From NCBI RefSeq assembly GCF_003668575.1, contig NZ_RCVZ01000013.1:1-64000 (forward strand): a DNA stretch of 64,000 bases, in the 5' to 3' direction. Positions 1-64,000 of the stretch are shown here, piece by piece. Made by a program: the position numbers and the translations under genes. Each line of letters starts with the position of its first letter. Position 1 is the first letter of the stretch. Under the pieces are notes generated by a model. It ran no database searches. It was not told the origin of the DNA and was given only the letters and a program-made list of their open reading frames with translations. This DNA is from Falsibacillus albus (GTDB taxonomy: Bacteria; Bacillota; Bacilli; Bacillales; DSM-25281).

Positions 1-246
1 CACGACGGGCATCAGATCCGCTTTCTGATTCCCTTCAACTCGATTTTTCTCTGCGACGGGCATCAGATTCACTTTCTGATTCCCTTCAACTCGATTTTTC
101 TCCACGACGGGCACCTGGTTCCCTTTCTGATTCCCTTCAGCTCGATTTTTCTCCGCGACAGGCATCAGATCCGCTTTCTGATTCCCTTCAACTCGATTTT
201 TCTCCGCGACGGGCACCAGGTTCAAAATTTCGATTATTTTCGCCAC
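1..246 (-). CDS. 17-residue tandem-repeat protein, partial (runs off left edge)
   Basis: This ORF reads leftward off the window edge. It opens with GTG at 246-244, preceded by an AAGGGA ribosome-binding-like stretch six bases upstream. After a leader starting VAKIIEILNLVPVAE come repeats of the form KNRVEGNQKADLMPVAE, 51 bp each, with variants such as KGNQVPVVE. The same repeat fills the protein at 17497-18291, and the frame is identical in both, which supports coding rather than plain satellite DNA. The product is very hydrophilic and rich in Asn, Gln, Lys and Glu, with no signal peptide or membrane segment in the visible part. It is divergent from the LCP gene at 324. No function is recognised, and the C-terminus lies outside the window. 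Confidence 0.6.
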   Translation of the reverse strand, partial: MAKIIEILNLVPVAEKNRVEGNQKADLMPVAEKNRAEGNQKGNQVPVVEKNRVEGNQKVNLMPVAEKNRVEGNQKADLMPVV

Positions 247-323
247 AATATTCCCTTAAAGTGAAACTTAATGTATAGGTAAATCGTCTAATTTAAAGAC
301 TCTAAAAAAGAGGGGTAACTAGA

Positions 324-1370
324 TTGGTAGATTCCAGACATGACAGAAAAAGAAAACAGCGAAAAAAGAGACGATGGCTAAAAAGAATTTTATTCATACT
401 CACGATAATCTTTCTCGCGATTGTTGGGTATGGTGTGTATGTATACTATAATGCCATGCAGGCCATCAACGAGTCACAGGTTGATTTAAAAAGACAAGGG
501 AACAAATCAGAATTTCGGGAGAAAGCCGTTGATACGGCACAAGATCCGATTTCCATTTTGCTTTTGGGAGTTGAAACATATTCCACGAATGGCAGAGACG
601 GCAGAGCGGATACCGAAATCTTAGTGACGATGGATCCAAAGAAGAAGAAAATGACAATGGTCACCATTCCGCGCGATTCAAGAGTGAACATTGAACATGC
701 AGGTGAATGGACCGGGGTTCATAAGATCAATTCCGCTTATACATACGGATCATTAACGCATTATGGAGAAGACAAACTCCAGATCGAAACCGTAGAAAAG
801 CTTTTGAATGTGCCGATTGATAAATTTGTTTCCGTCGGATTTGATGGATTCAGAGACATTGTTGATACACTTGGCGGAGTGGATATCGATATTAAAAAAG
901 GGTTCTGGGAAAGGAATATTTATGATAATGATAAGAAAATTTATTTCAAAGCAGGACAAGCCCATTTGGATGGGGAAGAAGCACTCGCCTTTGTTCGGAT
1001 GAGAAAGAGGGCGGTCAACGTCTCCTACTCTAGGGAGGAAAGACAAAGACAATTCTTAAAAGCCGCCGGCGGTCAAGTCCTCTCTGCAGGAAGTCTTTTT
1101 AAAGTTGGTGAAATCTCGGACATTCTAGGGAAACATGTAGATACCAACTTGAATGCGAAGGAAATCTATGACTTAGAAAAGCAATTCTCGTCAATGAAGG
1201 AATCCTCCATCACCACCTTGACCATTGATGGACAAAATCAACGGATCGGCAAAACCGATTATTTTATTCCAGAAATGAAAAGCTTACAAGATGTCAGCGA
1301 TCGTCTCCGTGAATCATTAGGATTGGATCCTGCAGCCGATTTTGAAACGAATGCCGATATCCCTGAATAG
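324..1370 (+). CDS. LytR-CpsA-Psr (LCP) family wall-polymer ligase
   Basis: The protein should attach wall teichoic acid or another anionic polymer from an undecaprenyl carrier to peptidoglycan, at the outer face of the membrane. It starts at TTG 324 after AGAGGGG. A basic N-terminus (many Lys/Arg, residues 4-20) precedes one membrane anchor at about residues 21-43. The LCP domain follows from about residue 75 (ISILLLGVE) and contains DGRADTEILV, TIPRDSRV, HKINSAYTYG and the LGGVDIDI segment; the Arg and Asp residues here are the pyrophosphate- and metal-binding residues known for TagU/LytR. At 348 aa it is of usual length. The last 15-20 residues are acidic and probably disordered. It stands alone and ends in a hairpin terminator. 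Family assignment is firm; which polymer it transfers is not. Confidence 0.9.
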   Translation: MVDSRHDRKRKQRKKRRWLKRILFILTIIFLAIVGYGVYVYYNAMQAINESQVDLKRQGNKSEFREKAVDTAQDPISILLLGVETYSTNGRDGRADTEILVTMDPKKKKMTMVTIPRDSRVNIEHAGEWTGVHKINSAYTYGSLTHYGEDKLQIETVEKLLNVPIDKFVSVGFDGFRDIVDTLGGVDIDIKKGFWERNIYDNDKKIYFKAGQAHLDGEEALAFVRMRKRAVNVSYSREERQRQFLKAAGGQVLSAGSLFKVGEISDILGKHVDTNLNAKEIYDLEKQFSSMKESSITTLTIDGQNQRIGKTDYFIPEMKSLQDVSDRLRESLGLDPAADFETNADIPE

Positions 1371-1374
1371 TCGT

Positions 1375-1419
1375 GAAGCAGCAACCACCTAGGTTCACCA
1401 AGGTGATGCTGCTTCTTTT
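1375..1419 (+). terminator. Rho-independent terminator of the LCP gene
   Basis: The arms GAAGCAGCA and TGCTGCTTC enclose a second short stem (CACCT/AGGTG) and are followed by TTTTG. It begins five bases after the LCP stop codon. Confidence 0.75.
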
Positions 1420-1464
1420 GTTGTTTAACACTAGCGGACACGCTGCTGGAGTATGGTTGATTCC

Positions 1465-1998
1465 TTAAATCATCCCCATGCGTTTACCGTATTCGATCAG
1501 ACTCTCATAGGGATCGATTCCTTCTAATTGTAAAACCACGCAAAAAGCAGGCTCTGTTTTCACTCCTTGTTTCTTCAAGGCGATTACTTTTTCTCGACTC
1601 CCTGGAAACTGATGCAATATCGAGTTTTCAATGATCATATGGAGATAAGCATATTGTTCTTTTACAGGCTGGGGTTGGGCAAACAATTCGAATTCGAAAC
1701 CATCGAAATTAAAATTGGCTTTAACGACCGGGCGTTCCCTGATCACCAGCTTTTTTACAATATAGCTTTCTTTGCCCCCGTACAATTCATTTACCTTTTT
1801 CTCAAACTCCTGTAAATCGTGAACCTCCATAATTATATCCAAATCAGAACCGGCTACATCAATTCCAATCGGAAGTGTTCCGCAAAGTGTGGGGTGATAC
1901 TCCCGCAAGCTTTCCATGATCCCTAAATTTGTAATCGCCTTGTACGCCTGATTTTGTTTTTCATTTCCCGCTCGCAAGTAATTTATATTTTCGAACAT
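1465..1998 (-). CDS. DUF4269-like nucleotidyltransferase-fold protein
   Basis: The 177-aa cytoplasmic protein carries a polymerase-beta-type nucleotidyltransferase signature: CGTLPIGIDVAGSDLDIIME, with the two acidic residues (DLD) after a Gly/Ser-containing turn. This resembles the DUF4269 family, whose substrate is not known. I place the start at ATG 1998 because AGGAGACC lies directly upstream; a longer reading from 2025 has no good ribosome binding site. It is a single-gene unit on the minus strand, converging with the LCP gene. It could be an antibiotic or tRNA nucleotidyltransferase relative, but nothing in the sequence shows a substrate. Confidence 0.75.
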   Translation of the reverse strand: MFENINYLRAGNEKQNQAYKAITNLGIMESLREYHPTLCGTLPIGIDVAGSDLDIIMEVHDLQEFEKKVNELYGGKESYIVKKLVIRERPVVKANFNFDGFEFELFAQPQPVKEQYAYLHMIIENSILHQFPGSREKVIALKKQGVKTEPAFCVVLQLEGIDPYESLIEYGKRMGMI

Positions 1999-2229
1999 AA
2001 AAGGTCTCCTGAAATTATTATTCATGCTTGCTTCTTCATCCAGTCAGTGATGGTATCCTCGCCCACCAGAAAGAGCGATGCAGCATATCTCTTCCAACTA
2101 TTTAATTATTCTTCATAAATCCTTTATTTCCCTTTCTCCAAAAAAACACTCAATCTATACACTGAGTTTACTAATCTTTAACATTCACCTGTTAGGATGG
2201 GGTCAACAGCGAAAGAGGAGGTAGGATAC

Positions 2230-3027
2230 ATGAATGTGCGTGCAGTATTTATTGATATGGATGGTACATTGTTAAAAGCCTCAAACGAAATTTCCCAAAG
2301 AAATATCGAAGCCATTAATAGGCTCGTTGAACAGGGGGTCCAGGTGTTTCTAGCCACTGGCAGACACTATGAAGTGACCGCTCCCTACCATAAACAAATC
2401 GGATTGCGGACGCCGATGATCTGTTTGAATGGCGCCTCGATTCACGATGCAGAGACAGGAAAAGCTACGCAAATGAAAACGGTCCGATTGGACGATGAGC
2501 GATTTCATCATCTGACAGCTGAACATCCTTGCAACGTGATTGTTCATACTTCGGATGGGCTTTATTGTAAGGAAACGAATGAAGAAATAGATTACTGGAC
2601 AAAAGTCGGAAAAATTCCGCCGCGGTATATTGGAGATTTAAGAAAGGCAGCCTATCAAGATGTTTTGAAATATAGTGTTCGAACAGGTACACCAAGTCTT
2701 GAATTATCCGCTATGTTTCATCAGGAAGCTGAAGTGATCGATTGGAATGACGGATTTGAAATATTGGCTCCGAAGGTTTCCAAATGGTCTGCGATCAAAA
2801 GCTTGCTTGAGGAACATGGAATTAGTCCAAAGGAAGCGGCAGCGATTGGCGACGGGCCAAATGATATCGAAATGCTGCGCAACATCGGCACTGGTGTCGC
2901 CATGGGGAACGCCGGCGATCAGGTGAAGGCAGTCGCTGATTTTATTACAGGGCACCACGAAAATGATGGGTTGGCAGAGTTTATCGAACGTTATTTGATT
3001 AAATCATATGAACCATTTGCGATTTAA
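2230..3027 (+). CDS. Cof-type HAD-IIB family hydrolase
   Basis: A 265-aa haloacid-dehalogenase phosphatase that probably acts on sugar phosphates or flavin/nucleotide phosphates in the cytoplasm. HAD motif I is DMDGTLL near residue 9 (nucleophile Asp and acid/base Asp). Motif II is the Thr in FLATGR, and motif IV is GDGPNDIEML near residue 213. The long cap domain between motifs II and III marks the Cof/IIB subclass. I chose ATG 2230 because AAGAGGAGGT precedes it; an upstream ATG at 2197 would put that ribosome binding site inside the gene. It is monocistronic, with a strong terminator 17 bases past the stop. The substrate cannot be predicted. Confidence 0.9.
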   Translation: MNVRAVFIDMDGTLLKASNEISQRNIEAINRLVEQGVQVFLATGRHYEVTAPYHKQIGLRTPMICLNGASIHDAETGKATQMKTVRLDDERFHHLTAEHPCNVIVHTSDGLYCKETNEEIDYWTKVGKIPPRYIGDLRKAAYQDVLKYSVRTGTPSLELSAMFHQEAEVIDWNDGFEILAPKVSKWSAIKSLLEEHGISPKEAAAIGDGPNDIEMLRNIGTGVAMGNAGDQVKAVADFITGHHENDGLAEFIERYLIKSYEPFAI

Positions 3028-3043
3028 CATTTTATTCGCACAC

Positions 3044-3075
3044 AAAAAAGCTTGGGAAATTTCTCAAGCTTTTTT
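3044..3075 (+). terminator. Rho-independent terminator after HAD gene
   Basis: AAAAAAGCTTG and CAAGCTTTTTT form a perfect stem with a short loop and a U-tract in both directions, so it can also end the minus-strand fragment at 3088. Confidence 0.85.
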
Positions 3076-3087
3076 GTCTGCCATAAG

Positions 3088-3434
3088 TTAATTTAATGGA
3101 CCCGATACATCAATACATTTTCCACTATACGCATTCATTTTGACTGTAGGCTCTTCCCCTTTAAAAAACAATGTAACCCTTAGTTCTCTTTGATTGGTCA
3201 ATTGATTTAGTAAACCATTCTTCTTTTCAATCCGTGTATCCACCCTTTGGAGGTCGTTTAAAGTATTGTTAATGGGCTTTATCCCGATTCGTTTTGGGGG
3301 TTATTCACACAGACAATCGCTTGTTTTACTGCTCCCCCCGTTGTCATTACTGGTTTTTGATATTCAAAAGCAAAGAAAAAAATAAGTAAAATGACCATTC
3401 CTAAAATAACTTTTTTGATTGATATTCGCTCCAA
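3088..3434 (-). pseudogene. Small membrane-anchored protein, frameshifted
   Basis: Read on the minus strand from TTG 3434, the first part gives a short basic N-terminus and one membrane segment (VILLIFFFAF), then EYQKPVMTTGGAVKQAIVCV, and stops at a TAA shortly after NNPQNESG. Directly after this the next frame stays open to the stop at 3088 and reads IKPINNTLNDLQRVDTRIEK, later ending KCIDVSGPLN. The two halves join with a single-base shift in the CCCCCAAAA tract near 3290-3300, so a gene of about 110 codons has been broken, or a base was miscalled. The family is not recognised; it looks like a small anchored extracytoplasmic protein. It was probably a single gene between the HAD and kinase genes. 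Confidence 0.55.
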
Positions 3435-3497
3435 TCAATATCAAATGAAGAAATATTTACAAGTCACCACTGTATCCCTATTCACACCCACTGGCTC

Positions 3498-4031
3498 TCA
3501 CAAAATGATTTTTTCTATTATCATCCGTACACATTCTTCTGTCGATGCCTTGGTTGTATCGACTTTCAAGTCATAGTGCATACCCTCATGAACGATAGTG
3601 GCTTGTGATGCGGCCATTCCTTCATTGCGGTCTCCGCGTTCGCGTTCACGGGCGGATGCCACGACGGGATCACAGTAGACACCGACCCACAGTACCTGCA
3701 GCCCTTCCAAGTTGGCTTTCCAGCGGTTGCAGCTTTCGACTCCTCTAAGGAAGACATCGTCAACAATGACACTGGCCCCCCTTCTGGCCATCTCACCGAT
3801 TCCTTGCATCCATGCAGTTTCCAATGTGCGAAATTCTGTTCCTGGACTAACTGATCCATCTTCGCCGAATTGTATGCCGCTGTTTGATGAAAACATTGCA
3901 TCAGGCATCGCGTCTACCAAATCGTCGATGCTGAACCTTAGCCATGGCGTTGGCAATGTATTTTGAAGACATTTTGCGAGCGTCGTTTTCCCAGAGCTTG
4001 ATCCGCCATTGAGAATAATGATGTCCGCCAT
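3498..4031 (-). CDS. Chloramphenicol phosphotransferase-like P-loop kinase
   Basis: The 177-aa protein begins MADIIILNGGSSSGKTTLAK, whose GGSSSGKTT is a Walker A loop of the CPT (chloramphenicol phosphotransferase-like) family. SIDDLVDAMP provides the substrate-side Asp residues, and VSPGTEFRTLETAW with IVDDVFLRG continue the family pattern. CPT enzymes phosphorylate a hydroxyl of chloramphenicol, but most homologues have unknown small-molecule substrates. The start at ATG 4031 follows GAGAGGG; a TTG further upstream (4055) lacks a site. Gene order gives no hint of the substrate. It could act in antibiotic modification or in ordinary nucleotide-like kinase chemistry. Confidence 0.75.
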   Translation of the reverse strand: MADIIILNGGSSSGKTTLAKCLQNTLPTPWLRFSIDDLVDAMPDAMFSSNSGIQFGEDGSVSPGTEFRTLETAWMQGIGEMARRGASVIVDDVFLRGVESCNRWKANLEGLQVLWVGVYCDPVVASARERERGDRNEGMAASQATIVHEGMHYDLKVDTTKASTEECVRMIIEKIIL

Positions 4032-4221
4032 ACGATTTCCCTCTCTTTCGTACAAATGAAAATTTTTCCTTATTTATACAAATTATTTCAAATTTTCTTA
4101 ACTATTGTCAATGTGATATTGATGCAGCATAAACCAAATAGGAATTTGTCATTCTATGATAAAATCAATGAAGAGTTGTGAAGGAATGTACAAGGATTAG
4201 AGCTTTAAGGAGAGAAAGCAG

Positions 4222-4770
4222 TTGGAATCGTACCTCATAGATTTATTGAAGGCGTTGGATGATTATGCAATTGTGTTCAGCGTGATATTGAATATTATGA
4301 TTAGCGTATTAGGTGTTGTACCAAGTTTTTTCATCACTGCCGCCAATATCAAGCTCTTTGGTTTTGAAAATGGATTGATCATTTCCATTTTAGGAGAAGC
4401 ACTTGGGGCAATCGTCAGCTTTTATTTGTATCGAAAAGGCATGAAGAAACTTTTGGATACTCCAAAAATAAAAAACAAATATATAACCGAATTAACGAAA
4501 TCAAAAGGCATCAAAGCATTTTTTATGATTATTGCCCTCAGAATATTTCCATTTATTCCATCGGGTCTTGTTACATTGGCTGGTGCAATTAGCAAGGTAG
4601 GCATGATGAACTTTTCTGCTGCCAGCACAATCGGAAAAATACCTGCCCTTGTGATAGAAGCCTATTCTATTCAGCAAGTACTGGTCTGGAATTGGAAGGG
4701 AAAAGTAATTCTATGTTTATTTTCTATTTTAATAGTATGGATTGCATTTAGAAAAAACAGAAAAAAATAA
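4222..4770 (+). CDS. TVP38/TMEM64 (DedA-like) membrane protein
   Basis: A 182-aa polytopic membrane protein starting at TTG 4222 after AAGGAGAG. It has about five hydrophobic segments (roughly residues 18-45, 48-68, 95-118, 126-148 and 158-176). The segment GFENGLIISILGEALGAIVSFYLYRKG and the later LRIFPFIPSGLVTLAGAIS match the VTT/SNARE-associated domain, with its conserved Gly near the re-entrant loop and the R-x-x-P-x-x-P motif. The family is linked to phospholipid scrambling and membrane homeostasis. A second, separate member lies at 28978. It appears to be a single-gene unit. Confidence 0.8.
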   Translation: MESYLIDLLKALDDYAIVFSVILNIMISVLGVVPSFFITAANIKLFGFENGLIISILGEALGAIVSFYLYRKGMKKLLDTPKIKNKYITELTKSKGIKAFFMIIALRIFPFIPSGLVTLAGAISKVGMMNFSAASTIGKIPALVIEAYSIQQVLVWNWKGKVILCLFSILIVWIAFRKNRKK

Positions 4771-4888
4771 ATCATCCTTTTTTTCCCGCACGGCAACCCG
4801 CCGAAAGGCATTCAGACTCTCTATTTGCCTTCCATGGGTAGTACGATCAATGTGGATGTTTTATAATATTAAAAAGGAGGTGAGATAA

Positions 4889-5191
4889 ATGGAGAAGCAA
4901 ATTATCGGGATGTTAGTCGAACTCCAAACCAAAATGGATGAGTTTGGAAATAAGCTTAGTGAAACTCAGGCTGATGTAAAGAAATTGAGCCATGATCTAT
5001 CAAATACACAAAAAGATGTCAAACATATTAAGCAAACAGTCAATAGGATTGAAGCATCACAAACAGATGATGTCATAGCCATGTTAAAAGTGAGCAAACA
5101 AAACGCTGAAACCGATTTTCATTATTTGAACACCAGAATAACCAATATCGACAAACGAGTATTCAACCTCGAAAATCGAGCTGGAAGTTGA
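4889..5191 (+). CDS. Small coiled-coil protein
   Basis: A 100-aa protein with an excellent ribosome binding site (AAAAAGGAGGTGAGATAA) before ATG 4889. It is almost wholly alpha-helical, with heptad-like spacing (MLVELQTKMDEFGNKLSETQ, then ADVKKLSHDLSNTQKDVKHI), so a parallel coiled coil is likely. There is no signal peptide or membrane segment. Similar short helical proteins annotated as hypothetical occur in Bacillus, often as paralogues of 80-110 aa; I do not recognise a function. The strong translation signal and lack of partners suggest a free-standing structural or adaptor role, but that is a guess. Confidence 0.7.
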   Translation: MEKQIIGMLVELQTKMDEFGNKLSETQADVKKLSHDLSNTQKDVKHIKQTVNRIEASQTDDVIAMLKVSKQNAETDFHYLNTRITNIDKRVFNLENRAGS

Positions 5192-5329
5192 TCGTCAGCA
5201 GATAACAACATTGACGGTGACGAACTTCTATCTATGCTTTTCCCCTCTCAACATGACCAACACTTATTCTCCGCTTTTACGTCGTTTTAAGTTTTTCCTA
5301 GTTCTTTGTGAAATGCATTTCAAATTTTT

Positions 5330-5828
5330 TTATGTTTCCAAACGAACATAAAAAATTGGTTCGCCATCTTCATTAAGTCCAATTAAATTTGCTTTTCCAT
5401 ATGTCCAAATGACATACCAATAAGACCCTCCATTTTGCTTTAAAATTTTGGCTTTAAACGTTGTTCCTTCCTCCTTTTTTTAATTGGACCTTTTTAATTC
5501 TCGGGTCATTTATTTGACCAAAAAGCACTTCATTTTTTTGTCCTTTATGCGTAAATCCAAATGATAATTTTCCAGTGTTATTTTCCGAAACATCACTTAC
5601 CATCTTCCATTGGTTATTCACTTTGCTGTATTCTGCCGCGCTAATCTTATAGTTTTTATCAGATAGATATAAAACAATATCTTCGTCGTTAACCTTCAAA
5701 ACCTTAATGATTTCACTTTTCGAATGATGTCTTTTGAATGTATCTTGTAAGCTTTTTGTATGGCTGCAGCCAGCTAGTAAACACAGTAAGCTAACTAGTA
5801 AGCACAATTTTTTGTACTGCCTTGCTAC
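5330..5828 (-). pseudogene. Lipoprotein gene with frameshift and damaged start
   Basis: The minus strand encodes a lipoprotein with a basic N-terminus, a hydrophobic stretch and lipobox LLAGC, then a roughly 110-residue soluble domain. The frame breaks near 5475-5485 in an A7 tract: the first frame ends KKGGRNNV, whereas a one-base shift continues KKEEGTTFKAKILKQNGG and ends FYVRLET at 5330. AAAGGAGG (5839-5846) is well placed for a start at 5828, but the codon there is GTA, not GTG. A TTG at 5855 lies upstream of that ribosome binding site and inside a terminator hairpin, so it is unlikely to be used. Both defects suggest decay; polymerase slippage or a sequencing error in the A tract could explain the first alone. 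Confidence 0.65.
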
Positions 5829-5848
5829 GTTCCCGTATCCTCCTTTAC

Positions 5849-5883
5849 AAACCAAAGAGGTGCAGCATGCACCTCTTTGGTTT
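5849..5883 (-). terminator. Terminator hairpin between VOC and lipoprotein genes
   Basis: AAACCAAAGAGGTGCA pairs almost perfectly with TGCACCTCTTTGGTTT. It lies four bases after the stop of the VOC gene, in minus-strand order. Confidence 0.7.
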
Positions 5884-5886
5884 AAG

Positions 5887-6239
5887 TTAACACTGGCAAA
5901 TCATCAAATGGTTGCCATCAGGATCCTTGAAGTTGAACCAATGGTTATGTTCGATTTCAGTTGTCAGTTCTACATTTTTACTTTTCATATACTCATATGC
6001 TTGTTCAATGTTGTTCGTATTCAAATGAAACGGCGGGGCTTTGAATATATGGTCCTCTGAATAAATCTTGCTGTCCAATACGATTCCCGTCCCGTTCATG
6101 GGGACGATATATAAATGACCGAATAAGATTTCACCATCTGCTGGCAAACCTAATATGTCACAATACCAATTGCGGGCTTCTTCAATGTTGCTCACAGGAA
6201 TAAACACAGTACCGATTTGATTTAGAATAGGGTTCATGG
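5887..6239 (-). CDS. VOC (glyoxalase/bleomycin resistance fold) protein
   Basis: A 117-aa single vicinal-oxygen-chelate module. It begins NQIGTVFIPVSNIEEARNWY, has the LGLPADGEILFGHLYIVPMNG beta strands and ends with HNHWFNFKDPDGNHLMICQC, where DPDGN and the final acidic/His positions are typical metal-site surroundings. A start at ATG 6239 follows TTGGAGGTAACC; the longer reading from a TTG would begin inside that site. One module per chain means it works as a dimer. Members include glyoxalase I, fosfomycin and bleomycin resistance proteins and dioxygenases; the sequence does not decide between them. Transcription ends at the hairpin at 5849-5883. Confidence 0.85.
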
Positions 6240-6334
6240 TTACCTCCAAATTTTTCTATATACTTTTATTCGATATACAGTAAAAAATCCCCTTCTTGTG
6301 GAACTATCCACTTTTGTGTCCAAAAAATAACGGT

Positions 6335-6565
6335 TCTTTTCGTAAGATTGTTGCTAATTATCAAGGTTGTGCAAGGTGGATTTCCGCGGAAGGATGCTCG
6401 CTTTCCAGGGGACCTCACACGAAGTGAGGTCGTTCGATGTTGGTACAGGACGTGCCAGACTTAATCGTACATCCGCCTTACCTCTCCTCGCTCCGCTGCG
6501 GGGTCTCCCCTGTCCCGCTTCCCCCCCCCCTGGAGTCTCGCACCTTCCGCTCCAATCAACACAAT
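6335..6565. repeat. Interspersed GC-rich repeat, copy A
   Basis: The stretch begins with TTTTCGTAAGATTGTTGCTA and a TCAAGGTTGT block, continues through CTCGCTTTCC and CTCCGCTGCGGGGTCTC, and ends CGCACCTTCCGCTCCAATCA. A close relative lies at 15705-15895, and partial left ends occur at 7705 and 25585. It fills most of the gap between genes and has no convincing ORF. It looks like a non-coding miniature mobile or REP-like element that is common between Bacillaceae genes. Confidence 0.7.
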
Positions 6566-6644
6566 AAGATGAAAATCAGACAAGCAAATTAAAAATCTTT
6601 ACCTTTTTAAAACATATATCTAAACAAAATAGCCATTCGTCAGT

Positions 6645-7592
6645 TTATTCATGAATATTCAGCAATTTGATTAATTTAATGATTTTTTCATCGTCACCTG
6701 GATCAACATACACTAGTTTCGTATTTTTAATAATATCTGTGTAGAACTCTTTGCCTGCAGGGTATTTGCCATCCCAACGTAAAGGAACGTTGTATACATT
6801 TATTGTCCCATCTCCATTGCCGCTATATGTCACTGAACCATCGACCAGACGGGAACCGGCTAACTGGATGACATCTTCCGGGTAGACAGCACTTGTTTCA
6901 TCATCCGGGTTGAGTGGCTTCCCCGCTTTCATATGCCAAACATTCAATTCATCGAGCTCTTGATTGGGTCCTAGCTGCAGCCATACACGGGCGTATTCAA
7001 TTTGCGCGGCGGAATATTGTGATAGCGTATTTGTCTTTTCTTTCTTTCCTGAATTTGAGTCACTATTTTCATAATCTTGTATTAAGGTCACAGAGAAATC
7101 ACGATCAGTTGATACCCAATTGATCGAATCGATATGTATCTTAGGGTTGATTTTAGGGAGTTCATCCATGATTTGTTTAGCCGTTTCCGAAATGGCTTCC
7201 GTTTCTTTATAAACCTTTTTATAACCATTTCGAAACATATTATCGATTTCTTGGCTATACTCTTTCGTTTCCGGGAGAATGTTTACTGTATAGTTTGTCC
7301 TTCCCGTGTCTTCATTTTCCCAAGAGTCCGTTTGATAATGAGTGTTTTCAATCTGGTAATTTTCATTCAAATATTCCTCTATGTCAAAGTCTTCTGTCCG
7401 ATTCTGCTTTCCTTTTTCAGTCTTGGTATCACTTTCGGATGATTGGTTTTCTGCATCATTTTCTTCTGTGCTGTCTGTCATGGAGGCGCCAGAAGCATCG
7501 GGTTGTTCAACACGTTCATCAGGGGGCTTCGAACAAGCTCCCAGCAATATGATTAAGATTGCTAGTATACTAACATTTGAAATTTTTCTCAT
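6645..7592 (-). CDS. Lipoprotein of unknown function
   Basis: The 315-aa precursor has a short basic start (MRKIS), a hydrophobic segment and the lipobox LLGAC with Cys 20, so it should be lipidated and held at the outer face of the membrane. Residues about 22-70 are a polar, Ser/Glu/Asp/Asn-rich linker. The following 240 residues form a soluble domain with WENEDTGRTNYTVNILPETK and RVWLQLGPNQELDELNVWHM. The start ATG 7592 is preceded by AAGGTAG. It is a single-gene unit flanked by two interspersed repeats. I do not recognise the domain; germination and sporulation lipoproteins have a comparable layout, but no motif fixes that. Confidence 0.75.
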   Translation of the reverse strand: MRKISNVSILAILIILLGACSKPPDERVEQPDASGASMTDSTEENDAENQSSESDTKTEKGKQNRTEDFDIEEYLNENYQIENTHYQTDSWENEDTGRTNYTVNILPETKEYSQEIDNMFRNGYKKVYKETEAISETAKQIMDELPKINPKIHIDSINWVSTDRDFSVTLIQDYENSDSNSGKKEKTNTLSQYSAAQIEYARVWLQLGPNQELDELNVWHMKAGKPLNPDDETSAVYPEDVIQLAGSRLVDGSVTYSGNGDGTINVYNVPLRWDGKYPAGKEFYTDIIKNTKLVYVDPGDDEKIIKLIKLLNIHE

Positions 7593-7704
7593 GATCTACA
7601 CTACCTTCTATATATACTTTTGTGCCTAGGATGCAGGAATAAGATATTACCAATTATTTCAAAGTGAGGTGAGTTTCTCAAGAGAAACATCAAAAACAAA
7701 AGAC

Positions 7705-7800
7705 CTTTTCGTGAAGGTTGCTGGTAATTTTCAAAGTTTGTGGAAGGTTTATCTCTTATGCAGGATGCCCGGCTTCCGCCTGCGATTATGAAAATTCAGT
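7705..7800. repeat. Interspersed repeat, partial copy C
   Basis: CCTTTTCGTGAAGGTTGCTG and TTTTCAAAGTTTGTGGAAGG match the left end of the elements at 6335 and 15705, and GATGCCCGGCTTCCG resembles their GCTCGCTTTCC block. The GC-rich right half is missing. The gap 7593-8001 otherwise shows no gene apart from the short element at 7970-7995. Confidence 0.5.
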
Positions 7801-7969
7801 TCTTCATTAAGGGCAGATTAGTTGAAGAAGGATTTTCTTTTCCTTGTGAAGAAATCATCATGGTGGAAGAGTAGAATTTATCGTGAATATGAAAGGTGTG
7901 ATGTCATATGAAAAATTCAAAATACTACATAGAGGTATATTACATTTGAGTGGCGTATCATTCCTCTAT

Positions 7970-7995
7970 AAACTACGGACACTTAATAGAAGGGG
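7970..7995 (+). repeat. CTAACGGG-type leader element (degenerate)
   Basis: AAACTACGGACACTTAATAG followed by AAGGGG resembles the element seen at six other places in this window. It lies immediately before the TTG start at 8002, and its 3' end supplies the ribosome binding site. Confidence 0.45.
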
Positions 7996-8001
7996 TATAA
8001 T

Positions 8002-8868
8002 TTGATACAAGTATTCATTGGTAAAAATAAAACATCATTAGAACTAAAAGAATATCATAAATTCGATTGGCTAAATGAAGTAGAAGTATTTTCGATTTTT
8101 AATCAACAAGATTCAGGAAACATCAGTTTTGGAATACAAGAGAATAATGAACGATATTTCGTAAAGTATGCTGGTGCAAGAAACCTCGAATATACGGGTG
8201 AGATACAAGCAGCGATTCAACGCTTAAAAGAAGCAGAAGAAGTCTATCGACATATTGCTCACCCACACCTGACTCCTTTCTTAACGGCATTTCAGACAGA
8301 GCGAGGTTATGGATTGAAATTTAAATGGGTGGATGGAGAATGTATGCATAATCACTGGGATTTTACTCCTTTTGAAAAGTATAATTCACCTGATTCCCCG
8401 TTTGTTAAACTGAGAAATTTACCTTTACAAGAACGTATTTCTTTATTGACTCAAATATATGAATTTGCCACATTCGTTGAAGCCAAAGGATATGTTATGG
8501 TTGATTTTTATGATGGTAGCATACTATACGATTTTAATAATGGTGAACTACACATTTGCGATATAGATTTTTTTAGAAAAGGACCTCTTTTTAATGATAT
8601 TGGTGAGGATTTTTGGGGTTCGAGTCGCTATAAAGCACCAGAAGAATATCAATTGAATGCTGCAATCACCAGTGCTACTAATGTATATACTTTAGCAGGA
8701 TTAGCCTTTGCTTTTATTGGCGGAAGAAGTGATAAAAGCTTCGAAAAGTGGGAAGCATCAAGAATTCTTTATAACATATGTATCAAAGCATTGGAAAATA
8801 ATCCTTCAAATCGGTTTAATACAATTAGTTCGTTTTATCATAAATGGAAAGAATCACTTTCATTATAA
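8002..8868 (+). CDS. Protein kinase-like protein with degenerate active site
   Basis: A 288-aa cytoplasmic protein starting at TTG 8002 after AGAAGGGG. The fold is kinase-like: a beta-rich N-lobe with the Lys in RYFVKYAGA, a helix with EAEEVYRHIAHPHLTPFL, hinge-like FKWVDGE, a catalytic loop at VMVDFYDGSILYD and a magnesium-loop counterpart at HICDIDFF, then RYKAPEEY matching the APE motif. Relative to classical kinases, HRD is replaced by MVD, the loop Asn by Ser and DFG by DID, so activity may be altered or lost. There are no transmembrane or PASTA segments. It stands alone and ends with a terminator. Substrates cannot be inferred. Confidence 0.75.
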   Translation: MIQVFIGKNKTSLELKEYHKFDWLNEVEVFSIFNQQDSGNISFGIQENNERYFVKYAGARNLEYTGEIQAAIQRLKEAEEVYRHIAHPHLTPFLTAFQTERGYGLKFKWVDGECMHNHWDFTPFEKYNSPDSPFVKLRNLPLQERISLLTQIYEFATFVEAKGYVMVDFYDGSILYDFNNGELHICDIDFFRKGPLFNDIGEDFWGSSRYKAPEEYQLNAAITSATNVYTLAGLAFAFIGGRSDKSFEKWEASRILYNICIKALENNPSNRFNTISSFYHKWKESLSL

Positions 8869-8881
8869 ATAGCACGAAGCG

Positions 8882-8922
8882 AAAAAGAGTTGCTCAATTT
8901 TCATTGAGACAACTCTTTTTTT
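8882..8922 (+). terminator. Rho-independent terminator after kinase-like gene
   Basis: AAAGAGTTG-C-TCAA and TTGA-GA-CAACTCTTT form the stem and are followed by a run of T. Confidence 0.85.
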
Positions 8923-8978
8923 AATGAGAAGAAGAAAAAATTGAGTGCCAAGAAAAGTTTGTGAAGCATTGTACTTTA

Positions 8979-9006
8979 GCTAACAGGTGAGTTAATTGAA
9001 TAAGAG
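8979..9006 (+). repeat. CTAACGGG-type element
   Basis: GCTAACAGGTGAGTTAATTG followed by AATAAGAG is a variant of the element best seen at 13475 and 33237. Here it lies downstream of the kinase-like gene and points away from the minus-strand GNAT gene, so no gene follows it now. Confidence 0.45.
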
Positions 9007-9022
9007 CAGCACATTTAATAAC

Positions 9023-9048
9023 AAAAGTTTGGGAACTCCCAAGCTTTT
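9023..9048 (-). terminator. Hairpin downstream of GNAT gene
   Basis: AAAAGTTTGGG pairs with CCCAAGCTTTT with one G-T pair. It lies about 75 bases past the stop of the GNAT gene at 9123. Confidence 0.6.
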
Positions 9049-9122
9049 GTGGTGTGTTAATTGTAATGTTAATTCCCTTGTTATTTAGGCTGCGAATTTA
9101 AGTTTTCTCCACGTTATCGGAA

Positions 9123-9683
9123 CTACTTACTTTTAGAAGAAGATGCCAAATCGCTGCTTTTGATCCGCCATATCATATGGTCGTATCCTTCGCCCCAATA
9201 ATCCTTTAACCAATAAGCAGGTTCGCCAAATTTCTTTTTCCAGATCTTCTGTGCCCGGGCATATCCACTATCCAAGCATAGCTCTTCGATGCCTTTATTT
9301 TGTAAAGCATGATACATGGCGTTCAATAGCAGGTTCCCCACACCCATTCGCTGAAAGTCGGGATGAACAAATACGGTTCCCAATTCCATCAGCTCTTTGA
9401 AGGAATTGTTGGTGCACGTGCAAATGAGATCACTTGAAGGACCATATTCAATGGAACCAATGATTCGATCACCATCTAAAGCAATCAAGAAATATCGCTT
9501 CTCACCATTGTTTTCGAAATCACTGTCCAAATACTTTTCCTTCGCTTCAATTTCAGCATGAAGATCATCCACCATCTCGGCGATTCCTTCATTAATGAAC
9601 GTGTCTGTAATCACGGTTTTAAAAAATGAATTCACTTCTTTTTTGTCTTCAACTCTTGGTCTTCTGATTTCTACGTTAAGCAC
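9123..9683 (-). CDS. GNAT family N-acetyltransferase
   Basis: A 186-aa cytoplasmic acetyl-CoA-dependent acyltransferase. The start is GTG 9683, nine bases after GAGGAGG; a longer reading would run through that site. The fold is visible from NVEIRRPRVEDKKEV (beta 1), through GDRIIGSIEYGP (beta 3-4), to ELGTVFVHPDFQRMGVGNLLL, where QRMGVGNLL is the pyrophosphate-binding motif A. The C-terminal part IEELCLDSGYARAQKIWKKK is the usual motif B region, and AYWLKDYWGEGYDHMIW completes the domain. The substrate is unknown; such proteins acetylate antibiotics, polyamines or protein N-termini. It is a single-gene unit. Confidence 0.85.
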   Translation of the reverse strand: MLNVEIRRPRVEDKKEVNSFFKTVITDTFINEGIAEMVDDLHAEIEAKEKYLDSDFENNGEKRYFLIALDGDRIIGSIEYGPSSDLICTCTNNSFKELMELGTVFVHPDFQRMGVGNLLLNAMYHALQNKGIEELCLDSGYARAQKIWKKKFGEPAYWLKDYWGEGYDHMIWRIKSSDLASSSKSK

Positions 9684-9845
9684 TTCAAACACCCTCCTCA
9701 ATTCTATCACTCTTCTTTTGGATCACTGCTGGGACGTGATATTCTTCAATCCATTAACTTTTTATTTTGTCATTCAAATTCATGGTAAAATATGTATAGC
9801 CAATAAATATTTGCTGTCGTTCCATAAACTATTGGAGGATAAACT

Positions 9846-10709
9846 GTGTTAGGACTTAATCAAGCAAAAATTGAAAATATTGATTCGAAAGTATCGTCTT
9901 TTCAGAACGTTAAATTCAGGTACCTATTAGTTTGGATTTTTATCGGTTTTATCTCCATCTTTGTTCTATTGAGAGCAATAAGTGGCTTTTTTGGATTTAC
10001 TTCATTTACGTTTAAATATACAGTTTCCACATTCACATACTTTTACGTTTTTTTATTGTGCTACAGAGTGACCCAACAAAAGTCAATTAGCTTTAAAAAT
10101 CTATTTGTCTTGAAGGCAAAAAAAATCAACTGGATAGAAGTTATCGGACTAACCATTCTTACTAAAGTCATTAACATATCACTTCTAGCTTCTGTCTTAC
10201 TATATATTGTGTATTACAGTCCACAATATCTTTCAAGTTTTGCATCAGACACAAATACTGTTGAACCTTTAACAAATTTTTTCTTTTTGGCATTTCAAGC
10301 AATTGTACTTGCACCGATAATAGAAGAACTCTTTTTTCGCGGAATCCTGCTGCAAAGTTGGGGTGTTCGATGGGGAGTAAAACGGGCGATCATTCTCTCT
10401 TCGTTCACCCTTTCAGTTTTGCATTTTTCCTCACAATTTCTTGACCTTTTTGTAGGGAGTATCGTTTTATCCGTTCTATTCCTTAAATATAAATCATTAA
10501 TTATCCCTATCTTGTTTCATACAATTAATAATCAAATTGCACAACTGACAAATTTCTTTAACCGCGGTTCATCCTCTAATGAGAGTATTACGATTGAACA
10601 AGCCAAGGCTGCTGGTTGGGTAGGTGCAATATTATTCATAGTGTCATTTTGTATTTATGTTATTTATCTGAAGAAAAGCAGAATAAAGGAAATGTCCCCC
10701 ATTGAATGA
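9846..10709 (+). CDS. CPBP family intramembrane metalloprotease
   Basis: A 287-aa membrane protein starting at GTG 9846 after GGAGGATAAACT. About seven hydrophobic segments are visible. The conserved core is PIIEELFFRGILLQ (motif 1: EE plus Arg, near residue 160), followed by SVLHFSSQF (motif 2 His) and the later LFHTINNQ (motif 3 His and Asn). These Glu and His residues form the metal/glutamate site of the Abi/CAAX-protease superfamily. Relatives process prenylated proteins or act in bacteriocin self-immunity; the substrate here is unknown. No partner gene is adjacent, which argues mildly against a bacteriocin cluster. Confidence 0.85.
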   Translation: MLGLNQAKIENIDSKVSSFQNVKFRYLLVWIFIGFISIFVLLRAISGFFGFTSFTFKYTVSTFTYFYVFLLCYRVTQQKSISFKNLFVLKAKKINWIEVIGLTILTKVINISLLASVLLYIVYYSPQYLSSFASDTNTVEPLTNFFFLAFQAIVLAPIIEELFFRGILLQSWGVRWGVKRAIILSSFTLSVLHFSSQFLDLFVGSIVLSVLFLKYKSLIIPILFHTINNQIAQLTNFFNRGSSSNESITIEQAKAAGWVGAILFIVSFCIYVIYLKKSRIKEMSPIE

Positions 10710-11046
10710 GGCAATATTTGTTACAGATTGGACGTGCAGAAATGTCCGTTCACTACTCTTAGTAAAACGGTGCCTGCTCCCCCGGAGGTTTTACACCGGC
10801 AGACGGGCACCAAAACCAATCCACAACCAAGTCCGCTTCTCAGGTTCAGAACTATGCAATCGTTTCATAATATTTCTTAATTTAATTTCGCTCATATTCT
10901 TCCTTTCACAAAAAAATCAACCTATTTCCTTGTAATATTATTATGTAAAAAAATTGAGAATACACTACCCGATCCTTCCTGCAAAACAGGAAGGATCGGG
11001 TAGTGTAGAAAAGAAACACAAGAACCCGCCACGCGTTTCTCCTTTC
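10710..11046. other. Intergenic region without a gene
   Basis: No ORF here has a ribosome binding site and a family resemblance. The region ends in the long hairpin at 10961-11007. Confidence 0.6.
10961..11007 (-). terminator. 21-bp perfect hairpin terminator of the AraC gene
   Basis: Two arms of 21 bases (starting TACACTACCCGATCC on the plus strand) pair without a mismatch around a five-base loop. In minus-strand order a run of seven T follows about eight bases later, so it should end the AraC-type gene whose stop is at 11047. The stem is unusually long. Confidence 0.75.
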
Positions 11047-11892
11047 CTATACAGGAATAATGGGAACCCACAATTCATGACGGGGTTTGCGCCCTGGTGC
11101 ATAATAACATTCAATACACGGTAAGTCAGCAAGTTCATAGCCGGATGTTGGGACCCATTCTGCATATAAACGTTTCCATGCATCCACAATATTCGGGAAA
11201 ACCGCCCATGTACTTGGTGGAATAATAAGCTCTTCCATTTCTGCTGGAAACTCACCATCATACCTTACTCCCATAAAGTAATTGAATTCTTCATCAGTGA
11301 TGGCTGCTTGATTTCCGCATACACCTAAGATTCCTTCTAGTGAGCATTTCGGATTTTCCCATGACATATCTATCAGTTCCTGCATAACCCCTTCTTTTTT
11401 TGCTTTGCTCCAAAGGGTTGGAATCTTTTTAAAGGCTCTACTTGTTTTTACTGGATTGCTTCTACCTACAATTCTCAATTCAAAATCCAAACTTTCAATC
11501 CTATATTCCATTTCTGTATCTCCTTTTATCGTCAATTGAAAAGAGAGCTTTGGATAGGCTTTTAATTGTATCCTTTGATGACGACATTCAGATGGTTTGA
11601 TTCCATGGGTTTTTTGAAAAGCACGGGAAAACGAATCAGCAGATTCATATCCATATCGATTGGCTATCTCAATAATTCGAATGTCACTCTTTTGCAAATC
11701 AAATGCAGCAAGCGTCAATCGCCTGCGTCTAATATATTCCGATAGTGAAACTCCAGTTATTGAAGAAAACATTCTTGAAAAATGAAACTCTGAACAGTAG
11801 GCTGCTTTTGCTAATTCTTTATAATCGATTTTCTTATCTAACCTATCCTCTATGTATTCTAATGCATTATTCATTCTAATAAGCCATTCCAT
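11047..11892 (-). CDS. AraC family regulator with GyrI-like effector domain
   Basis: The 281-aa protein has an N-terminal AraC DNA-binding domain: MNNALEYIEDRLDKKIDYKE leads into the first helix-turn-helix (AAYCSEFHFSRMFSSITG), and the second is IIEIANRYGYESADSFSRAF followed by GIKPSECR. Residues about 120-281 form a GyrI-like (SOUL/Rob-C type) small-molecule domain, with EFNYFMGVRYDGEF and ending ELWVPIIPV. Proteins with this order include Rob, BltR-type and other drug-responsive activators. The start ATG 11892 has AGGAGGAAAGG upstream. No obvious target gene is adjacent, so the regulon is unknown. Confidence 0.9.
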   Translation of the reverse strand: MEWLIRMNNALEYIEDRLDKKIDYKELAKAAYCSEFHFSRMFSSITGVSLSEYIRRRRLTLAAFDLQKSDIRIIEIANRYGYESADSFSRAFQKTHGIKPSECRHQRIQLKAYPKLSFQLTIKGDTEMEYRIESLDFELRIVGRSNPVKTSRAFKKIPTLWSKAKKEGVMQELIDMSWENPKCSLEGILGVCGNQAAITDEEFNYFMGVRYDGEFPAEMEELIIPPSTWAVFPNIVDAWKRLYAEWVPTSGYELADLPCIECYYAPGRKPRHELWVPIIPV

Positions 11893-12174
11893 ATACCTTT
11901 CCTCCTTTCACTATTAATTTTAAATGAAATAGAAAAGTCCAGTCCGACATTTGTTGCCTAAAAAAGCAGGCAAGATGATTCCGCTTCATTAGAGATTGAT
12001 CCTGTTTTATCTTCAGGATTAGTTTCGATTTGCTTACAACTAATTCCTTTTTTATTTAGCTAAATAAAAAAACAAAGGAGATTGGTATTCTTTCATAACC
12101 TGATTTCCAATTTATGCTACTATTAATTAAAAAGTGAGGGAGAACACTTGAAGTGGGGGACGGAGGAGTATTCG

Positions 12175-12636
12175 ATGAGTGTTTATCATGAGGATATATT
12201 GCACATTTGGCAGCCAACTACAGCTCTTAAAGGAAGAAATCCTGCCCAAACAGCATTTAAAGAGATTGTCAGACACGATGATTATTTCAAGATTTCGATT
12301 GTGGATGCATACGATACTCAAGTTGATCTCATCTATGATCAACACCGACCAAGTGAAGTTCCTGATGTGGAATATTATGTGTGGGCCTACAGGTATGGAA
12401 CAGAATATGGGAGATTTGATTTGAATGGGAAAAAAGTTGATGAAACGAATCGCATTTGTACAGAATCATCGTATTTTTTTAAGGTCAGTAATTCTGAATT
12501 CATCAAATGGTTTGATAAAAATCCATTGATTAATAGTTTCACCCATCCCACTCTCGAGCATCATTTGTATTTAACTGGTGATGAAGTCCTGGATGTATTG
12601 TCTATTTATGAGCCGAAAATTATCATTGCAAAATAG
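12175..12636 (+). CDS. Unknown soluble protein
   Basis: A 153-aa acidic, aromatic-rich cytoplasmic protein with no signal or membrane segment. ATG 12175 has a strong GGAGGAG eight bases upstream; an alternative TTG at 12148 also has a weaker GAGGGAG. Visible features are VEYYVWAYRYGTEYGRFDLNG, rich in Tyr, and the C-terminal THPTLEHHLYLTGDEVLDVL. I do not recognise a family. Together with the nucleotidyltransferase 64 bases downstream it may form a two-gene unit, since no terminator lies between them. Confidence 0.65.
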   Translation: MSVYHEDILHIWQPTTALKGRNPAQTAFKEIVRHDDYFKISIVDAYDTQVDLIYDQHRPSEVPDVEYYVWAYRYGTEYGRFDLNGKKVDETNRICTESSYFFKVSNSEFIKWFDKNPLINSFTHPTLEHHLYLTGDEVLDVLSIYEPKIIIAK

Positions 12637-12700
12637 GTTCTTGTAAAGATTGTTGCTTTTAAATAAGACAAGGTTAAACGAGTGTAAGGGGGATTTAAAA

Positions 12701-13408
12701 ATGAAAAAATCAGCAGTTGAAGCTGCAAAATGCTTTGTTATTGAAGAGTTTCCAAATAGTGATTTTGCTATATTGGCTGGGAGTGCTTCCAGAGGCGAAG
12801 AAACCCCTTCTTCCGATTTAGATATAATTATCTTTGATGCAAATTCGGAAGGTTATAGAAAAAGTTTTGTTTTATATGATTGGAGAATTGAAGCTTTTAT
12901 CCATAACTATCAGTCATATTTGATAGAATTCGAACGAGAAAAACAAAAAGGAAGACCTATATTAGGTAATATGATTTCCGAAGGTAAAATTCTGAAAAAC
13001 AATATCAAATATTCACAAGTCAAAGACAATGCTTTTCAACACGTCTCAAGTGGACCCGTTCCGTTAACTGAAGAATATATAAAAGCATCAAGGTACTTTA
13101 TTGGAGATTTGTTAGATGATTTTAAAGATGCGAAAAGCAGAGAAGAAGCTCTGATAACGTTAAATAACCTTTCGTTGGAAATTCCAGATTTCATTTTAAG
13201 ATTGAACAATCATTGGTCTGGAAGAGGAAAAGGATTAACTAGGGCTTTACGATCTTTTGATGAAGGCATTTACAATGAATTTTTCAATTCTCTAAACGAG
13301 TTCTATGTAGCTAACAATAAACAACCATTTGTGGATTTTGTAAATAGAGTGTACAAACCACTTGGTGGACTTTTGTTTGAAGGATTCTCCACTAAAAAGG
13401 AGCGTTAG
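12701..13408 (+). CDS. Nucleotidyltransferase domain protein
   Basis: A 235-aa cytoplasmic protein starting at ATG 12701 after AAGGGGGAT. The N-terminal third has the polymerase-beta-type motif FAILAGSASRGEETPSSDLD followed by IIIF, with the Gly-Ser turn and the DLD metal ligands about 12 residues later; a third carboxylate may be the Glu in YDWRIEAFIH. The rest is helical (ASRYFIGDLLDDFKDAKSRE). This is the layout of aminoglycoside-nucleotidyltransferase-like and HEPN-partner MNT proteins, but no HEPN gene is adjacent. The substrate is unknown. Confidence 0.8.
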   Translation: MKKSAVEAAKCFVIEEFPNSDFAILAGSASRGEETPSSDLDIIIFDANSEGYRKSFVLYDWRIEAFIHNYQSYLIEFEREKQKGRPILGNMISEGKILKNNIKYSQVKDNAFQHVSSGPVPLTEEYIKASRYFIGDLLDDFKDAKSREEALITLNNLSLEIPDFILRLNNHWSGRGKGLTRALRSFDEGIYNEFFNSLNEFYVANNKQPFVDFVNRVYKPLGGLLFEGFSTKKER

Positions 13409-13436
13409 TTATTTAAAGTATTCAACAATCGGAGGC

Positions 13437-13504
13437 TAATCTTCAAGAAGGAGAGTGCTCCTATTGCTTATTGAGCTAACGGGGCCGGTTGCTTGAAGAA
13501 GGAA
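13437..13504 (+). repeat. CTAACGGG-type leader element, best plus-strand copy
   Basis: The core GAGCTAACGGGGCCGGTTGC with CTTGAAGAAGGAAT matches the minus-strand copy at 33237-33305 over about 65 bases, including the upstream CTTCAAGAAGG and CTATTGCTTATT blocks. It lies some 35 bases before the GNAT start at 13541, in the same orientation as that gene. Confidence 0.65.
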
Positions 13505-13540
13505 TCCAAATAATCGATGTACGAAAGGCTGGAATAAATC

Positions 13541-14050
13541 ATGGCCAAAAAAGAAGCACCGAACATTCACACAGAACGATTGATTTTACGTCCGAGAGCG
13601 GAAAAAGACATTCCCAATATGCTTAAAATGTTTAACAATGATGAAGTAAGAGAATTTCTTGGAATTAATCCCCCTCGTGATGAACACTCAATGTTAGAAA
13701 TGGTTAGGAACCGTACTGAAACAAAATGGACTGTCGCATTAAAAGAAACTGATGAATTCATCGGTGATGTAATGATTCCAGAAATAGCAGAAGGTTATCT
13801 TGGCGAAATTGGTTATCGCTTCATGAGGGAGCATTGGGGATGCGGTTTTGCGTATGAAGCGGTTTCCGCGGTCATTGAGCATTGTAAAAGCACATTAAAC
13901 CTTAAACGCCTATCTGCTACTATAGATAATAAAAATATGAATTCAAAAAAGTTAATTGAAAAACTCGGATTTACTTTGGTAGCGGTGTTGCCTGAATCGA
14001 ATTTACTCGGCAGAGTTACCGATGTAGCTTACTATTCTCGTATAGTATAA
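13541..14050 (+). CDS. GNAT acetyltransferase (RimJ/RimL-like)
   Basis: A 169-aa acetyltransferase of the RimJ/RimL subgroup. It begins IHTERLILRPRAEKDIPNML, the typical opening of that group, and contains GEIGYRFMREHWGCGFAYEA (motif A, acetyl-CoA phosphate loop) and a C-terminal LKRLSATIDNKNMNSKKLIE with KLGF, which is the closing strand of the fold. Members acetylate ribosomal protein N-termini or small molecules. The ribosome binding site (GAAAGG) is weak. The interspersed element at 13437 lies directly upstream, so it may have arrived as a cassette with that leader. Confidence 0.85.
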   Translation: MAKKEAPNIHTERLILRPRAEKDIPNMLKMFNNDEVREFLGINPPRDEHSMLEMVRNRTETKWTVALKETDEFIGDVMIPEIAEGYLGEIGYRFMREHWGCGFAYEAVSAVIEHCKSTLNLKRLSATIDNKNMNSKKLIEKLGFTLVAVLPESNLLGRVTDVAYYSRIV

Positions 14051-14203
14051 GCATCCTTACGCTCTCCTGAGAAAAATGAACAAACAGATGAGTATTTAAA
14101 TGGGGGATATTTTTGGTCAAGCGATATGATTTTAGTGAAGAGGATTAGGCGGGAAGATATTGAAAGAGTATTTAGTAGTCGTTGTGAATAATAGGCTTAT
14201 TCC

Positions 14204-14233
14204 ACTAACTGGGGCTTATATTGAATAAGGAAT
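14204..14233 (+). repeat. CTAACGGG-type element
   Basis: ACTAACTGGGGCTTATATTG followed by AATAAGGAAT matches the family core. No gene follows on this strand; a terminator hairpin overlaps its end. Confidence 0.45.
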
Positions 14234-14266
14234 ACAGCCGTTTCGTAATGGAATGGCTGTATTTTT
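14231..14266 (+). terminator. Rho-independent terminator
   Basis: AATACAGCC pairs with GGCTGTATT and is followed by TTTT. It is the only terminator after the GNAT gene, 180 bases past its stop. Confidence 0.65.
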
Positions 14267-14422
14267 ATATCTCACGCAAAAATTTTCACCGTGATAGGAT
14301 TTGAATTTTGAAAGCCACGCGTAGCATTTGGTTTTTCTGTTTTTTCCGCCATTCTCTTACTTTGCTGAAGAAAGTTGAACCAAAAGAGGTACTCTTCCCA
14401 TCAAAGAAAAGTACCCAATTAT

Positions 14423-14608
14423 TCACCTTTTGAAAATAAGGAACACTATAAGGAAGAAAATGAGTCCCAGAAATAATAGATAGCCCATCCCCATGCTGTA
14501 TACGAAATATATTTTCACGTGGAGGAGGATCCGGATAATGTGAAAAATCAAGATGCAAATGAGCACCAAAATGACGATATTCACATGCTTGTCACGCCTT
14601 CGATACAT
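14423..14608 (-). CDS. Small two-helix membrane protein (tentative)
   Basis: A 61-aa ORF reading MYRRRDKHVNIVILVLICIL and ending LFLGLIFFLIVFLIFKR. Two hydrophobic segments (about residues 9-28 and 41-59) flank a short basic loop, the layout of a small integral membrane protein. The only upstream site is a weak TTGGGG. Nothing else is encoded here with better support, but the evidence is limited to composition. Confidence 0.35.
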   Translation of the reverse strand: MYRRRDKHVNIVILVLICILIFHIIRILLHVKIYFVYSMGMGYLLFLGLIFFLIVFLIFKR

Positions 14609-14696
14609 AGAATCAGCCCCAATCGAGAGCTAAGTACAAAATGGAACTTGTACCATCAGTCTTTCTATATACCTATTTTGCTTTAGAGCTCAATAT

Positions 14697-14885
14697 TCAT
14701 GAATCCTGGTCAATCGCTGCAAGCTGCTTATGCAAGCGGGAAAGCTCCTGTTCCAATTCTTCTAAATTTCTTTGTTGGATTTCTGTGTTTCTGCCTACGG
14801 ATTCCAACTTCTCCACATCTCCCTGGATACGGATATAATCTGCTTTCACTTCGTTCATTTTGTATTCCAATTCTTCTTTTGTCAT
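14697..14885 (-). CDS. SE1832 family small coiled-coil protein
   Basis: A 62-aa charged helix: MTKEELEYKMNEVKADYIRI, then QGDVEKLESVGRN and LEELEQELSRLHKQLAAI. DYIRIQGDxEKLES is the signature I associate with the SE1832 family of short Bacillaceae/Staphylococcaceae proteins of unknown role. ATG 14885 follows AAAGGATTGACTTAAC. It lies 25 bases downstream of the TetR gene on the same strand and is probably cotranscribed with it. No membrane segment is present. Confidence 0.75.
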   Translation of the reverse strand: MTKEELEYKMNEVKADYIRIQGDVEKLESVGRNTEIQQRNLEELEQELSRLHKQLAAIDQDS

Positions 14886-14910
14886 GTTAAGTCAATCCTT
14901 TCAAAATGGT

Positions 14911-15507
14911 TTATCGTTTTTCAAATCCCCTTGTATGGATCAGATAAAATTGTCTGGCGAGGAAGGACGGAGAATAGGGCATATCATTGCGGAGCCACGC
15001 TTCAATCGTTCCAACGATCGCAGCGGCATCATACCAGATGAAAATTTCCTGTTGGATGCCGGCTTTTTGCACGAAAGAGTCATCTCCCCTGCTCTCGATT
15101 CGCGTCACGAGCCAGTCAGTCAAAAAGGTTAATAGACGCTCTTTAAAGATGGGGATCCTCCTGGTCGCGAGCACCGTTTTATAAAACTTCCCATTCAGCG
15201 CGACGTGTTCAAGGAACTTCTCAAGCATCTTCATATTCTCTTCATCATTTGGTTTCAGCTTCGCTTCCGGCTCGCCCAAAACGCTTGAAATATCAAGGAT
15301 CATATCATCGGCCATCTTATCCAGCATATCTGAGATGTCTTTATAATGAAGGTAAAATGTCACCCGATTGATCGTCGCCGTTTCGGTCAAACGGTTGACG
15401 GATAACTTCTCCAGATCCATTTCCTGCAGCAGCTCGACAAAAGCATCCTTCAGCAGCTGGCGTGTGCGGATGATCCGAGGATCTGTCTGCTTTTTTTTGT
15501 TCGTCAT
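14911..15507 (-). CDS. TetR/AcrR family repressor (next to MFS efflux gene)
   Basis: The 198-aa protein carries an N-terminal TetR helix-turn-helix: RTRQLLKDAFVELLQEMDLE, then LSVNRLTETATINRVTFYLH with YKD. The rest is the helical ligand/dimer domain, ending IGTIEAWLRNDMPYSPSFLA. It belongs to the subgroup in which the C-terminal helix holds a TxExW(x)xxxMPxxP-like pattern, shared with the second TetR protein at 20753. The gene is divergent from the MFS exporter at 15963, and a 10-bp inverted repeat (15549-15583) lies just upstream, so it probably represses both. The inducer is presumably an exporter substrate. Confidence 0.9.
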   Translation of the reverse strand: MTNKKKQTDPRIIRTRQLLKDAFVELLQEMDLEKLSVNRLTETATINRVTFYLHYKDISDMLDKMADDMILDISSVLGEPEAKLKPNDEENMKMLEKFLEHVALNGKFYKTVLATRRIPIFKERLLTFLTDWLVTRIESRGDDSFVQKAGIQQEIFIWYDAAAIVGTIEAWLRNDMPYSPSFLARQFYLIHTRGFEKR

Positions 15508-15548
15508 CTGCTTCTTTCCCTTCTAAACACTAATCCACGATTTTGGTA

Positions 15549-15583
15549 TTTTTGTTGAGTTTTCTTTAATTAATCAACAAAAA
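15549..15583. promoter_or_regulatory. Inverted repeat, probable TetR operator
   Basis: TTTTTGTTGA (15549-15558) is the exact reverse complement of TCAACAAAAA (15574-15583), 15 bases apart. It sits 42 bases upstream of the TetR start and in the shared upstream region of the MFS gene. The half-site TTGTTGA/TCAACA resembles the TTGATTAATCAA palindrome before the other TetR-controlled operon. Confidence 0.55.
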
Positions 15584-15704
15584 ATCCTTTGATGTAAACT
15601 AATAGACAAATCTTCCATTACTGTTTGTTGAATACAACTAATATTGATTTTATAATTTAATTTATGATTTGTTTATTATACTACAGATTGTAAATTTAAT
15701 GGCT

Positions 15705-15895
15705 CTATTCGTAAAGTTTGTGGTTATTCATCAAAGGTCCAGCAATGTTGATTTTCGCTGCAGGTTGCTCGCTTTCCGAGGGGCGGGCGGTGAGCCTCTT
15801 CGCTTCGCTGCGGGGTCTCACCTGTCCCGCTAATCCCTCCGGAGTCTCGCACCTTCCGCTCCAATCAACACCAATTGATGAATAATTCATAAGAA
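15705..15895. repeat. Interspersed GC-rich repeat, copy B, with terminal inverted repeats
   Basis: TTATTCATCAA (about 15724-15734) and TTGATGAATAA (about 15877-15887) are exact inverted repeats; nested inside are GTTGATT and AATCAAC. The core has CTCGCTTTCCGAGG, GAGCCTCTTCGCTTCGCTGC and CGCACCTTCCGCTCCAATCA, shared with copy A at 6335. It has no gene and lies between the TetR operator and the MFS gene. A MITE-like origin is likely. Confidence 0.7.
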
Positions 15896-15962
15896 ATTCT
15901 TATCAAACAACGATACTTGCGAAAACAGCCAAATTAATTGTTTGGGAAGGATGTTGGCAGTA

Positions 15963-17426
15963 TTGAGTGCAAGCGCAGCGACAGATACGAGTATGCTAAA
16001 AAATGGACCCATCATGACCATTATGATTCTGGGTGCCTTCTTTACCATTTTTAATCAAACGACGATGACCGTTGCTCTTCCAACGTTGATGGAGGCTTTT
16101 CATATTGATGCTTCCACCGGGCAATGGCTGACAACGGGGTATATGCTGGTCAATGGTGTGCTCATTCCAGTGACAGGCTTTTTGATGCAGCGATTCTCGA
16201 CACGGCAGCTATTCCTAAGTTCCATGTTCATCTTCCTTGCCGGTACGGTTGTTTCCGCGCTGGCACCAAATTTCTCTGTATTGCTCACAGGCCGTTTGAT
16301 CCAGGCAGCGTCCACAGGGATTACGATGCCCCTGCTCATGAACGTGGTGTTGAAACTCTTCCCTCCTGAACGAAGAGGGACGGCGATGGGCACAGTCGGC
16401 CTTGCAATCATTTTTGCGCCTGCCATCGGACCGACGCTGACCGGATATGTTCTCGATGTGTTCCCGTGGCAAACGTTATTCTATGGAATGATACCTTTTA
16501 TTGTGATCATCATTATTTGCGGATTTGTTTTTCTCAAGAATGTTTCAGAAACGACTGAAAGCAAGTTGGACACGATCAGTTTGATTCTTTCTACGATCGG
16601 ATTTGGTTCCCTTCTTTATGGGTTCAGTGAAGCCGGAAATGAGGGCTGGGGAAATCTAGAGGTCATCGCGACCCTTTCTGTGGGCGTCGTCGCCGTTGCG
16701 GTGTTTACGTGGAGGCAGCTCGTTTCCGACCGTCCGTTCCTTGATCTGAGAGCCTTTAAATACAACATGTTCTCGTTGACGACGGTCATCAATTGCGTGA
16801 TTACGATGGTCATGTATGCAGACATGATCCTGCTTCCGTTGTATCTTCAAAAAGCCCGTGGATTCACAGCGCTGGAGGCCGGGTTCCTGATGCTGCCCGG
16901 AGCTTTATTGATGGGTCTATTAAGCCCTGCTGTCGGAAAACTGTTCGACCGTTTCGGTGCGAAATGGCTGTCGATCATCGGGATTATCATCATCATGGCA
17001 ACCACGTATACTTTTACCGATTTGTCTGATTCAACGAGCTATATCCATCTCATTTTGATGTACGCTGGCCGCCGAGTCGGGATGGCATTATTTCTGATGC
17101 CGCTTCAAACGGCGGGGCTGAACCAACTGCCGACCAGCCTTCATGGGCATGGGACCGCCATTTCGAACACGGCGAGGCAAGTGGCGGGTGCCATTGGGAC
17201 ATCACTCCTTGTCACGATCATGACGAATCGAATCAAGGATCACTTCCAGGATATGATCATGGGCGGGGCAACCGGCACGAAAGCCCACATGCTCATGGAA
17301 GCGTCGATCCAAGGAATCAGTGATACTTATTTTGCCATCATGATCATCGGTGGCATCAGCTTGGTCCTCTCCTTTTTCATAAAGCGGGCTGAGCAAGCAC
17401 CTGAGGAGACTGTTGCTGCTTCTTGA
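15963..17426 (+). CDS. MFS drug exporter, DHA2 (EmrB/QacA) family
   Basis: A proton-driven 14-segment membrane exporter of about 487 aa. MTIMILGAFFTIFNQTTMTV followed by ALPTL is the first segment with the typical N-Q-T pattern. WLTTGYMLVNGVLIPVTGFL is segment 2, FLAGTVVSALAPNFSVLLTG with RLIQAA is the motif before the antiporter motif, and VGLAIIFAPAIGPTLTGYVL is motif C, found only in drug:H+ antiporters. The start is uncertain: TTG 15963 gives a short N-terminus like its relatives and follows GGGAAGG, while ATG 15951 or TTG 15942 are possible. Regulation is probably by the divergent TetR protein. Substrates cannot be named. Confidence 0.9.
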   Translation: MSASAATDTSMLKNGPIMTIMILGAFFTIFNQTTMTVALPTLMEAFHIDASTGQWLTTGYMLVNGVLIPVTGFLMQRFSTRQLFLSSMFIFLAGTVVSALAPNFSVLLTGRLIQAASTGITMPLLMNVVLKLFPPERRGTAMGTVGLAIIFAPAIGPTLTGYVLDVFPWQTLFYGMIPFIVIIIICGFVFLKNVSETTESKLDTISLILSTIGFGSLLYGFSEAGNEGWGNLEVIATLSVGVVAVAVFTWRQLVSDRPFLDLRAFKYNMFSLTTVINCVITMVMYADMILLPLYLQKARGFTALEAGFLMLPGALLMGLLSPAVGKLFDRFGAKWLSIIGIIIIMATTYTFTDLSDSTSYIHLILMYAGRRVGMALFLMPLQTAGLNQLPTSLHGHGTAISNTARQVAGAIGTSLLVTIMTNRIKDHFQDMIMGGATGTKAHMLMEASIQGISDTYFAIMIIGGISLVLSFFIKRAEQAPEETVAAS

Positions 17427-17446
17427 TTTTTCACTGAGGGCAAATC

Positions 17447-17488
17447 AAAAAGGAAGGAATCCTATGTCATTGGATTTCTTCCTTTTTC
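17447..17488 (+). terminator. Bidirectional terminator between MFS and repeat-protein genes
   Basis: AAAAAGGAAGGAATCC pairs with GGATTTCTTCCTTTTT with one mismatch; U-tracts exist on both strands. Confidence 0.8.
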
Positions 17489-17496
17489 TTATGTAA

Positions 17497-18291
17497 TCAA
17501 ACAGCTAGGATAAAAGCCGATATCTGATTCCCTTCAGCTTGGTTTTTCTCCGCGACGGGCATCAGATCCGCTTTCTGATTCCCTTCAGCTTGGTTTTTCT
17601 CCGCGACGGGCATCAGATCCGCTTTCTGATTCCCCTCAGCTCGGTTTTTCTTCGGGTCGGGCATCAGATTCGCTTTCTGATTCCCTTCAGCTTGGTTTCT
17701 CTCCGCGACGGGCATCAGATCTGCTTTCTGATTCCCCTCAGCTCGGTTTTTCTCCGCGACGGGCATCAGATCCGCTTTCTGATTCCCTTCAGCTCGGTTT
17801 TTCTCCGCGACGGGCATCAGATCCGCTTTCTGATTCCCCTCAGCTCGGTTTTTCTTCGGGTCGGGCATCAGATTCGCTTTCTGATTCCCTTCAGCTTGGT
17901 TTCTCTCCGCGACGGGCATCAGATCTGCTTTCTGATTCCCCTCAGCTCGGTTTTTCTCCGCGACGGGCATCAGATCCGCTTTCTGATTCCCTTCAGCTCG
18001 GTTTTTCTCCGCGACGGGCATCAGATCCGCTTTCTGATTCCCTTCAGCTTGGTTTCTCTCCGCGACGGGCATCAGATCCGCTTTCTGATTCCCTTCACCT
18101 TGGTTTTTCTCCGCGACGGGCATCAGATCTGCTTTCTGATTCCCCTCAGCTCGGTTTTTCTCCGCGACGGGCATCAGATCTGCTTTCTGATTCCCCTCAG
18201 CTCGGTTTTTCTTCGGGTCGGGCATCAGATTCGCTTTCTCGTACCCTTCAGCTTGCTTCTTCACAGAGACGGGAACTTGATCCTCATTCAA
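17497..18291 (-). CDS. 17-residue tandem-repeat protein, complete
   Basis: The 264-aa protein consists of ten leader residues (read MNEDQVPVSV), fourteen 17-residue units and a two-part tail ending ISAFILAV. The unit consensus is KNRAEGNQKADLMPVAE, with variants RNQ, KNQ and a PDPK ending in units 1, 8 and 12. The start codon is TTG (18291-18289), without a strong ribosome binding site. Most differences between units are synonymous or limited to a few residues, and the frame equals that of the partial gene at 1-246. There is no signal peptide and no Cys. The opposite strand is also open for 257 codons because 51 is a multiple of three, but its product would be an implausible string of RDGHQIRFLIP. 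Function unknown. Confidence 0.6.
   Translation of the reverse strand: MNEDQVPVSVKKQAEGYEKANLMPDPKKNRAEGNQKADLMPVAEKNRAEGNQKADLMPVAEKNQGEGNQKADLMPVAERNQAEGNQKADLMPVAEKNRAEGNQKADLMPVAEKNRAEGNQKADLMPVAERNQAEGNQKANLMPDPKKNRAEGNQKADLMPVAEKNRAEGNQKADLMPVAEKNRAEGNQKADLMPVAERNQAEGNQKANLMPDPKKNRAEGNQKADLMPVAEKNQAEGNQKADLMPVAEKNQAEGNQISAFILAV
17520..18260. repeat. 51-bp tandem repeat array
   Basis: About 14.5 copies of a 51-bp unit (one form: CGGGCATCAGATCCGCTTTC, then TGATTCCC). A higher-order period of four units (204 bp) is visible: the stretch from about 17641 recurs almost unchanged from about 17845, including the variant CTTCGGGTCGGGCAT. The array at 1-230 uses the same unit. Confidence 0.85.
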
Positions 18292-18361
18292 ATTTCTTTT
18301 GTTATCCTATGATTTGATTAGCTCTCTTGCTTAAAAATCCCTCCCATCAACACTTCTCACT

Positions 18362-18389
18362 TTGAATCAGCAGTCCCGTCCACTATAAT
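18362..18389 (+). promoter_or_regulatory. Sigma-A-type promoter of katG
   Basis: TTGAAT (18362-18367) and TATAAT (18384-18389) are 16 bases apart, 68 bases before the katG start. The following AAGTAAGAATTATCAC is AT-rich and might hold a PerR-like site, but it does not match the PerR box well. Confidence 0.6.
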
Positions 18390-18456
18390 ATAAGTAAGAA
18401 TTATCACAATACTCTAACTTCTATTTCGTGTTTCAAAACAGGGAGGAGAATGATAA

Positions 18457-20676
<2,220 letters not shown>

Positions 20677-20681
20677 CTAGA

Positions 20682-20718
20682 AAAAAACGCCTTTTCCCAT
20701 TGGGAGAAGGCGTTTTTT
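20682..20718 (+). terminator. Rho-independent terminator of katG
   Basis: AAAAAACGCCTTTTCCCA and TGGGAGAAGGCGTTTTTT form a near-perfect stem; it begins five bases after the stop codon. Confidence 0.9.
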
Positions 20719-20752
20719 GTATTGCAAGTTTTTAATGATGCTCGTCATTAAT

Positions 20753-21301
20753 TTAATCCAGATTCCTATCTAATAATGCCCCTGTTTGTTCTGCCATAAC
20801 ACGAGCCGGCAAAGGCATTCCATTCTTGAACCACCATTCCACTGACCCAACGATGGCTGAAGCAAAAAATTGAAGGATGATATCTTCATTGAAACCCTTG
20901 TTTTTTCCTTTGGTTGTATCCACTTCAGGCTTATACTCCTGGATGACTAATTCAAGAAACCGATGGCGAAAAAAACGGGCCCCTTTACTTGCCAACATTG
21001 TTGAAAAGAATAAATAATTTTGCTCAAAATATTCGAACCAGACATAATTTCCTTCTTGAAAGGTCATATCAGATGCAGATTGGCAAAGTTCCCGAAGGTT
21101 GATGATATGTTCTTCAATCATCTTATCCAATAGATCATATTTATCAACGTAATGAAGATAAATGGTTCCTCGATTCACATCTGCTCGATCTGCAATATCC
21201 TGAATGGTTATGTCATCATAGTTTTTTTCTGACATTAGTTCAGTAACAGCCTTTTTTATGGATTTTTGGCTTTTGGTAATTCTTCTATCCACTTTAGACA
21301 T
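20753..21301 (-). CDS. TetR family repressor of the CMD/AKR/cupin operon
   Basis: A 182-aa TetR protein: ITKSQKSIKKAVTELMSEKN, then the helix-turn-helix ITIQDIADRADVNRGTIYLH with YVDKYDLLDKMI. The C-terminal part ends VGSVEWWFKNGMPLPARVMA, close in pattern to the TetR protein at 14911. The gene is divergent from the three-gene operon starting at 21471, and palindromes lie in the 169-bp gap, so it most likely represses that operon and itself. ATG 21301 follows a weak GGGTGATAT. The inducing compound is unknown; aldehydes or reactive electrophiles would suit the target genes. Confidence 0.9.
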   Translation of the reverse strand: MSKVDRRITKSQKSIKKAVTELMSEKNYDDITIQDIADRADVNRGTIYLHYVDKYDLLDKMIEEHIINLRELCQSASDMTFQEGNYVWFEYFEQNYLFFSTMLASKGARFFRHRFLELVIQEYKPEVDTTKGKNKGFNEDIILQFFASAIVGSVEWWFKNGMPLPARVMAEQTGALLDRNLD

Positions 21302-21331
21302 CTTATATCACCCATTTTTCCTAAAGATAAT

Positions 21332-21353
21332 AAACAAATTTTATTTATTTGTT
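21332..21353 (-). promoter_or_regulatory. Palindrome in front of the TetR gene
   Basis: AACAAAT and ATTTGTT form an inverted repeat 31-52 bases upstream of the TetR start codon, a suitable place for autoregulation. Confidence 0.4.
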
Positions 21354-21384
21354 GAGTAATGAACGAATCGAGCTACATTAACCA

Positions 21385-21436
21385 TTGAATGCAGCTTGTT
21401 ACCTTTTATAATTATAAACAAGTGTTGATTAATCAA
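21385..21436 (+). promoter_or_regulatory. Promoter with overlapping operator for the CMD/AKR/cupin operon
   Basis: TTGAAT (21385-21390) and TATAAT (21407-21412) are separated by 16 bases. The perfect palindrome TTGATTAATCAA (21425-21436) covers the expected transcription start, the classical position for a TetR-type repressor to block initiation. Confidence 0.65.
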
Positions 21437-21470
21437 TCAATATTCATTTTTTAAAACAGGAGGTGGAAGT

Positions 21471-22226
21471 ATGAACCGTGTTGAAAAGAGCAGAGAAAAG
21501 TATAAACAGCTATTCGGTAATGAAGTGACTGCCGTAAACCATACCGATCCTGATTTTCAGGACATTCTAAATCATTTTATTTTTGGGGAAGTTTCCTATC
21601 AAGGGAATCTGGATGACAAGAAGCATGAGTTAATTACCCTGGTGGTTCTTACGGTTAATCAGATGCTGCCTCAGCTACATGCACATGTCAGTGCGGCATT
21701 GAATGTCGGTTTAACACCTGTAGAAATCAAAGAGGCTGTTTACCAGTGTGCTCCGTACATTGGATTTCCGATGACGTTAAATGCAATCCATGAAGTCAAT
21801 GACGTTTTTATATCCAAGGAAATTTCGCTGCCATTAGAAAGCCAAAAGCAGGTTGACGAAGCAAATCGCTTTGACAAGGGATTGGCCGTTCAGATGGAGA
21901 TTTTCGGTGAAGTAATTACAAAAATGCATGAGAGTGCCCCATCGAATCAAAAGCATATACAGGAATACCTTTCCGCATTTTGTTTCGGAGACTTCTATAC
22001 TCGCGGGGGACTGGATTTAAATACACGCGAATTGCTGACACTCTGCATCATCACAGCTTTGGGCGGTGCTGAAGGTCAAGTTAAGGCACATGTTCAAGGG
22101 AACAAGAATGTCGGCAACAACAAGCTCACTTTAATAAGCGCCATCACCCACTGCCTCCCTTATATAGGTTTTCCACGAACACTGAACGCATTAGCTTGCG
22201 TGAATGAAGTTATTCCTGAAAATTAA
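21471..22226 (+). CDS. Carboxymuconolactone decarboxylase family protein, two domains
   Basis: A 251-aa protein made of two AhpD/CMD modules. The first has VVLTVNQMLPQLHAHVSAAL with NVGLTPVEIKEAVYQCAPYIGFP, and the second LLTLCIITALGGAEGQVKAH with SAITHCLPYIGFPRTLNA. In each, a QCAPY or HCLPY segment puts a Cys where some relatives carry one, while the usual CxxH redox motif of AhpD is absent, so decarboxylase-like or other chemistry is more likely than peroxidase coupling. It is the first gene of a three-gene operon (gaps of 21 and 16 bases) with an aldo/keto reductase and a cupin. Start ATG 21471 follows ACAGGAGGTGG. Confidence 0.85.
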   Translation: MNRVEKSREKYKQLFGNEVTAVNHTDPDFQDILNHFIFGEVSYQGNLDDKKHELITLVVLTVNQMLPQLHAHVSAALNVGLTPVEIKEAVYQCAPYIGFPMTLNAIHEVNDVFISKEISLPLESQKQVDEANRFDKGLAVQMEIFGEVITKMHESAPSNQKHIQEYLSAFCFGDFYTRGGLDLNTRELLTLCIITALGGAEGQVKAHVQGNKNVGNNKLTLISAITHCLPYIGFPRTLNALACVNEVIPEN

Positions 22227-22247
22227 CATCGCAAAGGAGAGTAAAAT

Positions 22248-23111
22248 ATGTTTAATGAAACTTACAAATTATCAAATGGTGTAGAGATTCCTAAATTGGG
22301 GCTCGGAACCTGGCTGCTTGACGACGCACAAACCGCACAGGCAATTCGAGATGCGATATCTATCGGATATCGTCATATTGATACTGCTCAGGCTTATATG
22401 AATGAGTCTGGTGTAGGGGAAGGAATCCGTTCCTGCGGTGTCGCAAGAGAAGAACTCTTCATCACGACCAAGGTGGCTGCAGAAGCAAAGACCTATGATG
22501 CCGTTACAAAGTCCATTGATGAGTCATTAGCAAAGATGGGGCTGGATTACATTGATCTCCTGATTATCCACAGCCCACAGCCTTGGACGGAATTCCGTGA
22601 GGAGAACCGTTACTTCGAGGAAAACAAAGAAGCATGGAAAGCGATGGAGGATGCTTATAAGACAGGCAAGGTAAAAGCAATCGGTCTTTCTAACTTCCTT
22701 CAGGATGATGTAGAGAATATTCTTGAAAGCTGTGAAATCATGCCGATGGCGAATCAGATATTGGCACACGTGAGCAATACTCCTCTGGATCTAATTGAAT
22801 TCTGCCAGAAGCATGACATCCTGGTAGAAGCGTATTCACCCATTGCACACGGTGCAGTGTTGGATCATGAAGAGGTTAAGGTAATAGCTGATAAGTATGG
22901 GGTATCTGTAGCTCAGCTTTGCCTACGTTATGATATCCAGCTTGGTCTCGTCGCCATTCCTAAGACGGCTAATCCGGATCACATGAGAAACAATGCCGAG
23001 CTGGATTTTGTCATCAGCGATGCAGATATGGAAGCTTTGAAGAATGTAGAGCCCATCCAAGATTATGGTGAGCATCGTTTCTTCCCAGTATTTGGCGGCA
23101 AATTAAAATGA
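22248..23111 (+). CDS. Aldo/keto reductase
   Basis: A 287-aa NADPH-dependent reductase of the (beta/alpha)8 AKR superfamily. The strands show LGLGTWLLDDAQTAQAI and IGYRHIDTAQAYMNESGVGE, carrying the catalytic Asp and Tyr; the Lys is in LFITTKVAAEAK and the His in YIDLLIIHSPQPW. NADP-binding residues fall in VAIPKTANPDHMRNNAELDF. All four catalytic residues are present. It probably reduces aldehydes or diketones in the cytoplasm. It is the second gene of the TetR-controlled operon, with AAAGGAGAG before ATG 22248. The DKG-reductase/YvgN-like group is the nearest fit. Confidence 0.9.
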   Translation: MFNETYKLSNGVEIPKLGLGTWLLDDAQTAQAIRDAISIGYRHIDTAQAYMNESGVGEGIRSCGVAREELFITTKVAAEAKTYDAVTKSIDESLAKMGLDYIDLLIIHSPQPWTEFREENRYFEENKEAWKAMEDAYKTGKVKAIGLSNFLQDDVENILESCEIMPMANQILAHVSNTPLDLIEFCQKHDILVEAYSPIAHGAVLDHEEVKVIADKYGVSVAQLCLRYDIQLGLVAIPKTANPDHMRNNAELDFVISDADMEALKNVEPIQDYGEHRFFPVFGGKLK

Positions 23112-23127
23112 AATGGAGGGATTTTAA

Positions 23128-23541
23128 ATGGCAAAACACGAAGAAGTAAAAAACGGCGTGATTTTCCCAGCAGGCGAAAAAAACGAAGCATTTGCACAAT
23201 ATTTTGTGGGACAAAGTTATCTGAATCCATTAGTTTTTGATTCAAAAGTGAGTGTCGGTGTTGGGAATGTTACCTTCGAACCAGGATGCCGAAATAACTG
23301 GCACATTCATCGTGATGGATATCAAATTTTATTAGTAACTGGCGGCGAAGGTTGGTACCAAGAAGAAGGAAAACCCGCTCAATTCTTAAAAGCTGGTGAT
23401 GTTGTAGTCACTCATGATGGTGTAAAACATTGGCATGGAGCTGCAAAAGACAGCTGGTTTGAACACATTGCAATCACTGCAGGCAAGCCGGAATGGTTAG
23501 AACCTGTTTCAGACGAAGCATATGAAAAAGCAACTAAATGA
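23128..23541 (+). CDS. Cupin domain protein
   Basis: A 137-aa single-domain cupin. Motif 1 is GCRNNWHIHRDGYQILLVTG with EGWYQEEG (the two His and a Gln/Glu supply metal ligands), and motif 2 is LKAGDVVVTHDGVKHWHGA, with the third His. Conserved WHIH and HWHGA match the subgroup of small cupins often encoded with CMD-family and AKR genes in Bacteroidetes and Firmicutes. The chemistry is unknown; a metal-bound isomerase or dioxygenase role is possible. It is the last gene of the operon, with ATGGAGGG before the ATG. Confidence 0.85.
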   Translation: MAKHEEVKNGVIFPAGEKNEAFAQYFVGQSYLNPLVFDSKVSVGVGNVTFEPGCRNNWHIHRDGYQILLVTGGEGWYQEEGKPAQFLKAGDVVVTHDGVKHWHGAAKDSWFEHIAITAGKPEWLEPVSDEAYEKATK

Positions 23542-23657
23542 AGTGTTATAAACTGAACGCATCGAGTCAATGAATTCGATGCGTTCGTCGTATTTAGGAA
23601 GATCAACAAAGATCGGATAACTGTTCCCATTATTGAGATAGGCGTCTATATATTGGT

Positions 23658-24512
23658 TTATTTTTGGGCTGCTAGCCGTATACGATTTCCTGAAGGATCG
23701 GTAGTAACGATAGAACCACTTTCTTCTTTAACGGCTGCCCCAATTCCCCTCAACTGTGCAATAATTTTAGATTTCTTTTCCTCACTTGAAAGCATTAGGG
23801 TAAATGATTCTAGTCCAGCACTATTAGCATGCGGTGTTGGTGCACCGACTCCATTCCAAGTATTTAAACCAATATGGTGATGGTATTTGCCATCGGAAAT
23901 AAAAAGTGCCTGTGTACCGAATCGATTTACGACTTCAAATCCAAGTCCCCTAATATAAAACTCTTCTGTTTTTTCCAATTCAGATACATGCAAATGAATA
24001 TGCCCCATGACTGTTTCAGACGGTAGGCCATTCCATGACTGCTGTGTCACAAGAGCCAGGAGGTCTATGAAATTCAATGGATCAACGGTCATTTCTACTT
24101 CACCATTGCTCCAACTCCATTCGGCCGGTTCCCGGTCTACATAGATTTCAATTCCATTTCCGTCGGGGTCAGATAAATAAAGTGCTTCACTAACCAGATG
24201 ATCAGAAGAACCGAATTGTACTCCATTTGCCCTAAAATGCTGCACAATCCTTGCTAAGTCCGTTCGCTGAGGCAATAGTAATGCAAAATGATATAGCCCT
24301 GTCGTTCTTCCTTGTTTCGGAACGACATGATCTGGTTGTTCTAATGATAACAAAGCCGTTTTTCCATCAGCACTAAGTGTAGCAGAACTTGATGATTGTT
24401 CCAGCACCTTAAAACCTATGACTTCTTTGTAAAAAACGATGGAACGTTCTAAATTTTGTACCTTTAGGTTTACTTGACTTACAAATGTTATAGGTGAACG
24501 GTGAAAATTCAC
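23658..24512 (-). CDS. CatE-like extradiol (catechol 2,3-) dioxygenase
   Basis: A 284-aa two-module VOC protein. The first module starts FVSQVNLKVQNLERSIVFYK and has TTGLYHFALLLP and LYLSDPDGNGIEIYVDREPA; the second has VMGHIHLHVSELEKTEEFYI, DGKYHHHIGLNTW and a final TTDPSGNRIRLAA. The His residues in MGHIHLHV and HHHIGLNTW with the late Glu/Asn positions match the Fe(II)-binding module of bacillary CatE. GTG 24512 follows CTGGAGGTAGC; the extension to 24548 lacks support. It probably cleaves a catechol ring in the cytoplasm. It is a single gene, convergent with the CMD/AKR/cupin operon, so a link to that operon is possible but unproven. Confidence 0.85.
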   Translation of the reverse strand: MNFHRSPITFVSQVNLKVQNLERSIVFYKEVIGFKVLEQSSSSATLSADGKTALLSLEQPDHVVPKQGRTTGLYHFALLLPQRTDLARIVQHFRANGVQFGSSDHLVSEALYLSDPDGNGIEIYVDREPAEWSWSNGEVEMTVDPLNFIDLLALVTQQSWNGLPSETVMGHIHLHVSELEKTEEFYIRGLGFEVVNRFGTQALFISDGKYHHHIGLNTWNGVGAPTPHANSAGLESFTLMLSSEEKKSKIIAQLRGIGAAVKEESGSIVTTDPSGNRIRLAAQK

Positions 24513-24582
24513 TTTAGCTACCTCCAGCTGATTTATAGATTTGAACACTTTTATTAAAATAACTAAAAAAGATGAAAAAACT

Positions 24583-25467
24583 TTATGTGTGTTTTCCCTG
24601 CTGCTCTAGCAGAAATGTTAAGGCAAGTTCTTCGATACGCTTATAATCATTCCCCGTTATTGCCCAAACCCCTTTGTCGCTTTTAACATATAAGGTGAGC
24701 GCATGATCAACCACCCAAATAACAGGCTCCCCGTTTAATTTTGAACCTTTTAATTCTACTTTTTCTTTGTTAACCAAAATGTGGGCAATGGTCGGTGCGT
24801 AAGGAATCAATAACCAGCCTAAGTCCAAAGTAGTTCCGTCATTCTTATTAATCCAATTCCAATTTTGACAATTCCTAAAGATTGGGCGATCATCTGGTGT
24901 GCAGCCAATAATCTCTCCTTCAAATGTGGGAGAGTGGACGATATCTTTACTTAGGCTCACCACGTTCATTTTCAATTCAGGAATTTTAAAAGAGGAAATA
25001 ACCCTTCCCTCGGGCATTCCACGAATTGTTTCATTGTTATACATGAGGCTGTCTGAAATAGAAGGCACATCCCACTCCTTCCTTTCTTCGTCCGTTGTAG
25101 AAAGGTCAAAACGGGCAAGACGGATCATTCCGCCTAAATGAATATACTGGGTACCAAACCTCGTAGGTTTCCCTTGTCTTAGCAGCCATCTATCAAGAGC
25201 AACTGCACTTAACCATTTTGCCTGACGGAACCCTAATTCACTCGCTTGATAAGCAAGTTGATGAGCTGTCCACCAATCATCCAACGTTTCTCCGTGTTGG
25301 AATATGACGGCGGCGTGAGTATAATCAATTCCTTCTGCTGCTCCACCTTCATTTAAAATTTCCATTACTCTTTTTCTTCGCATTCTATCTTTCTCTACAC
25401 GGTTTGGCGGCAGCTCTTTCATATCACGCTGATCTTCATCGCATAACCTTTTTAATTCTTCATTCAT
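24583..25467 (-). CDS. DUF6624-like protein
   Basis: A 294-aa soluble protein. Its first half, EGIDYTHAAVIFQHGETLDD with AKWLSAVALDRWLLRQGKPT and RFGTQY, resembles the DUF6624 pattern (HAA-x-IFQHG, then A-x-DR-x-L and FGTQ). The second half (about residues 170-294) is a beta-rich region with HILVNKEKVELKGSKLNGEP and VIWVVDHALTLYVKSDKG, which I do not recognise. There is no signal peptide or membrane segment. ATG 25467 follows a moderate GTGGTGA. It is a single-gene unit or the first gene before catE (70-base gap). The function is unknown. Confidence 0.65.
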   Translation of the reverse strand: MNEELKRLCDEDQRDMKELPPNRVEKDRMRRKRVMEILNEGGAAEGIDYTHAAVIFQHGETLDDWWTAHQLAYQASELGFRQAKWLSAVALDRWLLRQGKPTRFGTQYIHLGGMIRLARFDLSTTDEERKEWDVPSISDSLMYNNETIRGMPEGRVISSFKIPELKMNVVSLSKDIVHSPTFEGEIIGCTPDDRPIFRNCQNWNWINKNDGTTLDLGWLLIPYAPTIAHILVNKEKVELKGSKLNGEPVIWVVDHALTLYVKSDKGVWAITGNDYKRIEELALTFLLEQQGKHT

Positions 25468-25584
25468 TTAATCACCACGTATTTTCTCCATAGTCGAAGA
25501 ACTTAATATTCTAAATATTCAACTATATTTTACCATACGTGAAACACCGGGACGGTTCTGCTGTTTCATTATTTGATAAAAAAA

Positions 25585-25640
25585 TGCCTCTTTGCGTAAA
25601 TTTGTTGCTGTTCAACAAAGGTTGTAACCGATTGACTGCA
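25585..25640. repeat. Interspersed repeat, partial copy D
   Basis: GCCTCTTTGCGTAAATTTGT with TGCTGTTCAACAAAGGTTGT matches the left ends at 6335, 7705 and 15705. The GC-rich right part is absent. Confidence 0.5.
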
Positions 25641-25706
25641 CATTAGAAAAGGGAGATTAAAAAATTCCACAATATGGCTGAAAAACTAGGGTGTAATATA
25701 GTATAA

Positions 25707-25726
25707 TTAGTGTAAAATTACACTAA
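25707..25726 (+). promoter_or_regulatory. 20-bp perfect palindrome before the 25741 gene
   Basis: TTAGTGTAA and TTACACTAA flank two bases, 15 bases upstream of the ATG and just before the GGAAG ribosome binding site. It follows TATAAT (25701-25706 region), so it is placed like an operator at +1; the binding protein is unknown. Confidence 0.5.
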
Positions 25727-25740
25727 AAGGAAGTGGGATA

Positions 25741-26199
25741 ATGATTTATTTGCTGAGCGACTTAGGGGCTACTCTTGGTATCATTGTGTTGCTGGTTTTA
25801 CTGATTTGCGTTTTATTTTTACGAATACGTCTCGCTAAAAAGATCACAATTTCAATTCTGGCGCTTTTCCTTATCATTTTCATTCCCATCATCGGGCATT
25901 CCAATTGGAATAAAGAAACAAGATTATCTTATGAATTAAACCATCTCAATCAAAATGATGTTTATGCACCTTCAACTGACCCTAACGCAGTAAAAGAAAT
26001 AATTAATATGAAGCATCCGCTGCGGATCAAATCTGTTGCAAGTGCCAGGGTTCCCTTTGATGGAGGGACAATATCTTCGAATGAACTAGTTGATATCAAC
26101 GGAAAAAGATTTAAAATCGAACTGGCTTGTTATGTTTATCCTTTGAATTTCACACCATATGAAACGTGGGAGATAAACAATATCACAGAGAGCAAGTAA
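25741..26199 (+). CDS. Unknown membrane-anchored protein
   Basis: The 152-aa protein has two hydrophobic segments (about residues 10-28, LGIIVLLVLLICVLFL, and 36-52, ISILALFLIIFIPIIG) and then a 100-residue soluble domain containing YAPSTDPNAVKEIINMKHPL and FKIELACYVYPLNF. By the positive-inside rule the Arg/Lys pair between the two segments faces the cytoplasm, leaving the C-terminal domain outside. ATG 25741 follows AAAAGGAAGTGGG. A palindrome sits directly upstream. I do not recognise the family. Confidence 0.65.
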   Translation: MIYLLSDLGATLGIIVLLVLLICVLFLRIRLAKKITISILALFLIIFIPIIGHSNWNKETRLSYELNHLNQNDVYAPSTDPNAVKEIINMKHPLRIKSVASARVPFDGGTISSNELVDINGKRFKIELACYVYPLNFTPYETWEINNITESK

Positions 26200-26400
26200 T
26201 GAAACCAAGAAATCTCCCTACTAGAAAACACACCCTTCCCTGATTGGGTAGAGCGTGGGACATAGGGATAGTTTCACCCCCATTTTTTTCACACCCTCGC
26301 TCACTGAACCTGCCCCTTCGCCATAAGAATGTACCCTTCATGACATTTTTCGCCGCCAAACACCATATATCTTACTGAGAAGTATTCAAATTGGAATAAC
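26200..26400. other. Intergenic stretch without a gene
   Basis: No supported ORF is present. It has a GTGGGACATAGGGATAGTTT segment resembling other short Bacillus intergenic repeats, but no second copy was found here. Confidence 0.4.
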
Positions 26401-26433
26401 AAAAGGAGAGCAGGGACATTGGCTCTCCTTTTT
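26401..26433 (+). terminator. Rho-independent terminator
   Basis: AAAAGGAGAGC and GCTCTCCTTTTT form the stem. It insulates the two-component operon from upstream transcription. Confidence 0.75.
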
Positions 26434-26438
26434 CTTTC

Positions 26439-26458
26439 TTCTTAAGAATTCTTAAGAA
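26439..26458 (+). promoter_or_regulatory. CTTAAG tandem box upstream of the methyltransferase/two-component operon
   Basis: TTCTTAAGAATTCTTAAGAA contains two CTTAAG half-sites ten bases apart. The same arrangement, differing at one of 16 positions, lies at 28893-28910 before the TVP38 gene. OmpR-type regulators bind tandem half-sites at such spacing, so the response regulator encoded at 27122 is the likely binder. Confidence 0.6.
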
Positions 26459-26529
26459 ATTCCACTACTGTTCCTTTAGGTTTTAAGTCTATTCTTTCCG
26501 TAGTACCCAATTCGAAGGAGTGGATAGAT

Positions 26530-27120
26530 TTGAAACCAAACCTGTTTTTTCTTCAATATCTCATTAGTCCCAGAAAAATCGGAGCAGTTTTGCCAAGTTC
26601 AGATTTCCTTGCAGATAGAATGATTGAAGCAGTTGAATTCCAATCAGCCCAATATATTGTTGAATATGGAGTGGGAACTGGAGTATTTACAGATAAAATC
26701 CTAAAATACAGAAACCCCCATACGGTCGTAATGTTGTTTGAAAACAATAAAGTGTTTTATCAAACATTAAAAGAAAAATACAAATCGGAAAATAACTTGA
26801 TTATGATAAACGATTCGGCAGAAAACATAGATAAGTATGTGAAAAAGTATGGAATTCCTTATATTGACTATGTAATCTCTGGACTGCCTTTTGCAAGTTT
26901 GCCCCAGAATGTCTCGAATGATATCTTAAATAAAACCATCAAGTTGCTTACCAACGGAGGTAAGTTCATTACGTTTCAATATACCCTGTTGAAAAAATCA
27001 CTTTTTGACCAATACTTTGAACAAATTGACATTAAGCGTGAATACCGAAACTTCCCTCCTGCCATCGTGTTAAGCTGCCAAAATAAACGTATTCCAAGAC
27101 AGTGGAAAAGGTGTGAATAG
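26530..27120 (+). CDS. Class I SAM-dependent methyltransferase (phospholipid N-methyltransferase-like)
   Basis: The 196-aa protein begins KPNLFFLQYLISPRKIGAVL with PSSDFLADRM, the opening of the PmtA-like/KsgA-related group. The SAM-binding motif I is IVEYGVGTGVFTDKIL (E-x-G-x-G-x-G) near residues 43-58, followed by VVMLFENNKVFYQTLKEKY and the motif IV region YVISGLPFASLPQ, where GLPFASLP takes the place of the NPPY-type catalytic loop. It likely methylates a membrane lipid or another small substrate. It starts at TTG 26530 after GAAGGAGTGG. It is the first gene of an operon with a two-component system and a TVP38 protein, suggesting a role in membrane stress. Confidence 0.8.
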   Translation: MKPNLFFLQYLISPRKIGAVLPSSDFLADRMIEAVEFQSAQYIVEYGVGTGVFTDKILKYRNPHTVVMLFENNKVFYQTLKEKYKSENNLIMINDSAENIDKYVKKYGIPYIDYVISGLPFASLPQNVSNDILNKTIKLLTNGGKFITFQYTLLKKSLFDQYFEQIDIKREYRNFPPAIVLSCQNKRIPRQWKRCE

Positions 27121-27121
27121 A

Positions 27122-27808
27122 TTGAGTACAAAAGTTTTAATTGTGGATGATGATACGGACATCAGAAATCTTATCTCTGTTTATTTAGAAAATGAAGGAA
27201 TGGAGACAACAAAGGCTGTAGATGCTCTTGAGGCATTAAAACTACTGGAACGGGAGGATTTCGACCTCATTATTTTAGATATTATGATGCCGAAAATGGA
27301 TGGAATCGAAGCCTGTATGAAGATTCGGGAAGAACGCCATATGCCCATCATCATGCTCTCTGCGAAATCAGAAGATATGAATAAGATCCATGGACTTGCT
27401 TCTGGAGCCGATGATTATATGACAAAGCCATTCAATCCTTTGGAACTGATTGCAAGGATCAAGTCTCAGCTCAGGCGATATAAAAAATATAATACGGAGG
27501 CTGAAATCAATAATGGCTTGATTGAAATTGGCGATCTCAAAGTAAATACAGATACCCGTCAGGTATGGGTAAGGAATAAGGAAGTAAGACTGACACCGAA
27601 GGAATTTGATATTCTTGAACTTCTTGCCCGCAATAAAGGGATCGTGTTAAGTGTCAGCAAAATATACGAATCCGTTTGGAAGGAAGACTTTTTCAAATCG
27701 GATAATACCGTCATGGTGCATATCACCAAAATCCGGGAGAAGATTGAAGAAGAATCCAAACGTCCCATTTATATCAAAACGGTCTGGGGAGTCGGCTATA
27801 AAATATGA
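27122..27808 (+). CDS. OmpR-family response regulator
   Basis: A 228-aa regulator. The receiver domain starts TKVLIVDDDTDIRNLISVYL; the phosphoacceptor is Asp 53 in LIILDIMMPKMDG, with the Thr/Ser switch in IIMLSAKSED and Lys in DDYMTKPFNPLELIARI. The winged-helix effector has VRLTPKEFDILELLARNKGI, the recognition helix around NTVMVHITKIREKIEEE and the final wing IYIKTVWGVGYKI. TTG 27122 is chosen because GGAAAAGG lies ten bases upstream; GTG 27113 would overlap that site. It overlaps the kinase gene by four bases and closely resembles VanR-type regulators. Confidence 0.93.
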   Translation: MSTKVLIVDDDTDIRNLISVYLENEGMETTKAVDALEALKLLEREDFDLIILDIMMPKMDGIEACMKIREERHMPIIMLSAKSEDMNKIHGLASGADDYMTKPFNPLELIARIKSQLRRYKKYNTEAEINNGLIEIGDLKVNTDTRQVWVRNKEVRLTPKEFDILELLARNKGIVLSVSKIYESVWKEDFFKSDNTVMVHITKIREKIEEESKRPIYIKTVWGVGYKI

Positions 27809-28890
27809 AATTCAAACGAATGAAGAATTCACTACTTGTAAAGCTTCTGGCAGCTGTTGCGGTTAGTTTTTTAGTTGCGATTGTTGTGATGACCGTCATC
27901 TCCCAGATTATTTTGCATCTCTACAACGTCAAGTTTCTGACGACGGAAGATATCGGTGTAACCACTTATAATGTCCTGGTGTTTTTGATCTTTTCTTTCG
28001 TGATCCTTTCTTTTATTCTCACGTTTCTGGCCATTACCCGAAACAAACTGATCTATATCAAACACATCACTGAAAGTATCAATGAAATGGCCAATGGAAA
28101 ATTGGGATTGACGATTGATATGAAGGGGAATGATGAATTAAGCAGATTGGCTGAAAATATCAATAGCATGTCAAAAGAGCTGGCCAATAAATTCGAATAT
28201 GAAAGACAACTGGAACTAGCCAAAAATGAGCTGATCACTAACGTATCCCATGATTTGCGTTCGCCCTTAACTTCCATCATTGGCTATTTAGACTTGCTCC
28301 GGAAGGGTGAATATTCAAACCCAAATCAGTTAAATGAATATCTTCATACGTCTTACTCCAAATCCAAACGGCTTGAAACCTTAATCAATGAATTATTTGA
28401 ATATACTCGTTTATCAAGCCCTGATGTCAAGTTAGACATTACTGAAGTAAACTTGATGGATGTATTAGAACAATTGATTGGTGAATACATTCCAATGTTT
28501 GAAAAGCAAAAGCTGACGATCATTAAGACAACACCTGATGAGGAAATTCCTGTTGCGATGGATATTGAAAAAATGATCCGTGTTTATGAAAACCTTCTGA
28601 TGAATGCGATAAAATACAGCGTAAAACCGTCTGAAATCCATATCAATGTCGAAACACTTGGTTCCATGGCGGTTATGAAGATAGCGAACCGTGTTGATAC
28701 CCCTCCTGTGCATGATATGAATAAATTATTTGAACGTTTTTATATAGGTGATAAAGCAAGAAGGAATAATCAAGGTACGGGTCTGGGACTTGCCATTTCA
28801 AGGAGGATTGTTGAATTACACGGCGGAGATATTCGAGCAAGGTATAAAGATGGATGGATCACCTTTATCGTTGAACACCCCTTATTATAA
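27805..28890 (+). CDS. VanS-like sensor histidine kinase
   Basis: The 361-aa membrane kinase has two membrane segments (about 12-40 and 56-78) with a very short external loop of some 15 residues, so it probably senses the membrane itself or a partner protein rather than a soluble ligand. A HAMP domain (79-130) precedes the H box NVSHDLRSPLTSIIGYLDLL with His 149. The ATPase domain has the N box RVYENLLMNAIKYSV and the G2 box GTGLGLAISRRIVELHGGDI. The DxGxG-like G1 box is not evident; the region reads MKIANRVDTPPVHDMNKLFE. It overlaps the response-regulator gene by ATGA, so they are translationally coupled. Confidence 0.92.
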   Translation: MKFKRMKNSLLVKLLAAVAVSFLVAIVVMTVISQIILHLYNVKFLTTEDIGVTTYNVLVFLIFSFVILSFILTFLAITRNKLIYIKHITESINEMANGKLGLTIDMKGNDELSRLAENINSMSKELANKFEYERQLELAKNELITNVSHDLRSPLTSIIGYLDLLRKGEYSNPNQLNEYLHTSYSKSKRLETLINELFEYTRLSSPDVKLDITEVNLMDVLEQLIGEYIPMFEKQKLTIIKTTPDEEIPVAMDIEKMIRVYENLLMNAIKYSVKPSEIHINVETLGSMAVMKIANRVDTPPVHDMNKLFERFYIGDKARRNNQGTGLGLAISRRIVELHGGDIRARYKDGWITFIVEHPLL

Positions 28891-28892
28891 TG

Positions 28893-28910
28893 GCTTAAGA
28901 TTTCTTAAGG
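28893..28910 (+). promoter_or_regulatory. CTTAAG tandem box upstream of the TVP38 gene
   Basis: GCTTAAGATTTCTTAAGG repeats the box at 26439 with the same ten-base half-site spacing, and a third partial half-site TTTCTTAATC lies at 28924. It suggests a second, internal promoter under control of the response regulator just upstream. Confidence 0.6.
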
Positions 28911-28977
28911 ATTTAAACGACTGTTTCTTAATCTTCTTTGCTTATGATGTATGTATTATAAGCAAAGGATGATCGAA

Positions 28978-29616
28978 TTGAAAAAGAAACTTGTCATTAT
29001 GGCCTTATGGCTTTTATCCGTTTTTATATTAAAGCAAACCCATCTTCTGACACTTAATTTAGAAGCATTAAAGGAATTCATCAATGGCAACACAAAGTAC
29101 ACTATGTTATTTTTTGTTGCTTTATGGATCGTCAGGCTTCTCGCTTTCATACCGGGTACAACGCTAATGATTTTAGGTGGGGTTTGTTTTGATCCCCTGT
29201 TAGGTTTTTCTCTATCTATGGCGGGAATGATTCTTAGCGAGACATTGATATATGTGGCTTCAAAAACACTTTCTAGTAAAAAGATAAACCAATTTCTTGA
29301 ACATAAACATCCAACACTTCACGTACTTTTGGATAAGTATAATTATAAATTTCTAGCATTAGGCATCATCTGCCCAATTGCACCGACCGATGCCATTTGT
29401 TTTTTGTCGGCATCTGCCCGGATTAAGTATCCCACCTACATCTTAACGATAATGATCTCGAACATCCCGGTCGTTATGTTATATAGCTTTCTTGGAATGA
29501 CCACTGGTGAATCTTTTTTTCATGTCACTTTGATTATTCTTTCCGTTGTCATAATTGGAGCGATTACGATAACAATCTGGAATAAATTAAGACAGGAACC
29601 GTGCATGGGTAATTAA
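28978..29616 (+). CDS. TVP38/TMEM64 family membrane protein
   Basis: A 212-aa polytopic protein with about five or six hydrophobic segments. The VTT domain shows LAFIPGTTLMILGGVCFDPL with LGFSLSMAGMILSETLIYVA, and later ALGIICPIAPTDAICFLSAS; the Pro-Gly re-entrant and Gly-rich positions are as expected. TTG 28978 follows CAAAGGATGATC. It is the last gene of the methyltransferase/VanRS-like operon but has its own CTTAAG box, so it is probably the main target of the system. Membrane-lipid transport or protection from membrane-active compounds is a plausible role. Confidence 0.85.
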   Translation: MKKKLVIMALWLLSVFILKQTHLLTLNLEALKEFINGNTKYTMLFFVALWIVRLLAFIPGTTLMILGGVCFDPLLGFSLSMAGMILSETLIYVASKTLSSKKINQFLEHKHPTLHVLLDKYNYKFLALGIICPIAPTDAICFLSASARIKYPTYILTIMISNIPVVMLYSFLGMTTGESFFHVTLIILSVVIIGAITITIWNKLRQEPCMGN

Positions 29617-29626
29617 TCAGCAAATA

Positions 29627-29661
29627 AAAGGACTAATCTGTTATTGAACGATTAGTCCTTT
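29627..29661. terminator. Bidirectional terminator
   Basis: AAAGGACTAATC and GATTAGTCCTTT form a perfect stem between the convergent TVP38 and S9 peptidase genes. Confidence 0.8.
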
Positions 29662-29669
29662 CTCAAAAC

Positions 29670-31613
29670 CTAAAAATCCTGCATACTTTCTCCAAGAATA
29701 TAGTGTGAAAACCACATCAAATTCTGCTTCATGATCGCCACATTCATTCGTGGCTGGTCAGAGCTATAGGCCATTCCTTTAAAGATAATTAATTCTGTAT
29801 CAACTCCCATTTCCCTTAAACCTTGATATAGCTCGTATGCATTTGTAGCTGGAACTCTTGCATCCTTTTCCCCATGTTGGATCAAGGTGGGTGTACAGGC
29901 TGATTTAATATAGGTCATGGGTGACGTTTTACGATAGATCTCTGGATCATTCCATGGATTATTTCCTAAATACATCCTTATAAAGTGAGGCATATCTGTA
30001 TGGACATAATGGCTGCTCCAATTAGTGATTCCACCGCCGACTGAAGCAGCCTTAAATCGATTACTATATAAAGAACAGAAGGCTGATATAAATCCTCCTT
30101 GGCTCCACCCCATGACCCCCACTCGATCCTTATCTGCAATCCCCTTGTCAACTAGTGTATTTACTCCGGATATAACATCATAGTAGTCTCCGATTCCCAG
30201 TTTTCTATAGTTTGCTTTATAGAATTCATTCCCATATCCTGTACTTCCTCTGTAGTTCGGCTCTAAAACGATAAAGCCCTTTTCAATGAACTGCTCAACA
30301 GGATATTTTTCATTGAAACAGCCTGAATGGATGGGGAAAGATGCCCACCCTGGACCACCATGAATGAGGACCAGTAAAGGATATTTTTTTTTGGAATCGA
30401 AGTCTACCGGGGTTGATAAAACCCCTTCTATTTCAAGACCATCATTACTTTGCCATGAGATTACTTCCCTGTTGCTTAAAAGCTTTCCTTTGAAAAAGCT
30501 ATTTTCATCCGTTATCTTGTTATCGTCTAGATAGATTTCAAAGGTTTCATTTGATGCGGCATGACTATAGGATAGATGCTTTCCATCCTTTGTTATCGAT
30601 GCATCGATGATAAAGCCATCTACTTTTTCACTTAACTTTTCCACCTTGCCGTTCTCAGATAACAACCCAATATGATAATTCGTTTTATTCTGCCATCTCA
30701 TTAAAATTCCTTTATCTGTCCACCGTAATGGAGTAACCGTACTATCAACATCGGTTAAAGGTTGAATGAACACTCTATGATTCATATCGTATATTTCTAG
30801 TGTACTGTCTTGTATTTGGGTTTTATAGTAATCCTTCTCCCCTATGCTCGCTGTGTAACATATCTTACTGCCTTCGGGGGAAATGCAAACACTCCCGCCC
30901 AACAACTTATCTGTATTCACCTTTTGCAGCTCACCAGCTTCAATATCTAATATGAATAAATCTCCATTTATGAAATCTTCCATATTTGGGCTTGGTGCAG
31001 CCATAAATACAGCTTTTTTCCCATTAGCTGAAAGATCAAATTCATGGATATGAAAATCCTGATCGTCAGTTAGTGGATACGCCACGCTTTTTTCATTTTC
31101 AGTGTTCTTAGATCTTTGTATGTAATATAAACAATGATTCTGGTATTCCTTGCCTATATAATGGAAATCTCCATAAATCTCCTTGCGTTTCTTGATTTCC
31201 TCAGATTCTTTTGACTGGGCAACATAATAAAAGCCCTTGCCAGCAGGCTCCCACTTAAATTTAATGACTCCTTCTTTCTCATCCGTAATTTGAACTCTGC
31301 TAGAACCATCTATTGACTCAACGAAGATCTGATTTTTCTTCTGGTCCCCGTCACCAACTGAACGAAGGTAGGCAATATGTCTGGAGTCAGGAGCCCATAA
31401 TGGGGAGGTCCCCTCTATATCGTTGGTTGTTAATGTGTAGCATTCCCCGTTAATTTTTTCATATATCCATATGTGATTCCTATATTTATTGGCTTTCCAG
31501 TCAGCTGTATTTTTAACAAATGCTACGTTTTTTCCATTTTCACTTATGTTTATGCCTGAAAAGGTGGGTACTGAAATAAGTTCTTCTATACTTAGGTATG
31601 TTTTTTCATTCAT
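29670..31613 (-). CDS. S9 family (prolyl oligopeptidase-like) peptidase, probable catalytic His lost
   Basis: A 647-aa protein without a signal peptide. Residues 1 to about 390 form a WD40-like beta-propeller (LWAPDSRHIAYLRSVG; FDLSANGKKAVFMAAP), and the rest is an alpha/beta hydrolase: LLVLIHGGPGWAS (oxyanion hole), nucleophile Ser near 504 in GVMGWSQGGFIS, and Asp near 584 in QHGEKDARVPATNAY. Where relatives have the catalytic His (a GFGH or GMPH-type segment before KPR), this protein reads FKGMAYSSDQPRM, with Tyr near 616. I see no obvious substitute His. ATG 31613 follows TTAGGAGATT. It may be inactive or use another residue; the remaining fold is intact. Confidence 0.85.
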   Translation of the reverse strand: MNEKTYLSIEELISVPTFSGINISENGKNVAFVKNTADWKANKYRNHIWIYEKINGECYTLTTNDIEGTSPLWAPDSRHIAYLRSVGDGDQKKNQIFVESIDGSSRVQITDEKEGVIKFKWEPAGKGFYYVAQSKESEEIKKRKEIYGDFHYIGKEYQNHCLYYIQRSKNTENEKSVAYPLTDDQDFHIHEFDLSANGKKAVFMAAPSPNMEDFINGDLFILDIEAGELQKVNTDKLLGGSVCISPEGSKICYTASIGEKDYYKTQIQDSTLEIYDMNHRVFIQPLTDVDSTVTPLRWTDKGILMRWQNKTNYHIGLLSENGKVEKLSEKVDGFIIDASITKDGKHLSYSHAASNETFEIYLDDNKITDENSFFKGKLLSNREVISWQSNDGLEIEGVLSTPVDFDSKKKYPLLVLIHGGPGWASFPIHSGCFNEKYPVEQFIEKGFIVLEPNYRGSTGYGNEFYKANYRKLGIGDYYDVISGVNTLVDKGIADKDRVGVMGWSQGGFISAFCSLYSNRFKAASVGGGITNWSSHYVHTDMPHFIRMYLGNNPWNDPEIYRKTSPMTYIKSACTPTLIQHGEKDARVPATNAYELYQGLREMGVDTELIIFKGMAYSSDQPRMNVAIMKQNLMWFSHYILGESMQDF

Positions 31614-31716
31614 TATTAAATCTCCTAACCTCACTAATTCTTCATCGCTCTAGCTTTGACTTCTTATTAAAATCATACCAGAAAATAACAAATGACTGTT
31701 CTTTTTCCAAAAATAA

Positions 31717-31950
31717 GAAAAAGATGAAATCAATGAATATCGGATGATGGAAAATTTCTGCTGCTCTGTGGAAGACGAGAATGTGAAGGAGCGATTATAA
31801 GCCGCCATTCAAGGGAGAGGTGCCTTTCGGAGGTTCAAAGATCAGGTCTTTGAATTAGGGATGACAGACGATTGGTATCCGTCCAGAGATGAATGCTTCA
31901 AACAAGTTGCCATGGATTGGCGCGAATTTAACAGGGTGGAATATGAATAG
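31717..31950 (+). pseudogene. UPF0158 family protein, C-terminal remnant
   Basis: The reading frame encodes MMENFCCSVEDENVKERL, an in-frame TAA, then AAIQGRGAFRRFKDQVFELG and ending WREFNRVEYE. The AIxGRGAFRRFKD motif is typical of UPF0158 proteins. The N-terminal half is missing, no start signal is visible, and the TAA would have been a Leu-like codon. It is a decayed fragment next to other fragments at 31981 and 32067. Confidence 0.75.
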
Positions 31951-31957
31951 ATGAAAT

Positions 31958-31980
31958 CAGGGACAGGTTCACTGTCCCTG
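31958..31980. repeat. GGGACAGG hairpin repeat
   Basis: CAGGGACAGG-TTC-ACTGTCCCTG forms a short hairpin. Related copies are at 33909-33930 and 38299-38320. Confidence 0.6.
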
Positions 31981-32075
31981 CAGAACGGACGACAACAAGT
32001 AAAAATTCATCCCAGACTTTAGCTGCTTAGATAAAATTGATGAATGTCGATCGTATTGATGTGAAGTTAAGGTGA
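31981..32075 (+). pseudogene. katG 3'-end vestige
   Basis: The nucleotide sequence aligns with the last 95 or so bases of the intact katG (about 20580-20676): GGACGACAACAAG, AAAAATTC, GACTTTA, then GATCGTATTGATGTGAAG. Translated, the end reads KLMNVDRIDVK against [11 protein letters not shown]. It now carries in-frame stops (TAA after NK; TAG in place of Trp) and a two-base deletion. Nothing else of the gene remains nearby, so this is the stub of a second catalase-peroxidase gene lost by deletion. Confidence 0.75.
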
Positions 32076-32324
32076 AAATGTGATACCCGTTATGGTCACT
32101 ATAATGCCACCAACAATATCTTTGTTATATATTATTTTGTAATAAGCTAATTCTTCAATTATATATTTAGTCATTTCAACTGAGGAATAACCTGGAGGTT
32201 GAATATTGTAATCTGTAATTTCTTGATTTAAAAGCCATCTTCTTGCTTCTTCATCAAATGTTTTTTTCATTATTTCTGTTAGCTTCTCGGCATCTGAAAT
32301 GACTGCTTTTTGAATAGTTATCAC
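32067..32324 (-). pseudogene. GNAT acetyltransferase, truncated
   Basis: The ORF has the first half of a GNAT domain: ITIQKAVISDAEKLTEIMKK with AYYKIIYNKDIVGGIIVTIT. It stops after 85 residues, before the acetyl-CoA-binding motif A, which would follow in the next 20-40 residues. The 3' end overlaps the katG vestige by a few bases in antisense, so the deletion that removed katG probably also removed the C-terminal half of this gene. The ribosome binding site at AAAGGTG is intact, so a short product may still be made but should not be active. Confidence 0.7.
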
Positions 32325-32340
32325 CTTTTAATTCTCCCTT

Positions 32341-32375
32341 TTTTCCACTACCCTGCCCGTTAGTGCAAAAAGAAA
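32341..32375 (-). repeat. CTAACGGG-type leader element
   Basis: In minus orientation it reads GCACTAACGGGCAGGGTAGT and ends GGAAAAAAGGG, directly upstream of the truncated GNAT gene. Confidence 0.55.
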
Positions 32376-32392
32376 AGGTTGCCTAGCAACCA

Positions 32393-33172
32393 CTATTGAC
32401 GTTTTTGGCAAACATAAATCATTTCTGAACTTTCATCAGTTAATTTTTTTTTATCCCAAGTTCCATATTTATTTATAACTTTGAAACCATTTTTCAGTAA
32501 AATCCTATCCATTTCTTTCGGAAAAACGTAACGTAATGAAATGCTATCTGATTCTTCCTGTATTATTTCTTTATTTGAATTATAAATTTTTCTGACCGAA
32601 GTTGAATGGAGTATTTGCTCCAAAGGCTCATATTTCTCGATATAATACTCAGAAACCTGCCTATTTAAACCATCATAATAATTCTTCTCTAGAGTCTCAG
32701 TAGATATAAGGTCAGAAAAGATAGGAAACCTTGTCCCAAATATGAAAATACCACCTGTGGTTAATTGGTTATATATAGATTGTAATAAGTTGTCCTGCGA
32801 TTCATTCGTTAAAAAATGTTGAAATGAATTTCCAGTCATATACATAAAAGGACTTGTAAACCCAAGATTAAAATCTGAACAATCCTGATGCAACCAAGTA
32901 ATATCTAAACGCTTCTGTTCAGATTTTTGCTTAGCCCGTTCAAGCATACCCTTATTTAAGTCAACCCCAACAATTTTGACTCCTTGTTGAGCAATTGGTA
33001 TAGTAATCCTTCCCGTCCCACAAGCAAGATCTACAACAGTTCCACCTGATTTTCTCGCCCATTCAAGCAGCAGGGAAAGGTCCTTTAAATAATTCTCATA
33101 TTGCAAATCATACATCGCTGGGTCCTTGTACTTCTCCATATTATCCTCAAATATTTTTCTATTTACGTTCAT
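32393..33172 (-). CDS. Class I SAM-dependent methyltransferase
   Basis: A 259-aa cytoplasmic methyltransferase. Motif I is GGTVVDLACGTGRITIPIAQ (D-x-A-x-G-T-G) near residues 43-62, motif II KIVGVDLNKGMLERAKQ with Asp binding the ribose, then ITWLHQDCSDFNLG and FMYMTGNSFQHFLTNES. The C-terminal part (about 150-259) is a beta-rich cap ending MIYVCQKRQ. The overall form resembles methyltransferase type 11/25 proteins with unknown small substrates. The best copy of the CTAACGGG element lies 65 bases upstream in the same orientation. The start ATG 33172 has a weak AAGGTGTG. Confidence 0.85.
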   Translation of the reverse strand: MNVNRKIFEDNMEKYKDPAMYDLQYENYLKDLSLLLEWARKSGGTVVDLACGTGRITIPIAQQGVKIVGVDLNKGMLERAKQKSEQKRLDITWLHQDCSDFNLGFTSPFMYMTGNSFQHFLTNESQDNLLQSIYNQLTTGGIFIFGTRFPIFSDLISTETLEKNYYDGLNRQVSEYYIEKYEPLEQILHSTSVRKIYNSNKEIIQEESDSISLRYVFPKEMDRILLKNGFKVINKYGTWDKKKLTDESSEMIYVCQKRQ

Positions 33173-33236
33173 TCAGTCTCACACACCTTATAAAATACAA
33201 TGTTTACCAATCTATTTTCTATAAAGTGTTGAAAAA

Positions 33237-33305
33237 ATCCTTCTTCAACTAACCTGCCCCGTTAGCTCAATAAGCAATAGTCACCTTCTTGGAGATTGGC
33301 TCCCC
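33237..33305 (-). repeat. CTAACGGG-type leader element, best minus-strand copy
   Basis: In minus orientation it contains CCAAGAAGG, CTATTGCTTATTGAGCTAAC and GGGGCAGGTTAGTTGAAGAA. It aligns over about 65 bases with 13437-13504 and precedes the methyltransferase start by 65 bases. Confidence 0.65.
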
Positions 33306-33313
33306 TTTAAAAA

Positions 33314-33682
33314 TCATATATCTCTATAAGTTCCCCATGAAATTGAAATAAAAGGCTTGGTTATAATGATTAAATCCCTTACCAAACTATCCTCAAATAT
33401 AATACATAAAGACTCAATACCATTCTTTTTTTCAATTTTTAATCCTTTTACATCTTCTAATTGTAAAGAAGCAAATGTTTGTTTTTAATTATGCAATCTT
33501 AATTTTACATCACTGACAGAAGGCATAATTTCAGCTTCAAGAACACTCTCATTTCTTTTTAATACAAACCTTAATTGATTGTAATACCAGGGCATATCTT
33601 CATCTAATCCACTTGGTTCTGACTCAAATATATCAATAAGTTCATGTTTACTTGGGAATAAGTCTATGTCCATTGAAATCAC
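33314..33682 (-). pseudogene. Unknown small protein gene interrupted by TAA
   Basis: The first 65 codons (MDIDLFPSKHELIDIFESEP, ending DVKLRLHN) end at a TAA, but the same frame continues without another stop for about 56 codons: KQTFASLQLEDVKGLKIEKK, then ending ISISWGTYRDI. The continuous frame of about 120 codons and similar composition suggest one gene with a nonsense mutation. No family is recognised. The CTAACGGG element precedes its start. Confidence 0.6.
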
Positions 33683-33690
33683 CGTTTTTT

Positions 33691-33722
33691 CCTTTCTTCA
33701 ACATTACTGCCCGTTACTTTAA
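33691..33722 (-). repeat. CTAACGGG-type leader element
   Basis: In minus orientation: TTAAAGTAACGGGCAGTAAT then GTTGAAGAAAGG, ending just before the start of the interrupted gene at 33682. Confidence 0.5.
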
Positions 33723-33865
33723 GTACAAATTTCGCAAAGTTAATTATATTTTAACTTAAATATCCAATTTAGAGCTCATTAGGTTATTTCTATTTCCCCT
33801 TTTTTTGTTACGCAGTATGAGTCTACTAACAAATTACAAAATCTAGCCATGATGAACTTGTTTAA

Positions 33866-33930
33866 ACTAATAAAATTAGCATACTATCTTTAACAATATA
33901 AGTGAAATCAGGGACAGGTTCACTGCCCCT
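33866..33930. repeat. Intergenic repeat pair member 1 with GGGACAGG hairpin
   Basis: ACTAATAAAATTAGCATACT with ATCTTTAACAATATAAG and GGGACAGGTTCACTGCCCCT recurs at 38263-38320 with few changes. The gap 33723-34076 contains nothing else recognisable. Confidence 0.65.
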
Positions 33931-34076
33931 CGCGCTCCCGCTGAAGTATTTGGGGATTCAAATTGTTGAGGCAAACCTTTACACAGCCAATACGGTCTAG
34001 TTCCATACACGTAAAATTACAATAATACAAATACACCGCTCCGAGAACCACTGGAGTGGTGCTGCATATTCAGCCG

Positions 34077-36686
<2,610 letters not shown>

Positions 36687-36775
36687 TCACCACTAATGTT
36701 CTAATGATTTTAGCAGTAGCACCTGAGAATGAATAGTCTATTTTATCCATTTTTTGTGTGGTATAATGAATATAG

Positions 36776-36807
36776 AAGGGGTACTCTTTTCAAAAAGAGT
36801 ACCCCTT
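36776..36807. terminator. Hairpin between peptidase E and rph
   Basis: AAGGGGTACTCTTT and AAAGAGTACCCCTT form a perfect 14-bp stem. It probably ends peptidase E transcription before rph. Confidence 0.65.
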
Positions 36808-36890
36808 ACTTTGATGGAAGCTAATCCCCAGCTCAATTTTATCCTCTTTTCATTTCATCACAGCGGCTCCAGCCTAGCGAAAGAATAAAA

Positions 36891-37559
36891 TCATGGCGAG
36901 AACCGTTTCCAATGTCCTTCGGAAACCACTTCGGCTGTTCCGTCAATTACTTTGATAGCAGTCTGATCATCAATCGCATACGCTGGCCCCTTCATCCCCG
37001 CGGCCCATTTCTCTGCAGCAGCCATGGTGTTCCCTGGCAGCATCTCGTGGTCCACATGGGGAAATATTGAAAAATCAACCAGGCTCAGCGCTTCATCGCT
37101 GCCAGTGGGTGGAGTCCAGCCGACGAAGTCTTCCCCGATATTAGGTGCCATTGCCATGCTCCCAGCACTCATTCCCACATAGACTGCCTTCAGCGACGGC
37201 AAGAGGTCTGCCATCCCGGATTGCTTCATCCAGTGGGACAGGTAGAGGGCGTCGCCGCCTGACACAAGAAGGACATCCGTCTCCTGGACCAGTGGCACCC
37301 AGCGTTCTTTATCGATGCTTGGCAGCGCTGTGAGTTCCAGCACGCCAACGGACTTCCAGCCCAGATCGACCATGGGATTCTCGGAATTCCCGCTGATAAA
37401 CTCCCAGGTTTTGACGCCAGGACCGACCCAGGGGTGTCCATACATCGCGGTGGGAATGCACAGGGCGTTGGAGTCTGCGATCGGCTTGTCCAGCATGTCA
37501 ACCAGCGCGTCGTGTATGCTTTTGTTATTGACGCCTGCAGATGTGAGCAGAAATTTCAT
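36891..37559 (-). CDS. Peptidase E family (S51) protein
   Basis: A 222-aa protein of the S51/class I glutamine-amidotransferase-like fold. Key parts are LLVSGGDALYLSHWMKQSGM and AVYVGMSAGSMAMAPNIG, the latter holding the nucleophile Ser in G-M-S-A-G-S, and the His residue in IFPHVDHEMLPGN. Family members release N-terminal Asp from dipeptides or handle cyanophycin-derived peptides. ATG 37559 follows AAGGAGTG; a GTG codon just ahead of it is less likely. Codon use is more GC-rich than the flanking genes. Single-gene unit. Confidence 0.85.
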   Translation of the reverse strand: MKFLLTSAGVNNKSIHDALVDMLDKPIADSNALCIPTAMYGHPWVGPGVKTWEFISGNSENPMVDLGWKSVGVLELTALPSIDKERWVPLVQETDVLLVSGGDALYLSHWMKQSGMADLLPSLKAVYVGMSAGSMAMAPNIGEDFVGWTPPTGSDEALSLVDFSIFPHVDHEMLPGNTMAAAEKWAAGMKGPAYAIDDQTAIKVIDGTAEVVSEGHWKRFSP

Positions 37560-37816
37560 CACTTCACTCCTTGTCTTTGTGTTGAATTGTCAATGCAAAA
37601 CTTCATCTTTAGTTTAATAGAAAAACTTCACAATACAACAAATGTTCATACTGAAATCATACCAGAAGATAACGAATTGTCGCTATTATTTTCCGAATAA
37701 TCTGAATTTAATTGGGAAGTGTCCGTCAAATATGAAAAGACGATCACTTAACGTAATCGTCTCAGTAACTTTTCAACAGTATGGTTGTACTGTTCAGCAT
37801 TCAATCGATTTCAACT

Positions 37817-38218
37817 CTAATTAAAAAGTCGAAGAATAATAGTTCCTGAACCATCATTATCCTCTTCGAATCCATGTTTTTTCCAAAATGAATCAGCTCT
37901 TTTAGTTGAAGCGTATAATTCAATTACAGAACCCCGGGTTTCTTTTTTAATAAAATCAAGTATCTCGCTTCCAATCCCATTCCCTTTATGAAAAACTTCA
38001 AAGTTATCTATACATAGGCTATTTTCATCATACGTACCCTTAGAGTATTCAATTAGAGCGACAACTTCACTTTCAACTTTTATCTTTTGAATAATAATCT
38101 TTTTTCCATCTTCAGGAGCTGTAAAATCAAAAAAACTTTTGGTCATAGCCCATGTATTTAATGTCAAAAACTTTTCATAAGTTTCAAAATCCTCTTTATT
38201 ACAATCTAAAAATTTCAT
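37817..38218 (-). CDS. GNAT family acetyltransferase
   Basis: A 133-aa minimal GNAT protein. IIQKIKVESEVVALIEYSKG is the beta 2-4 hairpin, DNFEVFHKGNGIGSEILDFI is motif A with the G-N-G-I-G acetyl-CoA loop, and VIELYASTKRADSFWKKHGF with EED is the closing motif. The N-terminus (MKFLDCNKEDFETYEKFLTL) is short but complete for this subgroup. ATG 38218 follows TGAGGGGTATAAA. A TTGTTA ... TTTTATTA promoter-like pair is encoded by the repeat at 38263-38320 just upstream. The substrate is unknown. Confidence 0.8.
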   Translation of the reverse strand: MKFLDCNKEDFETYEKFLTLNTWAMTKSFFDFTAPEDGKKIIIQKIKVESEVVALIEYSKGTYDENSLCIDNFEVFHKGNGIGSEILDFIKKETRGSVIELYASTKRADSFWKKHGFEEDNDGSGTIILRLFN

Positions 38219-38262
38219 TTTATACCCCTCATAATTGACTTCTATTCATAAAATTCTCTACC

Positions 38263-38320
38263 ACTAATAAAATTGGCACACTTATCTTTAACAATATAAG
38301 GGACATGTTCACTGTCCCTT
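38263..38320. repeat. Intergenic repeat pair member 2 with GGGACATG hairpin
   Basis: ACTAATAAAATTGGCACACT with TATCTTTAACAATATAAG and GGGACATGTTCACTGTCCCT matches 33866-33930. On the minus strand TTGTTA and TTATTA, about 18 bases apart, could form a promoter for the GNAT gene. Confidence 0.65.
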
Positions 38321-38341
38321 TTTGGTTCATTGATAGTCCTT

Positions 38342-38959
38342 TTAAAAGTGTTCCAGCAGCTCTTCAAAAGAATCGATCATAGCTTCAGCATCCTCCACAT
38401 CTCCGAATCCATAGCGAGCATAAACAAATGGAATCCCCGCTTCTTTTGCTGCTTGCTGATCCCCCTTTGTATCCCCGACATAGACGGGGGCTTTCAGCTC
38501 GTTGCGTTCCATGATCAGCTTAATATTTTCCCCTTTGGAAAGACCGGTCCTCCCCGGATTTTCATAGTCGATAAAATACTTTTCCAGGCCATGATAGTGG
38601 TAAAATGCTTCGATGTAGCCATGCTGGCAATTGCTTACGATGAATAGCTTATACTTGTTCGCCAATACCGAAACAACCTCATCGACCTTATCGTAAAGCT
38701 CCCCACCGTGTTGACGGAGGTGACCAATTTCATGCCTCGATAAGTCGCTCAGCAGTTTCTCCCTCTCGTTTTCATCGAGCTCCGGGAACAATTTCTTTCC
38801 GATTTCCTTCATCTGAAGCCCCATCGTCTGCTCAAAATGCTTTCGTGTTAGTTCTGTATTGACTTTGTTATGTTCACTGATGGTGCTATTCCATGACCCT
38901 AACACGGTATCAATTGAATCCCACAGGGTTCCGTCTAGGTCGAAGATGATGCTGTCCAT
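38342..38959 (-). CDS. HAD family hydrolase (phosphoglycolate-phosphatase-like)
   Basis: A 205-aa HAD-IA phosphatase. MDSIIFDLDGTLWD carries motif I (nucleophile Asp 7 and Asp 9), YKLFIVSNCQHGYI motif II, and KGENIKLIMERNELKAPVYV with GDTKGDQQAAKEAGIPF motifs III and IV. A helical cap with HFEQTMGLQMKEIGKKLF sits between motifs I and II. ATG 38959 follows TGAGGAGAGG. PGPase-like or beta-phosphoglucomutase-like activity is possible. Single-gene unit at the boundary of the defence-rich region. Confidence 0.88.
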   Translation of the reverse strand: MDSIIFDLDGTLWDSIDTVLGSWNSTISEHNKVNTELTRKHFEQTMGLQMKEIGKKLFPELDENEREKLLSDLSRHEIGHLRQHGGELYDKVDEVVSVLANKYKLFIVSNCQHGYIEAFYHYHGLEKYFIDYENPGRTGLSKGENIKLIMERNELKAPVYVGDTKGDQQAAKEAGIPFVYARYGFGDVEDAEAMIDSFEELLEHF

Positions 38960-39001
38960 AATAGTACCTCTCCTCACTGTTTGTAATTAAGTAAAACAAT
39001 T

Positions 39002-39032
39002 AAAAAAGCCCGAAAGCAAACAATGTTCAGGC
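39002..39032 (-). terminator. Terminator of the GHKL operon
   Basis: In minus order AGCCTGAA and TTTCGGGCT pair and are followed by TTTTTT. Confidence 0.6.
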
Positions 39033-39065
39033 TCCTTACTTTATAAACTTTAATAATCCAATACC

Positions 39066-39824
39066 CTATACCTCTTCCAGCACCTCAGTAGAATCATAAT
39101 AATAACTCAAATACTTTAAAAAGATAGGCTTTAGCTCATCCTTCTCTAACATGGGAGACATTATAACCGGATAACTCTTATTAAATTCAAATATTACCCG
39201 CCTGCCGACCCGTTCGTCTTTTCCCAAATCGTCCCTGTTTTTTATTTTCGATTTTAAGATTTTGGAGAGATCTAATTCATCGATTATATCCAAAATGTTT
39301 ATTAAAAACCGGTCATTCCGGAAAATTTCATACTTAATAATATAGTTATAGATATCTAAGTTATCGACTAATAATGAATAGTAACGTTCTCTTTGCTCAG
39401 GATCTGTTACAAAATCATTTATATACTGGGCTCCGAGGACACATTTATAAATATAATTCTCCCAGTCAAATTTCTTCAGTACGATGTTATTAAAATGATT
39501 AATTCCTTCATTAATTTTAGGATAATTCTCTAATAAATATTCTCTTTTCGTTACCAAAAGTGAATGCCAGAAGAGTTCATTTAGATGGATATCCCTATCT
39601 GTATCGAGATAATAATCTGTAAGGATACGGATTGCTTCTAAAAACAATTCCTTACGTTCGGTCTCGCTGCCTTGCGCGATATAGATTGGAAAGTCTGGTG
39701 TTTTATCAAGGTGTACGACCTCATTAGAGAAATATTCTTCCTTCACCTGAAGTTGATCCTCTAAGAAATCCTTGTAGAATTGCTCATTATTTTTGTAGCC
39801 TTTTTCTAAAAGTCTAATTTCCAC
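39066..39824 (-). CDS. Unknown protein, third gene of the GHKL-ATPase operon
   Basis: A 252-aa, mainly helical acidic protein; GTG 39824 follows AAAGGGG and overlaps the end of the second gene by 11 bases. Segments include LLEKGYKNNEQFYKDFLEDQ, LTDYYLDTDRDIHLNELFWH, and the basic RVGRRVIFEFNKSYPVIMSP near residues 205-225. There is no signal peptide, membrane segment or nuclease motif that I can defend. Its fixed place after the ATPase and second gene suggests a complex or a shared defence role. I do not recognise a family. Confidence 0.7.
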   Translation of the reverse strand: MEIRLLEKGYKNNEQFYKDFLEDQLQVKEEYFSNEVVHLDKTPDFPIYIAQGSETERKELFLEAIRILTDYYLDTDRDIHLNELFWHSLLVTKREYLLENYPKINEGINHFNNIVLKKFDWENYIYKCVLGAQYINDFVTDPEQRERYYSLLVDNLDIYNYIIKYEIFRNDRFLINILDIIDELDLSKILKSKIKNRDDLGKDERVGRRVIFEFNKSYPVIMSPMLEKDELKPIFLKYLSYYYDSTEVLEEV

Positions 39825-40665
39825 TTGAAATTAACCCCTTTACAACAGATGTATATTTTTCAATCATCCGATCGGATATGGCGTAGATCACTTCATCAAT
39901 CGTATCGATGCTTAATTCTTCTACCATCTTCTTCCTCATAAGATGATACAGTTTTAGATCGAGAGGATTGGCTGGTGGATCGATCTCAAGCAAATCCACA
40001 GATTCATTATCTTCACCGTTATTAACGATGAAACGCTGCAGAGCCATATGCATTCCAGTATAGACATAAGGGTTATTTAAAGTGTTGCTTTTTGGCAGGT
40101 TATTAAACTGGAACTCTTCATTTCGATATTGAATGACTATGGTTTCATGGCTTAGTTCAATCTTTATCGCTGACTTTAGGTCTGGATTAAGCTTCTTTTC
40201 AAAAAGTTCCAATGGCTTGGTAGTACTTCCTTCAAACATAACTACATTGGAATAACCAAGGATGGAATGTTTCGGCACTACAATTTCATCCTTAAACTTT
40301 TCGTAAAAGATGCTTAAATCCTCATTGCGTCTAAAGGATATATCTTCAATCGATTGAATATGCAACTGTATTGACGTACGGCTGCTTATTGAAATTCGGG
40401 ATTTTAGCAGTTTGATCGACCGTTGTGACAAATCCAATTTAAAGAACTTATTGTCCTTTGACTGAATAATTAAAATTGGAATAGCTTGTCTGTTCTTTAA
40501 CAGGTTGTTCATAAATTCCGAGTCAATTTCATAGTTAAAATCAAACTGATAATGGTGCACGTTTTCATGTAGTTCCACATCTAAAATAAACTGACTGGAA
40601 GCATAACTATTGGACGTATTTGTAAGTACAGGATATGGAAAGTTGGCATCTTTTTTATAGATCAT
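39814..40665 (-). CDS. Unknown protein, second gene of the GHKL-ATPase operon
   Basis: A 283-aa protein starting at ATG 40665 after CGAGGTGTAAC, with its start immediately next to the ATPase stop codon, so translation is coupled. The N-terminal part is beta-rich (SSQFILDVELHENVHHYQFD; IPILIIQSKDNKFFKLDLSQ), and the C-terminal part is helical (LDLKLYHLMRKKMVEELSID). No signal peptide or membrane segment. The layout resembles partner proteins of GHKL ATPases in mza-like systems, but I cannot name a domain. Confidence 0.7.
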   Translation of the reverse strand: MIYKKDANFPYPVLTNTSNSYASSQFILDVELHENVHHYQFDFNYEIDSEFMNNLLKNRQAIPILIIQSKDNKFFKLDLSQRSIKLLKSRISISSRTSIQLHIQSIEDISFRRNEDLSIFYEKFKDEIVVPKHSILGYSNVVMFEGSTTKPLELFEKKLNPDLKSAIKIELSHETIVIQYRNEEFQFNNLPKSNTLNNPYVYTGMHMALQRFIVNNGEDNESVDLLEIDPPANPLDLKLYHLMRKKMVEELSIDTIDEVIYAISDRMIEKYTSVVKGLISSGN

Positions 40666-40666
40666 G

Positions 40667-42577
40667 TTACACCTCGATGTAATACACAAATTTTAGTGAT
40701 TTGTTAAAGTTGTCTTTAAGTCTTAATTGAAGTTCTGATACCCCTTGACGGATTCGAACATCCTTAATGACGTTATTATCGATCTCATATTCTTTTCCAG
40801 AATAAAGATCGGCAATTGAATGGTAGTTACCTTGCAGGTTAAACTCATCCGTGTACTCAACACCCATACCATCAATAATAGAAAGAGAGATGTCACAGGT
40901 TTCTTCGTTTGTAATCAAATCACTCTCGGTAAAATTGAACTTAATTAATTCTTTATTTTCCAGAATAATTCGCTCCACCATCTCCGGATTTGCGCTATAT
41001 TTTGTCTTTAGCTCTTCTTCCGATTCCGTGACCTTTTCTTCTCTTTTTTGACGCTTTAAGGGATCACGTTTTTTCTCTGTTTTTTCTTTCCCGTCTTTTC
41101 CTTCTGGTTTTTTCTTCTTCGCTTTCTTCGGAACATCTGCGGACGCTTTAACAACTGACTTTCCTTTGTTAATCATGACAGTTCCAAGACTCTCAGATAA
41201 ATCATTCTTAAATTGAGTTTCTACAACGTACAGAATATCTTCCGTGTTGAGCACACCGTCTGTAGGATTGTTTTCTTTTATCGCTTCTTCAATAACTTTT
41301 GCCATCTCACGAGATAAGTTATTGATAAATCGTTTTGCACGTTTTTGCAGCTTAGCATCCTTAATATGCTCCCAGGATAATTCTGTATGGGATTCATTTT
41401 CGAGGGACTTTATGTACGCATCTTCATCTGAGCCGCCAATAAGAACGGCGTTATAAGGTTTGTTCGCATTAGAAGCCACTTTAAAATCTTCTATCTTCAT
41501 CCCAATGGTTCTAACAATGGCGACACGGCCCTTTGGAATTTGTTCGTTATATCGGAAATATAAATTAAAATGATAATCTCTAACGCTATCTGACACTTTC
41601 AATTCTCTAGGTGTTTCGTTCAAATAGGTATCTACATATAAAGGGGTGAATACTTTTTTCGACTCGGTAATTTCCTGTTCATAATACTTGGCGTCTTTCA
41701 CATAATTAATGATCGTCTCACGAGTAATTTTCTCTTCATTGACGATAACCTCAAGTTTCCCTTCTAAAATAGATACAAAGAAACTATCACAAATGCTCTG
41801 TATGATATCATTCTCATTATCATATTCTTCTCTAAGAAACGGAATGATGATTTTCAGCCCTCTGGTGTTTTTCGCAAAAACAGAATGAAAATTGTTTTCG
41901 TATGGATAAAACTTGGATTCATCACGGTTAATATCTGTAAAATAACCAGTAGAACGATAATATTTTCCCTCGTAGAAATGCTCAATTAGTTGAACCGTTC
42001 CTCCTAAGTGCTTATCTCCATGCTCATCACAGTTAGCAAAGTACATAAGGTGTAAATCTGATGCAGCATTGGAAGCAATTTTCCCTACACCATGAGAACC
42101 GCCGCGTGATGTTTCCATCTCAGAATCAGCCTCTTCAAAATGAACGCCCTTGTTGTATGCATATATTCCCCAAGTATCACGTACACAGTTGCTTTGACCA
42201 TTTTTAGCACCAGTCAGCCCTCTTGTATTGGAGTCTTCAAACGATATGTATCTAACCTCTTCCTGGCTGATTTTATTAAGCATATGATCAATTGTTTCTT
42301 TGGTATAACTGTTTCTTCCTTGTAAAGACTTAATGCGATCAATCACATCATTTATCCCAGGAATGTCTGCCTTCTTAATACTTCCGGTCTTAATCGTTAA
42401 AGTAACCGGCCCCTCAGAGCCAATTAAACGACCATCCATCGAGTTTTGAGTATTTTCACGCGTGAGACCGGTTACACGCATATTATAAAAACGCTCTAGA
42501 ATTTTATTAAAATTTGATTCTTCTATATTTGGGATTGGTGAGAACTTCCATAAAGGATCTTTCTGCTGTGTATACAT
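40667..42577 (-). CDS. GHKL (MutL/Hsp90-like) ATPase of a three-gene candidate defence operon
   Basis: The 636-aa protein has the N-terminal GHKL fold: N box LTRENTQNSMDGRL (about 39-52, Glu and Asn for ATP/magnesium), G1-like box ISFEDSNTRGLTG (111-123, D-S-N-x-x-G) and G2 loop SRGGSHGVGKIASN (157-170). These match MutL/MORC-type ATPases, which clamp on DNA after dimerising through ATP. A middle transducer-like part is followed by a highly basic linker with KKAKKKKPEGKDGKEKTEKK (about 478-515) and a beta-rich C-terminal domain. It starts at ATG 42577, and the two downstream genes are coupled. No methyltransferase or nuclease motif is visible in the operon. The defence role is an inference from position. 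Confidence 0.8.
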   Translation of the reverse strand: MYTQQKDPLWKFSPIPNIEESNFNKILERFYNMRVTGLTRENTQNSMDGRLIGSEGPVTLTIKTGSIKKADIPGINDVIDRIKSLQGRNSYTKETIDHMLNKISQEEVRYISFEDSNTRGLTGAKNGQSNCVRDTWGIYAYNKGVHFEEADSEMETSRGGSHGVGKIASNAASDLHLMYFANCDEHGDKHLGGTVQLIEHFYEGKYYRSTGYFTDINRDESKFYPYENNFHSVFAKNTRGLKIIIPFLREEYDNENDIIQSICDSFFVSILEGKLEVIVNEEKITRETIINYVKDAKYYEQEITESKKVFTPLYVDTYLNETPRELKVSDSVRDYHFNLYFRYNEQIPKGRVAIVRTIGMKIEDFKVASNANKPYNAVLIGGSDEDAYIKSLENESHTELSWEHIKDAKLQKRAKRFINNLSREMAKVIEEAIKENNPTDGVLNTEDILYVVETQFKNDLSESLGTVMINKGKSVVKASADVPKKAKKKKPEGKDGKEKTEKKRDPLKRQKREEKVTESEEELKTKYSANPEMVERIILENKELIKFNFTESDLITNEETCDISLSIIDGMGVEYTDEFNLQGNYHSIADLYSGKEYEIDNNVIKDVRIRQGVSELQLRLKDNFNKSLKFVYYIEV

Positions 42578-42760
42578 GGTTTACTCCTCTTCTGATAAAA
42601 ACTCTAAATTCTTCTTAACATTTTACATGATCACCAAATTTATGTAAATTAACTGTAAAATTCGCAAGGAAAAAGAATGATTTATAGATAGATATTATGA
42701 CTCATATGTGAGATTTTTCATTCGATAGTTTAGTACCTTTTCGTTAGATTTTTTTTATAA

Positions 42761-42789
42761 AAAAAATCATTCGATGGCATCGAATGATT
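42761..42789 (-). terminator. Terminator after the 106-aa partner gene
   Basis: AATCATTCGAT and ATCGAATGATT flank a three-base loop, followed in minus order by a run of T. Confidence 0.85.
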
Positions 42790-42852
42790 GAAAAAAACTT
42801 CATATAATAAACTACTAAAGCTGAGCCATTTAATAGTTTAATCTTATTTTAA

Positions 42853-43158
42853 TTACAGATAACTATACTTAGAAAGCTTATTCTTAATAAAGTACAATTC
42901 TTCTTCAGTGAAGAATTTATGATACTCTTCATTCTCATATATAAGGGCTTCCACTGTTAAATCAAGCCTGCCCATTTCCCATAATTTAGTGAATCCCTCA
43001 GTGGGAGTATTTGATATAGTTAGTTTTCTTGCTATTGTAACTGGACTCTCATTGGTGGATATCATCTGTAAATATCTTGAGGCATTATAATTACACTCTT
43101 TTTTAGCTTTAATATAAATATTATGCATATCTTTTTTTAAGTCTAATGTATTCTCCAT
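42853..43158 (-). CDS. Small conserved protein of unknown function
   Basis: A 101-aa helical protein: IYIKAKKECNYNASRYLQMI near the start, then TEGFTKLWEMGRLDLTVEAL and a charged tail ELYFIKNKLSKYSYL. The pattern C-x-Y-N-A-S-R-x-L-Q-M-I plus GRLDLTVEALI recurs, as I recall, in short proteins found beside restriction or mobile genes, without known function. ATG 43158 follows TTGGGGTGG. It lies 61 bases behind the SMUG2-like glycosylase gene on the same strand and is probably cotranscribed with it. Confidence 0.65.
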   Translation of the reverse strand: MENTLDLKKDMHNIYIKAKKECNYNASRYLQMISTNESPVTIARKLTISNTPTEGFTKLWEMGRLDLTVEALIYENEEYHKFFTEEELYFIKNKLSKYSYL

Positions 43159-43219
43159 TTCAAACCACCCCAATTAGTTTAAAATACATGCCACTATTGA
43201 GAATTCCTTCGATCATAAG

Positions 43220-43903
43220 TTAAGATAAAACATTTTTCTTATCTCCAATTAGATCAGTTAATCTATTTACATATATCTCCTTGTATTTTACAGCGTTTTT
43301 TCCTATAGAACAATAATAAGGATGTGGTAAGCGGTCGGCTACCGGAAATTGTAACCTCCCATCTTCTCTCATTTTCTTTAATGTTTTTTCAACCTCTCTG
43401 CTCAATGGGACAATAGTTCTTGGCTTAAGAATTTTCATTTCTTCTATAAATGAATCGGTAAATCTATCTGATAAAGACTCTGGTAGATCATAATAATTTA
43501 AGTTTTTCTCTTCTTTCGTAAATCCAAACCATGAAATATTCGTCATATAGATACTGCTATAGTAGGATTCAGTCCCAATTTCATTAATAATGGACTTTAT
43601 AAATTGCGCACTGGATTCCTTATCATTTCTATCAAGGTCAGAAATTATTTGAGATACAGAATCAAAATCAAGAAACGGTATTCCAGTCTTTCCAGCACCA
43701 TTTCTCCCTGGATTAATTCCACAGAGTACAACTCTTTCTGATTGATTTGAATATACATGCTTATAATATTTCTTTACTAATTTAAAATTTTTATAGAATC
43801 CATTAAGTACCGTTATTTTTTCTCGCTCTAAAGTTTCTCTTAATTCTAGATCACTTTGCATATCCTCAAAAAAGTTGTAGTGCAATTCAAGAATTCTTTC
43901 CAC
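43220..43903 (-). CDS. SMUG2-like uracil-DNA-glycosylase family protein
   Basis: A 227-aa cytoplasmic DNA glycosylase. The motif RVVLCGINPGRNGAGKTGIP, ending with FLDF, is the UDG-fold motif A (G-I-N-P-G with the water-activating region). The second motif is RLPHPYYCSIGKN, where His-Pro intercalates into DNA. SYYSSIYMTNISWFGF provides the pyrimidine-binding Asn-containing strand. The extra N-terminal helix region fits the SMUG2 subgroup. It would remove uracil or a related damaged or modified base. Placement in a defence-rich stretch is suggestive, since glycosylases can attack modified phage DNA, but a repair role is equally possible. Confidence 0.75.
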   Translation of the reverse strand: MERILELHYNFFEDMQSDLELRETLEREKITVLNGFYKNFKLVKKYYKHVYSNQSERVVLCGINPGRNGAGKTGIPFLDFDSVSQIISDLDRNDKESSAQFIKSIINEIGTESYYSSIYMTNISWFGFTKEEKNLNYYDLPESLSDRFTDSFIEEMKILKPRTIVPLSREVEKTLKKMREDGRLQFPVADRLPHPYYCSIGKNAVKYKEIYVNRLTDLIGDKKNVLS

Positions 43904-44194
43904 ATGATCACCCCACTATATATTGCATATAGACTTTACATTCTATAAATTAGAGTAATTATCCTTTTTATTCCTTTAACTCAATTTTTAGGGATCATAA
44001 CTAATTTTAGTTTAAATACTTTTAGACTTCCTCAAAAAAGAGTGATTAACAATGAATAAAGAGATACTAATGTTAAAATTCATAATTGCCTTTTGGACGA
44101 AGCAACTACAGGAAACTGGGGGATTGTTATCTCGCACCTTCTACTCTAATCATTTCTATTTTTACAAACTCAACTATCCCTTGTTCCCCAAGCT

Positions 44195-45697
44195 TCAAGC
44201 TTGAAACACCGGATTTTCACGGAAATCCAACCAATAAGGCGACTCCTCCAGCTCCCCTGCCAGTTGATACAGCAGGTGTTCACTCCCTCTCGCTGCCATG
44301 AATTGTACTCCGCACGGCAGTCCGTCAGCGGTTTGATGCAGCGGGACGGACATGGCGGGCTGTCCGGTCAAATTCGCTAGTTGTGTAAAAGGGGTTCGCA
44401 TGAGGCTCTCCGTGGCGAGTTGGTCTACGATACCTGTTTTTTTCAATAGGCTGCCCAATCGCATTTTGCCGATGAGATTAATGGCCAGTTTTTGCATCGG
44501 ACTTGGATCCAGTTCGCCGATTTTGGCCGGTGGGAAGGCAGTTGTCGGCGTCACATAGAAGTCATAGGTTTCATGGAACTGTTCCATGATATACGCCGCT
44601 TTATCCCATTCCCTTAAATGAAGGACAAATTCCTCTGCCGACATCGATTTTCCGAGCAAGCCCAAAATCCAGGTCGTCGCCTCTACATCGTTAAATCTTG
44701 CTTTTCTTCCAAGCACTTGCTCACTTGACTTGATCGCTGCCGCCACTTCCCCAAAGTACATCATCATATAGCTATTGGCCAATTTCACTCCATCGATGGC
44801 AGGCGTCTTTTCCTCTACATGATGGCCCATCGACTCCAACATTTTCACGGTTTTCAAAACGGCTTCTCTACATTCCGGGTGCACCTCTGTTCCGAGTGGG
44901 GAATCGAAGGAAAAAGCGATTTTCATCGGATGTTCCAAAGGAATATTCGCATAATCAAGATATGACCCTTGAAAGAGAGGGGCATGATGGGCTGCCGATT
45001 TTTCATGGACCGATAATTCATCGAGCATGGCGGCGCTGTCCCGCACGGATCTTGTGAGGACGTGATCGACTGAGGCCCCCTGCCAATTCCGGCCGACAGT
45101 TGGTCCAACCGGCGTCCTTCCCCTTGTCGGCTTTAATCCGAACAACCCGCAATAAGCAGCAGGAATCCGAATCGATCCTCCCCCATCATTGGCTCCCGCA
45201 ATTGGCACCATTCCAGATGCGACAGCTGCAGCCGATCCCCCGCTCGAACCTCCAGGTGTATGCCCCATATTCCAAGGATTCTTGGTCGGGCCATAGAAAG
45301 CAGGCTCGGTATTTCCCATCAGCGCAAACTCCGGTACATTCGTCTGGCCGAGGAATATCGCACCGACCTCCCGCAGCTTTCGGACATAGTTCGAATCCTC
45401 GGCTGCCCGGTACTGCTGCAGCGACCTCGATCCTGACGTGATCGGCTCCCCTTTCACTTCCTGGGTGATGTCCTTAAGCAGCATCGGGACACCCATGAAC
45501 CGCCCCTCTGGAATCGGCATATCTAGTGATTGCTTCGCTTGTTCATACATTTTATGTATCACAGCATTTAAGTTGGGATTATGCCGTTCGATTTCCTGAA
45601 TCGCGCATTCTACTAATTCATTCGGTTGCACTTCTTTCTTTCTCACTAATTCAGCCAAGCCAAGTCCATCATAATCTTTATAGGAGATTGGAGACAT
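44195..45697 (-). CDS. Amidase signature family enzyme
   Basis: A 500-aa amidase. The catalytic Lys is in [15 protein letters not shown] and the Ser-cisSer pair in [20 protein letters not shown], followed by [20 protein letters not shown], where the first Ser of GGGSIRIP is the nucleophile. The C-terminal part is standard ([20 protein letters not shown]). Substrates range from amides and indoleacetamide to nylon oligomers, and cannot be fixed. ATG 45697 follows TGAGGTG; a GTG three codons earlier is possible. Codon use is more GC-rich than the genes on either side, so it may be a chromosomal gene flanked by acquired ones, or separate cargo. Confidence 0.88.
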
Positions 45698-45799
45698 ATC
45701 GTTCACCTCAGCGTAAGTTCTTTACTATAAAATTCTCCAACAGATTGGCCTACACCTTTTATTTTTCAAAACTAATGGGTATATTTTCCTGGTGGATAT

Positions 45800-45834
45800 A
45801 AAAAAAGGTGCCTCTTCTATATGAAAAGGCATCT
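45800..45834 (-). terminator. Terminator overlapping the end of the DUF2357 gene
   Basis: In minus order ATGCCTTTT and AAGAGGCAC pair, and TTTTTTT follows. The stem starts within the last codons of the gene. Confidence 0.65.
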
Positions 45835-48309
45835 ACCTAAAAATGATTTTCTAATGATCTTAAACGCTTGTGTGGGCTGCTTTTGGAAAGTTTCAAATGG
45901 GACTGCGTTGATGAGATCATCATGCTGCATGATCTCGATTTGTTCATTTTCCTCATTGAATAACACTTCAACATGTCCAATTTGATACGCCTGGATTTTT
46001 CGAGCGTGATCTATTGTGACTTCATCCAAGCTTGTTCTCACTTTACTTTTGAGTCTTCGCAGCATCCGCCACAGCTTAATTTCTTCAGCGGACTTCATAA
46101 ACAGTTCAGGAAGTTCCTCTGCTTGCACCAGTAACGGCATGGTCGTGATCAAATATGACTGAATGCCGTATCCGACTGGCTGGATGACGTTCTTCAATGT
46201 CTTCCAGCTTTCGACCTCAAACCTTACTAGATCCCCCTCCACTTTTACGTCAAGGATCCTTCCGTAAAATTGAATCCCATTGGCTGCACCTGTTGCATCA
46301 CTCACATGGCTTGTGACATATAATGCAGCATAGACACTTCCTTGCCAGCCTCTTTTCAATTGGGCAGCTTCCACGTCAATATATTTGAATCTCTTAAACT
46401 TTTGATACATATCCTCATCATTCACCGTCGAGACGAGAACCTTTTCATCCAACGATGACTGCCAGTGAGTCCAGGCACCGGCAGGCAATACCCCTTCCTC
46501 TTGCAGGTCCTCTGGGCTGCTTTCGATTAGCCGCTCTACCAACTGTTCAACAAGCATCGTTGAATTCGGCAGAAACGGAAGCCCGCCAATATTCACTTCA
46601 TCGATGCTTTTATAAAAAGGATGTTCACGATACGCCTCTTCCTCGTTCCATGGAAAAAGAACATATGCCCCGAACGCATACCGCTCAAAATGACCACGGT
46701 CATGATGCTTCTGTACTAAAGCATCCCGGTACCGATGCATCGTATTAATATCCTCTTCCATCGGCCCAACCCGCTCAGCATTACTTTCCTCGGGGTTCTT
46801 GTTAAAGTCAAAATCGATCCGGTATTTGGCATCAAAGACATAGTGATAGCGGTTGTGGGCATGCTTCTTCTCGACTTCGAGCATAATGTCAGGTTTTTGC
46901 GTAACGGTTGGGAGCTGACCGTCTCTTTTTTGAAAAGATAAAATGATCCGCTCATCGGTTTCAGGATGCAGAAAGACTTGTTTTGCTTGTGCGGTTTGGT
47001 CCAAATTCACAAACAGCGACCCATGGCTGATTTTCACAACATCCTGGTATTGTGGGATATAGTTTGCCCGAAGTATCTGGCCCATTTTGAGATACGTCCA
47101 ATACTCATAAAGGGTCGCAACATCCTTCACAGACATTTTATAGAGCTCTCCTTCAAGCATCAGTCCTCTTGTCACAATGAGATAGATTTTATAGGCTTCC
47201 CTGTAGCCCATTTTCCGCTGAATGACCATGCTTGTCGCTGTCCGGTCCAACCCACTGATTGATTTCCAAAAAGGTTTGTTTAAAGAAGTTTTCAAGGCAG
47301 CCTGCATCAATATGGTCTTTCCTAATAAATCGTCATCTGCTTTCTTTTCGTATCGACCTGGCTGACGTAGTTTCTCTTCCAAATCCTTCAGTTTATGATG
47401 GAGCCGCTCCATCATCCACTTCACAAATCGGTTTTCAAGCGTATCATACGTTATCGTTTTTCGAGCCGTTAGTCCTTTTACAGGAAAGACGGGTTTGTCG
47501 TGCAGAACTACTCCATTTTTCGTTTCTACAAAAAGCTGGGGATTGCGGCGCAAATACTTTCTCCCTTTTTGATCAAGCTTCTTGATCCGCTCACCTCTCA
47601 CCAGCTGATGCTCTGTCAACAGCTGATGGTGCGGCTGCTCCTCAATGCGTTGAATGGATCGAGTAAAACTGCCGATATAAAATTCAATTAATCGATAGAA
47701 CTCTGCTAAGGACGGATTTTCCGACAAATGACTCGAGGCGCCCAGGAACGTTTTCTTGATAAAATGAAACGCCAAATTATACACTTCATCATTTACTTCT
47801 TCCAAAAGCTTATGATAATCATCCTTATAGCTTAACTTCGTCGGGAAAATTTCAAGCTTCACTTCCAGTAAAACCTTCTTATCGTGTTTAACCGAAAAGC
47901 TCGTATACCCGACTTCATTCATAAATTGAAGGTTCCCCATGAGAATCGGATGCTTGCCTCTTCCAACAGGTTCGACTGCTTTTCGAAGCCCTGGGTGTTC
48001 ATGATAAAAGCTCAGTATTTTGTCATGTTTAGGCGAAATCACGATCTGATAGATGCCATTTTCAAAGAAGATGGGAGAGAGCGGGTGGTCATCAAGTCCC
48101 CTCAGCGAATCGTGCTCCACGTCATAAAGCTCAACGGACTCGACTGCTTCTCCCTCATAGGTAAAAGTCATTTTCTCTTTTTCAATGGATGTATGCTTTC
48201 TATATTGGGAAAGACTTTGAAATCTTGGATTATATGGAGTCCCTTTGATAAAAAGGGTAAAATCCTCGGTTTCTATAAATAAAAGCTCCTTCGTTTCAGA
48301 TCCATTCAT
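45817..48309 (-). CDS. DUF2357 protein with PD-(D/E)XK nuclease (McrC-like partner)
   Basis: The 830-aa protein pairs with the McrB-like ATPase directly upstream (stop and start four bases apart). The N-terminal part is beta-rich; FHFIKKTFLGASSHLSENPS and ARKTITYDTLENRFVKWMME belong to the DUF2357 region. A nuclease core lies near residues 485-515: PDIMLEVEKKHAHNRYHYVF leading to DAKYRID, i.e. P-D ... D-A-K, the PD-(D/E)XK signature of DUF524/McrC-type restriction subunits. By analogy with McrBC it should cut modified DNA when the AAA partner translocates. The C-terminal 250 residues hold no motif I recognise. Confidence 0.8.
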   Translation of the reverse strand: MNGSETKELLFIETEDFTLFIKGTPYNPRFQSLSQYRKHTSIEKEKMTFTYEGEAVESVELYDVEHDSLRGLDDHPLSPIFFENGIYQIVISPKHDKILSFYHEHPGLRKAVEPVGRGKHPILMGNLQFMNEVGYTSFSVKHDKKVLLEVKLEIFPTKLSYKDDYHKLLEEVNDEVYNLAFHFIKKTFLGASSHLSENPSLAEFYRLIEFYIGSFTRSIQRIEEQPHHQLLTEHQLVRGERIKKLDQKGRKYLRRNPQLFVETKNGVVLHDKPVFPVKGLTARKTITYDTLENRFVKWMMERLHHKLKDLEEKLRQPGRYEKKADDDLLGKTILMQAALKTSLNKPFWKSISGLDRTATSMVIQRKMGYREAYKIYLIVTRGLMLEGELYKMSVKDVATLYEYWTYLKMGQILRANYIPQYQDVVKISHGSLFVNLDQTAQAKQVFLHPETDERIILSFQKRDGQLPTVTQKPDIMLEVEKKHAHNRYHYVFDAKYRIDFDFNKNPEESNAERVGPMEEDINTMHRYRDALVQKHHDRGHFERYAFGAYVLFPWNEEEAYREHPFYKSIDEVNIGGLPFLPNSTMLVEQLVERLIESSPEDLQEEGVLPAGAWTHWQSSLDEKVLVSTVNDEDMYQKFKRFKYIDVEAAQLKRGWQGSVYAALYVTSHVSDATGAANGIQFYGRILDVKVEGDLVRFEVESWKTLKNVIQPVGYGIQSYLITTMPLLVQAEELPELFMKSAEEIKLWRMLRRLKSKVRTSLDEVTIDHARKIQAYQIGHVEVLFNEENEQIEIMQHDDLINAVPFETFQKQPTQAFKIIRKSFLGRCLFI

Positions 48310-48312
48310 TTT

Positions 48313-50841
48313 TTAACTACCCCAGAAGGAAGCAAAGCCATCGCGAACAATGTTGGAAATCATGCCGGATAACTTCTTCGCAGACTTCTTAAAACGGGCT
48401 TCACGAATAATCGATTCATCATGCTGCTCGCTCCAATCATGGCTCGTACAAAAACGGAATAGCTTTTTTAAAGCATCTTCTGTCTTCATATCGTTCCCTG
48501 TTAAACGCGGCAGCACCTTCTGAAGCAGCTGATAGTCAAAGGCATCATCCTGACTCATGAGCTTCCCTTCATCGTTATAAATCATATAAAAGCAAATCTC
48601 ATCTCGAACCCGGTAGCCAAAATGTGCTTTAATCGGTTCCAGCGTTTTATTGACCTCTATCAGAAGTTCAGTGACCTCTCTTATTAACGATTCATAATTA
48701 GAAAAGGCATCCTTCAAATTCAGAAACCGCCCAGCCAGCTGATCGTTCGAAACAGAAATAGCTTCTACCTCAGAATCTTTTGTTAAGAAACCAAAATGAT
48801 CCAACACTACCTCATTGTACTCAATCGTATTGGCCCGATCTAACACCTTTGGACTGAATGGATAAGTGGTTTCGTCCATATTGACGGTACCAATCACATA
48901 AAGATTATCCCTTAAGTACAACGTTCCAAACTCTTCACGATCCACAATTGGCGCTGACAAAAATTCGCCATCAACACGTTTCCGACTCTCCATAATGCTT
49001 AATAAATCACTAAAGTAGTACTCCACACGTGCAAGGTTCATCTCATCCAGCAACACAAAATATGGTTTATGCAGATTCTCCGGCTTATTCGCTTCTATTA
49101 AAACTTTCGTAAAAGGACCTGGCTGGAACACTCCACTTATATTCTCATAGCCTATTAAATCAGAACCATCGCTCCAGTCAGGACGAACGGGGATTAAGGC
49201 AAACTGACCGTTTTCTGCTGTGGCGCCAAGGCTTTCAGCAAATAACTCTACAATTTTTGTTTTACCTGTTCCAGAAATACCGGATAGAATGACAAATGGT
49301 TTGGTTTTTAAAGAAAGATATAAATTGAAAATTTCTTTTCGTTCGTAATAGAATCCTTTGTTTGAAATGTATGAGTGGATATGATCAACTATCTCACTAT
49401 CACTCTTATTACTTGTTACGTCTGGTTCATCTGTGTTTTCACCCGAATACTCTATGTAACGTTCATAATAACTCATCATTTGCTCCAAATCGTTTATTAG
49501 CTCCTCTTCAGAAGGAAAAGAATCTCTTTGGTATTCGATGTAGGCTGCAGTTGATAAAGCATAACCTTTTGCTTTCGATGACTCTCCTAAATACAACTCA
49601 TCGTCCTTTTTCACTTTAGGGATTGTTTCAACATTATCCCGGATTTCCTGTTTAATTCTGAGCATATCTTCTCGAGAGGTTTCAGTTACGCCTTGCGCTA
49701 GAGTAAGATATAGCCTTTTCATATCTTCGCTAAATAAATAGACAAGATAATAGCCTCTTTGAGTAGAGGTCGTAATCTCTCTATTCATGATCGCAATCCA
49801 CGGAACAGAGGCCCAATTTCCTTGTCCAACTGAAGCTGTTACAGAATAATCGTTATCCATGTAATCCAACTTATTAAATTCTGCTGGAACTTCTTTACGA
49901 ACGTAGCTCCCTAGCTGATTTCCCCCAAATGGTTGTGTTCTTGCATTAAGGTAATTATCCATTATGTATAAGAGCTTTTCACGAATCATTGTATTCTCCT
50001 TTGAAATGGTCAGAGATATTAACGGATTTAACTGGTTATCGATTAGGTCAACTTCTTGAAGCCAATTGAGAAGATGGTTCGTTCTCTCTTTAGCCACACT
50101 CTCTACCATTAAGTTTTCTCCAAGAGAATTCCTAACGATCAATTTCCCCATTTCAACTAAAGCCTGCTTCTTTTCTTCAGGGGTAGCTTGTTTTAAAATC
50201 GCTAGTAATTCCAGTGCCATTTTAAAATATTCCTTAGTTAACATCTGTTCCCTGAATACTTCAAGTTTGTCATCTGCGCGTATGTATTCCATTAATAGCT
50301 CTTCATTCCGATGTTGATTATGATCAATGAAGCCAAGCAGCCTTAAGTCTTGCCGAGCTCTAGACTTTATTCGGTATTCATTTCCTTCAACCTGTTTACT
50401 TAAGCTTTCAGGTTGATATTTCCCTTCAGTTATTTCTTGAAGAAAATTCATCACCTTATCTAGAGGCTGGTTTGGCAGATCGTCTGTCTTAAATTCAATT
50501 AATGAAATAGCTGTTCTTTGTTGTTTTTCCACCGCTCTCCCAAATGGTAGTTGAGAGAAAAAAGACATAACAAATGATGATCTTCCTTTTGTCTGTATAA
50601 AATCTTCGGCAGTAGCAATTCGTTTCTCTAAAAATTCATTCCAAGCCTCTTGAAGGAAATCAAAAGAAATGAATTCTAAAGAATCATTTTTTTCTCCTCG
50701 TTGAAACTTATCTAAAGAAGATTCTGTTTCTACATAAATCCCGTCTTCATCCATTTTTCTTATATAGTTTTTCTTTTTTAAAGTTAACGTTTCGATTACT
50801 TTATTTTGTTTTGCTAGCGCCTTTAATATTTCTAATATCAT
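48313..50841 (-). CDS. McrB-like AAA+ ATPase with DUF3578-like region
   Basis: The 842-aa motor of a type IV restriction pair. Walker A is GISGTGKTK (521-529), Walker B YFVLLDEMNLARVEYYFSDL and the McrB signature VIGTVNMDETTYPFSPKVLD with the arginine finger region after it. These AAA+ proteins use GTP or ATP; the N-x-x-D form MNLARVE is typical of the McrB subgroup. The middle part GQGNWASVPWIAIMNREITT with GYYLVYLFSEDMKRLYLTL matches DUF3578, which is thought to bind DNA or the substrate. The N-terminal 300 residues are helical and unassigned. ATG 50841 follows TTAGGAGATAG. Transcription probably starts in the 400-bp gap upstream. Confidence 0.85.
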   Translation of the reverse strand: MILEILKALAKQNKVIETLTLKKKNYIRKMDEDGIYVETESSLDKFQRGEKNDSLEFISFDFLQEAWNEFLEKRIATAEDFIQTKGRSSFVMSFFSQLPFGRAVEKQQRTAISLIEFKTDDLPNQPLDKVMNFLQEITEGKYQPESLSKQVEGNEYRIKSRARQDLRLLGFIDHNQHRNEELLMEYIRADDKLEVFREQMLTKEYFKMALELLAILKQATPEEKKQALVEMGKLIVRNSLGENLMVESVAKERTNHLLNWLQEVDLIDNQLNPLISLTISKENTMIREKLLYIMDNYLNARTQPFGGNQLGSYVRKEVPAEFNKLDYMDNDYSVTASVGQGNWASVPWIAIMNREITTSTQRGYYLVYLFSEDMKRLYLTLAQGVTETSREDMLRIKQEIRDNVETIPKVKKDDELYLGESSKAKGYALSTAAYIEYQRDSFPSEEELINDLEQMMSYYERYIEYSGENTDEPDVTSNKSDSEIVDHIHSYISNKGFYYERKEIFNLYLSLKTKPFVILSGISGTGKTKIVELFAESLGATAENGQFALIPVRPDWSDGSDLIGYENISGVFQPGPFTKVLIEANKPENLHKPYFVLLDEMNLARVEYYFSDLLSIMESRKRVDGEFLSAPIVDREEFGTLYLRDNLYVIGTVNMDETTYPFSPKVLDRANTIEYNEVVLDHFGFLTKDSEVEAISVSNDQLAGRFLNLKDAFSNYESLIREVTELLIEVNKTLEPIKAHFGYRVRDEICFYMIYNDEGKLMSQDDAFDYQLLQKVLPRLTGNDMKTEDALKKLFRFCTSHDWSEQHDESIIREARFKKSAKKLSGMISNIVRDGFASFWGS

Positions 50842-51249
50842 GGCTATCTCCTAAATCTTTGTTTCTACTAGTATATCAAATAATTTCCAATCGATAAATT
50901 TCATGTGGTTTAAGGACATATTTAAATTAGTTTTAAAAAACAAGAAAGCACATCTCAATAGATGTACTCACGATGTCAAGAAACGCTCGACAGCCATTTT
51001 TTCACTAACTTCACTATTTCACTGCATTAATTTCATATATTACAGATTTCAATGAAAAAGATTGTAGATTCAATGTTAAAGCCAAAAAAAGAAATGCAAA
51101 TAGAAGTAGAATTTATTTTTATATTGAACTCATTTCTCAAGATCATTGAAAAATGCCTGACCCTTTGCACAGTAATGGACTAGGGTCAGGCATCAGTATG
51201 TATTTCGAATTAAAATAAAACTATACAGACCCACCTGCTGCTTTTTCCA
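50842..51249. other. Gap between the two restriction/SMC operons
   Basis: The gap holds the terminator at 51146-51193 and presumably the promoter of the McrB-like gene. No ORF with a site and family resemblance is present. Confidence 0.6.
51146..51193 (-). terminator. Terminator of the four-gene SMC/sigma-like operon
   Basis: ATGCCTGACCCT and AGGGTCAGGCAT form a perfect 12-bp stem; TTTTT follows in minus order. It separates this operon from the McrB unit. Confidence 0.8.
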
Positions 51250-51684
51250 TCAAAATGGTACTTCATCCTTCACCCTGAGCGTATATTCCATGAGATAAAG
51301 CTGAATGTCATGGTCTTCTTTAGTGAAGTGGTACTGGCCGTCTGTTAGAGAAACTAGATCCTGGAGGTCATTTTCCAAGAGTTGGGTGAGACCGGCGTGG
51401 GCATATTGCTCCATAAGTTGGGTCATTTCCTTGTAAGAGCCCAGCTGACCGTTTTCTTTGTAGTAGACGGATTTTATCATAGTCCATTCGTGTTCTGAAA
51501 GGGTTACGGCACGGCACAGTTCGTGTTTTTGAGGGACCAGGCTTTTTTGATTTTCTTTTTTGCCGATCATGGCACAAAAGGTGAAGAATTGGCTATTTTG
51601 CTGAAACAGCGTTTTTCCCATGTGGTGATAGAGCGGGAAGTGCTGTTCATCCACATAGATTCGCAGCTGACCGATATCGGACAT
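51250..51684 (-). CDS. Small protein of the SMC/sigma-like operon
   Basis: A 144-aa acidic protein with ATG 51684 after AAGGGAGGAATTTG, one base from the stop of the SMC-like gene. FFTFCAMIGKKENQKSLVPQ followed by KHELCRAVTLSEHEWTMIKS and ending LQLYLMEYTLR-like (QLYLMEYTLRVKDEVPF) is helical. The A-x-x-I-G-K pattern and layout recall small Dnd-system-associated proteins (type 4) and the middle components of ABC three-component systems, which sit beside SMC-like ATPases; this resemblance is weak. No enzymatic motif is visible. Probably a subunit of the ATPase complex. Confidence 0.7.
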   Translation of the reverse strand: MSDIGQLRIYVDEQHFPLYHHMGKTLFQQNSQFFTFCAMIGKKENQKSLVPQKHELCRAVTLSEHEWTMIKSVYYKENGQLGSYKEMTQLMEQYAHAGLTQLLENDLQDLVSLTDGQYHFTKEDHDIQLYLMEYTLRVKDEVPF

Positions 51685-51685
51685 C

Positions 51686-53680
51686 TCAAATTCCTCCCTT
51701 CATAGCAGGCTGCATTTCACGTATCATGGTGACACCAGGTTCGGTTGATTCAAGCTCATAGTATTTGCCGATGGCATCAGACTCTTCGAAAATTGCTTTT
51801 TCCTCTTCTCCAAACTCCCGATCTGTAACGAGAAGAATCCACTGGGAGCAAATCTGTGGAAGATATTCAATCAAGTTTCTTTGATGCATTTCAGACAGAC
51901 GTCCAAACGGTGTATCCATGAGAAGCGGCATTTCAAGCGCCTTGTCTCCACCCGCTGTCTGGGCGAGGGCGGTAATAAAGCTTAAGGAAAGCACTTGTCT
52001 CTGCCCCTGTGAGATATTCGCCAGAAACGGCTGATCGAAAGCATTGTATACCTCTATTGAAAAGTCTTTTTGAATACCGACCCTTTTAATCATAGATTGT
52101 CCAGCTGCATCAAGCAGGTAGTTTAGATTCTGCTGGGTGGCTGATTCCAGCTCTTCAATCATTTCTGCTTCAAATCTTTTGATCAATCCGTCCATGGATG
52201 CAACTGAGCGCTCTAAAATGTCATGCTTATCGAGCAGCTGATCACGTACTCCGCTTTTTCGTTTCAGATCCTTTAGCTGATTATTTAAAGTGCCGATCTC
52301 TTCTTCAATTGTAGCTAGATTTTCCTTAAAACGTTTCATTAAACCCTCTGTTTCAGCAATGGCTTTGATCAGACTGGTGCGTTGATCATTCAATGACTGA
52401 ACGTGTCCCTCAGAGGAGGAGGATAGCCTTTTGTTTAGCTGCTCAAGCTTCACCTGGCTTTCTTCCTTTTCGTATTGAAGAGCTCTTATTTCAGTCAGCT
52501 GATAGTCGATGGTGCTCTGTCTTTTGCTCAAGTAAGAGAAAAGCGAACGGATGGAGGTTTGAAGCTCATGGGCAGAACGGTTTTCTTCAAAATCAGCTAT
52601 TGAGCTTTTCAGCTGTTCAAGCTGATAATACTGTTCGTTATTTCTCTCTAAATCAGTACCGCAAATACACCTCATATCCTCAATTAGCTTTGCTACAAAG
52701 TCTGAAGAAATACCGGACAGATTATCAGCGGAAAGCTCATTTTTCAGACTGGACTGAACGTGATATAAATGATCCTCCCCTGCAAGCATCGGAAGGTATT
52801 CGTTATAAATTTTCAGGTGTTCTGTTTTATCCGTGATCAGGACATCCGCTTTTTTAATCTGCTCTTCCAGCTCATCCCGTTCACGAAACAGGACCTTCAG
52901 CGTTTCATATTCCTTTAGCTGCTGGTCAATAAGAGTCAGGTCGTTCTCCATCTTGACGAGAAGCTTTGCTTTTGCTTTCTCGTCCTCTTGAATGTTTAAT
53001 TGTTCCAGTTCCTTTTTCTCAAGCTCCATTAGCGCTTTCTTGTATTCACCCTTTGAAAACTGTCCAAGCTCTTTTTTTGATTTTTTCATAAGAAGTCGCA
53101 GGACATCTCGGGATTTTAACACTTCATCAATTTTAAGAAGATTTTTAATCCCCATAGAAATTTCATCTTTTTGCTGTCTTGAGACCCTTGTGAGCCGCTC
53201 GATTCGTTCTCCATCAAAAAAGAAATAATGCTTTACGCGTTCATCGACAATTTCCTGCAGCTTTAGAAGGATATCCTTTGATGTCGTCCATTCTTTTCCG
53301 GACTCCAAATGCACGAGCTTTTGATCTTTCAACTGCTCCTTCACCTGTGAGCCGATCTGGCCGGCAACAAGTGAGCGTGATATTTCATAGGTCTCCTGAT
53401 CATGGAGAAACTTTACGGTTACTCGTGCTTCAGTCTGGCTTGGGTTTTCCTTCAATGCCTTCAGATTCACCAGCGTGATCTCTGCTTCATCAGAATCCTG
53501 CATGAGCTTCAGGTCACCAAATAAAGCAAACATGATCGCACGGTAGATCCCTGTTTTCCCCCGCCCGTTGTCACCAAGGATCACTGTTACGATTCTTCCT
53601 TCATCTGAATAGGCAAATTCAAGCTGCTGGGAGCCGTAATATTGTCTGAAGTTCTGCAGCTCGAGCGCTTGAATAATCAT
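51686..53680 (-). CDS. DndD-like SMC/Rad50-type ATPase
   Basis: A 664-aa ATPase of the SMC/RecF group. IQALELQNFRQYYGSQQLEF opens it, Walker A is LGDNGRGKTGIYRAIMFALF (residues 35-54), and VKHYFFFDGERIERL is the typical segment of DndD-type proteins. A coiled coil spans about residues 185-480, interrupted by a zinc-hook-like RCICGTDLER (CxC near 338). The C-terminal head has the signature SQGQRQVLSLSFITALAQ and Walker B LLMDTPFGRLSEMHQRNLIE. ATG 53680 overlaps the 61-aa gene by four bases. DndD joins DNA phosphorothioation, but no dndB, C or E is present here, so the role must differ; DNA-end or plasmid/phage recognition is plausible. Confidence 0.85.
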   Translation of the reverse strand: MIIQALELQNFRQYYGSQQLEFAYSDEGRIVTVILGDNGRGKTGIYRAIMFALFGDLKLMQDSDEAEITLVNLKALKENPSQTEARVTVKFLHDQETYEISRSLVAGQIGSQVKEQLKDQKLVHLESGKEWTTSKDILLKLQEIVDERVKHYFFFDGERIERLTRVSRQQKDEISMGIKNLLKIDEVLKSRDVLRLLMKKSKKELGQFSKGEYKKALMELEKKELEQLNIQEDEKAKAKLLVKMENDLTLIDQQLKEYETLKVLFRERDELEEQIKKADVLITDKTEHLKIYNEYLPMLAGEDHLYHVQSSLKNELSADNLSGISSDFVAKLIEDMRCICGTDLERNNEQYYQLEQLKSSIADFEENRSAHELQTSIRSLFSYLSKRQSTIDYQLTEIRALQYEKEESQVKLEQLNKRLSSSSEGHVQSLNDQRTSLIKAIAETEGLMKRFKENLATIEEEIGTLNNQLKDLKRKSGVRDQLLDKHDILERSVASMDGLIKRFEAEMIEELESATQQNLNYLLDAAGQSMIKRVGIQKDFSIEVYNAFDQPFLANISQGQRQVLSLSFITALAQTAGGDKALEMPLLMDTPFGRLSEMHQRNLIEYLPQICSQWILLVTDREFGEEEKAIFEESDAIGKYYELESTEPGVTMIREMQPAMKGGI

Positions 53681-53862
53681 TCTTCATTACCTCCCCTGCT
53701 TTTCAGTTTCCGTTCTAACAGCCGGTCGATTTTTTTCGAGTGTGCCTCCGGTGAAATCGGGCTGGCACTTACCTGCAAAATGGTTTCCATGATTAATTCA
53801 TGAACGATAGGATCTTCCTCTTCCAATAAAGAGGAAACCCGCGCGATCAGTTTAATGCTCAT
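53677..53862 (-). CDS. 61-aa protein coupled to the SMC-like ATPase
   Basis: MSIKLIARVSSLLEEEDPIV and ILQVSASPISPEAHSKKIDR with a basic end RLLERKLKSRGGNEE. It overlaps both neighbours by four bases (ATGA), with GGAGTGAAG before its ATG. Small size and double coupling suggest a structural subunit or translation adaptor for the large protein and the ATPase. No family recognised. Confidence 0.65.
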   Translation of the reverse strand: MSIKLIARVSSLLEEEDPIVHELIMETILQVSASPISPEAHSKKIDRLLERKLKSRGGNEE

Positions 53863-56800
53863 ATGTTTACTTCACTCCAGTCTCGTAAAAGAATTTCATC
53901 GCCGTCGATTTCGAATGGAGCGGACTGATTCTTCAATGCCTCCTCCACCTCAACGAGCAGCTTTCCTTCATTTGAATATTGAATTGCAGCTAGATACTGG
54001 CGCAGGTCCTTTATTCTCACCGAACCATCGAACTCTGTTTTCAACAGAAGCCCGATAAAGTCTGTATTGGTGCTAATGGAAGAGCTCTTTGGCGTCAAAA
54101 TCGCACCGTAGGATCCGATCAGATTCCATTGTCCGGATTTTTTCAGAATATCTCCCAACAGCTCTGCACCCCAGTCAATGTCATTAGCCAGCTCAGGAAG
54201 TACATCCTCCTTTACAAGCTCCTCAAGAAAGACATATTCACGTCCCCTTAACGCTGACTCTTCACAGAAAAGCTGCTCTGCTGCCTTTAGAATCCGCTGC
54301 TCCAGCTCCGCATTATAGCCGATCGTTTGTTTGTGGATGTACTCCCCGTACTGCCCTTTTGAGTAATACAGAATTTCCTTTGAATTCAATAAAACAATAT
54401 CAAGAATGCTGTCATTTTCTCCGAACACATCCGTGATCCACTGGCTGACCTCCTCCCGTGGAACAATATCTTGCTGCTCCTGGATATACTCCTCAATCAG
54501 CCCTTTAGCAGAAAACTGATCAATCGTTGCATCCTTTGTGAGAATATAGGGATATCTCGGCATCCGGAAACTGTCTCTCTCCCTGTCCTTCAGAATCGCA
54601 TGGAGAAGCTGCTTACTTTTTATCCCAAGATCCCTGATCAGCAACTCATTTTGTTCGAAAAAGGAATGAATAAGCGTAATAGGGGATTCCTCCAGCTTAT
54701 TCCGAATCTGTGCGGTAACAAAGTCCAAATCAGAGGATGAAACATTGGAATAAAGAGATAAAAGCGTATATTCTCCCCGTCCGCAGCTAACGATTTCTTC
54801 GTTTGTGGTCAGATTGTATTCAAGCGTGAACCTCTTCCAGCCTTTTTTTTCAACAAACTGCTCGTACATCTCCTGATAGGTAGCCAGTCCACCTCGGTCC
54901 CGAATAAATTCCTTAATATGATCCGCATTCATCTGACGATCTGTACCCTCCGGATAAATATGCGGGAATTTCTGAAGATCCAGACGGGTATCCGAATATT
55001 TTCTCATCAGTGAATAAAGACCATATTCACTCGGAATGTTCTGCTCCAAAGCTTCCTTTTTCACTCTTTCATATAGCTTAAGAACATGAATCGGGCCGTC
55101 CTTTTCCATTATCTGAACCGCAATTTCCTGCGTGTCTTTAATAAAGGACTCCTCTGCCGTAACGAAGCGGTTATGAATATACCTTCCACGATCCCATAAA
55201 ATAAACGTTTCAGACAAATCTGCACGCGTCGCGATCGAATAAAAAGCCCGCTCTCCTTCAAATTCCCCGGGCATAAAATCATTGGCTTTATTAATCAGCT
55301 CCTGCTCCTGTTTATATACGTCGACCCCTTCAGGATATTGAAGCATAACCATTTCAACGACATCCTTTTTACGGCTGGTGGATAGAATCCCCTGCCCCTC
55401 CGCAACCCAGGTGATCTCGGGTTTAGCTACTGCCGAAACGAAGGAATCCGGAAGGGCGTCGTCCTCTGCTTTCTCCTCACAGAAATGCGTTAGATCCTCC
55501 TGACTAATCACATGCAGGTGAAAAGCTTCGCGGAATTCACGGACTATGGATTTTTCAAGGTCTTCAAGAGCATCTCTGCCAAGCTTTGTTATATAAGTTA
55601 AGCCGCCCCGCGTAAACACTTCGTACCCTAGCACTTCAAGCCCTTTTGCCATGAGGTAATCCTTAAAGGAAGAAAGGTCGAGATCCTTCAATTCAGTTAT
55701 TGCAAGTGAATCCCGTGAGGCAGCAAAAAACGCGCGAATTACTGGCTCCACTTTTCCGGCTAAACGTTGATCGCCCTTTGCAATAATTTGACGGATCCGT
55801 TCACGGGTTAGGCCGGCTTCCTGACCAAGTGCTTCAAGAGTTAAGTGCTGACCTTCAAGATCTGCATCAAAACGATTTTTCGTAAGCTCCAAGTACCTCG
55901 GCTGGATTTTTTCCGCCTTTGCATTTTCCTCACTTTCAGTAATTCTGCCAATCCACTCCTGGCATTCCTTCATTAAAAAAAGGTAATACTCAGAAGGAGG
56001 TAACGATGCAATCTCTGCGAGGTTAAGTTCCCGTTGAATGATAGCCGGTAGCTTTTCAACAATAGCCTTCACTTTTCCAATGCCGACACCCTTAATTTCC
56101 TTCAATTTCTTTAAATCAGCAGGCAGATCCTTAAGACTTTCTATCCCGTTCTGCTTCATATTTCCAATCGCTTTTTCCGCTCCGGGGAAGTCCTGACTGT
56201 CGAGCATGATTTCTTTGAGCTCCTCAGGAATTACGATTATTTGCCCTTCAAAAAACACCTTTCGTTCACCGTCAGTTTCTTCCACAGGTTGTATCACTAA
56301 TTGACGTTCGGCAGGGAGCTGACTCCAGAACTTATCGACTGTTCTTTCACCGACACCCTTCAGCTTTTCATGAATCCCATCCAGCGGAAAATCAATATCC
56401 TTCAGCTTATCAACACCGATCGATTGAAATTTATTAATCAGGTGCTCACAGCCTTCAACACCGATTTCATTCAGCGGCGCTTCAGCCACATTTAAGGAAA
56501 TGGACAACTGTTCTCCTTTGTAAATGAGAGAGTGCTCCCCATGATCAGAGATCTCTTTCTTTTCAGCCTCTGAATTTGCTACTTCCGCGTTGTATTTAAT
56601 CTTTTTCAGCCAATCCTCATTATCCGTACCTGTCCACCAGTTAAGTGAGGAAAGTAGCAGCAGATCCAGCTCCTGTACAAGTCTAATATTCCGTTCAGCC
56701 AGCCCCTCACTTACCGCAAACGGGGCCACGTCACGGATCTTCAGTCCGGATGCATGTTTTATACGGACCATACAATCTTTTTCTAGAGAAGGACCAGGCT

Positions 56801-57962
56801 GAAAAGCCGCCATTCTGTCTTGAAAACGGAATCCTAGAAAATAAAGCTCCTGCATCACAGTAAAAAATGACTCTTTATCAACTTTATACAGCTGTCTCAG
56901 CCGGTCTTCATTCAGACTTGAAAAAGTCTGACATCCCTCCAGCCCTTCAGCGGATATAAAAAAGTTCTCTAGGGACATCCCTGCCAGATGTACAGGATGA
57001 TTAATCTGTCCGGCGGACTGCCAGAAATCCTTCGGGACTTCCCTGATCTCTGCAACAGGTGTTGCAAGCTTTCTTTCTGGCACATGAACTTTAGGAACAG
57101 GCTGATTCTGCTTATAATCGTCCGGCTGTTCATGAAAGCTTTTATTCATTAAAAACCAGGCTGGCTCCTGATTAGTCGAGCGTGCACCATTTTTAGAGAA
57201 GCGGAAATAAAGCTTATGCTCCTTTAGGGCAAAAAGCTTCTCCTTCAATGACCAATCACCAACCACCCATAAGGCACCCTTCTTATCCCGTTTATCTATA
57301 TATTCCAGGCCCTCCTGATTTAGATACTGAAACAGAAAGAACGATTCCTTTTCTTCTCCCGCTTCTCCCTCAGTGACTTGATCTTCCCGAAAAGCGAGCC
57401 GCTCTTTTTCCTCTTTTATAGCATCGAGCTGCTGTTGAATTTCATCTCGCATTTTGTCGATCTGCTGCATGCCCTTTTCAAAAAACGGCTTCATCAGCTC
57501 ACTGATCTGCTCCTCTGACAAAGATGGATTTTCGCTTTTCTCAGGAGCACGCAACTTATAAACCGGTGCCTCAAAGTCATAGTTCACATACACCTGCATA
57601 TACCAGACACTGATATCAAACAAATAACGGTGCGCCTTCATCCCATCCTCCAATGACGGTGGAGTGAGATCATGGGCTGCCTTATTGCCCATCTTGCGCA
57701 CCCATTCAAGCTTTATGTAAATATCCTCTTCAATCGCATTTTGACGATACAGCTTATGAATGCGCTCCGAATGCTTCAGTGGATACACATCCTCAATGCC
57801 CTCGTCTTTACTTACCAACTTAATCAAATTTTCTGTATACAGCCTTGCCTGAATCATCACAGATTGAGGTTGGGAAAACAGCATACTCTCCAGATCCTCT
57901 GCTAGCGCCAACAAATCTTTCGAGACCACCTCAATAAACTCAAACAAACTCTTCCCTCTCAT
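53859..57962 (-). CDS. 1367-aa DUF4145/HhH/sigma-like/winged-helix protein (candidate new defence sensor)
   Basis: First and largest gene of the operon; ATG 57962 lies after GGGAGGCTTC. Domain order: (1) residues about 10-135, a DUF4145/HEPN-like helical bundle with EWVRKMGNKAAHDLTPPSLE, like the N-terminus of HsdR; (2) a Glu/Lys-rich helix then a beta domain with LFALKEHKLYFRFSKNG; (3) helix-hairpin-helix segments, the clearest being LKEIKGVGIGKVKAIVEKL near 630, with KLKGVGERTVDKFW earlier; (4) a sigma-70 region-4-like helix-turn-helix, HLTLEALGQEAGLTRERIRQ near 720; (5) a long tail of repeated winged-helix-like units (PIHVLKLYERVKKEALEQNI; LATYQEMYEQFVEKKGWKRF). No nuclease, helicase or Walker motif is visible. 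It would bind DNA in several ways and probably recruits the SMC-like ATPase. I know no named system with this set. Confidence 0.75.
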   Translation of the reverse strand: MRGKSLFEFIEVVSKDLLALAEDLESMLFSQPQSVMIQARLYTENLIKLVSKDEGIEDVYPLKHSERIHKLYRQNAIEEDIYIKLEWVRKMGNKAAHDLTPPSLEDGMKAHRYLFDISVWYMQVYVNYDFEAPVYKLRAPEKSENPSLSEEQISELMKPFFEKGMQQIDKMRDEIQQQLDAIKEEKERLAFREDQVTEGEAGEEKESFFLFQYLNQEGLEYIDKRDKKGALWVVGDWSLKEKLFALKEHKLYFRFSKNGARSTNQEPAWFLMNKSFHEQPDDYKQNQPVPKVHVPERKLATPVAEIREVPKDFWQSAGQINHPVHLAGMSLENFFISAEGLEGCQTFSSLNEDRLRQLYKVDKESFFTVMQELYFLGFRFQDRMAAFQPGPSLEKDCMVRIKHASGLKIRDVAPFAVSEGLAERNIRLVQELDLLLLSSLNWWTGTDNEDWLKKIKYNAEVANSEAEKKEISDHGEHSLIYKGEQLSISLNVAEAPLNEIGVEGCEHLINKFQSIGVDKLKDIDFPLDGIHEKLKGVGERTVDKFWSQLPAERQLVIQPVEETDGERKVFFEGQIIVIPEELKEIMLDSQDFPGAEKAIGNMKQNGIESLKDLPADLKKLKEIKGVGIGKVKAIVEKLPAIIQRELNLAEIASLPPSEYYLFLMKECQEWIGRITESEENAKAEKIQPRYLELTKNRFDADLEGQHLTLEALGQEAGLTRERIRQIIAKGDQRLAGKVEPVIRAFFAASRDSLAITELKDLDLSSFKDYLMAKGLEVLGYEVFTRGGLTYITKLGRDALEDLEKSIVREFREAFHLHVISQEDLTHFCEEKAEDDALPDSFVSAVAKPEITWVAEGQGILSTSRKKDVVEMVMLQYPEGVDVYKQEQELINKANDFMPGEFEGERAFYSIATRADLSETFILWDRGRYIHNRFVTAEESFIKDTQEIAVQIMEKDGPIHVLKLYERVKKEALEQNIPSEYGLYSLMRKYSDTRLDLQKFPHIYPEGTDRQMNADHIKEFIRDRGGLATYQEMYEQFVEKKGWKRFTLEYNLTTNEEIVSCGRGEYTLLSLYSNVSSSDLDFVTAQIRNKLEESPITLIHSFFEQNELLIRDLGIKSKQLLHAILKDRERDSFRMPRYPYILTKDATIDQFSAKGLIEEYIQEQQDIVPREEVSQWITDVFGENDSILDIVLLNSKEILYYSKGQYGEYIHKQTIGYNAELEQRILKAAEQLFCEESALRGREYVFLEELVKEDVLPELANDIDWGAELLGDILKKSGQWNLIGSYGAILTPKSSSISTNTDFIGLLLKTEFDGSVRIKDLRQYLAAIQYSNEGKLLVEVEEALKNQSAPFEIDGDEILLRDWSEVNI

Positions 57963-58138
57963 CAAACGAAGCCTCCCACTTGCATTACATTTGTTACATC
58001 ATCTATACAACTATGTAACAACTATTTTAACAAAAAAGTGGGGTTTTGACATTTGAGGTTAGGAGTTTGCGTGGTTAAACAACATGTTTTACTTATGATG
58101 CGGTTCACCGTGACACTTCTTTCGGTAAACTTTATTTA

Positions 58139-59050
58139 CTATTCTATTTTATTGAACTCCTTGAGAAGGTCAAATGTCCTTTGAAGTTCATCTTCAGTTG
58201 TTTTTCTATAAACCAGTTGTCCCATAGCTAACATTACAAAGTTAAACTTATCAAAAGTATGGTTAGTATATTTTCTATTTCCACTCCAGATATCCTTCAT
58301 GAAGTTATTCATTTGCAAATGATAATAGGTAGGCATTTTCAAATCATTTACCTCGTAAAAATAGTAATTATAATCGGCTTGTCCATAGTTAAGAAATTTA
58401 AGATGTTCTTCCTCACATTCATTACAAGAGATCGCAATTTCCTCTACTACATTACTTGTTTTATTCTGAATAAAAATAATTTTTGCATCTTCACTGTGTT
58501 CTACTAGTTCCTTTGAACAATTTTCACAATATAAGAATTGTGGGTCTTTTTTAGGAATGAAATTCGACAAGGTTGTATTTCTTATTAGAATACAATATTT
58601 TTCCCAGGATTTTGGGAAGTGTCTTTGAAATAATATCCTTCCAGCACTACTATTTATTAATTCTCTTTCAATCCTTGCACTATTAAATAGATCAAACTCA
58701 TCTATTGATTTTGAATCTACTAACTCGTTAAGTTTGGTAAGTAGAGGCGACGATATAGAAGCAGAATAAAAACTTAAAAAACCATTACATTTCTTAGCTT
58801 TAACTCTATCTGTTATATCTGTTTCATCTGATCTATTCACAGAATTTGAAGAATTTCTATGAGCAAAATGCTTGCAACTTACTAACCATAAGAAATCACT
58901 CACTTTATCTTTTACAATAAGATCCTTTCCTCCATCTGGACCAATAGAAGGTGGATCAATTAGTTCAAATTTTTCACTTAAAAATTCTTGTGCAAATAGT
59001 TCCCAACTTTCTAAGTCATTCTTTATTTCTTTAAAATCTATAATACCCAT
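58139..59050 (-). CDS. Mrr-like restriction endonuclease-fold protein
   Basis: A 303-aa protein with an N-terminal Mrr-type nuclease domain: ESWELFAQEFLSEKFELIDP, then SIGPDGGKDLIV (Asp of PD-(D/E)XK) and LWLVSCKHFAHR (x-x-C-K in place of E-x-K, as in several Mrr relatives). A second part holds a Cys-rich segment (FLYCENCSKELVEHSEDA ... ISCNECEEEHL), two CxxC pairs that can bind zinc. ATG 59050 follows AAAGGAGAATTGG. It probably cuts modified or foreign DNA. It is separated from the DUF262 gene by a terminator and is a single-gene unit. Confidence 0.75.
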   Translation of the reverse strand: MGIIDFKEIKNDLESWELFAQEFLSEKFELIDPPSIGPDGGKDLIVKDKVSDFLWLVSCKHFAHRNSSNSVNRSDETDITDRVKAKKCNGFLSFYSASISSPLLTKLNELVDSKSIDEFDLFNSARIERELINSSAGRILFQRHFPKSWEKYCILIRNTTLSNFIPKKDPQFLYCENCSKELVEHSEDAKIIFIQNKTSNVVEEIAISCNECEEEHLKFLNYGQADYNYYFYEVNDLKMPTYYHLQMNNFMKDIWSGNRKYTNHTFDKFNFVMLAMGQLVYRKTTEDELQRTFDLLKEFNKIE

Positions 59051-59111
59051 AAATTCCAATTCTCCTTTATACAATAAAAACTGAACTTTGTTATATTTCA
59101 CTATTATTAAT

Positions 59112-59144
59112 AAAATGCCTTCAATTCAATATGAAGGCATTTTA
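59112..59144 (-). terminator. Terminator of the DUF262 gene
   Basis: AAAATGCCTTC and GAAGGCATTTT form a perfect stem, five bases past the stop in minus order. Confidence 0.8.
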
Positions 59145-59148
59145 CATA

Positions 59149-60897
59149 TCAGACAGATAAAATAGATTTTAATTTATTAAAGATTATATCACTACGTTTC
59201 TCAATAAAAGTATCAAAGTCTAATAGTTTTAAACTTGCCTTTGGTATATAGTGTTTATCCATATAATCTGTTCTCTTATTTTGATCTAGATACGTTTTTA
59301 CTATCCATTCATCAAACATCAAATTGGACTTTTGTTGATTTGGAATACCTTCAAGGAGTTGTAGATTGACTATTGAATTACATTCACTAATGAAAATATC
59401 TTGTTTATAATCTGGTACACCATTATTAGATAATTTTTTCTTTGTAAATAAACTTTTCGCAAATATGTGATCAAGATGAAATTTGTTTCTAAAATCTAAA
59501 GTCGGATAAAGTAATGCTAAAACAGAGAATGTATGCTTCTGACCATATTGATAGGTAAGCAAGTTGCTAATCTCATCATCATTAAACGAAAAAGATTTAT
59601 TACTACCTTTAAACTCATCAATAATAGCATTAAGCGGGAATTCAGCATGGTTAGTTAGTATAATTTTTCTTAATGGTCTCAAAACATTGTCAGGCTGTCC
59701 GCTAAACACTCTTTTCAATAAAGCAAGAATTAGCCACTTATGTATTCGCTGCCTGTCACTATTATAAGAAGAAGATTGAACGTAATTATGTGGTAATCCT
59801 ATTTTCAATAAATAATAAGCAATTGGGATTATTGCATTATTAGATGTTAAGGTTTCTTGATTATACCCAAAGTTGGATACAAGACTTACAGCTAATCGAA
59901 TAGCTTTTTTTACATTATCCCATTTCAGCTCAATTTTCTGCATTGTTTCTGAATCAAAATTATCAACTTTAAATGCAATATCACTGAAATCACAAAGCAC
60001 TAAACACGATTTCAATACAAAATCCTTGTTAAAGTTAAATCCATCGCCAATCTGATTTATTTCGTCTACAAATTCAGTGATTTCTTTTCGGGCATCTTTA
60101 TTCTTCCATTGAGCAGTTGCAATTGAGAGTAGTAAGTCTGAATAGCTTAATGCTGTTCCACCACTGTTTACACGAATAAAGATATTTAAAACTTTATCGA
60201 GTTTCTGTTCTTTTTCCAAATAGTAATTTATACTCGGTGTTTCATTAATAGCTTTATAAAGTTTAAAAAGTGTCTGGTTAGCAAACAAAGCCTTTTCTTT
60301 TTCAATCGAACCTAGCCCATTTTCTATAAGATACTGATTCACTTCATATTGATCCCTAATATCTAAAATATCGGAAACCTTATACCAGTAAGCAAGATTA
60401 TTTGTATTATCAGCAGCAGCACTTTCTTCTGTTAAGAACCTAAAATCATATACGGTATCAAATTCTTCTGAAGGTGCTAATAAATCAACATAAAGTTGTT
60501 GTTTAGGGTATGCTAAAGGGTTTTCTCTACGCATTCTTGGAAGTTTGTATGCGTAACTACCCTTTAAACCAATATACATTGAGGTCAAACGTTGCTGACC
60601 GTCCAATATAGCTATAATATCCTCTTCACCACTAATACTTGCATTGGGGTTATGACGGTTATCTCTTTCATGATATTCTCTTATAAACTCGTAAAATTGA
60701 AATTCCTTACTTTTTTCTTTATTTACATACCAAAAGAGAAATGAACCTACAGGATAACCTTGCATCAATGAGTCGAATAGTCGTTCAATTTGGTCAGTAT
60801 CCCATACGAATTCACGTTGTATAGCTGGTAGAATATATTTTTTCCGATGGATATTTTCTATAACTTCTCTAATTGTGAGAGCTGTTTGAAACGCCAT
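59149..60897 (-). CDS. DUF262/DUF1524 GmrSD-like type IV restriction protein
   Basis: The 582-aa protein has an N-terminal ParB-like DUF262 domain, ILPAIQREFVWDTDQIERLF with LMQGYPVGSFLFWY and the signature IIAILDGQQRLTSMYIGLKG, which binds and hydrolyses nucleotides in GmrS and related proteins. The C-terminal DUF1524 part has the HNH-like FHLDHIFAKSLFTKKK and SECNSIVNLQLLEGIPNQ with KS, the nuclease of GmrD and SspE. One fused chain is common. It should cleave glucosylated or otherwise modified DNA. ATG 60897 follows AAAGGGGAGAG. Neighbouring short proteins may be partners. Confidence 0.85.
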   Translation of the reverse strand: MAFQTALTIREVIENIHRKKYILPAIQREFVWDTDQIERLFDSLMQGYPVGSFLFWYVNKEKSKEFQFYEFIREYHERDNRHNPNASISGEEDIIAILDGQQRLTSMYIGLKGSYAYKLPRMRRENPLAYPKQQLYVDLLAPSEEFDTVYDFRFLTEESAAADNTNNLAYWYKVSDILDIRDQYEVNQYLIENGLGSIEKEKALFANQTLFKLYKAINETPSINYYLEKEQKLDKVLNIFIRVNSGGTALSYSDLLLSIATAQWKNKDARKEITEFVDEINQIGDGFNFNKDFVLKSCLVLCDFSDIAFKVDNFDSETMQKIELKWDNVKKAIRLAVSLVSNFGYNQETLTSNNAIIPIAYYLLKIGLPHNYVQSSSYNSDRQRIHKWLILALLKRVFSGQPDNVLRPLRKIILTNHAEFPLNAIIDEFKGSNKSFSFNDDEISNLLTYQYGQKHTFSVLALLYPTLDFRNKFHLDHIFAKSLFTKKKLSNNGVPDYKQDIFISECNSIVNLQLLEGIPNQQKSNLMFDEWIVKTYLDQNKRTDYMDKHYIPKASLKLLDFDTFIEKRSDIIFNKLKSILSV

Positions 60898-60927
60898 TTT
60901 TCTCTCCCCTTTCTAAAACTCAAGATG

Positions 60928-61143
60928 TTAGAAACATTTTTTACATTTTTTGTATCTTAGTTGACCATAAAAATTTCTATTATTGATTTCAGCATTACTT
61001 ATGGATTCAAATTGATACCATCCACCATCCTTTAAATTGCGTTCAATTCCTTTAGTTGTGGTTTCACTAGATAAGACATATGAACAAGATTTTTTATGTA
61101 CCGTGCAACATTTATCTGGATAATCGACATTCATCCATATCAT
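60928..61143 (-). CDS. Small Cys-rich protein
   Basis: A 71-aa protein containing NVDYPDKCCTVHKKSCSYV near the start and GQLRYKKCKKCF at the end; the CC, C and C-x-x-C set could bind zinc. ATG 61143 follows AAGGGGAATTG. It lies 30 bases upstream of the DUF262 gene and is likely cotranscribed. No family recognised. Confidence 0.55.
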   Translation of the reverse strand: MIWMNVDYPDKCCTVHKKSCSYVLSSETTTKGIERNLKDGGWYQFESISNAEINNRNFYGQLRYKKCKKCF

Positions 61144-61178
61144 CACTCAATTCCCCTTATCAACATCGTCAGTTTTAT

Positions 61179-61439
61179 TTACCAATCATTTTGTCTGATT
61201 CTCTTGTCCATAAGGATGGCAAATAAATATGAAGGAGCCTGTAGACTTTGTAATGGAACAGTATTATCTAATGGTACATCTTTTAAGGCTTCAGCAAAGG
61301 TGCTTTTAGAAACGATACGATTTGTTCTGCTTAATTTTATCGTATTACCTTCTACTTTATAGGTAAATTCTCCACCTTTAATTTGTTTGAATACTTGCCC
61401 TTCATTTTCATTTATTCTTTCCCATATTACTTCAATCAT
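61179..61439 (-). CDS. Small protein of restriction/mobile loci
   Basis: An 86-aa protein: IEVIWERINENEGQVFKQIK, then GGEFTYKVEGNTIKLSRTNR and VPLDNTVPLQSLQAPSYLFA followed by ILMDKRIR. The beta-rich F-T-Y-x-V-x-G-N-x-I and the LQAPSYxxAILMD end form a pattern I associate with short proteins adjacent to restriction genes, of unknown role. ATG 61439 follows TAGGAAGG. It precedes the Cys-rich gene by 35 bases and is likely cotranscribed. Confidence 0.6.
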   Translation of the reverse strand: MIEVIWERINENEGQVFKQIKGGEFTYKVEGNTIKLSRTNRIVSKSTFAEALKDVPLDNTVPLQSLQAPSYLFAILMDKRIRQNDW

Positions 61440-61558
61440 CAAATCAACCTTCCTAAATTTCCAGTTAAATAGGTATGTTATTTAATTGCTTATTTTCTTT
61501 ATTAGTTCAACTTACATATTTCTCCACAAATAGCCAATATACCTCCAATTCATATTAT

Positions 61559-61597
61559 AAAAAAAATAGTTCCCATCACGATATGATAGGAACCTTG
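61559..61597 (-). terminator. Terminator of the RadC-like gene
   Basis: In minus order GGTTCC-TATCA and TGATG-GGAACT pair and are followed by a run of T. Confidence 0.65.
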
Positions 61598-61638
61598 CTT
61601 ATTGAATAGAATCATTTTATTTTTTACTAAGGAACATT

Positions 61639-62148
61639 TCAAATATGACCTTTTTCTTTTAATGAAATAAACTTATCTGCGCACACAACAAGATGATCCA
61701 GTACATCGATACCTATGATTTTTCCAGCTTCAACTAATCTCTTGGTCACCTCAATATCTTCACGACTTGGAGTTGGATCATTGCTAGGGTGATTATGAGC
61801 AACAATTACGGAAGCAGAATTTGAAAGTATAGCTGGTTTAAGAACTTCTCTGGGATGCACTATGCTGGCATTTAAACTCCCAATATGACATACATTTATT
61901 GTAGTAGGTTGATTCTTTGTATCTAAGCAAACAACTATAAAATACTCTCGATCTACTTCAACTAAGAATTGTTTCAGTAGTTTATAAGCATCTTCTGGCG
62001 ACCTGACATTTCTTTCTGGATAAAGGAAACTATTCTCTTTAACCAACTTTAGACTAACAATGTTTACTCTCTTAGCTGGTTGCTTTTGAAATTGATCTAC
62101 TTCTAATAACCTTAATTGCTCATTTTGTATCGGTAAATAATTTTTCAT
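61639..62148 (-). CDS. RadC-like JAB-domain protein
   Basis: A 169-aa metal-dependent JAB/MPN protein as often carried on mobile elements. NPERNVRSPEDAYKLL-like text (YPERNVRSPEDAYKLL) marks the start of the RadC domain, and the JAMM motif is VIVAHNHPSNDPTPSREDIE, with the zinc His pair and the Asp. IIGIDVLDHLVVCADKFISL ends it. The N-terminal helix-hairpin-helix of chromosomal RadC is missing, which is typical of mobile copies. ATG 62148 follows GGAGGAAG. It lies behind the recombinase gene on the same strand. Role unknown; anti-restriction has been suggested for relatives. Confidence 0.85.
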   Translation of the reverse strand: MKNYLPIQNEQLRLLEVDQFQKQPAKRVNIVSLKLVKENSFLYPERNVRSPEDAYKLLKQFLVEVDREYFIVVCLDTKNQPTTINVCHIGSLNASIVHPREVLKPAILSNSASVIVAHNHPSNDPTPSREDIEVTKRLVEAGKIIGIDVLDHLVVCADKFISLKEKGHI

Positions 62149-62182
62149 TTTAACTTCCTCCATGATATCGTTTAAAATTTGG

Positions 62183-63792
62183 TTATAAAACTAAAGTAAA
62201 ATTAAAAGAGGACGGATCTTCAACTGAAGATCCGTCCTCTTTTTCATCCAATATGTGATTTTTTGATTTTCCATCAAAGTGTAATATTATCGATTCAACT
62301 TTCCTTTCTTTACTTAATACAATTTTATCAACCACTAAATTTAAGATTGTTTTTTTCTGATCATGATTAGCATTTCTAATTATCTCGTTTAAATTACTCA
62401 TTAAATTCTTAACTACTTGGAATTCAATAGGGTCAGAATTATTTAATCGGAGTTTTTCTTGAATTGATTCTTTATGTTTCCTTTTGATTTCAATATCTTC
62501 TGAAATAGACCCAAGCCTCTTCGAAAGGTCTTCTTTCGTGATCATACCGTCTTCAAATAGTTCAAACCACTTACTCTTTTTATTATCATATCCACGAATC
62601 TCCCTATCAATATGCTGTAGTTGTTCCTCTAAAGGTTTTATCGTGTGCCTTCTTTTTTCATTTAAATTATTTACAATGTCGCTTAATAATTTTTCGTTTA
62701 ATAGATTACTCTGTATCTTATTAAATACAATTTTTTCTGTTTCATCTGCCTTAACACCATTTGACCTACAAGCTGCTGTACCCTTATTTCTCCAAGCTCC
62801 ACAATGATAATATCTGTGAAGTATATAACTTCCATCCTTATGCTTTTTCTTAACCCTTCCTGCAACCATAGACGAGCCACAGGCTGGGCACTTTAATAAG
62901 CCAGTTAAGGATAAGAACCACTATATACCCTATTGGGCTTATGGGATCTTTGACTATACAACTTCTGAACCTTTTCCCATAAATCCACAGTGATTATTGC
63001 ATCATGCCCTCCATCCACAATAATGGGATTTTTATTTGTTCCCTTTCTCCTCTTCTCACTCCAATTTTCCCTGCGATTATATCTAATTTTTCCAATATAT
63101 ATAGGATTCATCAGAATTTCTTTTACTGCGTTTATTGAAAACATATTTCCCTTTTTTGATTTATAACCAAGCTTATTAATATGATTTGTAAGGCTCTTTA
63201 ATCCCCTCCCTTCGGAATATAGTTTAAATATTTCTCTAACAATGAATGCTTCTTCTTCTACTACCTCTAACCTTGTTTTAGTATCATCTTTGTTACTCTT
63301 GGCACTTATATATCCTAATACCTGACCTCCATTCCACTTTCCTAATCTTGCTCTTTGTTTCATTCCCATTTTCACGTTATCTACTATGGTCTCCCTTTCG
63401 AACTCACCAATAGATGCTAATACATTCATCATTAGTCTTCCTTGTGGAGTTGTTGTGTCAAAGTGTTCAGAGCAACTTTTAAAATTCACATTGCTTTTGT
63501 TTAACTCTTCTACTATCTTAAGTAAATCTAAGTGATTCCTTGCTAGTCTGTTTGTTTTCCAGACCCATACCTCATCAAATTTCTTTTCTTTTGCATCCTT
63601 AAGAAGCTGCTGTAGTTGTAACCTCTTCTCCATTGATTTACCGCTGATGCCACGATCAATATAGTTAGAAATTACTTGCTTACCATCCAACTCAATCCTT
63701 TTTCTTACCGTATCAATTTGTGCATCAATAGAATATCCTTCTTCTGCCTGTTCAGCCGTAGAAACCCTTGCATATATAACAGCTCTTATCAT
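62183..63792 (-). pseudogene. Large serine recombinase, single-base frameshift
   Basis: Two ORFs form one gene of about 535 codons. The first has the resolvase domain with nucleophile Ser in YARVSTAEQAEEGYSIDAQ, GISGKSMEKR, WVWKTNRLARN and ASIGEFERETIVDNVKMGMK, then the recombinase domain. It ends SHKPNRVYSGSYP and a TAA near 62905. The second frame continues LTGLLKCPACGSSMVAGRVK with the zinc ribbon and the helical coiled-coil tail. The break is one missing T in CCTTAACTGG (should read CCTTTAACTGG for PLTGLL). The element's integrase is therefore inactive unless this is a sequencing error. ATG 63792 overlaps the stop of the 34-aa ORF. Confidence 0.85.
62204..62243 (-). terminator. Hairpin within the 3' end of the recombinase gene
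   Basis: AGAGGACGGATCTTCA and TGAAGATCCGTCCTCT pair perfectly, followed in minus order by TTTTAATTTT. It lies in the last codons of the recombinase reading frame and is a terminator candidate. Confidence 0.6.
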
Positions 63793-63893
63793 TTCTCTTT
63801 CACCTCCATTTCAACAATTAATTCTTGATAGAGCAAATCACTTATTAATTCAATTAAAATTGTATATATGCTTTTTTCATTACTCTCGACCAT
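63789..63893 (-). CDS. 34-aa ORF coupled to the serine recombinase
   Basis: ATG 63893 follows AGGGGG at suitable distance, and the reading frame MVESNEKSIYTILIELISDL continues to EMEVKEK. Its TGA overlaps the recombinase ATG (ATGA). Such short coupled leaders precede some serine recombinases, but no domain is visible. It is too short for a confident call. Confidence 0.5.
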   Translation of the reverse strand: MVESNEKSIYTILIELISDLLYQELIVEMEVKEK

Positions 63894-64000
63894 CCAGCAT
63901 TCCCCCTGATAGTTTTAATATTTGTAGGAATACATGCATACCAGGACTTATAACATTGCTCAAAGGTATAATATATATTTAATATCCTGGTAAATACTCT

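Follow-up and report, generated by a model that had tools for sequence, protein, structure and literature searches.

A PbeABCD-type cassette of Falsibacillus albus with a HEPN-bearing multidomain protein in the position of PbeA

We analysed a 64,000-nucleotide stretch of Falsibacillus albus DNA (GCF_003668575.1, contig NZ_RCVZ01000013.1, positions 1-64,000, forward strand), hereafter the window, and found a four-gene cassette that, judged from its sequences, is almost certainly a variant of PbeABCD, the CxC-ABC-ATPase/DndE system (PMC6459918, PMC10853773). Genes 2-4 are of known kind; what is new is gene 1 and its place instead of PbeA. A defence role for the cassette is predicted and very probable. 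Our preferred reading is that the locus is a Pbe variant lacking phosphorothioation genes, in which the helicase-nuclease would have been lost and a DNA reader bearing HEPN acquired. Our whole proposal, namely a predicted anti-invader cassette of PbeABCD descent in which such a reader replaces PbeA and works by the effector mechanism set out below, has in our judgement an even chance of being correct.

Organization and conservation of the cassette

All four genes lie on the minus strand. Gene 1 (53859..57962) occupies the place of PbeA and encodes a multidomain protein of 1367 aa; this open reading frame has near-full-length homologues at 12 other loci (in pieces at L063). Gene 2 (53677..53862) encodes a 61-aa small protein placed in the PbeB slot by size and location, gene 3 (51686..53680) a 664-aa CxC-type ABC ATPase (PbeC), and gene 4 (51250..51684) a 144-aa PbeD-like (DndE-cognate) protein. 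The sequence-only reading had described ATGA overlaps at 53859-53862 and 53677-53680, a one-base gap at 51685 and a single terminator at the operon end, and all of these are present. The terminator is a strong minus-strand hairpin (51152..51194, read from 51194 to 51152) with TTTTT on its 3' side; its folding energy was -24.1 kcal/mol (z -4.1), and 0 of 200 shuffles were equally stable. The consensus terminator scan, which has a loop limit of 8, did not list this hairpin, and neither it nor the consensus promoter scan gave better matches on the real sequence than on shuffles. Upstream of gene 1, a sequence scan also showed a perfect inverted repeat of 9 bp (57991..58021, no strand assigned), a possible operator. 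No like repeat occurred in the upstream regions of seven other loci scanned, so the case for an operator is weak.

The four-gene order was found at 13 different loci, the window and 12 other genomes, with one copy frameshifted. This recurrence argues against a chance arrangement, and among the homologues checked the genes had been kept together as first supposed; the exception, L083, carries a HEPN-less relative of the large protein with no ATPase within the 14 kb examined and stands outside the four-gene set. Identities between the window's proteins and their homologues were 29-43% for gene 1 (11 sequences), 28-59% for gene 2 (9 sequences) and 29-53% for gene 4 (12 sequences). For the closest pair, L041/L042, dN/dS was about 0.15 in the large protein and 0.09 in the ATPase. 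At L063 (Gracilibacillus), gene 1 and the ATPase are spread over several frames, and this locus was excluded from the gene 1 alignments and from the ATPase tree while its small and last proteins were kept in their alignments. L061 and G197 (L039) were taken to be one genome, and the large protein of L043 is a 519-aa piece.

A second group, the five-gene loci, encodes a HEPN-less large protein, PbeA, a small protein, PbeC and PbeD. The body of gene 1 was present at none of nine canonical Pbe loci, four of which have separate HEPN-bearing proteins. Relatives of gene 1 were found neither in viral contigs nor in phage records, and the only match in plasmid records was the HEPN of a DptF.

Genes 2-4 as probable counterparts of PbeB, PbeC and PbeD

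Gene 3 matched the PADLOC PbeC model PDLC02730 at 5.3e-162, compared with 1.2e-58 for the best DndD model. It has a Walker A motif at residue 36, a CxC zinc hook at 338-340 (CICG 338-341), a signature motif at 557 and a Walker B motif at 586. The DndD-type segments reported earlier are indeed there, YFFFDGERIE at residue 152 and SQGQRQVLSLSF at residue 557; the protein is related to DndD but, by PADLOC, the CxC survey and the tree, belongs to the CxC/PbeC branch and is not DndD itself. CxC occurred in 29 of 29 Pbe-type ATPase rows and in 0 of 5 DndD rows. Against TIGR03185, gene 3 scored 152.2 bits, under the cut-off of 245.85. With CxC present, this cut-off unreached and no dndC, we rejected gene 3 as a DndD modification gene. 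In the ATPase tree, which left out L063 and included three five-gene rows of odd letter make-up, the 12 four-gene ATPases formed one clade (100/99), nested with the five-gene loci in a larger clade (100/99), and canonical PbeC stood apart (97/92). The fork uniting four five-gene rows with the four-gene clade received 94/94, just below the tool's star.

At the site of gene 2, an M-starting frame of 55-66 aa, the longest within about 200 bases, was seen in 13 further loci inspected singly. The window's gene 2 has the size and place of PbeB and no PADLOC match, and one five-gene small protein does match, at 4e-4. Gene 4 matched no PADLOC model; it aligned with the proteins encoded last in the five-gene loci (hhalign, 99.7%), one of which matches PADLOC PbeD at 3.6e-4, more weakly with canonical PbeD (33%, E 4.5e-4), and only weakly with TIGR04062 (18.5 bits, cut-off 74.25).

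Genes 2-4 correspond to the PbeB-PbeC-PbeD part of the CxC-ABC-ATPase/DndE system, gene 2 as a putative PbeB, and the initial view that the cassette has no named relative was mistaken. Three of the four genes have counterparts in a published system and gene 1 does not, short of the full match that would have refuted an undescribed defence system. The open literature, at the level of text, contained no description of the four-gene architecture, and literature on DndD-like defence and on DUF4145 with sigma and antiphage gave no match for the cassette.

Domain architecture of gene 1

By its sequence, gene 1 is the departure from PbeABCD and stands where PbeA would be. Pfam and the predicted structure bear out the domain list first proposed for it: DUF4145/HEPN, helix-hairpin-helix (HhH), sigma-70 region-4 helix-turn-helix (HTH) and tandem winged helices. 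Two domains exceeded the Pfam cut-offs, DUF4145 (9.2e-06) and Sigma70_r4 (1.3e-05). The HEPN domain (residues 8-135; 57558..57941, minus strand, as are all domains here) is followed by a predicted long helix (residues 150-192; 57387..57515), with pLDDT mostly 54-71 and 37 at its end in the AlphaFold model. A small alpha/beta domain with a DKR...G.LW motif comes next (residues 205-275; 57138..57350), and no domain was assigned to residues 300-500. Comparison with other proteins showed that it recurs C-terminally in three long proteins, one of them an SF1 helicase that also carries an MTES nuclease; its match to the C-end of ZorC was weak (0.0013).

The HhH region (residues about 500-640; 56043..56465) has conserved VG/GxG motifs and, in the window's protein alone, weak Pfam HHH matches (E 0.19-0.2). 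Among the HEPN-less relatives, it matched RNA_pol_A_CTD in 2 of 7 scanned (1.7e-06 and 6.1e-10), and the relatives with RNA_pol_A_CTD and HHH_5 matches there were L046 and L084. The sigma-70 region-4-like HTH (residues 697-735; 55758..55874) was matched by Sigma70_r4 in 12 of 12 four-gene members, with TRER[IV]RQ invariant; region 2 was absent from the Pfam scans of gene 1 and its relatives. The tandem winged-helix array (residues about 760-1367; 53862..55685) was supported by a structural model with mean pLDDT 87.2 and pTM 0.49. Rpa2 (Z 9.7) and ZBP1 (Z 9.4), each matched as one winged-helix domain, were its best VIA-align rows, and its top Foldseek row was UFL1 (4.9e-05). Pfam and PADLOC scans of gene 1 gave neither the HKD nuclease nor the SF2 helicase that characterize PbeA, and Pfam gave no REase domain.

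The HEPN domain as candidate effector

Fold searches with residues 1-655 of gene 1 returned HEPN in the top rows and bear little on residues 140-655. The AlphaFold model agreed best with 2hsb (VIA-align Z 13.8, rmsd 2.0, 112 aligned), a score to be read knowing that helical bundles reach Z 13 by shape alone; Foldseek gave an E of only 0.046 with prob 1.00. The HEPN active site comprises E-x3-[KR] in helix 2 and R and H after helix 3 (PMC3710099). Counterparts of these features were invariant in 12 of 12 members: E44, K48, R89, N93 and H97 are retained despite 29-43% identity, and E44-x3-K48 fits the motif. R89 and H97 are seven residues apart, which lies outside the Rx4-6H definition.

DUF4145 was found by Pfam in 11 of 12 four-gene large proteins and in 0 of 7 whole five-gene ones scanned. 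HEPN is present where PbeA is gone. HEPN-bearing proteins of 316-398 aa also occur outside the cassette, and the same HEPN family is N-terminal in a DptF; HEPN fused to DndF has been read as a co-effector (PMC10853773). That the predicted HEPN domain is the catalytic effector of the cassette seems to us plausible, at slightly under an even chance.

In the mechanism we propose, the zinc-hooked, Rad50-like ATPase with its PbeD-like subunit would scan or loop DNA, and the HhH/sigma-4/winged-helix protein would read some feature of invading DNA. Upon recognition, HEPN would serve as effector, in all likelihood an RNase halting the infected cell or phage transcripts, and the small protein might restrain or couple the complex. 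More tentatively, the history may have been one of effector exchange, in which a CxC ATPase system gained the multi-HTH reader (the five-gene stage), the reader captured HEPN and PbeA was dropped, linking modification-free DNA sensing to RNA cleavage.

Handling and tethering of DNA are typical of zinc-hooked ABC ATPases, and HEPN domains may be non-catalytic. The cassette could block replication of the invader by ATP-driven looping or entrapment of its DNA, HEPN being a dimerisation or docking module only, a reading we regard as rather unlikely. Xiong et al. describe PbeABCD as stopping viral replication with no viral DNA cleavage seen, so an effector domain may be unnecessary, and pbeBCD without pbeA retained low-level resistance, from which the kept PbeB-C-D core can act without PbeA (PMC6459918). 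The R-to-H spacing of our HEPN likewise departs from the catalytic definition. The five invariant residues, however, argue against a purely structural module, as does the addition of HEPN in the very clade that lost PbeA.

PbeA, modification genes and remaining alternatives

We searched the carrier genomes with the PbeA model at E <= 1e-30, recovering both positive controls. PbeA was detected in 1 of 13 four-gene genomes and, at this threshold, nowhere in the window's genome, and we rejected its supply from another place in that genome. Of 14 four-gene genomes searched for dndC, one had it (1 of 13 if the L061 genome, apparently identical to G197, is counted once); in that carrier a PbeA-like gene lies 7.6 kb from dndC, both away from the cassette. 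The earlier statement that the window has no dnd modification genes extends, for dndC, to the whole genome, in which DUF4007/SspB was not found either. Across groups, dndC occurred in 6 of 9 canonical genomes versus 1 of 18 four- and five-gene genomes (Fisher p 0.0017, relatedness ignored; the five-gene genomes G721, G422 and G576 excluded).

A preferred mechanism free of modification has to be weighed against a cassette still gated by a mark that differs by host, here for instance one set by a type IIG-like methylase. Searches of the window's genome with PF00145, PF01555 and PF02086 gave nothing, and PF07669 (3/13 genomes searched) picked out a type IIG-like protein on the window's own contig, correcting the idea that this genome is free of DNA methylase. 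A 252-aa methylase-like gene and this 1437-aa protein occupy contig positions 68737-73801, the type IIG-like methylase being 10.8 kb upstream of the cassette. None of the 13 genomes was without a match to some methylase family among those searched, and according to PMC6459918, 155 of 320 solitary PbeAC have modification genes no more than 10 kb away. Against gating, no methylase family was common to all 13 carriers, weak PF02384 matches aside, and none recurred beside the cassette at all loci. We consider such gating improbable.

Still less probable is that the HsdR-like HEPN part of gene 1 docks on type I methylase-specificity complexes, with methylation state as the self mark. Residues 4-195 do match the N-end of the HsdR family (NCBIfam NF008521, 1.6e-22), at 79.4 bits and far under the cut-off of 729, and L011, L040, L062 and L063 have a type I methylase on the cassette's strand, downstream of it. 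In 3 of 13 carriers including the window's genome, however, the best PF02384 match scored no more than 50-62 bits and fell in reading frames of about 330-360 aa of a kind that also occurs in other carriers and probably represents a housekeeping gene; we therefore rejected type I partnership as a general rule. That gene 1 is a sigma-like regulator of the locus or of invaders and not a working subunit, as region 4, the alpha-CTD-like HhH of its relatives and the many HTH units might suggest, is very improbable given the absence of region 2 in Pfam scans and the fixed place of gene 1 in one operon with the ATPase.

Defence setting and meaning

The setting among restriction-type genes held up as a defence island. 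The window's genome has McrBC-type, GmrSD-type, type IIG-like and Gabija genes, and neighbours at other loci include Zorya, type I R-M, PglZ and SIR2. An SF2 helicase outside the PbeA family flanks 3 of 13 four-gene loci, L042 and L060 (both with a PLD nuclease domain) and L041 (cut off at the end of the contig stretch), and a nuclease-helicase partner may operate there.

Although PbeA resembles a nuclease, cleavage of DNA by PbeABCD was not observed, and pbeBCD by itself retained some resistance (PMC6459918). A natural PbeA-less form, mostly without phosphorothioation genes, draws attention to the core of small protein, CxC ATPase and PbeD. If HEPN is the effector, a zinc-hooked DNA-scanning ATPase would be tied to RNA cleavage. 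System rules that demand PbeA would probably overlook the cassette, to judge from scans with single models.

Comparison with known systems

Sigma-70 factors differ in having more than the region 4 found in gene 1, in which region 2 was not found. Canonical DndD lacks CxC and is accompanied by DndC, whereas gene 3 has CxC. The HsdR of type I R-M shares the N-terminal HEPN and helix, but gene 1 shows neither its REase nor its SF2 helicase domain. The MZA system has a large defence protein, MzaA, in which a sigma-region-4 HTH also occurs; the likeness is limited to about 50 residues, and the other MZA genes are unmatched by the four proteins. In DndFGH (DptFGH), one DptF has the same HEPN family N-terminally, but the DptF, DptG and DptH cores are absent from the cassette's proteins. 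The five-gene Pbe loci share the HhH/sigma-4/winged-helix part, a PbeC of the same larger clade and the PbeD-like protein, but retain PbeA, and DUF4145 was missing from all seven of their whole large proteins scanned. PbeABCD itself shares the gene order and, for B, C and D, the sizes (small proteins of 66 and 152 aa, an AAA_23 ATPase), the CxC hook, the PbeC model match, the defence context and many solitary loci without dnd genes. Carriers of the cassette lack dndC in 12 of 13, which sets them apart and is compatible with family membership, solitary Pbe loci being common in print. The clear difference is that PbeABCD has its own PbeA (HKD-SF2), whereas here a HEPN-HhH-sigma4-winged-helix protein takes its place.

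Identity of the operon and its genes

The sequence bore out the organization described in the sequence-only reading, namely four minus-strand genes (window 51250-57962) with overlaps, a gap and a terminator. Gene 1 starts at window 57962 (minus strand) and encodes BIG, a protein of 1367 aa. The 664-aa ATPase of gene 3 matched the PADLOC PbeC model PDLC02730 at 5.3e-162, against 1.2e-58 for the best DndD model; it scored 152.2 bits with NCBIfam DndD, below the cut-off of 245.85, and contained CICG at residue 338. The PbeB slot was occupied by the 61-aa protein of gene 2. Profile comparison placed the 144-aa product of gene 4 close to the protein that ends the five-gene loci (99.7%), which carry a HEPN-less BIG relative, PbeA, a small protein, PbeC and PbeD; one of these final proteins matched PADLOC PbeD at 3.6e-4. 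The gene 4 product itself resembled canonical PbeD only weakly (33%, E 4.5e-4) and, by profile comparison, did not resemble DndE proper (0.4%).

Domains of BIG

BIG, which stands in the position of PbeA, is not PbeA. It bore a HEPN domain, detected as Pfam DUF4145 in 11 of 12 members, and the predicted fold of this domain (model pTM 0.31) was nearest to HEPN proteins (2hsb, Z 13.8, rmsd 2.0, 112 aligned; Foldseek's own E 0.046). Residues E44, K48, R89, N93 and H97 were invariant in all 12 members. The HEPN active-site features given in the available text of Anantharaman et al. 2013 (PMC3710099) are Rx4-6H and E-x3-[KR]; in BIG, seven residues separate the R from the H. The motif is thus no proof of catalysis, and a non-catalytic role for this HEPN is possible. 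The same text records DUF4145 fused to 'SIGMA-HTH' as well as to helicases and restriction enzymes; a HEPN-sigma-HTH fusion therefore has a precedent, though that text does not place one in this operon.

The small domain at residues 205-275 recurred at the extreme C-terminus of three long proteins of 1050-1712 aa (L085 983-4135, L086 4802-9940 and L087 1760-6856); the L086 protein, the only one of the three scanned, was an SF1 helicase that also bears an MTES_1575 nuclease. BIG further contained HhH motifs (with RNA_pol_A_CTD matches in two HEPN-less relatives), a sigma-region-4-like HTH carrying an invariant TRER[IV]RQ, and tandem winged helices.

The same HEPN family was present at the N-end of a DptF, where a co-effector role was proposed for HEPN in the available text of Rakesh et al. 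(PMC10853773), and in 316-398-aa proteins outside the cassette (L013 7867-8817, L014 7144-8340 and L015 7051-8004), indicating that it is a mobile module. The HEPN domains of these three proteins shared 41-56% identity with the HEPN of gene 1, and the proteins had a common C-terminal domain of unknown kind. Two of these loci did not, on reading, resemble defence islands.

Distribution and ATPase phylogeny

Among 397 genomes of the order, drawn evenly, 21 had a PbeC/DndD-like match (E <= 1e-20). By neighbourhood, 6 matches belonged to four-gene loci (HEPN-bearing BIG, small protein, PbeC and PbeD-like protein), 5 to five-gene loci, 9 to PbeA-PbeC loci and 1 (G021) to a locus where neither PbeA nor BIG was found. 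One of the five five-gene loci had the BIG relative only as a 519-aa piece, and the BIG body was not found in the fetched stretch of the nine PbeA-PbeC loci. A genome-contig scan added eight named four-gene loci (Bacillus, Lysinibacillus, Halobacillus, Pullulanibacillus, Gracilibacillus and Virgibacillus), one of which (L061) was apparently from the same genome as G197; different four-gene genomes totalled 13, and L063 carried frameshifts.

Because most four-gene loci had been found via the ATPase, we performed a reverse check from the BIG side. The C-terminal part of BIG was matched in eight genomes (G000, G037, G054 and G084 among 101; G721, G422, G632 and G576 among 398), with PbeC adjoining in seven, and the remaining matches were confined to its HEPN, small-domain or HhH parts. 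The eighth genome, G632, had a 1054-aa HEPN-less BIG relative (L083 3624-6788, minus strand), and no PbeA, PbeC or PbeD was found within the 14 kb covered.

In a tree of 34 ATPases, the 12 four-gene sequences formed a single clade (100/99), and together with the 8 five-gene sequences a larger one (100/99), separate from 9 canonical PbeC (97/92) and 5 DndD. The five-gene ATPases were not one clade; four grouped with the four-gene ATPases, with support of 94/94 (not starred) and no resolved order. If the DndD sequences are chosen as outgroup, the simplest course would be gain of BIG, followed by gain of HEPN and loss of PbeA. Effector exchange would explain the arrival of HEPN in the PbeA-less clade.

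Genome content

PbeA was found in one of the 13 four-gene genomes (E <= 1e-30; both controls positive). The dndC gene occurred in 1/14 four-gene genomes (L061 counted), 0/5 five-gene genomes tested and 6/9 canonical genomes. Its sole four-gene carrier was Bacillus sp. EB01 (G397). There, a PbeA-like gene lay 7.6 kb from dndC, and the four-gene locus was some 0.6 Mb away, provided that the coordinates of the contig correspond. PbeA-like proteins that start at the SF2 helicase and lack the HKD nuclease portion, each roughly 455 aa long, were encoded at L048 7460-8821, L049 9968-11338 and G397 C1:2333047-2334354, with dndC nearby in these loci. L041, L042 and L060 had other SF2 helicases in their flanks that do not belong to the PbeA family; the one in L041 was cut, and those of L042 and L060 carried a PLD domain. 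They count against a clean loss of nuclease-helicases. The PLD-ResIII-helicase proteins near Pbe-type cassettes, likewise not members of the PbeA family, lay at L042 874-3693, L060 12794-15244, L041 18-1826 (cut) and L044 46-2655; a Pfam scan of the first three found DUF3427 in those of L041 and L042.

SspB/DUF4007 was present in one of the 13 genomes (G188). PF02384 matched in all 13 (>100 bits in 10; only 50-62 bits in G000, G197 and G397), PF00145 in 3, PF01555 in 9 (some weak) and PF02086 in 1, indicating that the 13 share no clear DNA-methylase family. A candidate methylase, type IIG-like, is encoded on the window's own contig, so a DNA mark in this host is possible. By reading, two PbeAC loci without dndC, L054 (17079-17924) and L055 (11420-14422), had PP-loop-like neighbours with SGGxxS close to their start, which may represent a further modification module.

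Genomic neighbourhood

In the window, the island ran from a McrBC-type pair (45817-50841) through the cassette to a 320-aa protein (58139-59101, minus strand), then a GmrSD/HEC-05-type protein, RadC and a serine recombinase split over two ORFs of 295 and 228 aa (62183-63792, minus strand). The 320-aa protein had a Mrr_cat match below threshold (E 0.1) and matched a zinc finger weakly. The split recombinase may be an assembly error, or the island may lie on or next to a mobile element that has been disabled. A type IIG-like pair and Gabija followed beyond the window. Neighbours in other loci were Zorya (L039, L042), type I R-M (L011, L040, L062, L063) and SIR2 with PglZ (L064); by reading only, no defence neighbour could be recognized at L057, L058 (contig end) or L059. 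WYL-type regulators lay upstream of the cassette in L011 and L040. In five-gene L081, PbeD was followed by a radical-SAM protein (Pfam; look-alike starts in L082 and L084) and then a GHKL/Hsp90-type ATPase (look-alike in L082).

Proposed mechanism and comparison with PbeABCD

Judging from their families, and following the model in the available text of PMC10853773, the ATPase and PbeD-like subunit would scan DNA. BIG would read the target, and its HEPN would be the acting domain, again by family.

Xiong et al. 2019 (PMC6459918) described PbeABCD. In the available text of that paper, PbeA is a PLD/HKD nuclease-helicase, PbeB has 66 aa, PbeC has an AAA domain (pfam13476) and PbeD has 152 aa. Loss of any one pbe gene weakened protection against virus SNJ1, pbeBCD without pbeA retained low-level resistance, viral replication was halted with no visible DNA cleavage, and solitary PbeAC accounted for 320/553. 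The available text of Rakesh et al. 2024 (PMC10853773) reinterprets PbeABCD as a CxC ABC-ATPase/DndE system, with PbeA as HKD-SF2 and PbeB as a small disordered protein. We found no description of the four-gene variant among the papers listed for PbeABCD, PbeA/PbeC, CxC conflict systems or DndD with HEPN/winged helix, and it could still be in supplements or figures of PMC10853773 or a cited 2020 ABC-ATPase paper; a literature search on DUF4145 with sigma and antiphage gave none. We rated the four-gene cassette as a variant of the known PbeABCD, in which the new part is BIG in place of PbeA.
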